From a virus, in IMG/VR virus record IMGVR_UViG_3300029915_001198, positions 1 to 37,784 of that record: DNA of 37,784 bases, one strand, 5' to 3'. How positions within the stretch are numbered: position 1 is the first letter of the stretch; each line of letters begins with the position of its first letter. Below the pieces are notes generated by a model. The model was not told the DNA's origin. It saw only the letters and a list, made by a program, of their open reading frames with translations, and searched no databases. Positions 1-37,784 of the stretch are shown here, one piece after another. The position numbers were made by a program, and so were the translations under genes.

Positions 1-353
1 TTCGGATTCTCGAGGAAGCCGGGGCAGGATTAGGATATACGGCCGAGGACGGCAAGATGCTTGCGGCGGCGATCCTGGATCTGCGAGCGGATCCAGTCCG
101 CGCACATGAGATGGGCGTCAAGGGACGAGAGTTTGTGAAGGCCGGGTACATGAGGAGTGACCTATCCGAGCAAATGGTAAAGTTCATGGGCCGGATCTGC
201 GCCGATGGTGCAGCTGAAGTCCTCGCCATTGGAACAAGCCCAAATTGGGCAGGGCCCGAGAGCAGAAGCATAAGCTCAGCCCCAACGCAAATCGCGGCGA
301 CCACGCGGCTCCGGCGGCGGCTCGCACGTCTGACGATTCAGTGGCGGCACTAG
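1..353 (+). CDS. Glycosyltransferase, C-terminal end only (5' end outside window)
   Basis: The reading frame is open from the window edge to a TAG at 351-353, so only the last ~117 codons are seen. The N-terminal part of what is visible (ILEEAGAGLGYTAEDG, then LAAAILDLRADP and a GREFV helix) resembles the C-terminal helix region of GT4/GT-B glycosyltransferases, where a nucleotide-sugar binding loop is followed by 'l..ai..ll.dp..r..mg..gr..v'. The last ~50 residues are low-complexity and Arg/Ser-rich and look unlike the family. The next gene is a UDP-GlcNAc 2-epimerase on the same strand, so a role in surface polysaccharide assembly is likely. The family call rests on the tail of the protein only; substrate cannot be judged. 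Confidence 0.5.
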   Translation, partial: RILEEAGAGLGYTAEDGKMLAAAILDLRADPVRAHEMGVKGREFVKAGYMRSDLSEQMVKFMGRICADGAAEVLAIGTSPNWAGPESRSISSAPTQIAATTRLRRRLARLTIQWRH

Positions 354-375
354 CCGCCATTTCCAGACAAGACCT

Positions 376-1539
376 ATGAAATACTTCCTCATCGCCGGAG
401 CCCGCCCCAACTTTATGAAGATCGCCCCGATTCACAGGGCGTTTGCGACCAGAAGGAACGGTCATTCGACCGAAGAGCTGCTCATTGTCCACACCGGGCA
501 GCACTACAGCAGAAACATGTCGGACGACTTCTTCCGCGATCTCGGTATTCCGGAACCAGACATCAACCTATGTGTAGGCTCCGGCTCCCACGCCGAGCAG
601 ACCGCGCGCATCATGATGGCGTTTGAGCCGGCGTGCCTGGAGCATCGTCCGGATTGGGTGATCGTCGTTGGCGACGTGAATTCGACGGTCGCCTGCGCCC
701 TCACCGCCAAGAAGCTTGGCATCCGGGTCGCCCACGTCGAAGCTGGACTGCGCTCGCGGGACATGTCCATGCCGGAAGAGATCAATCGGCTCTGTACGGA
801 TGCCATTACCGACCTTCACTTCACTACTGACGCGCAAGCCCAAGAAAACCTACTGAAGGAAGGTGTTCCCAGCGAGAAAATTCACTTTGTTGGCAACACC
901 ATGATTGATACCCTGAGCCAGCAGATCGGTCGAGCCCGCGAGGTGCCGCTCCCTGACGGGCTAATTCCGGGACAGTATGCTGTCCTGACTTTGCATCGTC
1001 CAGCCAACGTGGACTCCCCCGACCGACTGGCTCAGATCCTTGGGGCGATGAACGTCATCGCAGGCCGAATTCCAATCGTTTTTCCTGTCCACCCCCGTAC
1101 AGCGCCACGGCTAAAAGAACTCGAGATCCATCCCAGCATCCGAATCGTGGGACCGATGAGCTATCTGCCGTTCCTCGGACTCGTCGCGCGCTCCCGTATG
1201 GTTCTCACCGATAGCGGCGGCATCCAGGAGGAAACGACCGTTTTGGGCGTGCCGTGCCTCACCATGCGCCCGAACACCGAACGCCCGATCACCTGTGAAA
1301 TCGGAACCAACATCCTGGTCGGAACAGACCCGCAACGTATCCTTCAGGAAACGAATTCAATCCTCAACGGCCACACGCGTCCAAGCGCCATCCCTCAAAA
1401 GTGGGATGGCCATGCGGCCGAGCGGATCGTGGACATCCTGGTCCATCAATCGGTCGAAGAAGCTTCGCTTGTCGGCGCATTAGCCATCGGGGCAGAGCCC
1501 AAACCTGGCGGGCGATTTGACGTCATCGCACGACCTTGA
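376..1539 (+). CDS. wecB: UDP-N-acetylglucosamine 2-epimerase (non-hydrolysing)
   Basis: 387 residues, the usual length for the family. The enzyme interconverts UDP-GlcNAc and UDP-ManNAc in the cytoplasm, supplying ManNAc-type sugars for surface polysaccharides. Visible family motifs are GARPNFMKIAP (7-17), HTGQHY (39-44), VVGDVNST with Asp100, HVEAGLRS with Glu122, PEEINR (Glu134/135), LHRPANVD with His207, PVHPRT, and the uridine-diphosphate site LTDSGGIQEE (277-286) followed by RPNTERP. These match the acidic residues and histidine known to be needed in E. coli WecB. The ATG at 376 is preceded by only a weak purine stretch, but the family begins right at this methionine. It follows the glycosyltransferase fragment by 22 nt and precedes a WbaP-like transferase, consistent with one polysaccharide cluster. 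Confidence 0.95.
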   Translation: MKYFLIAGARPNFMKIAPIHRAFATRRNGHSTEELLIVHTGQHYSRNMSDDFFRDLGIPEPDINLCVGSGSHAEQTARIMMAFEPACLEHRPDWVIVVGDVNSTVACALTAKKLGIRVAHVEAGLRSRDMSMPEEINRLCTDAITDLHFTTDAQAQENLLKEGVPSEKIHFVGNTMIDTLSQQIGRAREVPLPDGLIPGQYAVLTLHRPANVDSPDRLAQILGAMNVIAGRIPIVFPVHPRTAPRLKELEIHPSIRIVGPMSYLPFLGLVARSRMVLTDSGGIQEETTVLGVPCLTMRPNTERPITCEIGTNILVGTDPQRILQETNSILNGHTRPSAIPQKWDGHAAERIVDILVHQSVEEASLVGALAIGAEPKPGGRFDVIARP

Positions 1540-1632
1540 CGTCGGTATATTTAGAGCGGATTTACATTACCGCATTCTCAATTCCATCAACAATCTGAAT
1601 CGTCTCTGGGTACGGAGGATTACCAGAATTCT

Positions 1633-3048
1633 ATGAGCGCAGCACCGGCATTGAGTCTGTCCCGAGGAGCGGGAAGTACATATTCCCTGGTGGCGGAGCT
1701 GGCCACGGGGATGGCGTTCCTGATCGCGGACGCGTTTGCCTTGTTGGCAGCGTACGCGATTACTATTGTGATCCGGGGTGAGTTTGCGAGCGCGGCGTTG
1801 TGGCCGCAGCATATCCGGTTGATCCCGTTTCTGGCCGCCATTCCGCTGCTGATTGGTCTCCTGGGCCTTTATCCTGGCGTGCTCTTGAACCCGGTGGAAG
1901 AGTTCCGGCGACTCACGATTGCGATCGCGCTGGGGATGTCGCTCGTGGTGGTGGCAACGTTCCTGGTGAAGGAGAGCAGTGCGTATTCGCGGCTGGTCTT
2001 CCTGGCGGCGGTTCCGCTAAGTATCGGGCTGGATCTGGGAGCGCGCTGGCTTGTGAGGCAGGTGTGCCCAGGCGCCGGTTGGTGGGGTATTCCGACGGTT
2101 CTGGTCGGACCGGCCGCAGAGGTGGCGGCGATGCGGCGGCTGTTTGAAGCTCATCCCGCACTGGGCATACGAATCGCGGCTGTCATAGAGGCCGAGCGAT
2201 TGAGCCAGGGCTTCGCAGCCGAAGCCCGCATCGCAAAAGGCACCATTCCATACGCCGTGATTATCGTTCCGTCCGGCGACGACCAGCACTGGTTGCGCGG
2301 CGTGGAACGTTTGGTGTGGGAGTGCAGGAAAATCGTTATTGTGCCGCCGTCTAGCGGGTTCCTGTTGCCCGGGATGCGGATCCGAGATTGCGGCGGCATG
2401 GTGGGATTGGAGGCCCAGCGCGAACTGCTGAAACATCGTTCAAGAGTCACGAAGCGAACGATGGATTTCATGCTTACGTTGCTAGGGGGTGTATGTGTCC
2501 TGCTGCCCGTCCTTTTTATCGCAGCGCTAGTGAGAATCACCTCCCGGGGGCCGGCGTTCTACGGGCACAGGCGGATTGGGGAGGGTGGCCGAACCATTCG
2601 CATCTGGAAATTCAGAACGATGGTGGAGAACGCGGACGCGAAGCTGGAGGAGTGGCTAAGAGCCGACCCTAAACTTCAAGAGGAATGGGAGACGCATCAC
2701 AAGCTTAGGGATGATCCGAGAATCACGAAGATCGGCAATTTTTTGAGACAGACCAGTCTCGACGAACTGCCACAGATTTGGAACGTCGTTCGAGGGCAGA
2801 TGAGCCTGGTAGGTCCGCGCCCGATCGTGCGGGACGAGGTTCTGTTTTATGGCGAGGAGTTCGACCTTTACCAGAAGGTGCGGCCGGGCATAACGGGACT
2901 TTGGCAGGTGTCGGGGCGCAGCGACACCACCTACGAGTCCCGGGTTGCAATGGACGTACAGTATGTCCGGAACTGGTCGGTGTGGTTGGACGTGTATTTG
3001 CTGGCCAAGACATTCCGGGTGGTGCTGAAGAAACAGGGGGCTTACTGA
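1633..3048 (+). CDS. WbaP-type undecaprenyl-phosphate sugar phosphotransferase
   Basis: 471 residues. This inner-membrane enzyme would start a repeat unit by moving a sugar-1-phosphate from a UDP-sugar to undecaprenyl phosphate. The N-terminal third has about four membrane segments (roughly 21-46, 61-82, 95-113, 120-137), followed by a soluble middle region, a fifth hydrophobic segment (282-303) and the bacterial sugar transferase domain (about 274-471). Hallmarks of that catalytic domain are KFRTM (326-330), SLDELPQIWNV (375-385), SLVGPRP (391-397) and the ending RPGITGLWQVSGRS. This multi-TM plus catalytic layout is that of WbaP/exopolysaccharide polyprenyl glycosylphosphotransferases. A GGAGG at 1614-1618 lies a somewhat long 14 nt before the ATG. 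Whether the sugar is Gal-1-P or Glc-1-P cannot be read from sequence. Confidence 0.92.
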   Translation: MSAAPALSLSRGAGSTYSLVAELATGMAFLIADAFALLAAYAITIVIRGEFASAALWPQHIRLIPFLAAIPLLIGLLGLYPGVLLNPVEEFRRLTIAIALGMSLVVVATFLVKESSAYSRLVFLAAVPLSIGLDLGARWLVRQVCPGAGWWGIPTVLVGPAAEVAAMRRLFEAHPALGIRIAAVIEAERLSQGFAAEARIAKGTIPYAVIIVPSGDDQHWLRGVERLVWECRKIVIVPPSSGFLLPGMRIRDCGGMVGLEAQRELLKHRSRVTKRTMDFMLTLLGGVCVLLPVLFIAALVRITSRGPAFYGHRRIGEGGRTIRIWKFRTMVENADAKLEEWLRADPKLQEEWETHHKLRDDPRITKIGNFLRQTSLDELPQIWNVVRGQMSLVGPRPIVRDEVLFYGEEFDLYQKVRPGITGLWQVSGRSDTTYESRVAMDVQYVRNWSVWLDVYLLAKTFRVVLKKQGAY

Positions 3049-3161
3049 GGCCCGAATCTGAGACGGAGAACCGGATCCAGACTCAGGCAGTATGTACTTG
3101 GCGTGGCGGGACGTATCCGGATTCGGCGGTGGGATTCTCCGGGGGGAGTCAAGCCTGTCGG

Positions 3162-3365
3162 CTAGAGCCCGAGGGAGCGGGCTACGGAGAGTTCCCTGGG
3201 ATCCGTGCACTGGGCGAGCGGCAGATCCTGGCTATCAAACCACGCAGGGTGCCCCTGAGTGGTGGTACACCGGCGGTCGCGACCGGTACGGATGAACCTG
3301 CCAATTAAGAAGGCGCCCCCTAATTGAATGACGAGGCACCCAAGAACGAGCAGCGTCACTTTCAT
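3162..3365 (-). CDS. Small membrane protein A, paralogue of the 4285-4554 gene
   Basis: 67 residues starting MKVTLLVLGCLVIQL: one N-terminal hydrophobic segment (about residues 3-22), then a basic stretch RFIRTGRDRR and a polar tail. The ATG is preceded on the minus strand by GGAGGGAAC with good Shine-Dalgarno spacing. The first ~30 residues align with the protein encoded at 4285-4554 (MKLTLILLGVLFIQA), including the MK(V/L)TL start and the basic GR.R motif after the TM. The C-terminal tails do not align. Paralogy in the same orientation, both with a Shine-Dalgarno site and a matching upstream block, argues that this is a real gene. No known family is recognised; function unknown, inner-membrane location predicted. 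Confidence 0.55.
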   Translation of the reverse strand: MKVTLLVLGCLVIQLGGAFLIGRFIRTGRDRRCTTTQGHPAWFDSQDLPLAQCTDPRELSVARSLGL

Positions 3366-3465
3366 TGACAGTTCCCTCCAGCGTCTTCGGGCCGTTGTCT
3401 GCCGTGGAGGACATTCCAACGTGACGTATCGGCCCCAATGGCGAATTCTTTAGAACCTCTGTCGT

Positions 3466-3483
3466 AGAATCGTGCGCGATTCT
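3466..3483. repeat. Inverted repeat in the leader of small membrane gene A
   Basis: AGAATCG - TGCG - CGATTCT is a perfect 7-bp stem with a 4-nt loop. It lies between the candidate promoter (3634-3664, minus) and the start codon (3365) of small membrane gene A. It could be an operator or an mRNA hairpin. No T tract follows, so a terminator is unlikely. Confidence 0.35.
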
Positions 3484-3633
3484 GTCAGAAAATCTCTGAT
3501 GATGTGCTTCTCGACCAATAACCATGGGCCTTGGGAGGCACTTCGCCACACGCTCCAACTTTTTGACTTGGGGCCCTGTTTGGTTCCGGCTACGCCGGGT
3601 TAGGGCAGTTTCTGGAAAACGCGGCGCTGGTTA

Positions 3634-3664
3634 ATTAGAGGTGCGACCTTGAGAAGAGTCTCAA
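3634..3664 (-). promoter_or_regulatory. Candidate promoter of small membrane gene A
   Basis: On the minus strand TTGAGA (+ coordinates 3659-3664) and TCTAAT (3634-3639) are separated by 19 nt. The same two hexamers with the same 19-nt spacing occur upstream of the paralogous gene at 4672-4702. A further similar stretch (TTTTCCAGAAACTGCC here, TTTTCCAAAGCTGTCC there) lies just downstream in both. The leader to the ATG at 3365 would be about 270 nt. The call rests on this double conservation; the 19-nt spacer is longer than a typical sigma-70 spacer. Confidence 0.45.
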
Positions 3665-3817
3665 GGTAATTCGCGCCTGGGGCTAAGTTGAATGGGCGGA
3701 GACGGGCTGCCGGGGGAGCGGTTCGGAATGCGGGCTTCGCGCGGCGCTGGGCTGGACCTCGTCGGGGTCTCTGCGGAGCTGAGCTTGAGAAGACCTAGCC
3801 GACAGGTGATTCCCTGA

Positions 3818-4150
3818 ATGAGCGACACAGCTGACCGAAATACGGGTGGACAGCCGCCAGACCTTTTCGTGAGTCCCCTAAAACTGCCGGCGAACGGGTG
3901 GATCTCCGTGCCCGTTAAGCAGATCGAGGAAAACGAGCTGAGTCGTTCATCGACCAGCTTCTCCAACTTCTACCTCTACCGACAATCGGCCAAGGTGCGG
4001 CGGGACAAGCTGCGGCCACTGCATGCACTGGGTCTCGGGATTATTGCGTGCTTTCTGTTCGCCATCCTGGTCATGGTCGGCGTATTACTGATGGCCTACC
4101 GCGCAGTGTTTTGGTCAGATCTGGAAAAACCGATAGACTCTTCCAAATAG
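3818..4150 (+). CDS. Small single-TM protein of unknown function
   Basis: 110 residues. The first ~65 are polar and Pro/Ser-rich, followed by a basic patch (KVRRDKLRPL) and one strong hydrophobic segment at about residues 71-95 (LGLGIIACFLFAILVMVGVL), then a short polar tail. The basic residues before the TM favour a cytoplasmic N terminus. AGGTGA lies about 9 nt before the ATG. It is divergent from small membrane gene A and convergent with gene B, so both membrane-protein types sit in one little locus. I do not recognise a family. The absence of any other plausible gene over this stretch and the clean TM give moderate support. Confidence 0.45.
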   Translation: MSDTADRNTGGQPPDLFVSPLKLPANGWISVPVKQIEENELSRSSTSFSNFYLYRQSAKVRRDKLRPLHALGLGIIACFLFAILVMVGVLLMAYRAVFWSDLEKPIDSSK

Positions 4151-4284
4151 AACAAGAACGATAGCGTTGGTAGAGAAGGCGGCCATAAGGATTCCTTGGC
4201 CTCGGGATGGGCGGACGTGGGAGAAGGCTCAAAAAGTAGTGGAACCAGTCGCCGAGGCACCCCGATTAGCAGGCTGGCGCTTTG

Positions 4285-4554
4285 TCACGCAGTGAGTGGT
4301 GCCGTAGTTGAGCCGGCGGACGACTTAGAAGCTCGGCCGGACTGTGCTTCGAGTTCGCGCGCCATGGCCGCCAGGCCGTTCGTGGCTTGCGCCGAGTCGA
4401 TCAAAGAGTGCGAGGGAGAGGGAGACCAGCGATCCGGTTCAGTCAGAGAGCCCGTTTTGCGGGGGCCACGTCCCGCATGGATGCACTTGGCGATCAGGAG
4501 AGTCAGCGCCGCCTGAATGAACAGCACGCCAAGCAGGATGAGCGTTAGTTTCAT
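4285..4554 (-). CDS. Small membrane protein B, paralogue of the 3162-3365 gene
   Basis: 89 residues beginning MKLTLILLGVLFIQA: an N-terminal hydrophobic segment (about 3-22), the basic motif CIHAGRGPRK, then a Ser/Ala-rich polar tail rich in low-complexity residues. The start is set by GAGGAG seven nt before the ATG on the minus strand. The first ~30 residues align with the protein at 3162-3365. An in-frame extension upstream of this methionine lacks the conservation and overlaps the Shine-Dalgarno site, so it was dropped. It could be a signal-anchored exported protein. No family recognised. Confidence 0.55.
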   Translation of the reverse strand: MKLTLILLGVLFIQAALTLLIAKCIHAGRGPRKTGSLTEPDRWSPSPSHSLIDSAQATNGLAAMARELEAQSGRASKSSAGSTTAPLTA

Positions 4555-4671
4555 GGAATGTCTCCTCGGTCGCATCGGAACCGGCGGCACCGTCGCCTTG
4601 CGGCCCCAGTAGTCTTATCGGACAGCTTTGGAAAATCTTTAGAGCCAGACCGGAGAACTCGGCACTCGTTA

Positions 4672-4702
4672 ATTAGAGCGGTGGCCAGGGGAAAAGTCTC
4701 AA
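4672..4702 (-). promoter_or_regulatory. Candidate promoter of small membrane gene B
   Basis: On the minus strand TTGAGA (+ 4697-4702) and TCTAAT (4672-4677) are 19 nt apart, as in the block upstream of the paralogue (3634-3664). The ATTAG/TTAATTAG core and flanking GTCTCAAG are shared. The distance to the ATG at 4554 is about 115 nt. Confidence 0.45.
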
Positions 4703-4738
4703 GAATACCAACGTGCTTAGCGCGGAATCATTCCTCAG

Positions 4739-4802
4739 CGTAGGGCGGACCCCGAGGTGGGGCGGCTCGCCAGAGCCTGGCGGGGTCTCCAGACCCCGCC
4801 AG
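4739..4802. repeat. GTAGGG-type palindromic intergenic repeat, copy 1
   Basis: A GTAGGGCGGACCCC head is followed by a perfect 12-bp inverted repeat with a 2-nt centre at 4777-4802 (CTGGCGGGGTCT / AGACCCCGCCAG). A related unit (GTAGGGTGGCCCCC plus palindrome) occurs at 5851-5893. The arrangement is REP-like. It lies upstream of the mazEF pair but 150 nt before its promoter region. Confidence 0.5.
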
Positions 4803-4955
4803 CGCGCGACGCCGCCGGCGCTTCTGGTTCGAACGGCCCCCATCCAGCACCGCGCGCAACAGCCATTTTCCGCCTGGATTCGTCCTTGAAACCAAGGTAG
4901 GGCCGAGACACGGTCCCCCTGGGAACGCCAATCTCCAGATAGGCGCGAGCAATCT

Positions 4956-4976
4956 ATACGTGTAGAATACGTGTAG
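4956..4976 (+). promoter_or_regulatory. Direct-repeat operator and promoter region of the mazEF pair
   Basis: ATACGTGTAG occurs twice in tandem (4956-4965 and 4967-4976), 11 bp apart, about one helical turn, ending 9 nt before the antitoxin ATG. TAGAAT (4963-4968) inside it would serve as a -10 hexamer. Ribbon-helix-helix antitoxins typically bind such helically phased repeats, so this is the likely autoregulatory operator. The -35 region is poor. Confidence 0.5.
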
Positions 4977-4985
4977 GTTCATACC

Positions 4986-5228
4986 ATGAATCGAAAGCTC
5001 ACCATCACCGTCAGCGAGGCAGTCTACGAAGGCCTCCACCGGACCATCGGGCGGCGCCACATCAGCCAGTTCATAGACAAACTTGCGCGTCCGCATGTTG
5101 TTCTGCAGGACATCGAGGCCTCGTACCGTGACATGGCCGCCGATCTGGCGCGCGAAAAAGAGGCGACGGAGTGGTCTGAGGGCTTGATTGCCGACGCTTC
5201 CCCAATAGAACCTCATGTTACGCGGTGA
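4986..5228 (+). CDS. mazE: MazE-like ribbon-helix-helix antitoxin
   Basis: 80 residues. The N terminus [18 protein letters not shown] is a beta strand followed by a helix, as in ribbon-helix-helix DNA-binding antitoxins, and [17 protein letters not shown] forms the second helix. The C-terminal part is acidic/helical and would bind and block the toxin. It overlaps the downstream MazF-type toxin gene by 14 nt, the usual translational coupling of antitoxin then toxin. The upstream tandem ATACGTGTAG repeats are the likely operator through which the antitoxin, or the complex, represses the pair. Family assignment rests on the fold pattern and partner. Confidence 0.8.
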
Positions 5229-5544
5229 GGTGTGGTGGGTCGATTTCGATCCTTCTCTCGGCGGCGAAATCCAAAAAACGCGCCCCGCCGTCATCGTCAG
5301 TAATGACGCGTCCAACCGTAATCTGAACCGCGTTCAGGTGGTTCCAATCACGAGCAATGTGGCCCGCGTCTACCCGTGTGAAGCCTTGATCGAATTCAAT
5401 GGCGAACCCCGCAAAGCGATGGCCGACCAGATCGCAACCGTCAGCAAGCAGCGGCTCAAATCCAGGCTAGCGACCTTCGCGCAAGGCGACATCCGCGCCG
5501 TGGAACAAGCTATCAGAATTCAACTCGGTCTCTCGCCTGCGTAA
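5215..5544 (+). CDS. mazF: MazF/PemK-type endoribonuclease toxin
   Basis: 109 residues, full length for the family. The start [18 protein letters not shown], then [23 protein letters not shown] and [12 protein letters not shown] are the standard MazF landmarks. The Glu-x-x-Lys-x-Arg-Pro segment near residues 18-24 and the later Thr/Ser of the PITSN strand form the catalytic surface in this family. MazF enzymes cut single-stranded RNA at short sequences and stop growth when the antitoxin is degraded. The ATG lies inside the end of mazE. Its target motif cannot be predicted here. It stands among polysaccharide genes and repeats, a common accessory-region location. Confidence 0.92.
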
Positions 5545-5850
5545 CCAGGATCCCCTGGTCGCGCTCTCGCGCTGACTGCCAACTCTTGAGAAGGACGTCA
5601 CACGGGCGATCACACGATCTCGCGAAGAGATGCTCCTCGCTTTTCAATAAGTTGCTGCCTGGCGCGGGTAACCATGCCTTGCCGGGCGGTATTCTTCGCC
5701 TGAAGCGGGCAGGCCAAGGGTTCTTCCCCGGACGGCGGGACGAGATTTGAGCGGATTTTTTCGCTAGCCGGTTTACCACTCGGAAGTGGTTCTGTCGAAA
5801 CAACTTAACCAATAACAATTCGTTTCAAACGAACCCAAAACGAACCCGAA
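5545..5850. other. Intergenic region, no gene seen; contains one 15-bp palindrome
   Basis: No frame here has a recognisable product or a convincing start. The only structure noted is TTCGTTTCAAACGAA at 5819-5833, a perfect palindrome around a central C, followed by two AACGAACCC units. Confidence 0.4.
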
Positions 5851-5893
5851 GTAGGGTGGCCCCCCAGGTCTGCGGCCGACCCCCCGGTCGGCC
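5851..5893. repeat. GTAGGG-type palindromic intergenic repeat, copy 2
   Basis: GTAGGGTGGCCCCC is followed by an 8-bp perfect hairpin GGCCGACC/GGTCGGCC at 5874-5893 with a CCCC loop. It shares the head sequence and the palindromic tail design of the element at 4739-4802. It abuts the truncated end of the gmd remnant. Confidence 0.5.
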
Positions 5894-5940
5894 TCTTGAT
5901 TGGTTTGTCCGAAGGAGCGGAACCGGGGGCCGCGCATGCC

Positions 5941-6180
5941 GGACTGGATTGGCGAGAGCACGTGGAGATCGACCCGCGCTACTTCCGGCCGGCGGAGGTG
6001 GAAGCGCTGTGCGCGGATGCTTCCAAGGCGCGGAGGAGGCTCGGATGGGAGCCGGCGGTGACGTTCCACGAGCTGGTGGGCAACATGGTGGACTCGGACC
6101 TTGAAGAAACCGCGCGGCAAATGAGAGGTGGGACCGAAGCGCTGCGGATTCCTGTGGATGCGGCGGAGCGGAACGCGTGA
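5941..6180 (+). pseudogene. gmd: GDP-mannose 4,6-dehydratase, 3' remnant
   Basis: About 80 codons ending at TGA 6178-6180. GLDWREHVEIDPRYFRP, then EVEALCADASKARRRLGWEP and FHELVGNMVDSDL match the last ~65 residues of Gmd, where these segments close the substrate domain. The remaining ~270 residues of the enzyme, with the NAD-binding Rossmann fold and the catalytic Tyr-Lys, are missing. Upstream of 5941 the frame runs into a palindromic repeat. The fragment lies directly before the GDP-fucose synthase gene, the normal gmd-fcl order, so an intact operon was probably broken at its 5' side. A functional dehydratase would have to be encoded elsewhere for GDP-fucose to be made. Confidence 0.8.
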
Positions 6181-6200
6181 ATGCGCCTGTGGCGCGGCGT

Positions 6201-6350
6201 GGTGGGGCAGGTGTGGTGGGGCAGGTAGGCGTGGTGGGGCAGGCTTCAGCCTGCAGACCGGCTTCAGCCGGTCTCTCCGGCGAGTCTTGTGGGGCTTCAG
6301 CCCCGCTCCGTTCGTGGGGCAGTTGCTATTGGCCCCGCGGGGCAACTGGG
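6201..6350. repeat. Cluster of small hairpins with TTCA loops
   Basis: Three consecutive hairpins have different stems but the same TTCA loop: GCAGGC/GCCTGC (6239-6254), GACCGGC/GCCGGTC (6256-6273) and GGGGC/GCCCC (6291-6304). They are preceded by three copies of GTGGGGCAG-like sequence (from 6201). They are followed by a longer imperfect inverted repeat with CAGTTGC/GCAACTG arms (about 6320-6348). The cluster fills the gap between the gmd remnant and fcl. Confidence 0.6.
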
Positions 6351-6381
6351 CGCGTGATTTTCGAGGGAACCGTTGGAACTA

Positions 6382-7323
6382 ATGACACTAACGAATAAGC
6401 GGATTACGGTAACCGGCGGCGCGGGGTTTCTAGGAAGCCGTCTGGTTGCGCGGCTGCGGCACACAGGCTGCCGGGATATTTCCGTGCCGGTCTATCCGGA
6501 ATACGACCTGACGCGGGCCGAGTCGATCGGGCGCCTGTTCGTCGAGCAGAGGCCCGAAGTCCTGATCCATCTGGCGGCCGTGGTGGGCGGCATCGGCGCC
6601 AATAGCGCGAACCCAGGCCGGTTCTTCTATGAGAACGCGGTCATGGGGATCCAACTGATCGAAGCCGCGCGGCGCCACGGAGTGGAGAAGACCGTGGTGC
6701 TGGGCACGATCTGCGCGTATCCGAAACTCACGCCCGTGCCGTTTCGCGAGGAATACCTGTGGAACGGCTATCCCGAGGAGACGAACGCGCCGTACGGGAT
6801 CGCCAAGAAGGCGCTCCTGGTGCAGTGCCAGGCCTACCGGCAACAGTACGGCATGAACGCGATCTACCTGCTGCCCGTGAATCTGTATGGGCCGGGGGAC
6901 AACTTCCACGAGGAGTCGTCGCACGTGATTCCGGCGCTGATCCGGAAGTGCGTGGAAGCCGTCAAAGACGGGCGCGAGGAGATTGTGCTGTGGGGCGACG
7001 GGTCGCCGACGCGGGAGTTTCTGTACGTCGAAGACGCGGCGGAAGGAATCGCTCTGGCGACGGAGCGATACGACAAAGCGGAGCCGGTGAACCTGGGCTG
7101 CGGAGTGGAAATCGCGATTCGCGATGTCGCTTTGAAAATCGCAAGCATGACCGGATTCACGGGCCGCATCACGTGGGATACGACGATGCCCAACGGCCAG
7201 CCGCGGCGCTGCCTGGATGTGAGCAGGGCTGAGCGGGAGTTTGGCTTCCGGGCGGCGACCGCTTTGGGGGATGGACTGCGAATGACGATCGAGTGGTACC
7301 GGGCCGCCACGGAGATCGAGTGA
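6382..7323 (+). CDS. fcl: GDP-L-fucose synthase (GDP-4-keto-6-deoxymannose 3,5-epimerase/reductase)
   Basis: 313 residues from the ATG. An in-frame TTG at 6373, with GAGGGA 4 nt before it, is an alternative start that adds three residues. The enzyme epimerises and reduces GDP-4-keto-6-deoxymannose to GDP-L-fucose with NADPH. It is an extended short-chain dehydrogenase: Rossmann motif TGGAGFLG at residues 11-18, HLAAVVGGI, the active-site strand GTICAYP, the YxxxK pair in APYGIAKKA, then [17 protein letters not shown] and [12 protein letters not shown]. In E. coli the active-site strand carries Ser then Cys; here the Ser position is Thr and the Cys is kept. Its normal partner gmd is present only as a remnant just upstream. 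Confidence 0.93.
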
Positions 7324-7334
7324 AGACTGCGACT

Positions 7335-7538
7335 ATGCAAACACGACCCGCCCGGAACGCCGAAGCTGCGGACGCGCTACGCACTAAACTGGCGCAGGGA
7401 GCGGCGCTAGTGGGCTCCGTGGTCGACTTCCGGATCGCCACGGACGGCATGCGCATCAAGAGCGAGGGCGGGGTTGCCGCCGGGGCAGGACAACCCGATC
7501 CAGCCGGGGCAGCGGCGTTCTGCTGGCCCAAATCATAG
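7335..7538 (+). CDS. Doubtful small ORF, unknown
   Basis: 67 codons from an ATG 11 nt after the fcl stop. The first ~45 residues (LRTKLAQGAALVGSVVDF) could be a short helix-strand unit; the end is Gly/Ala/Pro-rich and looks non-coding. There is no clear Shine-Dalgarno sequence and no family I recognise. It may be the start of a gene whose remainder was lost at the direct repeat beginning at 7556. Otherwise the region 7324-7652 holds only that repeat. Confidence 0.2.
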   Translation: MQTRPARNAEAADALRTKLAQGAALVGSVVDFRIATDGMRIKSEGGVAAGAGQPDPAGAAAFCWPKS

Positions 7539-7555
7539 GTACACTGACCGCCATT

Positions 7556-7637
7556 CTTTGAGCCGCGCGCACTTCCCTCCTGCGCGGCCGCATTCCCTGC
7601 GTTCTGTCTCTGTTGTGACCCACCGGGCCGGAGGTGT
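7556..7637. repeat. ~82-bp direct repeat, left copy
   Basis: Starts CTTTGAGCCGCGCGC and ends GGGCCGGAGGTGT. It matches the right copy at 8380-8460 over its whole length, with about seven substitutions and one indel. Inside, GCCGCGC and GCGCGGC can form a stem. The two copies bracket the higBA pair, and the left copy ends just downstream of the higA stop codon. Confidence 0.8.
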
Positions 7638-7652
7638 GGCTGAACCTCGTGC

Positions 7653-7958
7653 TCACGCCGCGGTTCTGGGGAACACTTCCTGCGTCACTGCAGTGCCGAA
7701 TCGGTCCTCCGCCTCCTCCAACTCCCAGGATGCCTGCATGTTCATCCAGAACCTGGATGTCGTTCCGAAGTAGCGTGCCAGGCGCAAAGCAGTATCGGCC
7801 GTTATGCCGCGCTTCTGATTGACAATGTCGTTGATCCGCGTGGCTGGCACACGCAGCGCCATAGCCAGCTGATGGGAAGACATACCGAGCGGGGCTAGAA
7901 ACTCTTCCCGGAGGATCTCTCCAGGATGGATTGACGGAAGCCGATGTCTATTGGTCAT
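7653..7958 (-). CDS. higA: HigA-type antitoxin (HTH/XRE)
   Basis: 101 residues from MTNRHRLPSIHPGEILREEF. The HPGEILREEFL...LGMS start, the helix-turn-helix HQLAMALRVPATRINDIVN and the closing RLARYFGTTSRFWMNMQ are the classic VapI/HigA pattern. It binds DNA and neutralises HigB. GAGGGG lies about 9 nt before the ATG. An upstream in-frame extension runs back into higB and lacks homology. It lies 16 nt after higB; toxin-first order is typical for higBA. A palindrome upstream of higB (8275-8285) is the likely operator. Confidence 0.92.
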   Translation of the reverse strand: MTNRHRLPSIHPGEILREEFLAPLGMSSHQLAMALRVPATRINDIVNQKRGITADTALRLARYFGTTSRFWMNMQASWELEEAEDRFGTAVTQEVFPRTAA

Positions 7959-7974
7959 GCTTGCATTCCCCTCG

Positions 7975-8253
7975 TCAGTGATAATCGACAATCTCGACGT
8001 CCTCTGCCGCGCCTCGTCGCCAGACAAAGCAGATTCGCCACTGATCGTTGATCCTGATACTGTGCTGCCCCTTCCTGTCACCGATCAGCATCTCGATCCG
8101 ATTCCCTGGAACCGCCGCCAGATCTTCCAATTCCTCAGCGTCATCGAGCATCCGCAGTTTTCGCCGCGCAACCGTTTCGATGCTTTCGAACCGGCGAGTC
8201 CGTTCGCGGTGGAACAGCTTCTCGGTCTCCTTGGAGCGGAAAGATCGAATCAC
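7975..8253 (-). CDS. higB: HigB-type mRNA-cleaving toxin (RelE superfamily)
   Basis: 92 residues, full family length. MIRSFRSKETEKLFHRE, then RRKLRMLDDA, LEDLAAVPGNRIE, GDRKGQHSIRINDQWRICF and the final VEIVDYH are the plasmid-maintenance-killer/HigB landmarks. The fold is a small RelE-type ribosome-dependent RNase. The conserved basic residues, the Arg of the NDQWRI strand and the C-terminal DYH correspond to the usual catalytic surface. It is the first gene of the pair and lies inside the region bracketed by ~82-bp direct repeats. TATACT at + 8260-8265 (minus strand) is a fair -10 hexamer just before the start. Confidence 0.93.
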   Translation of the reverse strand: MIRSFRSKETEKLFHRERTRRFESIETVARRKLRMLDDAEELEDLAAVPGNRIEMLIGDRKGQHSIRINDQWRICFVWRRGAAEDVEIVDYH

Positions 8254-8259
8254 GCTGGC

Positions 8260-8291
8260 AGTATACCACGGGAGCCGTTAAACGGTTTCCA
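8260..8291 (-). promoter_or_regulatory. higBA promoter/operator
   Basis: Minus-strand -10 hexamer TATACT (+ 8260-8265) lies just before the higB ATG. CCGTT-A-AACGG at 8275-8285 is a perfect inverted repeat around a central A, placed in the spacer/-35 area where HigA repression would be expected. No good -35 hexamer is visible. Confidence 0.45.
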
Positions 8292-8379
8292 GGAAACAGC
8301 CTCACAGCAGATTCACTGGGAGGAATAGCGCCGCAGTCTCTTTCGCCCTCATTTGGCATCCGGCGCCCCTATCGTGCTC

Positions 8380-8460
8380 CTTTGAGCCGCGCGCAATTCC
8401 CTCCTGCTCGGCTGATTCCCTGCATTCTGTCTCTGTTGTGACCCATAGGGCCGGAGGTGT
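8380..8460. repeat. ~82-bp direct repeat, right copy
   Basis: Same sequence family as 7556-7637, in the same orientation. It ends 6 nt from the stop codon of the first tyrosine recombinase (8467). The internal stem GCCGCGC/GCTCGGC has one mismatch relative to the left copy. Confidence 0.8.
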
Positions 8461-8466
8461 CTCTGC

Positions 8467-9435
8467 TCAGACTAGCTTCACCGGGATGAACAACACCGGG
8501 TTCTTCTTCGCCATGTCCACCACATGCGCGTAGCGCGCGGTCATCCGGGGATTTGCGTGGCCGAGCAACTCTTGGACCGCCCGCAGGTCGCCAGTGTGGA
8601 GGTAGCCCAAGGTAGCGGCCGTGTGCCGCAGCGCATGGTTCGAGATCCCTGGCCGCTTCAGGCCTGCCTTCCGCAAATAGCGGACGACGATCGCGCGAAT
8701 GCGCGTGCGTGTCAGGCGATGACGCGGGCCGTCGATCGTGCTGAAAAGTGGCGTGCCGTCCTTATCGCGCGCCGTTTCACCGCCCAGCGCCACGTACTCC
8801 TCCATGCGGGCTCGTGTGTCCGGCCGGAGGTAGACAAGCCGGTCGCGGGTCTTGCCGCGCACCATCAGCGCGAAGTGTTCGCCCTTATCGACAAGGTCCT
8901 CGGTATTGGCGCGCTGCACTTCGACGGTGCGCAGACCGTGCAGAGTCATCATGTCGATCATGAGGAGATCGCGCAGCTCGCGCACCTTCTCCGGACCGGT
9001 CGCGCGCTCAGGATCGGGCAGCACTGCCAGGAACCTAGTCAGTTCCGAATCGGAGAGGTACTTGAAATCCTCGATGGCCTGACGGATGCGCGGAGACTTT
9101 ACGCCAGCCGCCGGGTTATCGGTCCGCAGACCGGCGTTGCGAGCCGCTTCATAGAAACATCGCACGATCACTAGCTTCCAGCGAATGGTGGCCGGGCTGT
9201 ACCCCGCTTCGATCAGAGCCTGGCGATAGTGCTTGATGTCCGCGACGGTGACGGTGGCAGGATCAATACCCTTTTCGTGGCACCATGCGGCCCACAGTCC
9301 GACTGTGCTGCGGTAGTTGCAGATGGTAGCTTCAGAGGCGTCGCCGTTGGCCACGTCGACGCGCAGGAAATCATGAAAGGCGGCGTCCAGCCGGGAGAGT
9401 GCCTGGGGCGGCCGTATGGGGATGAGTGCATTCAT
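8467..9435 (-). CDS. Tyrosine recombinase, third of a tandem triplet by transcription order
   Basis: 322 residues. XerC/D-like integrase: N-terminal SAM-like core-binding domain (about 16-105) and catalytic domain (about 125-322). The full catalytic set is visible: Arg169 (LHGLRTVEV), Lys195 (GKTRDR), His267 and Arg270 (HALRHT), His293 (ELLGHANP) and the nucleophile Tyr302 (ARYAHVV). AAGGA lies about 10 nt before the ATG. Its 5' end overlaps the previous recombinase by 65 nt. It is a clear paralogue of the two neighbours, most like the 10474-11460 copy by eye. It would cut and rejoin short specific DNA sites; its target is unknown, but a direct repeat lies right after its stop. Confidence 0.93.
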   Translation of the reverse strand: MNALIPIRPPQALSRLDAAFHDFLRVDVANGDASEATICNYRSTVGLWAAWCHEKGIDPATVTVADIKHYRQALIEAGYSPATIRWKLVIVRCFYEAARNAGLRTDNPAAGVKSPRIRQAIEDFKYLSDSELTRFLAVLPDPERATGPEKVRELRDLLMIDMMTLHGLRTVEVQRANTEDLVDKGEHFALMVRGKTRDRLVYLRPDTRARMEEYVALGGETARDKDGTPLFSTIDGPRHRLTRTRIRAIVVRYLRKAGLKRPGISNHALRHTAATLGYLHTGDLRAVQELLGHANPRMTARYAHVVDMAKKNPVLFIPVKLV

Positions 9436-10432
9436 TAATAGATCGTCCTTGTACCGGGATGAACAAAGCCGGGTTGCGCGCCGGCATGTCTACGACATGT
9501 GCATAGCGTGAGGTCATGCGCGGATCGGAGTGGCCGAGGAGTTCTTGGACGGCGCGCAGATCGCCGGTATGCAGGTAGCCGAGAGTGGCTGCGGTGTGTC
9601 GCAAGGCGTGGTCGGAGATGCCGGGGCGTTTCAGGCTGGCTAGGCGTAGGTAGTGATCCGTGTGCATGCGGATCATACGCCGGCTCATCCGCCGACCGCC
9701 GCCCCGGCCCATGGAGGGGAACAGAGGTGTTCCCGCTTCGTCCGATGGGATCGCGCACCGAAGAGCAAGATACTCCTCCAGGCGTTTGGCGGTATCCGGC
9801 CTCAGGTAGGCCATGCGGTCACGGGTCTTGCCCCGCACCAGGAGGGTCCAGCTGCCGTCTTTCTCGGTGAGATCCTCGACGCTCGCGCGATGCACTTCGA
9901 TGGTGCGAAGCGCTTGCAACGCCATCATGGCAACCATTAGCAGGTTGCGTAGTCGGCAGACCTTCTCGCGCCCGTCAGCGTCATCCGGATTCGGTATGGC
10001 GGCGAGCAGCCGGCGAAGTTCGTCGTCGGTGAAGTACTTGAACTCCTCGGTGGCCTGGCGCACACGTGGCGGGCGAATGCCGGCGGCCGGATTGTCGGAG
10101 CGCAGACCGGCGTTGCGAGCCGCTTCATAGAACCGCCGCACAACGGACAGACGCAGGCGGATCGTGACGGGCTTGTAGCCGGCCTCGTGCAGCGACTGGC
10201 GGAAGAGTTTGATATGAAGTGGTGTCGCCAAGGCTGGGTCGCAGTTGTCAGAGGCGCACCAAGCCACCCACTGCGCCACACCTCTGCGGTAGCTGCAAAT
10301 GGTCTCGGTCGAAGCATCCCCGTTGGCCACGTCGACGCGCAGAAACTCGGCGAAGGCCGCGTCCAGCTCCGCGCGCGTCGGCCTGGGACGGGTGGTCGTT
10401 TCTAGAATCCGTGTTGTCAGAAGCTCAGTCAT
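9371..10432 (-). CDS. Tyrosine recombinase, middle copy of the triplet
   Basis: 353 residues, longer than its neighbours because the frame continues ~27 residues past the shared FIPV ending into the start of the next gene. This is a C-terminal tail with no counterpart in the other two. Catalytic residues Arg176, Lys202, His275, Arg278, His301 and Tyr310 are all present. The core-binding domain occupies about 23-115. Compared with the flanking copies it is the most divergent, for example GRGGGRRMSRRMIR in the variable loop near 242-255 and DHALRH instead of NHALRH. The ATG lies 41 nt after the stop of the upstream copy and overlaps the stop of a five-codon mini-ORF. Confidence 0.92.
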   Translation of the reverse strand: MTELLTTRILETTTRPRPTRAELDAAFAEFLRVDVANGDASTETICSYRRGVAQWVAWCASDNCDPALATPLHIKLFRQSLHEAGYKPVTIRLRLSVVRRFYEAARNAGLRSDNPAAGIRPPRVRQATEEFKYFTDDELRRLLAAIPNPDDADGREKVCRLRNLLMVAMMALQALRTIEVHRASVEDLTEKDGSWTLLVRGKTRDRMAYLRPDTAKRLEEYLALRCAIPSDEAGTPLFPSMGRGGGRRMSRRMIRMHTDHYLRLASLKRPGISDHALRHTAATLGYLHTGDLRAVQELLGHSDPRMTSRYAHVVDMPARNPALFIPVQGRSINECTHPHTAAPGTLPAGRRLS

Positions 10433-10473
10433 GTCGCATTCATGGACCCTTCTTCGAGGGGAAGAGTCAAGTT

Positions 10474-11460
10474 CTAGTCGCCGCCGCCGATCACGCTCCC
10501 GGGGATGAACAGTGCGGGGTTGCGTTTGGCCATGTCGACAACGTGGGCGTAGCGCGCGGTCATGCGCGGGTCGGCATGGCCGAGGAGCTCCTGGACGGCG
10601 CGTAGATCGCCGGTGTGCAGATAGCCCAGCGTGGCCGCGGTGTGGCGCAGCGCATGGTTGGAAATGCCTGGGCGCTTCAGGCCAGAGGCGCGCAGATACT
10701 TGTCGGTGTGGATGCGGATGGTGCGACGGCTCAGCCGGACCACACCGCCGTGATATCCGACAGTGAGAAACAGCGGAGTGCCCAGCTTGTCGGGCGCTGC
10801 CTGGGTGCGGAGATCTATGTACTCCCTCAAGTAGCGGGCTGTGTCCGGCCGCAGGTAGACGATCCGGTCGCGGGTCTTCCCGCGCACGACCAGCGTGAGA
10901 TGCTCTCTCTGCTGCAGTAGATCCTCGACGTTGGCACGATGAACCTCGATGGTCCGCAGGGCGTGCAACGCCATCAGGCTGATCATGAGGAGATTGCGCA
11001 AAGTGCGGACTTTCTCCATGCCAGTCGCCTGTGCTGGATCGGGGATGGCGGCGAGCAGCCGGGTCAGTTCCTCATCGGAGAGGTATTTGAAATCCTCTGT
11101 GGCGTTGCGGACGCGCGGGGACTTCACGTCGACAGCCGGGTTGTCGGGGCGCAGACCGGCGTTGCGGGCAGCTTCGTAGAAGCGGCGCACGATGGACAGC
11201 TTCCATTTGACGGTGACGGGGTTGTAGCGATTGTCGATCAGCGCCTGGCGGTAACCCTTGATATGTATCGCTGTCACGGTGGCGGGATCGAAGCCTTGCT
11301 CCACGCACCAAGTTAGCCAGAGTTCAACCTCGCTGCGGTAGCTGCGGATGGTGTCGCGGGAAGCATCGCCGCTGGCTACGTCAACGCGCAGGAAGTCGGA
11401 GAAAGCAGCGTCGAGCTCGGTTGCGCGTCGCGACGGGCGACAAGTCACGAGAGAAGTCAT
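10474..11460 (-). CDS. Tyrosine recombinase, first copy of the triplet
   Basis: 328 residues from MTSLVTCRPSRR, chosen because AAGGA lies 6 nt before this ATG; an upstream in-frame ATG at 11514 would add 18 residues without homology. Catalytic residues, numbered from this start, are Arg169, Lys195, His269, Arg272, His295 and Tyr304. The core-binding domain spans about 15-105. The catalytic core from HALRHTAATLGYL through the ELLGH box is nearly identical in all three copies. It is divergent from the DUF3489 gene, with about 200 nt between them containing ACTCGAACGAGT (11607-11618), a possible operator. Confidence 0.93.
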   Translation of the reverse strand: MTSLVTCRPSRRATELDAAFSDFLRVDVASGDASRDTIRSYRSEVELWLTWCVEQGFDPATVTAIHIKGYRQALIDNRYNPVTVKWKLSIVRRFYEAARNAGLRPDNPAVDVKSPRVRNATEDFKYLSDEELTRLLAAIPDPAQATGMEKVRTLRNLLMISLMALHALRTIEVHRANVEDLLQQREHLTLVVRGKTRDRIVYLRPDTARYLREYIDLRTQAAPDKLGTPLFLTVGYHGGVVRLSRRTIRIHTDKYLRASGLKRPGISNHALRHTAATLGYLHTGDLRAVQELLGHADPRMTARYAHVVDMAKRNPALFIPGSVIGGGD

Positions 11461-11668
11461 TGAGAATCCTTGTTGGTCATAGCGTTGAGCAGCGGTGGCG
11501 GCCATCTGCGACACCGCTAAAAGGAAGCAGGACAGCGCGGCTATGGGGCCCCGCCCTGACGCCGGGTTTTCTGTGCCGGATTATTCAGGAACGACTTGCT
11601 GAACCGACTCGAACGAGTGATGAATCGTGGTGCGCAGGAACGAACCTGATCGCACAAAGGAACATCAC

Positions 11669-12328
11669 ATGCCCACTTACAGCATCGACAGCGACAATGA
11701 TTTGGCCGTGCACCCCGACAAGGACGCCGCCATCAATGAAGCCGGAGCAAACGGCGCAGCATTTGCGACTGAGGCGGAACTCAGCGAAACCACCGCCTTG
11801 TGGCCGGCGAGCCGCCTGGTAGACGTCTGGAACGGATTCGCCGGCGCGCCGCCCTTCGCGGAACTGAAGGAGGTCAGACGCTTCACGGATCGCAAGAGCG
11901 CCGTGACCAGGATCTGGACCGCAGCGCAGCGTCTCGGCGAAGCGCTCGAGGAAGAGATGGCCATCGCGGAGCAGGACATGCTCCGAGCGCAGCAGGAGAT
12001 GCTCAGCGCCACGAACGCCACGAAACCGGCCAAGGCGGCGCGCACCGCCGCACCCAAGGCACCCGCCAAGCCGAAGGCAACCAAGGACACCAGCAGCACG
12101 GACGGCGCGCCTGCGCCCAAACAGCGCGAAGGCACCCGCAAGGCGACGGTGATTGCGCTGCTCGAACGCGAGGGCGGCGCGACTTTGGAAGAGCTCATGG
12201 CCGCAACGGCCTGGCAAAAACATTCCGTTCGCGGCTTCATCTCCACGCTCGGCAGCAAGGGCGGCTACACGATCGTCAGCGCGCGCCGGGAGGAGGATAA
12301 GGTGCGCTGCTACTCGATCACCAAATAA
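11669..12328 (+). CDS. DUF3489-domain protein
   Basis: 219 residues from an ATG with AAAGGA 7 nt upstream. The N-terminal half (to about 125) is acidic to mixed, with a helical segment EEEMAIAEQDMLRAQQEM. The centre is an Ala/Lys/Pro-rich linker (about 120-150). The C-terminal ~65 residues (RKATVIALLEREGGATLEEL ... WQKHSVRGFISTLGSKGG) form the DUF3489 domain, which looks like a winged-helix fold. Such proteins are often near phage or mobile elements; the molecular role is not established. It diverges from the recombinase triplet and ends 12 nt before a strong terminator shared with the prophage end. Confidence 0.8.
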   Translation: MPTYSIDSDNDLAVHPDKDAAINEAGANGAAFATEAELSETTALWPASRLVDVWNGFAGAPPFAELKEVRRFTDRKSAVTRIWTAAQRLGEALEEEMAIAEQDMLRAQQEMLSATNATKPAKAARTAAPKAPAKPKATKDTSSTDGAPAPKQREGTRKATVIALLEREGGATLEELMAATAWQKHSVRGFISTLGSKGGYTIVSARREEDKVRCYSITK

Positions 12329-12339
12329 CAAACCCCTTT

Positions 12340-12384
12340 GAACGCGAAAAGAGCCCGGCGCGGTGCCGGGCTCTTTTTGCGTTC
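12340..12384. terminator. Strong bidirectional intrinsic terminator
   Basis: AAAAGAGCCCGGC and GCCGGGCTCTTTTT form a perfect 13-bp GC-rich stem with A tract and T tract on opposite sides. Outer GAACGC/GCGTTC arms extend it. It lies between the convergent DUF3489 gene and the last prophage gene and would stop transcription from both. Confidence 0.92.
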
Positions 12385-12403
12385 AGGATGTCCACGCTGT
12401 GCG

Positions 12404-12865
12404 CTAATACAACTGGCTGACGTTCATGGCGTAGGCGTAAGAGAAGCTCGCGCACGTCGGCTTCGTCATGTTGACTGTGATCGGATCCGCAGTGGAAGTG
12501 AACAGGAGTAACGGTCCGATCATGGATTGGCTCCCCAGGCTCGATCCGCTCGCCGGCGTTCCCGCAAGCGACCCGAACGGGATGCTGATCGCGGTATAGG
12601 AGTTCGAGCCCACTGAGTCCGTCCACACAAACTGGCTGGAAAATGCGCCGGCAGTGCAGCCGGCCGCGCTGACCACCTTGAGGGTGCTGGTGACAAGCCA
12701 GACGTGCAAATTCGTGTCGGGCGGCGTGACGAGCGGGTAGCCCGTCACCGATGTCGTGGCGATGCCGGCCAGCGTCGTCTGTGGCGCAACCCACGTGGTT
12801 TGGCAGGTGCTCGCAACGGGTAGCGCGAGCAGAGCGAACAGTGCGACGGAGATGAGTTTCTTCAT
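12404..12865 (-). CDS. Small secreted protein related to the C-terminal domain of the upstream fibre
   Basis: 153 residues with a classic Sec signal peptide: MKKLISVALFALLALPVAS followed by TCQT, possibly a lipobox-like region (STC) although it is not a clean lipobox. The mature part is a Ser/Thr/Ala-rich beta protein. Its second half aligns with the last ~90 residues of the 12868-15591 protein: FVWTDSVGSNSYTAIS here against IAWTDARGTNSYSPIS there, and the final SFSYAYAMNVSQLY against SFDYFVSAARIG. It is the last gene of the prophage block, 2 nt after the fibre gene. An adhesin-like or fibre-tip-like role is possible; I recognise no named family. Confidence 0.7.
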   Translation of the reverse strand: MKKLISVALFALLALPVASTCQTTWVAPQTTLAGIATTSVTGYPLVTPPDTNLHVWLVTSTLKVVSAAGCTAGAFSSQFVWTDSVGSNSYTAISIPFGSLAGTPASGSSLGSQSMIGPLLLFTSTADPITVNMTKPTCASFSYAYAMNVSQLY

Positions 12866-12867
12866 GA

Positions 12868-15591
12868 TTAGCCAATCCTCGCTGCGGACACAAAGTAGTC
12901 AAACGAGACAGTCGTGCAGCCTGACGGAACCGCGATGGCATAGGTCGCCGGCGTGGTCGATTTCTGAATGATGGTGGTCTGGAACGTGTAGCTCCCGTTC
13001 ATGCTCGTGCCGCTGGCGGCGGCGTTGGAGACACTGGATGCTGCCACGCTGATCGGGCTGTAGCTGTTCGTGCCCCTCGCGTCGGTCCATGCAATCGTCA
13101 TCGCAAGAGTTCCCGTCCCGGAGCCGCACGACCAAGTAGAGGTGGGCGTGACCGTGCCCGTGATGATCCACACCTGCTGCACGGCTGATCCAGGCGCGGT
13201 GAAGAGGTTCGCCGCGGAGACGGCCACCGATTTCCCAGACTCCCCCGATGTGAAATATGTAGGCATGATCCCGAGCTTGCTATTGCCGACGCCCGAGCCA
13301 CCGTTGATGTCGTAGACCTCCATCACGGACGGTGTGCTGGATGCCCCAAAGCCGTGAGATGGCGCGTTGGTGCGGTTAAGAACACCATCGGATGTGCTTG
13401 TATATGCAGCTCCGGGCTGTACAGTAAGAGCTCCCCCCGTTCCGCTGGTGAGCTTGTGATTCGCAGTGAGCGTTTGGCTGAATGAAATATTGAGAAGAGT
13501 GTAGCTTTGGCTGCTGCGCCTGTAGTTAAACGTGGGGCTGCTGGAGTCGATAATCCAGATGTCACCACTGGCTGGAGACGTCGGAGCGGCTGCCATCGGG
13601 AGTACGTTAAATCCTGCCGTGGCAGTGCTGGACTGGAAGGTTTGTTTCATGCCAGCAGCAAACGTGTTCGCGGCTCCGGTGTCTGCGAAGGTGCCGGTTG
13701 GGGCGGTCAGCGAGGTTCCCCATGCTGATCCAGTGGACACTGGAATCCCGGCGCCAGGGTATGTCATGCCTCCGCCGCCTGCGGAGCACGTCCCGTCGCC
13801 CTTCATGAAAGACGATCCACAACTAGCCCAGAGAGCAGCGATGTCCGCAGCTACGGCCGCGGAGAATCCGCCAGAGCCGTTCCCCTTGAGCGGAACACTG
13901 CCCGTCGTCTGAGGTGCGTAACTGAGCGCAGGAATCCAGCCGGGCGCTAGAGTCCCTGCACTGCCAGCCATCGGGATTGCATTAGCTGCAGGCGTGGATG
14001 TTCCCACCGGATCGGCCCCGCCATATTGGTGGCTTGCGGCGTGCGCGGATGGCGCGAAAGTCAGGGGAACACCAGACAGCGAGGCCCATGGCCAGGTTGT
14101 CGGCTTGTTGAGGATCTGCGAGAGTCCGGACACGGAGGACCAGTCCGAGTTAACTTGGGCCGCCGGGATGCTCGGCTTATTGCTGAGATCGTTGTAGCTG
14201 CCCGACGTCGCCACACCGGCGAAGCTGGGCCACGTGCCAGGCGCACCTGTGATCGGAGCCTGATACAGTCCCGCCATCGCACTCAGGACGCGGGCGCTGG
14301 TGAAGTAGAGATTCCCGCTTTCCGCGACTTGTGCCGTGGTGGACGGGATCGTGGGCTTGTTCAGGATCACGCCCAGACCGCTAGAAGCGTTCCAGTCAGA
14401 CTGCACTTGGGCAGCCGGGATCGCGGGCTTATTGCTGAGATCCGCGTAGCTTCCAGATGTAGCGACGGCTGCGAAGGACGGCACACCGGACAAGGATGCC
14501 CAAGGCCATGTTGCCGGCCACGCGCTGGGCGCCCCCATGATCGGAGCCTGATATAGTCCTGTCATCGCAGCCAGGACGCGCGCGGTAGTGAAGTAGAGAT
14601 TCCCGCTCTCTGTGATTTGCGCTGTCGTTGTCGGGATCACGGGCTTGTTCAGGATCACGCCCATGCCGGTGGAAGCATTCCAGTCTGGCTGCACTTGAGC
14701 AGCCGGGATCGTCGGCTTGTTCAAGATCGCGCCCATACCAGTGGAAGCGCTCCAGTCGCTCTGCACCTGCGCTGCAGGAATGGTCGGCGTGTTGCTCAGA
14801 TCCGCATAACTCCCCGATGTCGCGACGTTGGAGAAGCTCGGCCAGATCGCCGGCGCGCCGGCGATCGCCGTCTGGAAGTAGCTCGCGGGCTTCTGTGCCG
14901 CACTGCCCAGGATCTGATCCAGCGCGCCGGAAATGGCGGAGCCGAGCCAGGTCAATGGAGTCTGATACAGCCCAGCCATCGCGGCTTGGACTCGGATAGG
15001 CGTGAAGTACAGGTTTCCGCCTTCCGTGACCAGATCAGTGGTGAAGTCACCAGCCTGCGCCGCAACGGCGCCGGAACGTCCGAACACAGAAGAAACCGAC
15101 GCAGCGGCGCTTGCGGGAATGGCCAGAGCCCACGATGCACCGCCCCAAGTGGGCACCTGGCCCACTGCAGTGCCGGACGGCATCTGGTTCCAGTTGAGTT
15201 GCATCGACGCCGGAATCTGCGTGTTCCGTTCGATCGCAGCAACCGTTGTCACTGCCGGCGAACTTGGGATCGCCCAGAAAGCCGGCGCGCGGCCGTGGCC
15301 GTAATAGATCACGTTGTAGTCGTAGCCCGGCGTGCACGAGGCCAAAGCATAGAGCTGAATCACGGGAATGCTCACGCCATTGGTGACGGTGTAATCCTGC
15401 GCTGACGCCTGGATCTTCACGCCGCCGCAGATAACGCCGGGATTGCTCACGGTGATGTGCCCCGACCACGGAGTGCCGTTCGGATTGTTAATAGGACCGT
15501 TGACTGTCACCAGCGTGGGCTGCGCGAAGAGCGCGCCCGTCACGGACAGGAGAACGATGAACGTCTTTAGAAAAGGTATGAATTTGGGCAT
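12868..15591 (-). CDS. Large repetitive fibre-like protein with signal peptide
   Basis: 907 residues from MPKFIPFLKTFIVLL, chosen because AGAGG precedes this ATG by a few nt; longer in-frame starts give Arg/Cys-rich sequence without sense. Residues 1-24 look like a Sec signal peptide ending ALFAQ. The middle third has tandem beta-type repeats: SGSYADLSNKPAIPAAQV with ILNKP boxes, alternating with ESGNLYFTTARVLAAM units, each about four times. This SYADLSNKP style is common in phage tail fibres and collar adhesins. A Gly/Ser-rich linker and a C-terminal domain shared with the next gene follow. Likely a receptor-binding or surface protein. The signal peptide is unusual for a virion fibre, so a secreted, cell-surface function is an alternative. 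Confidence 0.75.
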   Translation of the reverse strand: MPKFIPFLKTFIVLLSVTGALFAQPTLVTVNGPINNPNGTPWSGHITVSNPGVICGGVKIQASAQDYTVTNGVSIPVIQLYALASCTPGYDYNVIYYGHGRAPAFWAIPSSPAVTTVAAIERNTQIPASMQLNWNQMPSGTAVGQVPTWGGASWALAIPASAAASVSSVFGRSGAVAAQAGDFTTDLVTEGGNLYFTPIRVQAAMAGLYQTPLTWLGSAISGALDQILGSAAQKPASYFQTAIAGAPAIWPSFSNVATSGSYADLSNTPTIPAAQVQSDWSASTGMGAILNKPTIPAAQVQPDWNASTGMGVILNKPVIPTTTAQITESGNLYFTTARVLAAMTGLYQAPIMGAPSAWPATWPWASLSGVPSFAAVATSGSYADLSNKPAIPAAQVQSDWNASSGLGVILNKPTIPSTTAQVAESGNLYFTSARVLSAMAGLYQAPITGAPGTWPSFAGVATSGSYNDLSNKPSIPAAQVNSDWSSVSGLSQILNKPTTWPWASLSGVPLTFAPSAHAASHQYGGADPVGTSTPAANAIPMAGSAGTLAPGWIPALSYAPQTTGSVPLKGNGSGGFSAAVAADIAALWASCGSSFMKGDGTCSAGGGGMTYPGAGIPVSTGSAWGTSLTAPTGTFADTGAANTFAAGMKQTFQSSTATAGFNVLPMAAAPTSPASGDIWIIDSSSPTFNYRRSSQSYTLLNISFSQTLTANHKLTSGTGGALTVQPGAAYTSTSDGVLNRTNAPSHGFGASSTPSVMEVYDINGGSGVGNSKLGIMPTYFTSGESGKSVAVSAANLFTAPGSAVQQVWIITGTVTPTSTWSCGSGTGTLAMTIAWTDARGTNSYSPISVAASSVSNAAASGTSMNGSYTFQTTIIQKSTTPATYAIAVPSGCTTVSFDYFVSAARIG

Positions 15592-15598
15592 GTTTCCT

Positions 15599-15988
15599 CT
15601 ATTGCTTGTGCAGCACCGCGACGAACAAGGCCAGTAGCAACGCACCGCAAGCCGCGCAGGCGACTCTGAGCCAAATGGACAGCGACTGCGTTCGCTCCAT
15701 TGCTGTGCTGGCCTCCGCACGGGCATCGTCCACCTTGTCGCGGATCTCCTTCAGCTCGCGATCGCGAATGTCGTTGATCTTGTTCCACAGGTCGCGGCGA
15801 TCTGCCGCGCAATCGTCGAGCCGGCGCCGGCCTTCTGCTTGGAATTCACGCGTGCTCGTATGCCCCTCTGCCAGCTTTTCCATCGAGACCTTGATCTCGT
15901 TCACGCTGCTTTGCAGGCTGTCGATGCGCGTGATCAGGGTTGCCACGTGCCGGGAGATCTCCTGAATGCTTGGGGATTCTTCGCTCAC
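15599..15988 (-). CDS. XhlA-like coiled-coil protein with C-terminal TM
   Basis: 129 residues from a GTG preceded by AAAGGA at good spacing; the family-like part begins here (VSEESPSIQEISRHVATL). It has heptad-like helices through about residue 100 (RIDSLQSSVNEIKVSMEKL, then many Arg/Asp/Glu), and a C-terminal hydrophobic segment LRVACAACGALLLALFVAVL ending in HKQ. This coiled coil plus C-terminal TM layout is that of XhlA/hemolysin-type lysis accessory proteins in phages. It lies with a holin candidate and lysozyme in the same operon. A longer frame reaches 16192 and would add a Cys-rich N terminus (CPFCGYPCSISTGSCGG), which I treat as uncertain. Confidence 0.6.
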   Translation of the reverse strand: MSEESPSIQEISRHVATLITRIDSLQSSVNEIKVSMEKLAEGHTSTREFQAEGRRRLDDCAADRRDLWNKINDIRDRELKEIRDKVDDARAEASTAMERTQSLSIWLRVACAACGALLLALFVAVLHKQ

Positions 15989-16178
15989 GGTGATTTCCTT
16001 TGTCGAGTTCGTCCTGAAGGCCAGTCCCAGGGTTCCGCTCTGCTTTGCCACGTCGCTCACATGCACACAGCCGCCCCAATTCACCCCGCCGCAAGAACCG
16101 GTGCTGATCGAGCATGGATAGCCGCAAAATGGACAAATTGGATGCGGTCCCGGCAGCCAGAGAGCGCGCGGCGGCTGT
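15989..16178 (-). other. Short stretch with Cys-rich in-frame extension, status open
   Basis: This gap between the XhlA-like gene and the holin candidate is open in the frame of the XhlA-like gene. It encodes CPFCGYPCSISTGSCGG followed by VNWGGCVHV. It could be an N-terminal extension starting at the ATG at 16190-16192, which overlaps the holin stop. That ATG lacks a good Shine-Dalgarno site, whereas the GTG at 15986-15988 has one. Confidence 0.35.
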
Positions 16179-16430
16179 TCAGCGGGTAGCATTCCCCGCG
16201 GGGTCCGCGCTGCTGATTGTCGTTGGTAAGGGACTCTGCTTCAGGTAGGCAAAGACGGTCTTCAAAGCGGAAAACACGAGCATGCCGGCGAGAGCTTCCC
16301 AGAAGCGCGAATCCCGCAGGAAACCCGGAGCCACGACGGCGGCGCCGAGCGCGACACTACCAGAATCTCCAAGTGCGGAAAGCACGGCGGCCAGCAGGCC
16401 GTGCAGCCAGAGATGCATGTTGCTGTTCAT
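16179..16430 (-). CDS. Putative phage holin (two TM segments)
   Basis: 83 residues from MNSNMHLWLHGLLAAVLSAL, with AAAGG 6 nt before the ATG. Two hydrophobic segments are seen, about 7-31 (ending in a Gly/Ala-rich VALGAAVVAPGF) and about 42-59 (LAGMLVFSALKTVFAYL), with a short charged tail. Size, topology and position among lysozyme and XhlA-like genes fit a class II-like holin that would form lesions in the inner membrane at lysis. No sequence family is claimed. A GC-rich hairpin (16446-16464) sits just upstream of its Shine-Dalgarno site. Confidence 0.65.
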   Translation of the reverse strand: MNSNMHLWLHGLLAAVLSALGDSGSVALGAAVVAPGFLRDSRFWEALAGMLVFSALKTVFAYLKQSPLPTTISSADPAGNATR

Positions 16431-16445
16431 CGTTAACCTTTCGGA

Positions 16446-16464
16446 GCGGGGCTCGGCGCCCCGC
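16446..16464 (-). promoter_or_regulatory. GC-rich hairpin just before the holin ribosome site
   Basis: GCGGGGC-TCGGC-GCCCCGC on the + strand is a perfect 7-bp stem with a 5-nt loop, ending about 15 nt before the holin start. There is no T tract, so it is more likely an mRNA structure affecting translation or processing than a terminator. Confidence 0.35.
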
Positions 16465-16503
16465 CCAATCTGCATGCTTGTTTTGCGATCGGACGCCGCG
16501 GGC

Positions 16504-16827
16504 TTAGGCCGTGGCGCTGGCCGGCTGAGGCGTAGTCTTCTTGAACCAGCCGAGTTTGTTGAAGGTATCGACCAGCGTGCTGGCGATCGAGGTCACGTAC
16601 GTGGTGAGTTTGTCGATGGGCACCACCGATGCCACACTCTGTTCCGTCGTGTAGAGCGATTGCAGAGCTGCCTGCACGACGTTGAGTTTGGTCGCGCCGG
16701 TTTGGGCGGCGCTGTTGCCGGTCGCCCCAGCGACTTCCTGGAAGCCCTGTTCGAGCGCGGCGATGATGGACATGACGGTCGAAAGGATCGTCGGAATGAT
16801 CTTCAGCCAAGTCAGAAATACAGTCAT
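16504..16827 (-). CDS. Small phage protein, unknown
   Basis: 107 residues. A hydrophobic N terminus (MTVFLTWLKIIPTILSTVMS) is followed by a Ser/Thr/Ala-rich helical region (TKLNVVQAALQSLYTTEQSV) and the tail GWFKKTTPQ. It lies between the holin candidate and a long coiled-coil membrane protein in a compact minus-strand operon. It may be membrane-associated and part of the lysis cassette. No family recognised. Confidence 0.6.
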   Translation of the reverse strand: MTVFLTWLKIIPTILSTVMSIIAALEQGFQEVAGATGNSAAQTGATKLNVVQAALQSLYTTEQSVASVVPIDKLTTYVTSIASTLVDTFNKLGWFKKTTPQPASATA

Positions 16828-16839
16828 GTGTTTGTTCTC

Positions 16840-17625
16840 CTATCGGACGGGAAATGTGAGCTTGAGCATGTCGAATGCCTTGCTCACAATGGTTTTCAGC
16901 ATGCCCGCGCGCTCGCGCCACGGGCGAAGAGCGTCGTCGATCGACTCGGCGGCGCCGTCGAGATGAGAGCTGGTGCCAGCGATGTTGGCAATCGTGGCCT
17001 GAACGTTTTTGTCCTCGAGCAGCTTCGCGAAGGCGTCGACTGCCCGGTCCAGATCTGTCAGAGTTTGTTCGACCTTGGGCGAGCCGGCGGCGAGCTGGTC
17101 GGCAGCCAGCTTGGTCAAACGGTCGATGTTGTCGAGGGATTCCTTGAGCGGGAGCAGCGTGGAGTTTGCCGTGATCAGCAGTTGGTTTCCGGACTTCACG
17201 GCCAGATCCGCATCGTCGAGCGCGGTGTTCAACCGCTGGCGCGTGTCGCGCACCAGCAGGCCGGTCTCATGAATGGAGGTTTGGAGTTCAGACAGGACGC
17301 TGTGCGTGTCGCGATGAACGTCCTTCAGGAACGCCAGGCCTTCCACCGCCGTGAGTTGCATTTGCCGCGAGGCCTGATAGCTCTGGACCGAGGCCGCTTT
17401 GATCACACCCACAGTGGCGGTGGTTTGCGAAGGCAGGCACGCACTGTTCTTTTGGCAGTCCGTGAGCCAGTCGAGTGCCCAGGCTGTACTTGTGATGCCC
17501 GGGCGCGTCCCATGCAACAGGAGGCCGAGCTCGAGTGCCGGCCAGCACAGCAACGTGCCCAGCACGAACCACGGGATGACCAGAGCCACACGTGGCGTGA
17601 GGTGTTTGAGAAACCGAGTTTTCAT
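16840..17625 (-). CDS. Membrane-anchored coiled-coil protein in the lysis region
   Basis: 261 residues. One N-terminal TM at about 13-37 (VALVIPWFVLGTLLCWPALEL) is followed by a long, mostly helical domain with many heptad-like segments (for example SVLSELQTSIHETGLLV, LLPLKESLDNIDRLTKLAAD and LTDLDRAVDAFAKLLED). The design of an N-terminal anchor and a long coiled coil, here between lysozyme and holin-like genes, would suit a periplasm-spanning protein such as a spanin. It lacks the Pro-rich or lipoprotein hallmarks of known spanins, so this is only a suggestion. It starts 39 nt after the lysozyme gene ends. Confidence 0.65.
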   Translation of the reverse strand: MKTRFLKHLTPRVALVIPWFVLGTLLCWPALELGLLLHGTRPGITSTAWALDWLTDCQKNSACLPSQTTATVGVIKAASVQSYQASRQMQLTAVEGLAFLKDVHRDTHSVLSELQTSIHETGLLVRDTRQRLNTALDDADLAVKSGNQLLITANSTLLPLKESLDNIDRLTKLAADQLAAGSPKVEQTLTDLDRAVDAFAKLLEDKNVQATIANIAGTSSHLDGAAESIDDALRPWRERAGMLKTIVSKAFDMLKLTFPVR

Positions 17626-17664
17626 GATGTTGTTTTGCGGAAGTGAGCTTGGTGGGCCGCCCTG

Positions 17665-18153
17665 TCAGGCGACGTGCATGTAGTCCTGGAGGCCCAGGAA
17701 AAGCGCCCGCTCGCGCCCCCTGCGCGTTATCAGGCCACCCAGCGGAGTGTTGCCGGCGCCGTGGCACCATCTGGGGAACTCGTCGGCCGCGCCGGCGTAG
17801 TCCTTGGCGTTCAGCTTGGTCAACAGCGTCGACGGCTGGCCGTTGGAGAGGACGATGATTCCGTCCTTCTCGCCCTTCGCGCCAGGCCCGACATTAAAGA
17901 GGATGGAGACCAACGCGTCAAACTGGTTCTGGGTGAGCGGAGCGGTCACGTGCGCTTGCACGAGATTTTCTGCGTAGTGGACATCCTCACAGAGCCAGGC
18001 CGCAGCTTGCGCCGGCGTGCAGGTCATGCCCAGCCGGACGCTGGAGGTGTGGCCGTAGCCGATGGTGGGAATTCCGGACGGGCACGGATAGGCCTTCAGC
18101 TCACAGCCCTCCGAGCCTTCGATCAGTCGAAAGCAATTCGCAGATGCGTTCAT
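17665..18153 (-). CDS. Phage lysozyme (endolysin), GH24 family
   Basis: 162 residues. The GH24 catalytic region is at the N terminus: LIEGSEGCELKAYPCPSG then TIGYGHT. Glu15, Cys24 and Thr30 sit at the spacing of the T4 lysozyme Glu11-Asp20-Thr26 triad. A Cys in the middle position is known in the P21/P1-type branch. ENLVQAHVTAPLTQNQFDAL and ALVSILFNVGPGA are conserved downstream, and the C-terminal GGLITRRGRERALFL is the family ending. It cuts peptidoglycan to release virions. No signal-arrest helix is visible at the N terminus, so export presumably depends on the holin. GGGAGAC precedes the ATG; the gene starts 10 nt after the gpD stop. Confidence 0.93.
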   Translation of the reverse strand: MNASANCFRLIEGSEGCELKAYPCPSGIPTIGYGHTSSVRLGMTCTPAQAAAWLCEDVHYAENLVQAHVTAPLTQNQFDALVSILFNVGPGAKGEKDGIIVLSNGQPSTLLTKLNAKDYAGAADEFPRWCHGAGNTPLGGLITRRGRERALFLGLQDYMHVA

Positions 18154-18163
18154 GATGTCTCCC

Positions 18164-19249
18164 TTATTTCGGTCTGGTTGCAGTGAGGCCCTTGCGCTGC
18201 CGGTAGCTGGCGGCCTGCATGAGGGTCTTCTGCGCTTCGATTTCGGTGGTGTAGCCGGATTGCTCCAACGTGTGCGTCACGCGCACGGCGATCCAGGCGT
18301 GGTCGATTTCGGGTCGGAAGCCGGAGAGAATCACAGGGCCTTCGGCACAGATCGCCGGATTGCCCTGCAGCGTGAGGCGGAGCAGTTCCGAGCCGCGATC
18401 GAGGCGTTGCACCCTTGAAGTAGCCGCCGCGAGTGCCTCATTGCTGTTCGGGTACTCGGCCGGATCGGTGTCGACGGTGTCTTCCTCCGTGGCGTCGTCT
18501 GAGACTGCTTCCACATAGGTGTCTTGGCCCGCCTGCGGATCGTGGTAGCGCGCCCGGGCCCGCTTGTGTGAGCTGCGCCGGGTCAGCGTGGCCGCCCAGC
18601 GCAAGCAATCGCTGGGCGCCAGGTTGATCGCGGGAATGGACTGGCCTGTTCCGCCGGACGCCGATGGCGCGACGCCGGCGTTGTGCTGAAAGACAATGAT
18701 CTTGCCGCCTTGGACCTTCCAGCCCGCGTTCACCAGCTCGAGCAGCACCGACAGGTATTCGTTATCGCTCTGGCCTGTCTGCGCGCGGTGCGCAATCTGA
18801 ACCGCGCCAATCGCCGGATCGACCGCCGCGCCAAGGTTATTGCGTGTGGCGATCTTGGCCACAATGCCGGCGATCGTCAGCCTGGTGTACGTGTCGTTGT
18901 TGCGGGCCTGGAGCCCTGAAATGCAGGTCGAGTTCGCATTCGCCGCGGGCGCCGGCGTGTTGGCGCTGCGCGCACGAAGCGTCAGGCGCCGGTCCGGCCC
19001 TTCTACTTCGAGCTCATCCACGATCCAGCGGCCCATCGCGGACAGGCCGGATTCCTTATATCCAAGCGAGCACTCGAGCGTGGCGCCGAAGGGCGGCAGC
19101 ACAATGGATGCATCCCGGTCGTCGAGGTCGAGCTGCAACTGGTCCGAGTTCACGCCCACTTCGTCGGTAATGCGCAGGCGGATCAGGCGCGCCGCGATCT
19201 TCGATGTGAGATCGACATCGTTAGCGGTGATTTGGAATTGCGGAGTCAG
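18164..19249 (-). CDS. D: P2 gpD-like tail/baseplate hub protein, probably CTG start
   Basis: About 361 residues. Late control gene D family: in P2 this is a structural hub protein related to T4 gp27. The homologous N terminus (TPQFQITANDVDLTSKIAAR ... RITDE) lies upstream of the first ATG/GTG-type codon at 19159, and a TGA closes the frame shortly before. The only sensible start is CTG at 19247-19249, with GGAG five nt upstream, just after the gpX stop (TAA 19251-19253). Later landmarks are VNSDQLQLDLDDRD, a variable centre, and the C-terminal HTLEQSGYTTEIEAQK. It follows gpX as in P2-type tail operons. If the GTG at 19159 is used instead, 30 conserved residues are lost. Confidence 0.88.
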   Translation of the reverse strand: MTPQFQITANDVDLTSKIAARLIRLRITDEVGVNSDQLQLDLDDRDASIVLPPFGATLECSLGYKESGLSAMGRWIVDELEVEGPDRRLTLRARSANTPAPAANANSTCISGLQARNNDTYTRLTIAGIVAKIATRNNLGAAVDPAIGAVQIAHRAQTGQSDNEYLSVLLELVNAGWKVQGGKIIVFQHNAGVAPSASGGTGQSIPAINLAPSDCLRWAATLTRRSSHKRARARYHDPQAGQDTYVEAVSDDATEEDTVDTDPAEYPNSNEALAAATSRVQRLDRGSELLRLTLQGNPAICAEGPVILSGFRPEIDHAWIAVRVTHTLEQSGYTTEIEAQKTLMQAASYRQRKGLTATRPK

Positions 19250-19250
19250 A

Positions 19251-19463
19251 TTAGCTCCAGAGCTTCACGGTCTGAATCTGCGGGGCCTGGTCGCTCAGGT
19301 CCGGGAGCGTGATGGCGATGCCCGCTGGCAAGAGCGGACCTTCGTCGGCGAGACCGGGATTCGCTGCCAAGAGGGCCTCGGTGTAGCCCGCCGTCGCGCC
19401 ATAGACCTTATAAGCGATCGCGTCGACCATGTCGTTCGCCTGGGTGGTGTACTGCTGGGTCAT
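19251..19463 (-). CDS. X: Tail protein X (P2 gpX-like, LysM-like)
   Basis: 70 residues. DMVDAIAYKVYG at the N terminus, then AANPGLADEGPLLPAGIAI and TLPDL are the P2 gpX pattern, a small LysM-like fold in the tail that helps tail completion. The ATG overlaps the gpU stop by 4 nt (ATGA), so translation is coupled. The gpD Shine-Dalgarno GGAG lies in the last codons of this gene. Confidence 0.9.
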   Translation of the reverse strand: MTQQYTTQANDMVDAIAYKVYGATAGYTEALLAANPGLADEGPLLPAGIAITLPDLSDQAPQIQTVKLWS

Positions 19464-20353
19464 CCGTGATTCACGCCCCGTGCTGTGGTGGCGAGCAAGT
19501 TGCCCACAGTCTGGACGGTGCCTTGGCCGACCTGGACCGCGGCGCCGATCTGAGAGAGCGATCCGGCAAGGTCGGATCCGAAAAGCGTCCGGATCCCGGC
19601 CTGCCCGATGCCACTGGTCAGTAGGCGCGAAATGGTTCCGACCGGATCATGGGCAATCCCGGTCTTCAGGCTCGAGACCGTCATCGAAACTTGCGCGAGG
19701 ACGGTTGCCGCTGCGGTCGCATCTTTTTGGATCAGCTGCACCTGCTGAATCGCCTTGGTGAGCGTCGATGCCGCAACCTGGGGAGGAATCTTGGCGGCAG
19801 CGAGTGCGGGTGTCAGACTGCCCAGTTGCGAGGCTTTTACCGGGGGAACGACGCCCGATTTGGCGGTCGCGATGTCCGGCGGCGTAATCAATGTCGCACC
19901 CTGCTTGCCCAGGAGATTGCTCCAGGTCGATGAAACATAGCCGCGCGAGCCGGTGCTGCCATCGTCCGGGCCGTAGTAGCTGAGCCGCAACGTGAACTCG
20001 ATCTTGAGCGGCGTTCCTTTGAACGTCATCGTCCGCTGTTCATCGGTGATCGCGAGCACACACCAGGGTCCCCAGTTCTCACCACGACCGGTTGTGAGCG
20101 TCTGCGGCTTCCCCTTTTGGGCGTAGGTGCGCAGAATATCCACCTGGTGGATCCCGCCCTGAAACGTAGGCAGGATCACGCCGCGCAGTTCGATTTCATC
20201 GCGGCCCACGCCGACGAATTGAAGCGAGGGCCGGTGCGCGATCCGGTTGAGTTCTGCCCAGCGGTATTCCACATTGCGGCGCAATTCCTGATACGCGGCA
20301 GTACCGATCGAGAACTGGAAGTTCCCGAGTTGCATCATGATGTCGGTGGCCAT
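19460..20353 (-). CDS. U: Phage P2 gpU-like tail protein with long C-terminal extension
   Basis: 297 residues. The first ~130 show the gpU family: MMQLGNFQFSIGTAAYQEL, RWAELNRI, RPSLQFVG, GRDEIELRG and a strand-rich core including MTFKGTPLKIEFTLRLSYYG. P2 gpU is only about 160 residues; the remaining ~150 residues here are Ala/Thr/Val/Gln-rich helical sequence without clear homology, a family extension seen in some phages. U works at the end of tail assembly in P2. It overlaps the tape-measure gene by one nt and gpX by four. Confidence 0.85.
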   Translation of the reverse strand: MATDIMMQLGNFQFSIGTAAYQELRRNVEYRWAELNRIAHRPSLQFVGVGRDEIELRGVILPTFQGGIHQVDILRTYAQKGKPQTLTTGRGENWGPWCVLAITDEQRTMTFKGTPLKIEFTLRLSYYGPDDGSTGSRGYVSSTWSNLLGKQGATLITPPDIATAKSGVVPPVKASQLGSLTPALAAAKIPPQVAASTLTKAIQQVQLIQKDATAAATVLAQVSMTVSSLKTGIAHDPVGTISRLLTSGIGQAGIRTLFGSDLAGSLSQIGAAVQVGQGTVQTVGNLLATTARGVNHG

Positions 20354-22815
20354 CAGTCGTGCATTCCTCCGCGCCGGCGCGCTTCCGCGTCGCGCACGGC
20401 GCGCTCCAGCTCAGAGCGCACATGCAAAGCAACGGCGCGCGGTTCTGGGACGCCGTGGATGGTGATTGGCGCATGAATCGTGATCACGGTGCTGTTTCCC
20501 AGACCCTGCCGGAAGCCGCGCGGAAGCGGGACAATGCCCTCCGTGCCGGCGTCGCCCACCTCGACGAGGGTCGGCTTCGTGGCGATGCCACCCTTCGCCA
20601 TCTTCTTCGGCTGCCCGATCTCGATCAGGCCGTCGAGCCCGGTGTGGAGCGGCGTTACCGGAGTGGCCGGAATAGCATGGCCACCAGGGAGTTGCGCTCC
20701 CTCGAGAGCTGCGCCAGGAGACGGCGCCACGCCGTGGTTCAGGACAAGGTGCGTGCCGGACCAGCGCTTCCACCGCTCATCGAGCGCAGCCTGGTTCTCC
20801 TTCATCTGGTGGTACGCAATCGCACCACCCGTGGCGGCGCCCAGGAGTCCGATCCCCAGCAAGGGCGCCAGCGTGGCCATGAGCCCGGCCTGGGCCGTCT
20901 CCGCCGTGCCGGCTGCCGTGGCCAATTCCAGCTCAGCATCGCCCGCAAGCCCGAGCGCTGTGGCCAGCCGGCCCAGGAGCGGGATGCGCGTTAAGAGGCC
21001 CGCTTTCGACGCCGCGCCGGCCGTCGCTTCCTCGCCTTCCGCAACAGCCAGGCCCTCGGTGGCGACCGCTGCCTCGCCGGTTGCGACGGTCTGTGCGCCA
21101 AGTTGGATCGTCGTCTCCAAACTGCGCAGCTTCCACAGCAGTGCCAGTTCCTTCATCTTTAGAAACGGCGTCAGGATCGTCGCCATCGCATAGCCGATGA
21201 TGGTAATCGCACCGCCAAGACCCAGCGCAGCCACGGTCGCTCCGCCAATCCACTTCGCCGCAGTCGGATGTTCGTCAAAGAAGGCGCCGAGCTTCGCGCA
21301 CACGCCTTCCAGTTTTTCAAGCACGGCCGTGGCTGCCGGCATCATCGCGATGCCAATCGGGTTGAAGATCATCCCGATGTTCTTGACCGCCCTCTCCCAT
21401 TGCTTTTGTGGAGAATTCTCTAACTTTCGATACTCCTCTCGGACGCGTCCAGTGCTGCCGGCGAGCGCCTCCTGTGCTTGAACAAGTTCCCCGGTCGCGG
21501 CGGCGTGCGACAGGTAGAATGCCGCATCGGCGCCGCGCCGGGTGAAGGCCTTGGTCAGGGCATCCCGGTTGCGCTCAAGGCCGCCCATCCGGTTCAAGCG
21601 AGCGTTCATGGAGAGGATCGTGGCTTCGAAATCCAGGTTGCCCTTCGCGTCGTGAACCAGCTGAAAGCCGAGTTCCTTGGAAGCCTTGGTCAAATTGCGC
21701 AGCACCGCACTCATCTGCTGCCCAGCGCCACCGGCCTCCATGCCGTAGCGGGTGAGCGCACCGATTGCGGCCCCGGTCTGTTCGAAAGTGACACGCGCCA
21801 TGCTGGCCTGCGGCAACGCCTTCGCGAGGCCGGAGCCCAGGCCGCCGATATCCTCAATGGCGAAGTTCTGCTGCATCGCCGCCGCCAGGTCGCCGATGCG
21901 CGAAAATTTCTGCTGGGTCGAGCCCACCATCTGGAGCCCGACAGTGTTGTAAATGCTCGCGATGGCCTTGGCCGTCTCCGCCGCGTCCTGCTGCGTGACT
22001 TCCGAGACCATGTGCACGGTCTTCGAAGCGATCAACGCTTCATCCGCCTGCAGGCCTTCGCGGTTGAGCGTGCCCTGGATGGCGAGCATTTCCGGCATCG
22101 TGGCCGAGCTGTTGTGCACGAAAGCTCGCGTTTCCCGGATGACGTCGCCGATCTGTTTCTTGTCGCCGCGCAGGACGAAGCCCAATCGAATCTTGGCATC
22201 CTCCGATTCGCTCGCCTTGTCGAAAACGCGTTTCACCGCCGCGCCCAGGATGCCGACTTCCACCATGGCGGCCCGCCATTGCGCGCGGTTGGCCTGGTTC
22301 TTTTGGAGCGCCGCGCTCGCCCCTTCGTAGCGCTTCATGGCCGCGCCCAAATGATCGAGCGAGGCTTCCACGTGCTGATTAGCAGCACGGAACTTCTCGG
22401 CCGCGGCGGAGGCCTCGCTGTAATCCGTCCGGGCCTTGGTCAGGCTGACGCTGGTGCGGTCCAGGCTCAGTCGGGCGCGCAGCACCGCCTCATCGGCACG
22501 CGCAAGCTGGGCGGCCAGCTTCTCGTCAGCGCCGCCGGCTGCAGTGATCTTCTCTTTGACCTTCGCGAAGGATGCCTCCGCCTTGGCGAGCGTCCCGCTC
22601 TGTTTCTCATACCGCGCGGTAAGCGTTTCTACGGACTCACCCAGGCGCAGGCTTGTTGCGTCGAGCCGCTTCATCTCCTGCGAACGCGCCGCCAGGTCCT
22701 TCAGCGTGTCGCCGATCTTCTTGAGACCAGACGTGGTTTTGCCGAAGACAGCGCCGACGGTCGAGTCCATCAGCGCACCGATTTTGACAACGACACTGGC
22801 GTTGGGCGTTGGCAT
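20353..22815 (-). CDS. T: Phage tail tape measure protein
   Basis: 820 residues. Its length sets tail length in tailed phages. The N-terminal ~200 residues are long helices/coiled coil (DTLKDLAARSQEMKRLD, TARYEKQSGTLAKAEASF). The central part carries the TP901-type tape-measure core (GSGLAKALPQASM, TGAAIGALTRYGMEAGGAG, RGADAAFYL). Hydrophobic segments lie at about 520-555 and 640-670, and the C-terminal KGGIATKPTLVEVGDAG then EGIVPLPRGF is typical of these proteins. The ATG overlaps by one nt with the stop of the frameshifted E' reading frame, exactly as expected for the G-T/E-T arrangement. It is followed by U. Confidence 0.95.
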   Translation of the reverse strand: MPTPNASVVVKIGALMDSTVGAVFGKTTSGLKKIGDTLKDLAARSQEMKRLDATSLRLGESVETLTARYEKQSGTLAKAEASFAKVKEKITAAGGADEKLAAQLARADEAVLRARLSLDRTSVSLTKARTDYSEASAAAEKFRAANQHVEASLDHLGAAMKRYEGASAALQKNQANRAQWRAAMVEVGILGAAVKRVFDKASESEDAKIRLGFVLRGDKKQIGDVIRETRAFVHNSSATMPEMLAIQGTLNREGLQADEALIASKTVHMVSEVTQQDAAETAKAIASIYNTVGLQMVGSTQQKFSRIGDLAAAMQQNFAIEDIGGLGSGLAKALPQASMARVTFEQTGAAIGALTRYGMEAGGAGQQMSAVLRNLTKASKELGFQLVHDAKGNLDFEATILSMNARLNRMGGLERNRDALTKAFTRRGADAAFYLSHAAATGELVQAQEALAGSTGRVREEYRKLENSPQKQWERAVKNIGMIFNPIGIAMMPAATAVLEKLEGVCAKLGAFFDEHPTAAKWIGGATVAALGLGGAITIIGYAMATILTPFLKMKELALLWKLRSLETTIQLGAQTVATGEAAVATEGLAVAEGEEATAGAASKAGLLTRIPLLGRLATALGLAGDAELELATAAGTAETAQAGLMATLAPLLGIGLLGAATGGAIAYHQMKENQAALDERWKRWSGTHLVLNHGVAPSPGAALEGAQLPGGHAIPATPVTPLHTGLDGLIEIGQPKKMAKGGIATKPTLVEVGDAGTEGIVPLPRGFRQGLGNSTVITIHAPITIHGVPEPRAVALHVRSELERAVRDAEARRRGGMHD

Positions 22816-23215
22816 CAGCTTTGGGGAGTCAGCGTTTCGCGGAGAGATTGCGCGGCTTCACACCAGTCGCGGAAGTCCTCGAGCGACAGCTCGAGAAGAT
22901 CAGGGAGAGACCAGCCGGTCACATGCGCCAGGAAGACTACTGCTTCGCGGAGTTCCGCAGCGCCGGGGAGAAAAAACGCTCAAGTACCGCCTGCAGGCGC
23001 GCATAATCGGCGGCATCGAGTTCTTCGATTTCAGCGGGCGTCAAACTCGCGAGGTTCGCCACCAGCCGGACCTCCTGCTCAGCCGTGCTGCCCGCCACTT
23101 TCTGGGCGGCGAGGGTGTCTTTGACCTTCGGCCGGCGCAAAGTGATCTCTTGAATCAGCTGCGCGCCGGAAGTGATTGGGAACTCGAGTTTGATTGTGAT
23201 TTCAGTTTGCTGCAT
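22815..23215 (-). CDS. E+E': Frameshifted tail assembly chaperone gpE+E' (-1)
   Basis: Reading E for 82 codons up to T TTT TTC and stepping back one base joins the 0 frame to an open -1 frame of 51 more residues, ending in TGA at 22815-22817. The total is about 133 residues, close to P2 gpE+E' (142). The extension, including VTGWSLPDLLELSLEDFRDW then CEAAQSLRE, is the recognisable gpE' tryptophan-containing domain and has no start codon of its own. The same design, with slippery sequence T TTT TTG, is known in P2 and related tailed phages. The frameshift itself is inferred from sequence. Confidence 0.85.
22937..23215 (-). CDS. E: Tail assembly chaperone, short form (gpE)
   Basis: 92 residues: TEITIKLEFPITSGAQLIQE, TLRRPKVKDTLAAQKV, RLVANLASLTPAEIEELDAADY and a C-terminal FFSPALRN. 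This matches the P2 gpE / Mu gp41-like tail-tube chaperone family. It binds the tape measure before tail assembly and is not expected in the virion. The gene sits between tail tube FII and tape measure T. It is followed in the -1 frame by a second conserved segment, E', so this 0-frame product is one of two. An intrinsic terminator lies just upstream. Confidence 0.85.
   Translation of the reverse strand: MQQTEITIKLEFPITSGAQLIQEITLRRPKVKDTLAAQKVAGSTAEQEVRLVANLASLTPAEIEELDAADYARLQAVLERFFSPALRNSAKQ
22970..22976 (-). other. Programmed -1 frameshift slippery site
   Basis: T TTT TTC in E reading phase (minus strand; 0-frame codons CGT TTT TTC). It lies at the end of E, about 33 nt before its 0-frame stop. 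Slippage yields the E' segment that finishes one nt into the tape-measure start. Confidence 0.85.
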
Positions 23216-23226
23216 GGAATCCTGCT

Positions 23227-23257
23227 AAAAAAGCGGGGCGGCTCGCAACACCGCCCC
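23227..23257 (-). terminator. Intrinsic terminator between tail tube (FII) and chaperone (E)
   Basis: On the minus strand GGGGCGG ... CCGCCCC forms a 7-bp stem with a 9-nt loop, followed by GC and TTTTTT, a standard Rho-independent shape. It lies after the FII stop and 12 nt before the E start, so it probably lets only some transcripts reach E, T, U, X and D. Confidence 0.75.
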
Positions 23258-23332
23258 ATCTCCAAGGAAAGCGAAAGTAGTTTGCTCCGGGAATCCCGTC
23301 CGGACCGGAACTGCCGTGGCTGCAGAAATGGC

Positions 23333-23839
23333 TTAGATGCCCAGCGCCGCGCGCTGACTGGCCAGTTGATCGACGCCTTTGATGATGCGTTTCATGTTGA
23401 CCACATCGATCTCGATCACGTCTGTGCCGTTGACGGTGAGCCGGTAATAAGTCACCGCGATGGACGCCTTGAGCGTGGCCTGATCGCCAGCCTTCCACGT
23501 GCCGGGATCCAGCTCCTTGATCCGGCCGCCGATCGTGGCCACGATCGCTTGAGCATCCTCGCCCTGGCGTTGCACGGCGCCGCGGAAGCTGAATTGCGTC
23601 TCCGCGCTGGTGGTAATACCCCACAGCGCCATCACGGCGGCGTTGTATTCAGCCAGCGTGAAGGAGCACTCGAGCTTCTCCGTGCCGGTGATCACTTCGA
23701 CCGGCGTGTCCATCCCGCCGGCGCGGTACTCCTCCGTCTTCGAAGTCACCTTCGGCAGGTTGAGTTCGGGCGCCAGGCCCACATAGCCTTTGCCATCGGC
23801 GAAGACGGCGAAGTTCTGCAGACGTTGCGGATAAGGCAT
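23333..23839 (-). CDS. FII: Major tail tube protein (P2 FII-like)
   Basis: 168 residues, the size of P2 FII (172). It builds the inner tube of the contractile tail. PYPQRLQNFAVFADGKGYVG, then LPKVTSKTEEYRAGGMDTPV and the C-terminal MKRIIKGVDQLASQRAALGI match the family. The ATG overlaps by one nt the stop of the sheath gene (23839), so both are co-translated. It should be made in many copies per tail, fitting its place before the terminator at 23227-23257. Confidence 0.94.
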   Translation of the reverse strand: MPYPQRLQNFAVFADGKGYVGLAPELNLPKVTSKTEEYRAGGMDTPVEVITGTEKLECSFTLAEYNAAVMALWGITTSAETQFSFRGAVQRQGEDAQAIVATIGGRIKELDPGTWKAGDQATLKASIAVTYYRLTVNGTDVIEIDVVNMKRIIKGVDQLASQRAALGI

Positions 23840-25461
23840 TACGCGGTCACCTCCGTGAGGTAGTTGTCATTGATCATCGACTGGAAGGTGATGTGCTCAG
23901 CCGGATAAGGCGGAGCGAAATCGAAGTCGATGTAAATCTGGCCGGAGGCGATCGTCGCCGGGGTGTTCAGCTCCGGATCGGCCCAGGCTTTGCCGTCAAT
24001 GATGGCGCCCTCGGCCTGCAAGCTGCGCAGGTAGGAGTTGACGCCATCGACGACGTCGGAGAGGAAGGTCTTGGTGATGTTGCGGTCCACAGCCCAGAGG
24101 AAACTCTGGAGAATCGCGTCGTTGATCATGTCGGCGGTGCGGACGACCGACAGGAACGTCCACTGCGGGTCTGCAGAGCACGTCCGGTTGCCCCACAGCC
24201 GGTAGCCATCCTGGTAAATGATGGTCGCAATGTCGTTCTGGTTGAGCAAATTCGCCCGGCTGGCGTAATCGCCCATGGCGAAGTCCACAGGGCGATTGGT
24301 GCCGAGCACGTCGTTCAGGACCTGGTTCGAAGGGCTGAACCAGAAGCCGTTGGTGGCGTCCTGGTTCGCGATCACGCCGGCCACATAGCCCGAGGCAGCC
24401 TGCGTGTCGTTGACGTCGGTCACCGGGTTCAAGCGCATCACGCCCGGGTCGACCAGGAAGATGCGCTTCGAACCCCAATCGTTGCGGAAGCTGATCGCCG
24501 AGGCATCGGTGGTGAGTGGACCGTTGGCAGCGCTGGGCCCATCGGCCACTTGGATTGCGCGCAGCTTGCCCGCCACTGCATCCAGCGCAGCGATGACCGC
24601 GTTGGCCGTCGTGCCGGTCTTGATGCCGGTAAAACCCGGCGCGCAAAGAATGCGGGGAGTGACGCCGGCAACGCTCGCCGCGGCCAGCAACGCCTGCGCG
24701 CCGGTGTAGGCGCCCGTGGTGGCGTTGGTGCCGCCGGCCGCGGCAACCTGCGTCACCTTGGTCGGGTCGAGATAGCTGTAGGCCACGTTGAGCGTGGCGT
24801 TGGCCGCGATCTTGCCGCCGCTGATGAGCGTGATCAGACCGTTGTTCGCGTTAACGCTGTAGTCCGTGCCGGCAGTGATGCCCGCAATCGTGTAGGTCAC
24901 CAGTACAGCCTGGTTCGCGACCATGCTGCCACCGCCCACCTGGGTGATCGTGCCGCCCGCGAAGGTGTAGTCCGTGGCGAGCGTGTAGGTCTTCGTGCCG
25001 TCCGCAGACTTCACGACCGGCGCGCTGGCGCCCGCGGGCAACGGCAGTGCAGTGCCCTGGAACGTCATCGGCGCCGTCACCGGGCCGGTGAGCGCGACAG
25101 CAGACACCGCGACATGCGGAAGCTGGATCTGGCCCACCGAGCTGAACGTCAGGGGAGCGGCGGCGACGTTGGTTTGGAGCGTGTTGTCGCCCGGGTCCGC
25201 CACGTTGACGACGACCACCTGGGCGCCGCACTGCGCGAAGATCGCAGCCAGCGCGTCGGGAATCGTGAAGCCGTAGCCAGCCGGACCGAATGTCTGGGTG
25301 GCGAGCTGCAGACTCCCGCTGATCAGCGTCGGGATGTTGAGCGGCCCGAAGGGGGCGGAGCCGATCAGGCCAATCACCGCCGAGGACGGTGTCGTGATCG
25401 GCCGCGAGCCGGTGTCGATTTGCAGAACTTCGGCACCGTGCAGGAACTGGTTTCCTGGCAT
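23839..25461 (-). CDS. FI: Tail sheath protein (P2 FI-like)
   Basis: 540 residues, longer than P2 FI (396). The sheath contracts to drive the tube through the host envelope. The N terminus FLHGAEVLQIDTGSRPITTP, IGLIGSAPFG and NIPTLISGS are typical, and the C-terminal sheath core includes FLVDPGV, YVAGVIANQDATNGFWFSPS, NLLNQNDIATII, GYRLWGNRTCS and FLWAVDRNITKTF. Between about 125 and 235 an inserted beta-rich domain consists of two related ~35-residue units (TDYTFAGGTITQVGGG and TDYSVNANNGLITLISGG). This probably forms a surface-exposed domain on the sheath. Confidence 0.95.
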   Translation of the reverse strand: MPGNQFLHGAEVLQIDTGSRPITTPSSAVIGLIGSAPFGPLNIPTLISGSLQLATQTFGPAGYGFTIPDALAAIFAQCGAQVVVVNVADPGDNTLQTNVAAAPLTFSSVGQIQLPHVAVSAVALTGPVTAPMTFQGTALPLPAGASAPVVKSADGTKTYTLATDYTFAGGTITQVGGGSMVANQAVLVTYTIAGITAGTDYSVNANNGLITLISGGKIAANATLNVAYSYLDPTKVTQVAAAGGTNATTGAYTGAQALLAAASVAGVTPRILCAPGFTGIKTGTTANAVIAALDAVAGKLRAIQVADGPSAANGPLTTDASAISFRNDWGSKRIFLVDPGVMRLNPVTDVNDTQAASGYVAGVIANQDATNGFWFSPSNQVLNDVLGTNRPVDFAMGDYASRANLLNQNDIATIIYQDGYRLWGNRTCSADPQWTFLSVVRTADMINDAILQSFLWAVDRNITKTFLSDVVDGVNSYLRSLQAEGAIIDGKAWADPELNTPATIASGQIYIDFDFAPPYPAEHITFQSMINDNYLTEVTA

Positions 25462-25530
25462 AAGTGAATTTCTCCTTTGAGTGATTTACGCCGGTTCGGG
25501 CCGGCCGGAAGAAACTGTCTGGACGAAGCG

Positions 25531-25902
25531 TTAGACCGTAGAGGCGAGGATCTGGGCCGCGCGCCCTGCGGCGATTAAACCCGCGGATTCGATGTAGGCC
25601 AACCCCTGTTGCGTCATCGGATAGCAGAGGTCGATGCTCTCTGCGGCATCGACGTTCTTCATGAGCGTCGTAAGATACGCTTTCTGATCGGAGGTCAGCG
25701 TGGTGCTTGAGGCGAAGTTATCGAGCGCGACCAGCTCATCCATGCTGAACAGGTTGCGGAACTGGAGCTTCGATAGCCACACATGCTGTTTCGGAACAAT
25801 GCTGCCATCGGCGTTGACATCGTAGTTGTCGTTGGCATCGATCAGCACTTGCTCGCCGTTTATCACCTGAAAGGTATTTGTGCCCTGTTTAATGTATTGC
25901 AT
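25531..25902 (-). CDS. Small phage tail-region protein, unknown
   Basis: 123 residues: polar N terminus (TFQVINGEQVLIDANDNYDV), then KLQFRNLFSMDELVALDNF, LTSDQKAYLTTLMKNV, AAESIDLCYP and GLAYIESAGLIAAGRAAQIL. The 'F..LF..eEl.al......t.....fl..l..A..IdL..p.t..GL.yL...gLi' pattern is common in small proteins encoded after tail-fibre genes, where they may act as fibre assembly factors. It lies between a Gly-rich fibre gene and the sheath gene. The role is inferred from position. Confidence 0.65.
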   Translation of the reverse strand: MQYIKQGTNTFQVINGEQVLIDANDNYDVNADGSIVPKQHVWLSKLQFRNLFSMDELVALDNFASSTTLTSDQKAYLTTLMKNVDAAESIDLCYPMTQQGLAYIESAGLIAAGRAAQILASTV

Positions 25903-25911
25903 GCGCCCTTC

Positions 25912-27102
25912 TTAATACAGGAGATACAGCAAGCCACTGCCGCCATTGCCGCCGCATGGCGCGGGGGAAGAGACGTTCGTGGCGGCAGGAGCCCCGCCCC
26001 CGGCGCCGGGCCCGCCATTGCCTGCCACCGGGTTAGCGCTCACACCACCGGCACCAGCACCCACCAGCGAGCCGTTTGGCACACCGCACGCAGCGCCAGC
26101 GCCCGAATATGTTCCATCCACGCCGGGGATGAAGACCAAGCTTCCGAGAAGTGCTTCGTACGAACTACTGGAGAGCTGTGGCAGAGTGAACGACCCGTTC
26201 GGCGTGCCCAGCGCCTTGCTGCTGGCCGCCGGCGTTCCACCATACACGATCAGATTCCCAAAGGTCGTGTTGCCTCCACAGACAGGAAACAACGGTACTG
26301 TCGAAAGAACCAGTGCCGCACCGTTTGCCGGCGTGGCCTGAGTGTTCACCACCCTAAACACCAGAAGCGTTGTGCTCGATGCAATGAAAGCGCCATTGTA
26401 GTTCGACAAGTAGTTGGCAGAACCGATAGCAATATAAGGCAGCGATGCGATATAGATGCCGAATTGTTGTGCAGAAGCCAATGTAGTCGGAGGTGCAAAG
26501 AAAATCCGATTGACACCTGCACTTACCGTTCCAGCTATGTTTGTTGTCAACGTCACCACACCGCCAGCAATGGATTGAATCACGCGTGTGGCACTGTCAC
26601 CCTCGACGTACACGGTCCAGCCAACGGCGATTCCAAATCCCGGCGTACTCGCAAAGGTCATCGTTGCTGTGCCATTACCTGCTCCCGCTGTCGTCTTGAG
26701 CATCACCGGCGTGCCAGCAGGTAGACCGGAGATCAGTGCGCTCGGGACCGTCAGCGTCCAGTCGTTGTAGCTGCTGAGGTATGGGTTAACGACAGAGGAA
26801 CACGAAGAAAGCGTGCCGGTATAGACGCTGGTCTGGACTCCTGCGCTACCGGCCCCGACGCTGAACGGAATCGAGGCCTGCCCCAGAACCGGGTAATCCA
26901 CTTCAGCATAGGCGCTGGAGCCTCCGGACTGACAGGGACTCGCTCCACCTACGCATACGCTGGTTCCACCCGATCCGCCGGCGGCCATGAGCGCACGGAC
27001 CATCTGCACGCCGGGCGGAACAGTCCACACACCGGAGCCCGTGAGTTGAACGAAGTGCGAGAAGCGGCCACCGCCGCCCATGAGCGCAGTTAAACTTTGC
27101 AT
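25912..27102 (-). CDS. Gly-rich tail fibre protein
   Basis: 396 residues. The N terminus (MQSLTALMGGGGRFSHFVQ then SGVWTVPPGVQMVRALMAAG) resembles the glycine-rich beta-hairpin modules of phage fibre tips, seen in 'tVPaGv..vr..l.gGGG.gg' repeats. Mature sequence is rich in Gly/Ser/Ala/Thr with several CxGG-like segments and a Gly-rich C terminus (AGAGGVSANPVAGNGGPGAG). Likely a receptor-binding protein. Base composition dips in the middle (about 26.3-26.6 kb) relative to neighbours, suggesting exchange by recombination. The ATG overlaps the stop of the upstream fibre gene by one nt. Confidence 0.7.
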   Translation of the reverse strand: MQSLTALMGGGGRFSHFVQLTGSGVWTVPPGVQMVRALMAAGGSGGTSVCVGGASPCQSGGSSAYAEVDYPVLGQASIPFSVGAGSAGVQTSVYTGTLSSCSSVVNPYLSSYNDWTLTVPSALISGLPAGTPVMLKTTAGAGNGTATMTFASTPGFGIAVGWTVYVEGDSATRVIQSIAGGVVTLTTNIAGTVSAGVNRIFFAPPTTLASAQQFGIYIASLPYIAIGSANYLSNYNGAFIASSTTLLVFRVVNTQATPANGAALVLSTVPLFPVCGGNTTFGNLIVYGGTPAASSKALGTPNGSFTLPQLSSSSYEALLGSLVFIPGVDGTYSGAGAACGVPNGSLVGAGAGGVSANPVAGNGGPGAGGGAPAATNVSSPAPCGGNGGSGLLYLLY

Positions 27103-27836
27103 CAGAAGAGTCTCCAGTCCGCCGTGGCGGCGAAATAGATCAGCGCCAATCCGGCATTGGCGCGATCAACGACGAGCGAAGTATCGCCCATGATGGTCTG
27201 GCCCGACGCCGGCACGATGGTGAACGTGCTCGTACCGCTGAGCCCGCTGATGAAGAGCACCTGGTCGCCATTGGCCGTTCCTGCCGGCAGTGTCGCGACG
27301 ACACCCGCCGCGGTCACGTAGTAGCCGTTTTGGAGGGCCGCGGTGAACGAAATCGTGCGCGTGTTCCATGGCAGCGCAGGCGCGCTCAGCGTGCCGTTCG
27401 CGTAGCTGAGCCCGGCACCGATGGTCACTGGCACAAAGCCGCCCTGGCCGTTGCCCGCCACGATCGCCGTCGTGCTGAGCACTGCGAGCGCGGTCGCCTG
27501 GAGTGCGTTCTCCCAGGCGGTAATGGCAGCGAGCGTTTGCGCCTGCCACGCTGCGACGGCCGCCAGCGCCGCGGACTGCGACGCTGTGATGGCCGCGACG
27601 CTCGCGTTGGCGCTCGCCACATCCTCGTTGAGCGTGTCGAAGGTCGGGCTCAGCACGGAGTCGAGCCGCGCGAGACCGAAGTCCGTCAACGTCTGCACGG
27701 CCGCCTGCCATGCGATGTTGAGCGCTTCCAGCGCCGCAATGCGCGTGTCCAGATCCTGGAAGCGCGGATTGAAGGTCGCCGCGCTCAGTGGCGTCTGACC
27801 GTCCGTGAAGCGGTAGTTATCGAAGCTGAGTGGCAT
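27102..27836 (-). CDS. Tail fibre-like coiled-coil protein
   Basis: 244 residues. The N terminus SFDNYRFTDGQTPLSAATFN then FQDLDTRIAALEALN is a small attachment-type domain followed by Ala-rich helices (about 60-125; SANASVAAITASQSAALAAV), consistent with a trimeric coiled coil. The C-terminal ~90 residues are beta-rich (TRTISFTAALQNGYYVTAAG, TFTIVPASGQTIMGDTSL). The pattern is that of a short tail fibre. It is part of a gene row between baseplate gpI and the sheath gene. Confidence 0.7.
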   Translation of the reverse strand: MPLSFDNYRFTDGQTPLSAATFNPRFQDLDTRIAALEALNIAWQAAVQTLTDFGLARLDSVLSPTFDTLNEDVASANASVAAITASQSAALAAVAAWQAQTLAAITAWENALQATALAVLSTTAIVAGNGQGGFVPVTIGAGLSYANGTLSAPALPWNTRTISFTAALQNGYYVTAAGVVATLPAGTANGDQVLFISGLSGTSTFTIVPASGQTIMGDTSLVVDRANAGLALIYFAATADWRLF

Positions 27837-28020
27837 CCTTGACGCTCGCCAGGACCGGAATCAGGATGTCGCCACGGAGGCGGTACTCCCGCCCCGGGTA
27901 CAGTCGCTCGCCCAGCACCTCCACGATCTCCGCGAGATGCACGACATACTGGGCGCCGGCGTCGATCGCGGGCGCCGTGCTGGCCTGCGCCCCATTGGTG
28001 TTCTGTTCAGCAGTGTTCAT
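27817..28020 (-). CDS. Small protein in the fibre cluster, unknown
   Basis: 67 residues: MNTAEQNTNGAQASTAPAI is a disordered start, followed by a compact core (QYVVHLAEIVEVLGERLYPG then REYRLRGDILIPVLASVKDA). It overlaps the coiled-coil fibre gene start by 20 nt. AGGTCTC-type purine-rich sequence precedes its ATG. No family recognised; the position suggests a fibre or baseplate accessory. Confidence 0.5.
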   Translation of the reverse strand: MNTAEQNTNGAQASTAPAIDAGAQYVVHLAEIVEVLGERLYPGREYRLRGDILIPVLASVKDATQLR

Positions 28021-28034
28021 AAAGAGACCTCCCG

Positions 28035-30236
28035 TTACTGCGCAACGTCTGTCCGCTCAACGATCTGGAACGGCGCGGCGGTCGATTGCCGCGTGCCCTG
28101 GATGTTGATGCTGTAGCTGGTGATGGCGGCCGGCGTGAACTTGAAGGTGAACCGCAAGCCCACGCCATCCGGCTCGAGCGCGGAACTCGTCACCGAAGGC
28201 GTGACCGTCGTCCCGCCACTCGTGATCGTGCATGTGAGCGTGTTTACTGCCGAGTTGTAGCCGACCACGACCACCTGCACCTGAACGTTGGTGGTCGCCG
28301 GCGAGATCGTCCGCAGCTCGCTGGTATGGTTGAGAGCCAGTGCCGGCCGGGAAGCCACAACGCCCGTCGTGGTCGCGATCACTGCCGGCGCCAGGTTCGA
28401 TGTACCCAGGAAGACCGCACGGAGCGGCACGAGCTGCGGCGCGGCGTTCAACGGCGACGTGGGGTCGCCCAGGTTGTACCACTGACCGTTGACCTGGAAC
28501 TGAATCTGCAGGCTGGTGCCTTGCGGCGTGACCTGAGAGACGTTGATGGCCAGATCGGTCAGGCCGCCGGCGAGCGAGACGGGCTGCAATTGGACCTGCG
28601 ACAGCGCGTTCACGAACTGCGCAGCGTAGAGCGTGAACATCAGATCCTTGGTCAGATCGCCCAGGAAGTATGCGCCGTTGGTCGAATAGAAGATCGTGCC
28701 GTTGGTGTAGTTGTTCCCGCTGACCGTGGCGATGCGGTGATTGCCCTGCGTGATCAGGACCATCGCGTAGCGCGTGCCAGCCTCGAGCAGCACCGCGGGA
28801 ATCTGGATGTTCGTCGCGGCCGGGTAAGTGTTGAGCGAGGCGACTGGAACGTTCACAGTGGCGATTACGTTCGTCAGATCGGGCTGGCCTGCCACGGTCT
28901 TCGTGATGGCCACAGTAAGGTCGCCGGTCGCAGCCACCGAGGTCAGGTACAGATCCAATGCAGTGAGCCACATGGCGTTGGAGACCAGGAAGGTCTGAGC
29001 CACCATGGCGCCGTTGATGTTGGTCGTGCTGGTCTGCAGCGCGTAGCTCGTCTGGGTGTATGCGTACCAGTAGCCGCCGGCGAGATTGTACGCGTAGTAC
29101 TGGTTGTAGTAATTCCAGAATTGGCCGCGATACCAAGCCCCGTAATAATTCCAATCCCACCCGTAGCGATACTGCCAGACCGTTTCCTGCTGCTGCACGA
29201 GGCTCTGGGTCTGAACCTGGTACTGCGAGAGCGACAGGTCGCCGGAGTAACCGGTGGTCTGAATGCGCGGGACGCTCGTGTACGCGGGCAGGATCAGGCC
29301 ACGCGTGCTCTTGACGACGCTCGCATCGATCGGGTTAAACAGATCGAACGTGGACGTTGCGTTCGCGGCATCGGGGAACAGAAGGCCGTTGCTGACCTTG
29401 GCTGCGAAGCCGGCCGCGCCATTGTTCGTCTTCGTCAGATCGCCGAAGAAATCGGACTCGTAGGAAGAGTATGTGGATGGCAGGTTGAGCTTCGCTTTCG
29501 TGCGCGCCAGGTCCTCCGCCATCTGCGTCACCAGCGCCAACGATGCGAGGCCGTTGGTCTTCGCGGCGAGCGCGCTGAGGTCCGTAGCCAAAGACGCGGT
29601 CTGGAGACTCACCTGGGAGCTGCTGCTTTCAAGCGCTTCCACACGCGTCTCGTGGTTCGCCAGGTTGGGCAGGATGTTGCTCGACTGCATGGCAATCGAG
29701 GTGATGCCGGTCGGAGACATCGTGATGGTCGCGATCAGCAACGCGTTGGCCGGAATCGTCGGGAGCTGCGGCACTGGCGACTCGACGCCGGCGACGAACT
29801 GCAGATTGCAGGTGCGCACCGTCTGTAAAGCGGTCGACTGAGTCTGCGCCAGGCCGGTCTGCGCGTTGACCAGGAAGGACCGCGGCTCCACATCGGCGTC
29901 CGTATTCACGGAGCCCCAGGCGATGAGCGCGATGAGCTTCGGGTTGCTCAACGGCAGCATCGACTGCAAAGAATTGGTGCTCGGCGTTGGGTACTGGTAA
30001 GCCCACAGGCCGGCGCTGCCCGAGGAATTCGTGCCCTGCGCGTACAGGCGGCCGGCAGCGACGTTCACCTGGGTCTGGCCGTTTTGCGTCGCGGCAAGCC
30101 CGGTGAAGTACATGCCGGCCGGGGCGATCGCGTCCAGCGCGATATGGTCGATGCTGTCCGCGGCCCACTGTTGCAGGTCAATGAAGTCCTGCGCCTGGAA
30201 GTCCATGTTCTGCTGAAAGTTAAATTGTTGTTCCAT
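28035..30236 (-). CDS. Large tail/baseplate-associated fibre protein with aromatic-rich segment
   Basis: 733 residues from MEQQFNFQQNMDFQAQDFID, chosen because AGGGAGAG lies 5 nt before this ATG. The N-terminal ~190 residues, with QWAADSIDHIALDAIAPAG, resemble the DUF4815-type phage tail proteins found next to gpI. Then come helical segments (NHETRVEALESSSSQVSL), an unusual run dense in Tyr and Trp (residues about 348-395: YRYGWDWNYYGAWYRGQFWN and more), and a beta-rich C-terminal half with Ig-like character. It follows gpI, separated by 11 nt. It likely forms long side structures at the baseplate; receptor binding is possible but not shown. Confidence 0.75.
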   Translation of the reverse strand: MEQQFNFQQNMDFQAQDFIDLQQWAADSIDHIALDAIAPAGMYFTGLAATQNGQTQVNVAAGRLYAQGTNSSGSAGLWAYQYPTPSTNSLQSMLPLSNPKLIALIAWGSVNTDADVEPRSFLVNAQTGLAQTQSTALQTVRTCNLQFVAGVESPVPQLPTIPANALLIATITMSPTGITSIAMQSSNILPNLANHETRVEALESSSSQVSLQTASLATDLSALAAKTNGLASLALVTQMAEDLARTKAKLNLPSTYSSYESDFFGDLTKTNNGAAGFAAKVSNGLLFPDAANATSTFDLFNPIDASVVKSTRGLILPAYTSVPRIQTTGYSGDLSLSQYQVQTQSLVQQQETVWQYRYGWDWNYYGAWYRGQFWNYYNQYYAYNLAGGYWYAYTQTSYALQTSTTNINGAMVAQTFLVSNAMWLTALDLYLTSVAATGDLTVAITKTVAGQPDLTNVIATVNVPVASLNTYPAATNIQIPAVLLEAGTRYAMVLITQGNHRIATVSGNNYTNGTIFYSTNGAYFLGDLTKDLMFTLYAAQFVNALSQVQLQPVSLAGGLTDLAINVSQVTPQGTSLQIQFQVNGQWYNLGDPTSPLNAAPQLVPLRAVFLGTSNLAPAVIATTTGVVASRPALALNHTSELRTISPATTNVQVQVVVVGYNSAVNTLTCTITSGGTTVTPSVTSSALEPDGVGLRFTFKFTPAAITSYSINIQGTRQSTAAPFQIVERTDVAQ

Positions 30237-30247
30237 CGGATCTCTCC

Positions 30248-31468
30248 CTATTGCCGCGGCAACATAGCGCCGCACATCGTCGCCGGATCACACTGGGTTT
30301 GCCCACAGGACACGACCGCGTAATTTGCTGTATCCACGAGAATGGTGTCGCGCAGCGAGGTGCAGCGCGCCAGGCTGTCGCAATAGCGCGTCAGCCACTC
30401 GTAATCCCCCGCCACCGAGAAGCCATGGCCGTAGTAGCTGGGCGCCCATGGCGAGCGTTGCAACGGAAACCATACACGGATCTGAGCAGTCTGACTCTGA
30501 ACGCCCGTGTGCACTGCATCGATAAAGAAGCTCTTACCGCTGGCCTCGAGCGTCCGGCTGGAGTTGAACAGGTAGAGCCTGGCGTAAACGTGAGCGCTCG
30601 CGTCCGACGCCTGCCAGTACAGCCCGGCTGCGCCAAAGTGGCGGCCCGCGAAAATGCAAGGCGGAGAATACGTCTCCGAAATCCAGTCCGGAAAGACCTG
30701 CGTCGGCTCGATGCCGGCATTGACCAGCTTGTAATTGACACCCAGGCCCGGCCCCGCGTAACTCTGCAAGAGTTGCAGCAGGTAAACCGGCGCATCCACA
30801 GCTATGCCGAATTTCGGGAAGCCGCCGGCGTAGGTTCCATGCGGATTACTGATCGGCACCTTGATCTGCAGATAACCAGTGCCGTCCGCGGTCCACAGCG
30901 ACACTCCACATTGAATGGTCGAACCCTGGTCCTGAATGAACGCCTGCGGCAACGCACGCTCCGCCGAGCCCAGATCGACGCCATAGCAGTTGCCCATGTA
31001 GGACATCCTGGGAAACGTCGCGCCGGCCGGAACCGCGAACGGATCGCCGTCCGTGCGCAGGATCAGTTGCGGATAAACCGCCAGCGCCGCGTCCTTCTGC
31101 GCTTGTGTCTGAGCCGCGCCGTAGTAAAGCTGGCAGGGCGGCCGGATGACGTCCGTTACCGTGCCACCATAGAACTCGGTCACCCGTCGAACGCCAGCGA
31201 GTGTCCCGTCGACCCGGTGATCCGCGAGCGCGGAGGCGACCACAGCGCGCTTCTTGCCGTCGTCCCACGTGGTGTCCCATGCATCGACACCCAAGCCCCA
31301 AGCGAGCCAGGGCAGCAGCGCCGCGGGGATCGTCTGCGGGTTCCACAGCGCGCGGATGCCAGCAGGACCTTTGTTCCGCAAGCGCCAGCCGGCGCTTTCC
31401 ATGTTCCGCTCAAACAGCGTCGCGTTCGGCGGCAAGACGGAAGGAAGCAGCGGGGGTGCCGTGCTCAT
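30248..31468 (-). CDS. I: Tail protein I (P2 gpI-like) with a long C-terminal extension
   Basis: 406 residues from MSTAPPLLPSVLPPNATLFE, chosen because this ATG overlaps the gpJ stop in an ATGA arrangement. The N-terminal ~120 residues carry the gpI pattern: TLFERNMES, ALWNPQTIPAALLPWLAWGL, VDAWDTTWDDGKKRAVV, HRVDGTLAGVRRV and FYGGTVTDVI. P2 gpI is about 176 residues; here a further ~280 residues follow, with several aromatic and cysteine residues (for example CGQTQCDPATMCG at the very end), probably a fused fibre-like or carbohydrate-contacting domain. gpI joins baseplate wedges to the fibre in P2. Confidence 0.88.
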   Translation of the reverse strand: MSTAPPLLPSVLPPNATLFERNMESAGWRLRNKGPAGIRALWNPQTIPAALLPWLAWGLGVDAWDTTWDDGKKRAVVASALADHRVDGTLAGVRRVTEFYGGTVTDVIRPPCQLYYGAAQTQAQKDAALAVYPQLILRTDGDPFAVPAGATFPRMSYMGNCYGVDLGSAERALPQAFIQDQGSTIQCGVSLWTADGTGYLQIKVPISNPHGTYAGGFPKFGIAVDAPVYLLQLLQSYAGPGLGVNYKLVNAGIEPTQVFPDWISETYSPPCIFAGRHFGAAGLYWQASDASAHVYARLYLFNSSRTLEASGKSFFIDAVHTGVQSQTAQIRVWFPLQRSPWAPSYYGHGFSVAGDYEWLTRYCDSLARCTSLRDTILVDTANYAVVSCGQTQCDPATMCGAMLPRQ

Positions 31469-32346
31469 TCCGACCTCAGTGGCGCGACGTTGACCGTCAC
31501 GCTGTCGCAAACGTTGATCTTGTACGGATCTCCAGCCACGTCAGTGGCAGGCGACTGGATCGTCGCGTTCTGCACGCCGGCCTGGTCGAGAGCACCGTAC
31601 ATCCCGGCGAGCGTCACACCGTAGCCCAGGCGTTGCACGTTCTGGGTGTAAGCAGCGAGCGCGTTCGTGATCGCCGTCGTGACGGCGGTCGCGTCCGGGC
31701 CGGGGTAGAGCGTCACTGTTGCAGAGACGGTGTAGTGCTGAATGGTCGCGGCTTGCACTTCTACCACGTCGGTGAGCGGCCGGACGTCGTCCGCGTTCAA
31801 CGCCGTGGCAACAGCGCTGATCAGATCCGCGCTCGCCACGCCGGCTTTGTCCGTGCTGTAGATGGTGACGACCACATTGCCAGTGGACGGCGAGAACGCG
31901 CTGGCGTCGGCCACGCGCAGGTCGGCGGAGAACGCGAAGTAGATGTAAGCGTTCCCCGGACCGGCACAGGAGAAGGCATCCGGTGCGAGCTGCGCGCGCA
32001 AGCGTAGCCGGTCGTCCGTCTCTGTTGTCACATTGCCCTGCGCGTCCGTGAATGTCATGCGCTGGACGCCGAACAGCGCAGCCAGATTGTCCAGGTCAGA
32101 GCCCAGCGCGGTGGCCAGCATGTTGGCGTTCGCGGCGTCATTGATCCGCTGGCGCAACATCATCTCCCGGTAGGCGAAGGCCTCCACCAACTTGACGGCC
32201 GGATCCGACTCGAGCAGCGCAGAGAACGAGGGGTCGCGCGTCACCAGGTCCTGCAGGATGTCCAGTTTGATCGACTCGAAGTCGATCGTCTCCACCACAT
32301 CCGGCGGCGCCAGCGTCGAGAGGTCGATCAGGTTGAAGCGGCTCAT
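31465..32346 (-). CDS. J: Baseplate assembly protein J
   Basis: 293 residues, near the 302 of P2 gpJ. The N terminus FNLIDLSTLAPPDVVETIDF then LESDPAVKLVEAFAYREMML is the wedge-protein pattern, LGSDLDNLAALFGVQR follows, and the strand-rich core includes FSPSTGNVVVTIYSTDKAG with VRPLTDVVEVQAATIQHYTV. It forms baseplate wedges with W and I, homologous in role to T4 gp6. It overlaps W by 4 nt and I by 4 nt, so the V-W-J-I genes form one tightly coupled unit. Confidence 0.95.
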   Translation of the reverse strand: MSRFNLIDLSTLAPPDVVETIDFESIKLDILQDLVTRDPSFSALLESDPAVKLVEAFAYREMMLRQRINDAANANMLATALGSDLDNLAALFGVQRMTFTDAQGNVTTETDDRLRLRAQLAPDAFSCAGPGNAYIYFAFSADLRVADASAFSPSTGNVVVTIYSTDKAGVASADLISAVATALNADDVRPLTDVVEVQAATIQHYTVSATVTLYPGPDATAVTTAITNALAAYTQNVQRLGYGVTLAGMYGALDQAGVQNATIQSPATDVAGDPYKINVCDSVTVNVAPLRSE

Positions 32347-32684
32347 GAAAGTTTCAGGCCCTCGACCGTGATGGTTTGCCCGTCAGGCAAGTACAGCGCA
32401 GTCAGATTGATGGAGATGGAACCGTTCGCCGGGTCCGCCGCGACCGTTACGCTCTGCACCTGAATCCGCGGCTCCCACGTGGAGAGCGCACCGACTGTGG
32501 CTGCAATGATCGCCATTTTGGTGCTCTCGTTGAGCGGCTGGTCGATCAGCGAGAAGAGATCCGAGCCATAATCCCGCAACATCACCCGGCTGAGCTTCGG
32601 CGTCAGGAGGATGTCGCGGATGCTCTGCTCGAGATGCGCGAAGCCGGCCAGCTCTGCGCCGGTGTCCACGTTCATGCCAATCAT
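32343..32684 (-). CDS. W: Baseplate wedge protein W (T4 gp25-like)
   Basis: 113 residues from MIGMNVDTGAELAGFAHLEQ; the ATG overlaps the gpV stop (ATGA). The sequence LEQSIRDILLTPKLSRVMLR then DYGSDLFSLIDQPL is the P2 gpW/T4 gp25 signature, followed by strand-rich EPRIQVQSVTVAADP. It joins gpJ to the central hub. Longer in-frame starts run back through gpV in a different frame and were dropped. Confidence 0.93.
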   Translation of the reverse strand: MIGMNVDTGAELAGFAHLEQSIRDILLTPKLSRVMLRDYGSDLFSLIDQPLNESTKMAIIAATVGALSTWEPRIQVQSVTVAADPANGSISINLTALYLPDGQTITVEGLKLS

Positions 32685-33301
32685 AGTTGTGCAGGCGGAA
32701 CCATCTGGGCCACCGCGCCCGTGGCGCGCACATTGCCGGCCACTTTCAGCGTGCCGGCCACCTTCCCGTTCAGCGTGAGGTCGCCGTCGACAGTCAGCGC
32801 GCCGGTAAGCGTCAGGCCATTTTGTGCACTCACCGCCACAGCCTGTGCGGTGAGCGTGGCGTTGCCCTGAATGTTGATCGTCACCGCTCCCACGGCCTGA
32901 ACCGTGAACATGTGGGCCGCGCGGTCGTAAGTGATCGTCGTGCCGTCCGAGTACTTCGTGACGTTCTGATCCGCACTGTTCGACGGCGCCGGGTTCGCGC
33001 CGCAATAGAGCGAGCCGATAATCACGCCCTGCGACAGACTTCCACCGGGGCAGAGGATCGCCACATGCTCGCCGGCCTCCGGCGCCCACCAGGTAATGTC
33101 TCCGCCGGCGCGCGTAGTCAGCCAGGGAAGCGCTGCGGTCTGGACTTCCCCCACCTGCACCGTCGCCAGCGCGTTTTGCAGGTCCACGGAGACGACCAGG
33201 CCGCGATGAATCAGATTGCTCACCTGATAGTTGAGCCGCGCCGTGTCCGGATCCTGCAGGTCGCCGGTCCTGGCGCCGCGTTGAATCAGAAGGTCCAGCA
33301 T
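32681..33301 (-). CDS. V: Baseplate spike protein V
   Basis: 206 residues, close to P2 gpV (211). The N-terminal OB-fold includes RGLVVSVDLQNALATVQVGE, TRAGGDITWWAPEAGEHVAI and PGGSLSQGVIIGSLYC. A C-terminal beta-helical needle part has the repeating NATLTAQAVAVSAQNGLTLT / GALTVDGDLTLNGKVAGTL pattern. gpV is the central membrane-piercing spike of the P2 tail. It starts the V-W-J-I baseplate run, 3 nt after the tail terminator-like gene ends. Confidence 0.93.
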   Translation of the reverse strand: MLDLLIQRGARTGDLQDPDTARLNYQVSNLIHRGLVVSVDLQNALATVQVGEVQTAALPWLTTRAGGDITWWAPEAGEHVAILCPGGSLSQGVIIGSLYCGANPAPSNSADQNVTKYSDGTTITYDRAAHMFTVQAVGAVTINIQGNATLTAQAVAVSAQNGLTLTGALTVDGDLTLNGKVAGTLKVAGNVRATGAVAQMVPPAQL

Positions 33302-33304
33302 GCC

Positions 33305-33871
33305 TTAGCCGCCCACCACTTCGATGTAGTCCGCCTGATTGGCAACGCCAATGTCCGGCGCAAAGCCGACAAAGACCTCCGTCGGCTGAACGCCATCCAC
33401 ACGTGGATCCGTGATGGTCTCTGTGTAGTAAGTGACCGTGTAGACGAGCTGCACCATCGCCACCGCGTCGACGCCACCGGGCTTGAGTGTAACCGCGCTG
33501 CTCTGGAGCAGCGACTTCGAAGCGTTGCCGCCCAGCGTCGGATCGGAGTCCATGAATGCTTCGATCTGGTAGGCGAGCTGATCGAGCTGCCGGTCGATGG
33601 GAACGCCAGAGCGGGGCATCTCCATGATGCCGGCCACCGCGAGCACCAGCTCACGAGTCAGCCGGCCCGGACTGTCAGGATCATTTGATACCCACGAATC
33701 CTTCTGATCGACTGACTCACTGGGTGTGTGCACGAAGATCGCCGGCGACCAGTTGTCGCCGACCGGTTCAATCCGGTCAGCGAAGACGTTCGTGCCAGCC
33801 AGCGTCGACGTGCTCACCAAGCCCGCGGCAATGTAATCCCGGATCACAGACCGGGGATGATCGGTAGGCAT
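33305..33871 (-). CDS. Tail terminator/completion-like protein
   Basis: 188 residues. The C-terminal two thirds, TRELVLAVAGIMEMPRSG, DRQLDQLAYQIEAFMDSDPT and AMVQLVYTVTYYTETITDP, resemble the small terminator family (lambda gpU/HK97 gp10-like), with a strand-helix-strand pattern and a conserved '.D...dqL..qie..l..DptLgg'. It would cap the tail before joining the head. It sits between the connector and gpV and overlaps the connector gene by one nt. The call is by pattern, not by a strong motif. Confidence 0.6.
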   Translation of the reverse strand: MPTDHPRSVIRDYIAAGLVSTSTLAGTNVFADRIEPVGDNWSPAIFVHTPSESVDQKDSWVSNDPDSPGRLTRELVLAVAGIMEMPRSGVPIDRQLDQLAYQIEAFMDSDPTLGGNASKSLLQSSAVTLKPGGVDAVAMVQLVYTVTYYTETITDPRVDGVQPTEVFVGFAPDIGVANQADYIEVVGG

Positions 33872-34224
33872 CAGAGCTTTTTCAGGAGCAGGAGCGCGCC
33901 GCCGTTCTTGTTCACCAGGTCGCCCTGTTTGTCCGGCTGCACGTCCCAGATGGCGTAGTTCACACCGTTGACGACCACCGTGTCGTCCTGCACGGGACCC
34001 ACAGTGCCCGCGAAGTCCGCCAGCCGGACGCCCAGCACCGGGTGGACCGTCGTGATCGTGCTGCCGTAGCCGTCGAGTTTGACGTTCTCGTAAGCAGCGT
34101 TGAAGTATCCGGATAGAGTGATCGTGCTGCCACCACGGAAGGTGTAAACGTAGGGCATTCCGAACCCAGTATCGGGATCGAGCAGCGTTTCCAGCATGTC
34201 GTCAACTTGGTCTTGCCAGCTCAT
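33871..34224 (-). CDS. Head-tail connector (lambda gpFII-like)
   Basis: 117 residues, exactly the size of lambda gpFII. The N terminus WQDQVDDMLETLLDPDTGFG, then a beta-rich core with VRLADFAGTVGPVQDDTVVV and NGVNYAIWDVQPDKQGD, is the gpFII/Gifsy attachment-protein pattern. It lies between the capsid side and the tail terminator and would close the head. It is the first gene of the tail run downstream of the inserted beta-helix block. Confidence 0.7.
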   Translation of the reverse strand: MSWQDQVDDMLETLLDPDTGFGMPYVYTFRGGSTITLSGYFNAAYENVKLDGYGSTITTVHPVLGVRLADFAGTVGPVQDDTVVVNGVNYAIWDVQPDKQGDLVNKNGGALLLLKKL

Positions 34225-34623
34225 TGCAGAAAGTGGGAGTGGGCTTCAGATCGCCGGTGAAACGGAGGAGATACCCTACGAGTAAGTCAGATTAGAAGGT
34301 TGATTGCGGTACAAAAGCGGGATGCCGACTTCACTGCCACGTGATCCGCAGCTTCCCAGAAGCGGACTGTGATCGTGGCAGAGCGGTGCCCACTCTCCGA
34401 GTGGCTGACCACACATCTGCAGACCCAGATCGACGTTACGGCGTTATAAACGCCACGGCGTTTTCGATGGGTATTCGTGTACTCGAATCAGTGATCATTT
34501 TCGCTTGCTATCCCAGGTGCCCAAAAGCGAGGCGCCTGGGGCACCCACCAGCATGTTGTATCCAGTGGCGGAATTGGCTTTGTGCCGGGGAAGAATCCCG
34601 GGGCTGAGCAGAGTGAACAGAAC
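34225..34623. other. Gap between the connector and the beta-helix gene, no gene seen
   Basis: No frame holds a recognisable protein. CTGCCACG (34334-34341) and CGTGGCAG (34374-34381) form an 8-bp inverted repeat around a 32-nt centre with an internal CCGC/GCGG pair. No insertion-sequence ends could be identified. Confidence 0.4.
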
Positions 34624-36120
34624 TCAAGCGAAGATATAGGTCATCACTTTTCCCGCAATTTTGATGCAGGGTTTGCCTTCATTCGGGCTGGTCGAGGAGA
34701 TGTAAGGGACGCCGTTTGCCATGACGCTGTCGGGAATCTGGAAGCCGGTGGCCAGCACGCCCGCACCAGAGATGGTTCCAATGCCTTTAAAGCCAGATGC
34801 TGGATTGACGAGCGCGGCGATGTTGTTTGTGTCCAGAGCTTCGATGACGAGTTGGCCGATGGTAAGGTTCGCCATGTCGATCAGGTAAGGGACAGGGCTG
34901 GGCGAAGTGCGCGTTTGGTTGCCGATGCTGAAGCCGTCGATCACCAATTTGGCTACCGATGCGCCGGCCGGTTCTCTTGAATTGATGAGGCTCGGCGACG
35001 CGTTTCCGGCGGAAGTGCGGTAGATGCTGCAAGCGGTGACAATGAGCTCGCTGATGGCGCTGAGCTCAAGACAGATGAAGCCGTATTTTGCGGAAGTGGG
35101 TGAGTCCCATGTGACATTGGAGAGCTTGAGGATGCCAATGTTGTCGACGGCCTGAAGGAAATAGGTCTCAGTAGAGAAGACGCAGTTGGAAACAGACAAG
35201 GACTGGATCAGGTCGGGGTCATCGCTCTTTGGCATGTTTCCCAACCGGAAGACGGCGCATGGCTCTCCGTTGCGGTTGGCGAATTTTCCGGTGCAGTTGG
35301 AGAAGAGGACGTCGCTTACGCGGCAGGGAGCTTTGCTGACAAAAGTGTAGATCCGCATAGCGGTAAGGCCGGCGCGAAAGCGGCAATCGGAGATGGTGAC
35401 GCGGCTGATCTCTCCTCCGTATCCTTCGGGAGCATTGAGCGCAATGGAATCGTCGCCTGGAGAGAGGATGTCGCAATTGTGGATGCCGATGTCGGAGGCT
35501 GGCCCGTTGATATGAATACCGTCTGAATTGAGTGCTCCGCTGGGGGATTCCAAGCGGCAGTTTTGAATGATGGCGTCGGAGACGTTGTCGAAAAGCAATG
35601 CGTAAGTCGGCGCGTCGTCTATCCAAAGGTGATCGAGCAGGACACGCGTTACGTTGGCCAGATGGATGCCAAGAATCCATGAGTTGGAGGGGACGGCGAT
35701 CCTCGGGTTTCCGCTGGTTGCATTCCCGTTAGTCCCGTTGCCGCGGTTCCCCTGGAGCCGGAAATCGCGCAGCAGGATATTGGCCTGTTGAGCCGGCGGC
35801 TTGCCGGTATCGGGCTGAAATGGCATTCCGTTAAACAGGGCGGTGTTATTTGCCCCACTTTTGACAAAGATTCCCGAGTCCCAGCCGTTACCTTGCACGG
35901 TGACGTTACCTTGCGGCAAGAGCATCCCGTTGGTTTGGGTGACTCCATCGAGGTTGATCTGATCGTGGGACGCCGGGACTGGCGAGGGCGGTGCTTCCTG
36001 ATTGGGAATGGTGCCTCCGGTTGCGGCTGCACTCATCCGTTCCGGCATTGCGATGCGCGTTGCGGCGAGAGTTGCCAGCGCAGCGAACTGGCCGAATTCT
36101 CTGCGGGTCATTTCCTCCAT
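34624..36120 (-). CDS. Tat-exported right-handed beta-helix (pectate-lyase-like) protein
   Basis: 498 residues from MEEMTRREFGQFAALATLAA; the ATG has GGAG 5 nt upstream. The N terminus is a Tat-type signal (TRREFGQ twin-arginine motif plus Ala-rich core). The mature part has many beta-helix rungs with strand-turn pattern (LLRDFRLQGNRG, ILGIHLANVTRVLLDHLWID, IIQNCRLESPSGALNSDGIH, DIGIHNCDILSPGDDSIALN). The DGIH-x-DDSIALN block is reminiscent of the GH28/pectate-lyase active region (Asp-Gly ... Asp-Asp-Ser). It is probably a secreted or surface polysaccharide-binding or cleaving protein. It is out of place between capsid and connector genes, so it is likely cargo carried by the prophage. Confidence 0.75.
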   Translation of the reverse strand: MEEMTRREFGQFAALATLAATRIAMPERMSAAATGGTIPNQEAPPSPVPASHDQINLDGVTQTNGMLLPQGNVTVQGNGWDSGIFVKSGANNTALFNGMPFQPDTGKPPAQQANILLRDFRLQGNRGNGTNGNATSGNPRIAVPSNSWILGIHLANVTRVLLDHLWIDDAPTYALLFDNVSDAIIQNCRLESPSGALNSDGIHINGPASDIGIHNCDILSPGDDSIALNAPEGYGGEISRVTISDCRFRAGLTAMRIYTFVSKAPCRVSDVLFSNCTGKFANRNGEPCAVFRLGNMPKSDDPDLIQSLSVSNCVFSTETYFLQAVDNIGILKLSNVTWDSPTSAKYGFICLELSAISELIVTACSIYRTSAGNASPSLINSREPAGASVAKLVIDGFSIGNQTRTSPSPVPYLIDMANLTIGQLVIEALDTNNIAALVNPASGFKGIGTISGAGVLATGFQIPDSVMANGVPYISSTSPNEGKPCIKIAGKVMTYIFA

Positions 36121-36322
36121 AGGGTCTCCGTAGGCCTGCCTGTTGCAAGAAGATGCGGCCGGTTCCGGCAGGTTTTCCGGTCGCCAATGAGTATACACGG
36201 AATGGAAACCCTTCAGAGTAGGGCAGTTTTAGAGCGGAACCAGAGTAAGCGTGGCCTCGCAGAAAGTCTTGGGGAGGGCTTCTTTTAAGTTTATATGAGT
36301 CTGGAGTTCCTTCGGTCCGACT

Positions 36323-36607
<285 letters not shown>

Positions 36608-36959
36608 TTACATAAGAGTACTGCCGACGGGATACGCGAGTCCCCCAGTCGACGGCATGCGCCATCATTTGCTTTACACGCGGTGCGTACAAAGCCGGTG
36701 TGTGTGTAGGCGGTCGAAGTTCCTGGGAACTCCGAGCGTGTCACGCGCCACTCGTAGAATGGGTTGGGTCCAGACGCTGCGAGGGATCACTCGCGTGAAA
36801 CGGCGTTCGGGGAAATGCTGATTCCACTTGGCCGCCCCGACCTTTGATGTGCGTCCGGCGGTGCCGGTCAGAAGTGCTTGCTGGGAGTCGGCAGCCTGCC
36901 AAACCGACTCCCGACGCGCCGAGCCCGATCACACCGCTGGTAGTTGCGCGGAATCGTGT
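36608..36959. other. Gap downstream of the capsid gene, no gene seen
   Basis: Only short ORFs without family features occur. The main structure is the hairpin at 36883-36912. Confidence 0.4.
36883..36912 (-). terminator. Candidate terminator after the capsid gene
   Basis: GGGAGTCGG (36883-36891) and CCGACTCCC (36904-36912) form a perfect 9-bp stem with a 12-nt loop that itself contains GGCAG/CTGCC. It lies about 50 nt after the capsid stop. There is no T tract on the minus strand, so the terminator role is uncertain. Confidence 0.4.
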
Positions 36960-37784
36960 TTAGCTCATCGTCGCCTTGGTGAGCAAGGCTGGACGCAGGC
37001 ACATTGGCAGGGGATTGGACTGGGTGTGCAGATCCATGCCGCGGTTGAACTTGCGCGGCTCGAGCTTGGCGTAGATCGGCAGGCCAACCGTGTTGACGGT
37101 CTCGTTGAAGTCCGCCGGCGCGAACCAGGTCCGGAAAGTGGTCATCGTGCCCAGCGGGAAGAAGATGGCCGAACTCTCCGGCACGAAGACGTGGTCGACG
37201 CCATCGCCGTCGCTGGCGTGGCCGAGATACTCCTCAAACGTCACGCCAGCGTAGCGGAAGTTTCGCCGGTTGTCGGTGTCGAGCGTCTGGTTGGGCAAAT
37301 CGGTGTGCTGGAAGAACTGGAACGCGGTGAGCACGTCCGGATGACGCGTGAAGGCGTCGAACCAGTCGGGCGCGCAGAGGCAATGCACTTCGCGCATCAC
37401 TTCGCCCAACAGGTGCAGCTCCATGTAGCGCTTCACATTGAGCACGGCGGTCTTGACGTCGAACGCGTTGCTCGAGAACTGGAAGTTCACGAGGTTCTGC
37501 GTGAGGCCGAATTCGCTGAACAGGTCGTAGATCACCGAGCCGTCGGCGTCGAGAATCTGGCCCCGCAGTGCGCCCATGCGCAGATTCTCGAGCGTGATGT
37601 CATGCTTGCGGCGCGCCGTTTCCAGGCGCTCGGCAACGAGCGTCTCCAGCGCCTCAAGCTCGTTTTCCGAACCGAAGGCGCGCAACCCCTGCGTTTCCTC
37701 GGGCAGGATCCCATCCTCGTGCGGGATATGCGGAATAACGAACGAGCGTACCTTGCGGCGCCCCTTGATCGCTTCCGTGCCCGG
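36960..37784 (-). CDS. Major capsid protein (lambda gpE-like), N-terminal end outside window
   Basis: 274 residues visible, open to the window edge. IPHIPHEDGILPEE then GLRAFGSENELEALETLVAE, RRKHDITLENLRMGALRGQI and LDADGSVIYDLFSEFGL are the gpE/major capsid protein E family hallmarks. The C-terminal PIYAKLEPRKFNRGMDLHTQ and QSNPLPMCLRP close the family. It would form the icosahedral shell. A TTG inside (37685) is not the start because family sequence continues upstream. The lambda-type head with a P2-type contractile tail is a known mix. Downstream, instead of further head genes, is an inserted block. Confidence 0.95.
   Translation of the reverse strand, partial: PGTEAIKGRRKVRSFVIPHIPHEDGILPEETQGLRAFGSENELEALETLVAERLETARRKHDITLENLRMGALRGQILDADGSVIYDLFSEFGLTQNLVNFQFSSNAFDVKTAVLNVKRYMELHLLGEVMREVHCLCAPDWFDAFTRHPDVLTAFQFFQHTDLPNQTLDTDNRRNFRYAGVTFEEYLGHASDGDGVDHVFVPESSAIFFPLGTMTTFRTWFAPADFNETVNTVGLPIYAKLEPRKFNRGMDLHTQSNPLPMCLRPALLTKATMS

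Follow-up and report, generated by a model that had tools for sequence, protein, structure and literature searches.

Does the tail chaperone gene E of this virus encode a single protein, or is a second, longer product made from it by a programmed -1 frameshift, as an earlier note on this DNA had proposed? The window analysed here is a 37,784-base IMG/VR virus record. According to open reading frames and profile matches, its minus strand carries, in order, a tail sheath gene, a tail tube gene, gene E, a tape-measure gene and U-like and D-like genes, an arrangement that matches the F-E-T-U-D order of P2. The product of gene E belongs to the Phage_TAC_7 family (80.3 bits against PF10109, cut-off 25), and the location of the gene between the tube (PF04985) and the tape-measure genes is that of a P2-type E/E+E' cassette (Table 1). 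With high confidence we identify the locus as a frameshift cassette for the tail chaperones E and E+E', set in a contractile tail module of the P2-like kind. What the analysis shows directly is the sequence itself, how well it is conserved, selection specific to the frame, homology and a Shine-Dalgarno-like signal above a synonymous null. The occurrence of slippage, its rate, the role of the stimulator and the functions of the proteins are what we infer from these sequence data.

Table 1. Features of the tail chaperone locus, in the order of transcription.
Feature	Positions	Strand	Evidence or remark
Tail tube gene	23333-23839	-	PF04985
Gene E (tail assembly chaperone; 92 aa when read in frame 0)	22937-23215	-	ORF; PF10109 Phage_TAC_7, E = 1e-22; lies between tube and tape-measure genes
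Shine-Dalgarno-like AGGCGG, candidate upstream stimulator	22987-22992	-	Ends 10 nt before the heptamer; anti-SD pairing
Slippery heptamer T TTT TTC, read CGT TTT TTC in E	22970-22976	-	Sequence; kept in the window and 24/24 close loci; inside the 14-nt invariant block GTTTTTTCTCCCCG
E' extension, 51 codons + TGA	22815-22970	-	Open -1 frame; pN/pS 0.40; distant-E' profile 8e-11
GTG (V of VTGW) within E', possible start	22920-22922	-	Non-conserved
Tape-measure protein (gene T), likely client of E and E+E'	20353-22815	-	PF10145, 1.6e-16; phrog_28, 4e-42

Close to its end, gene E reads ...CTG CAG GCG GTA CTT GAG CGT TTT TTC TCC.... The plus-strand letters GAAAAAA at 22970-22976 thus correspond to T TTT TTC on the minus strand, in the phase of E itself, and the in-frame heptamer that had been claimed there is present. 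It is of the X XXY YYZ type, and the -1 frame is open beyond the E stop. No other in-phase T TTT TTN was found in the ten tail-region genes tested, in which TTT makes up 19 of 111 Phe codons (17%) and CGT 12 of 148 Arg codons. Despite this low use of TTT, the TTT TTC pair is unchanged in 14/14 aligned relatives. The preceding codon has T as its last base throughout these 14, including L022, where Arg is replaced by Ser (AGT) and the T is retained; a 14-nt block at this place does not vary at all in the alignment. Aligning homologues had been suggested as a check on the frameshift; heptamer and open -1 frame are both kept in every close relative, that is in 24/24 viral-contig loci, one of which (L011) lies on a contig that ends before the E' stop.

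Read from 22970, the -1 frame encodes LPGAAELREAVVFLAHVTGWSLPDLLELSLEDFRDWCEAAQSLRETLTPQS and stops at a TGA (22817-22815); the tape-measure ATG begins with the last base of this stop, its A. The overlap described in the earlier note is therefore real and amounts to this one base. The predicted E+E' protein has 82 + 51 = 133 aa, in agreement with the ~133 residues proposed previously, and its predicted E/E' junction peptide lies around ERFFLPGAAELR. Downstream of the E stop, the E' frame has a pN/pS of 0.40, compared with 0.97 and 2.43 for the two alternative frames and 0.15 for E itself. The E' frame also has the least variation at second codon positions (8/37 vs 24 and 28), and the remaining two frames are interrupted by stops in 14/14 relatives. 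Purifying selection acts on E', and this is found together with conservation of the heptamer. A custom profile made from the E' domains of other, distant phages matched E' at 8.1e-11 in a search of 889 window ORFs, the next best value being 0.011, and so establishes homology to the E' of other P2-like phages. A match to the C-terminal portion of phrog_166 had a value of 0.007. Against PF06528 (Phage_P2_GpE), E' alone scored 15.1 bits (E=0.016), which is under the Pfam gathering cut-off of 23; we therefore do not file it in that family and call it a homologous E' by the custom profile only. Profiles were needed because tblastn, run with the E' sequence on its own against the phage record collection, gave no match. 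Two types of E' C-terminus, CEAAQSLRETLTPQS and SESAESVYKSLIPQS, occur among the close relatives (window 22818-22860, minus strand), and in L018/L019 the E' stop comes two codons earlier. These differences suggest recombination or relaxed constraint at the extreme end of E'.

GC-rich DNA yields many long spurious ORFs, and many are listed in this window, so that the -1 frame might be one of them and the heptamer an accident of codon choice. We consider this hardly credible: the heptamer is synonymously invariant, and frame-specific purifying selection together with homology to the E' of other phages refutes such an accident at the sequence level. It is just as improbable that E' is a small gene of its own, translated from a GTG or by ribosomes re-initiating beyond the E stop. 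The earlier note erred in denying the -1 frame a start codon of its own, since a GTG is present at 22922-22920, and the E' segment is annotated as a separate gene in some records (Valp1, WO phage). However, this codon is GTA, GCG or CTG in L007, L010, L013, L020, L023 and L024, and its use as a start is therefore unlikely. Moreover, the alignment to the distant-E' profile begins at E' residue 8, upstream of the GTG (residue 17), and a separate gene leaves the invariant T TTT TTC unexplained. A -1 frameshift from E into E' is thus the interpretation that the sequence data support.

The wider family was surveyed with 82 distinct distant E genes from viral contigs, named phages and 398 sampled genomes of one phylum. 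Reference genomes yielded only three relatives. The profile for the collection scan was built from 7 closer E proteins, 13 distant ones having proved too diverse when aligned. As a positive control, the same search recovered P2 with TTTTTTG at its annotated site, the heptamer that the earlier note had given for this phage. Candidate sites in the 82 genes were TTTTTTG (35), TTTTTTA (12), TTTTTTC (7), GGGTTTT (5), TTTTTTT (4) and five other heptamers found once each, and 14 genes had no standard heptamer; T TTT TTN accordingly occurs in 58 (35 G, 12 A, 7 C and 4 T). Counting loci without de-duplication, 76 that have a site carry the E' domain in the -1 frame. Of the 14 without a standard heptamer, five again place E' in the -1 frame and seven in the +1/-2 frame, and two gave no E' match (one of them at a contig end). 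An in-frame fusion of E' to E, which had been named as an observation that would speak against frameshifting, was looked for in the distant loci and never seen among relatives whose E' frame could be called. The five loci with a -1 E' and no X XXY YYZ heptamer are L046, L103, L109, L053 and L089; CTT TTT ACC near the end of E in L103 and L109, and TCT TTT TCG in L046, are possible non-canonical shift sites. In several prophages (L105, L128, L142, L145, L148 and L149) a single E ORF contains two tandem TAC_7 domains.

The TTC ending of the heptamer had been presented as a variant. It is indeed what this window carries, but it is nothing special: it occurs in 7/82 distinct distant E genes and has published precedents. 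T7C slippery sites have been predicted in tail assembly genes of Xanthomonas/Stenotrophomonas P2-like prophages (PMC3931495), and T TTT TTC in those of the D3112-like phage PaMx73 (PMC4378225). These are predictions for the same TTC-type site in other hosts and with other E sequences.

Upstream of the heptamer, the Shine-Dalgarno-like AGGCGG would pair with the 16S 3' end at -6.6 kcal/mol; among the relatives, L023 and L024 have AGGAGG and L018/L019 have AGAGG. For 10 distinct close sequences the mean anti-SD pairing energy was -7.5 kcal/mol, vs -4.0 +/- 0.8 for synonymous recodings, none of which (0/500) reached it. The same comparison for 63 distant loci gave -5.4 vs -3.5 +/- 0.24 kcal/mol (0/500), with no excess at 60 or 90 nt upstream. 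With 49 representatives below 60% identity and stricter codon tables, the values were -5.57 vs -3.76 +/- 0.30 (0/1000), and no clear excess was present at 12-20 nt. What moves is the average: 23 of the 49 lie at or below -6 kcal/mol, where 10 would be expected. Judged from these sequences, amino acids and codon usage do not account for the full strength of the anti-SD element 4-11 nt upstream, either here or family-wide. A signal that merely follows from conserved amino acids is argued against by the synonymous-codon null, the clustering at 60% identity and the position controls. By base-pairing with 16S rRNA, the conserved Shine-Dalgarno-like sequence probably makes the shift more frequent. 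That an internal element of this kind, 4-11 nt before the heptamer, stimulates E/E' frameshifting in P2-like phages generally is a proposition to which we give even chances. We found no description of such an element for the E/E' operon in the literature, and it is the sole part of the cassette in this window that might be new. Downstream RNA structure was considered as a stimulator and rejected, as the 90 nt after the heptamer fold no better than shuffles (z = -0.06). P2 and KS5/KS14/KL3 likewise have no unusual downstream RNA structure (PMC3091744).

A run of six T could also act during transcription: if RNA polymerase added or dropped a U there, mixed mRNAs would give both E and E+E'. The homopolymer at the site, which grows to eight consecutive T in one distant relative, a WO phage, is compatible with this. 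We nevertheless regard it as very unlikely, if somewhat less so than the two alternatives above. The run is just six T and never longer across the 24 close loci, several relatives have GGGTTTT or AAATTTT, so that the phasing of the heptamer is kept and the run length is not, and an upstream Shine-Dalgarno-like element suits ribosomes rather than RNA polymerase. In P2, frameshifting was reported to be translational (Christie et al. 2002, as cited in PMC3931495).

In the translational mechanism that we propose, ribosomes on E would reach CGT TTT TTC with tRNA-Phe in both the P and A sites, and in a minority both tRNAs would move back by one base onto TTT TTT. Reading would then go on in the -1 frame to the TGA that overlaps the tape-measure start, giving E (92 aa) in excess and fewer copies of E+E' (133 aa). 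The most efficient -1 motifs in E. coli allow cognate re-pairing in the A site, ZZN to ZZZ (PMC4066793), and a change from UUC to UUU, both on tRNA-Phe, would agree with that rule. On the model of lambda G/GT, the chaperone portion E would coat the tape measure and the E' portion would recruit the tail tube protein; E should bind the tape measure, and E+E' should bridge it to the tube protein.

P2 is the closest parallel. Both systems have the order tube, E, E', tape measure, a TAC_7 chaperone, a -1 shift (predicted here) at a T6 heptamer near the end of E, an E' frame that extends to the tape-measure start, and no downstream hairpin. They differ in the heptamer (TTTTTTG in P2, TTTTTTC here), in the length of E' (57 codons in P2, 51 here) and in the stop/start overlap, which is deeper in P2 and one base here. 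Lambda G/GT and the HK97-type systems share the same genetic logic; these are siphophages, and we use them for functional analogy and claim no sequence membership. In them the short chaperone is in excess and the long fusion in the minority (PMC5009743). Shifting of 6-7% was measured in an HK97-like cluster (PMC3711429), and P2-type efficiency is reported to be 2- to 3-fold higher than that of the lambda/HK97 type (PMC5009743).

Three further regions of the window attracted attention. A strong terminator-like hairpin on the minus strand (GGGGCGG...CCGCCCC followed by T6, 23226-23258) separates the tube gene from E and is retained by 14/14 aligned relatives; it could lower expression of E and the tape measure relative to sheath and tube. 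Past the tail fibre end of the module are three tandem tyrosine recombinase genes (8467-11514, minus strand), which we take to be reminiscent of recombinase-in-trio elements. The left flank (376-7323, plus strand) has non-structural genes, among them one for an epimerase-like protein, and is possibly host DNA beside a prophage end.

In a sister group drawn from viral contigs and prophages (L163-L284, in most of which E ends near 1250, L098-L102 and L105), E' sits in the +1/-2 frame, and an invariant TTT CGN marks where the E domain ends. Across four subgroups TTT CGN was present in 118/118 matched loci, a count for which the match patterns demanded a Phe-Arg pair; TTT represents 8-20% of Phe codons there, in codon tables that contain some spurious ORFs. 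Downstream, pN/pS in the +1 frame was 0.18 (34 sequences), 0.45 (50) and 0.80 (16) by subgroup, and the frame is under purifying selection in two of these three. L183 has TTC ATG in place of TTT CGN, and no matching E' was found in it. One subgroup carries TCC/TCT TTT CGA, which is near the published +1 site UCC_UUU_CGU (PMC3498833). Since phage Mu is called the only known natural -2 case (PMC3498833), a +1 shift at TTT C is likelier than a -2 shift, and the sequences of the sister group make +1 programmed frameshifting likely. This group seems to produce the same short and long proteins through a +1/-2 shift at TTT CGN. The related named record OQ658366.1 has no fusion product annotated.

The recoding predicted at this locus is of a known type, cleanly displayed and well conserved; the phage group itself is seen here only in IMG/VR contigs. 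Ordinary gene callers miss its E', and the true long product would have 133 aa. Taken together, the candidate Shine-Dalgarno-like stimulator and the TTT CGN sister group suggest that these phages retain the short and long forms of the chaperone and swap the recoding signal.
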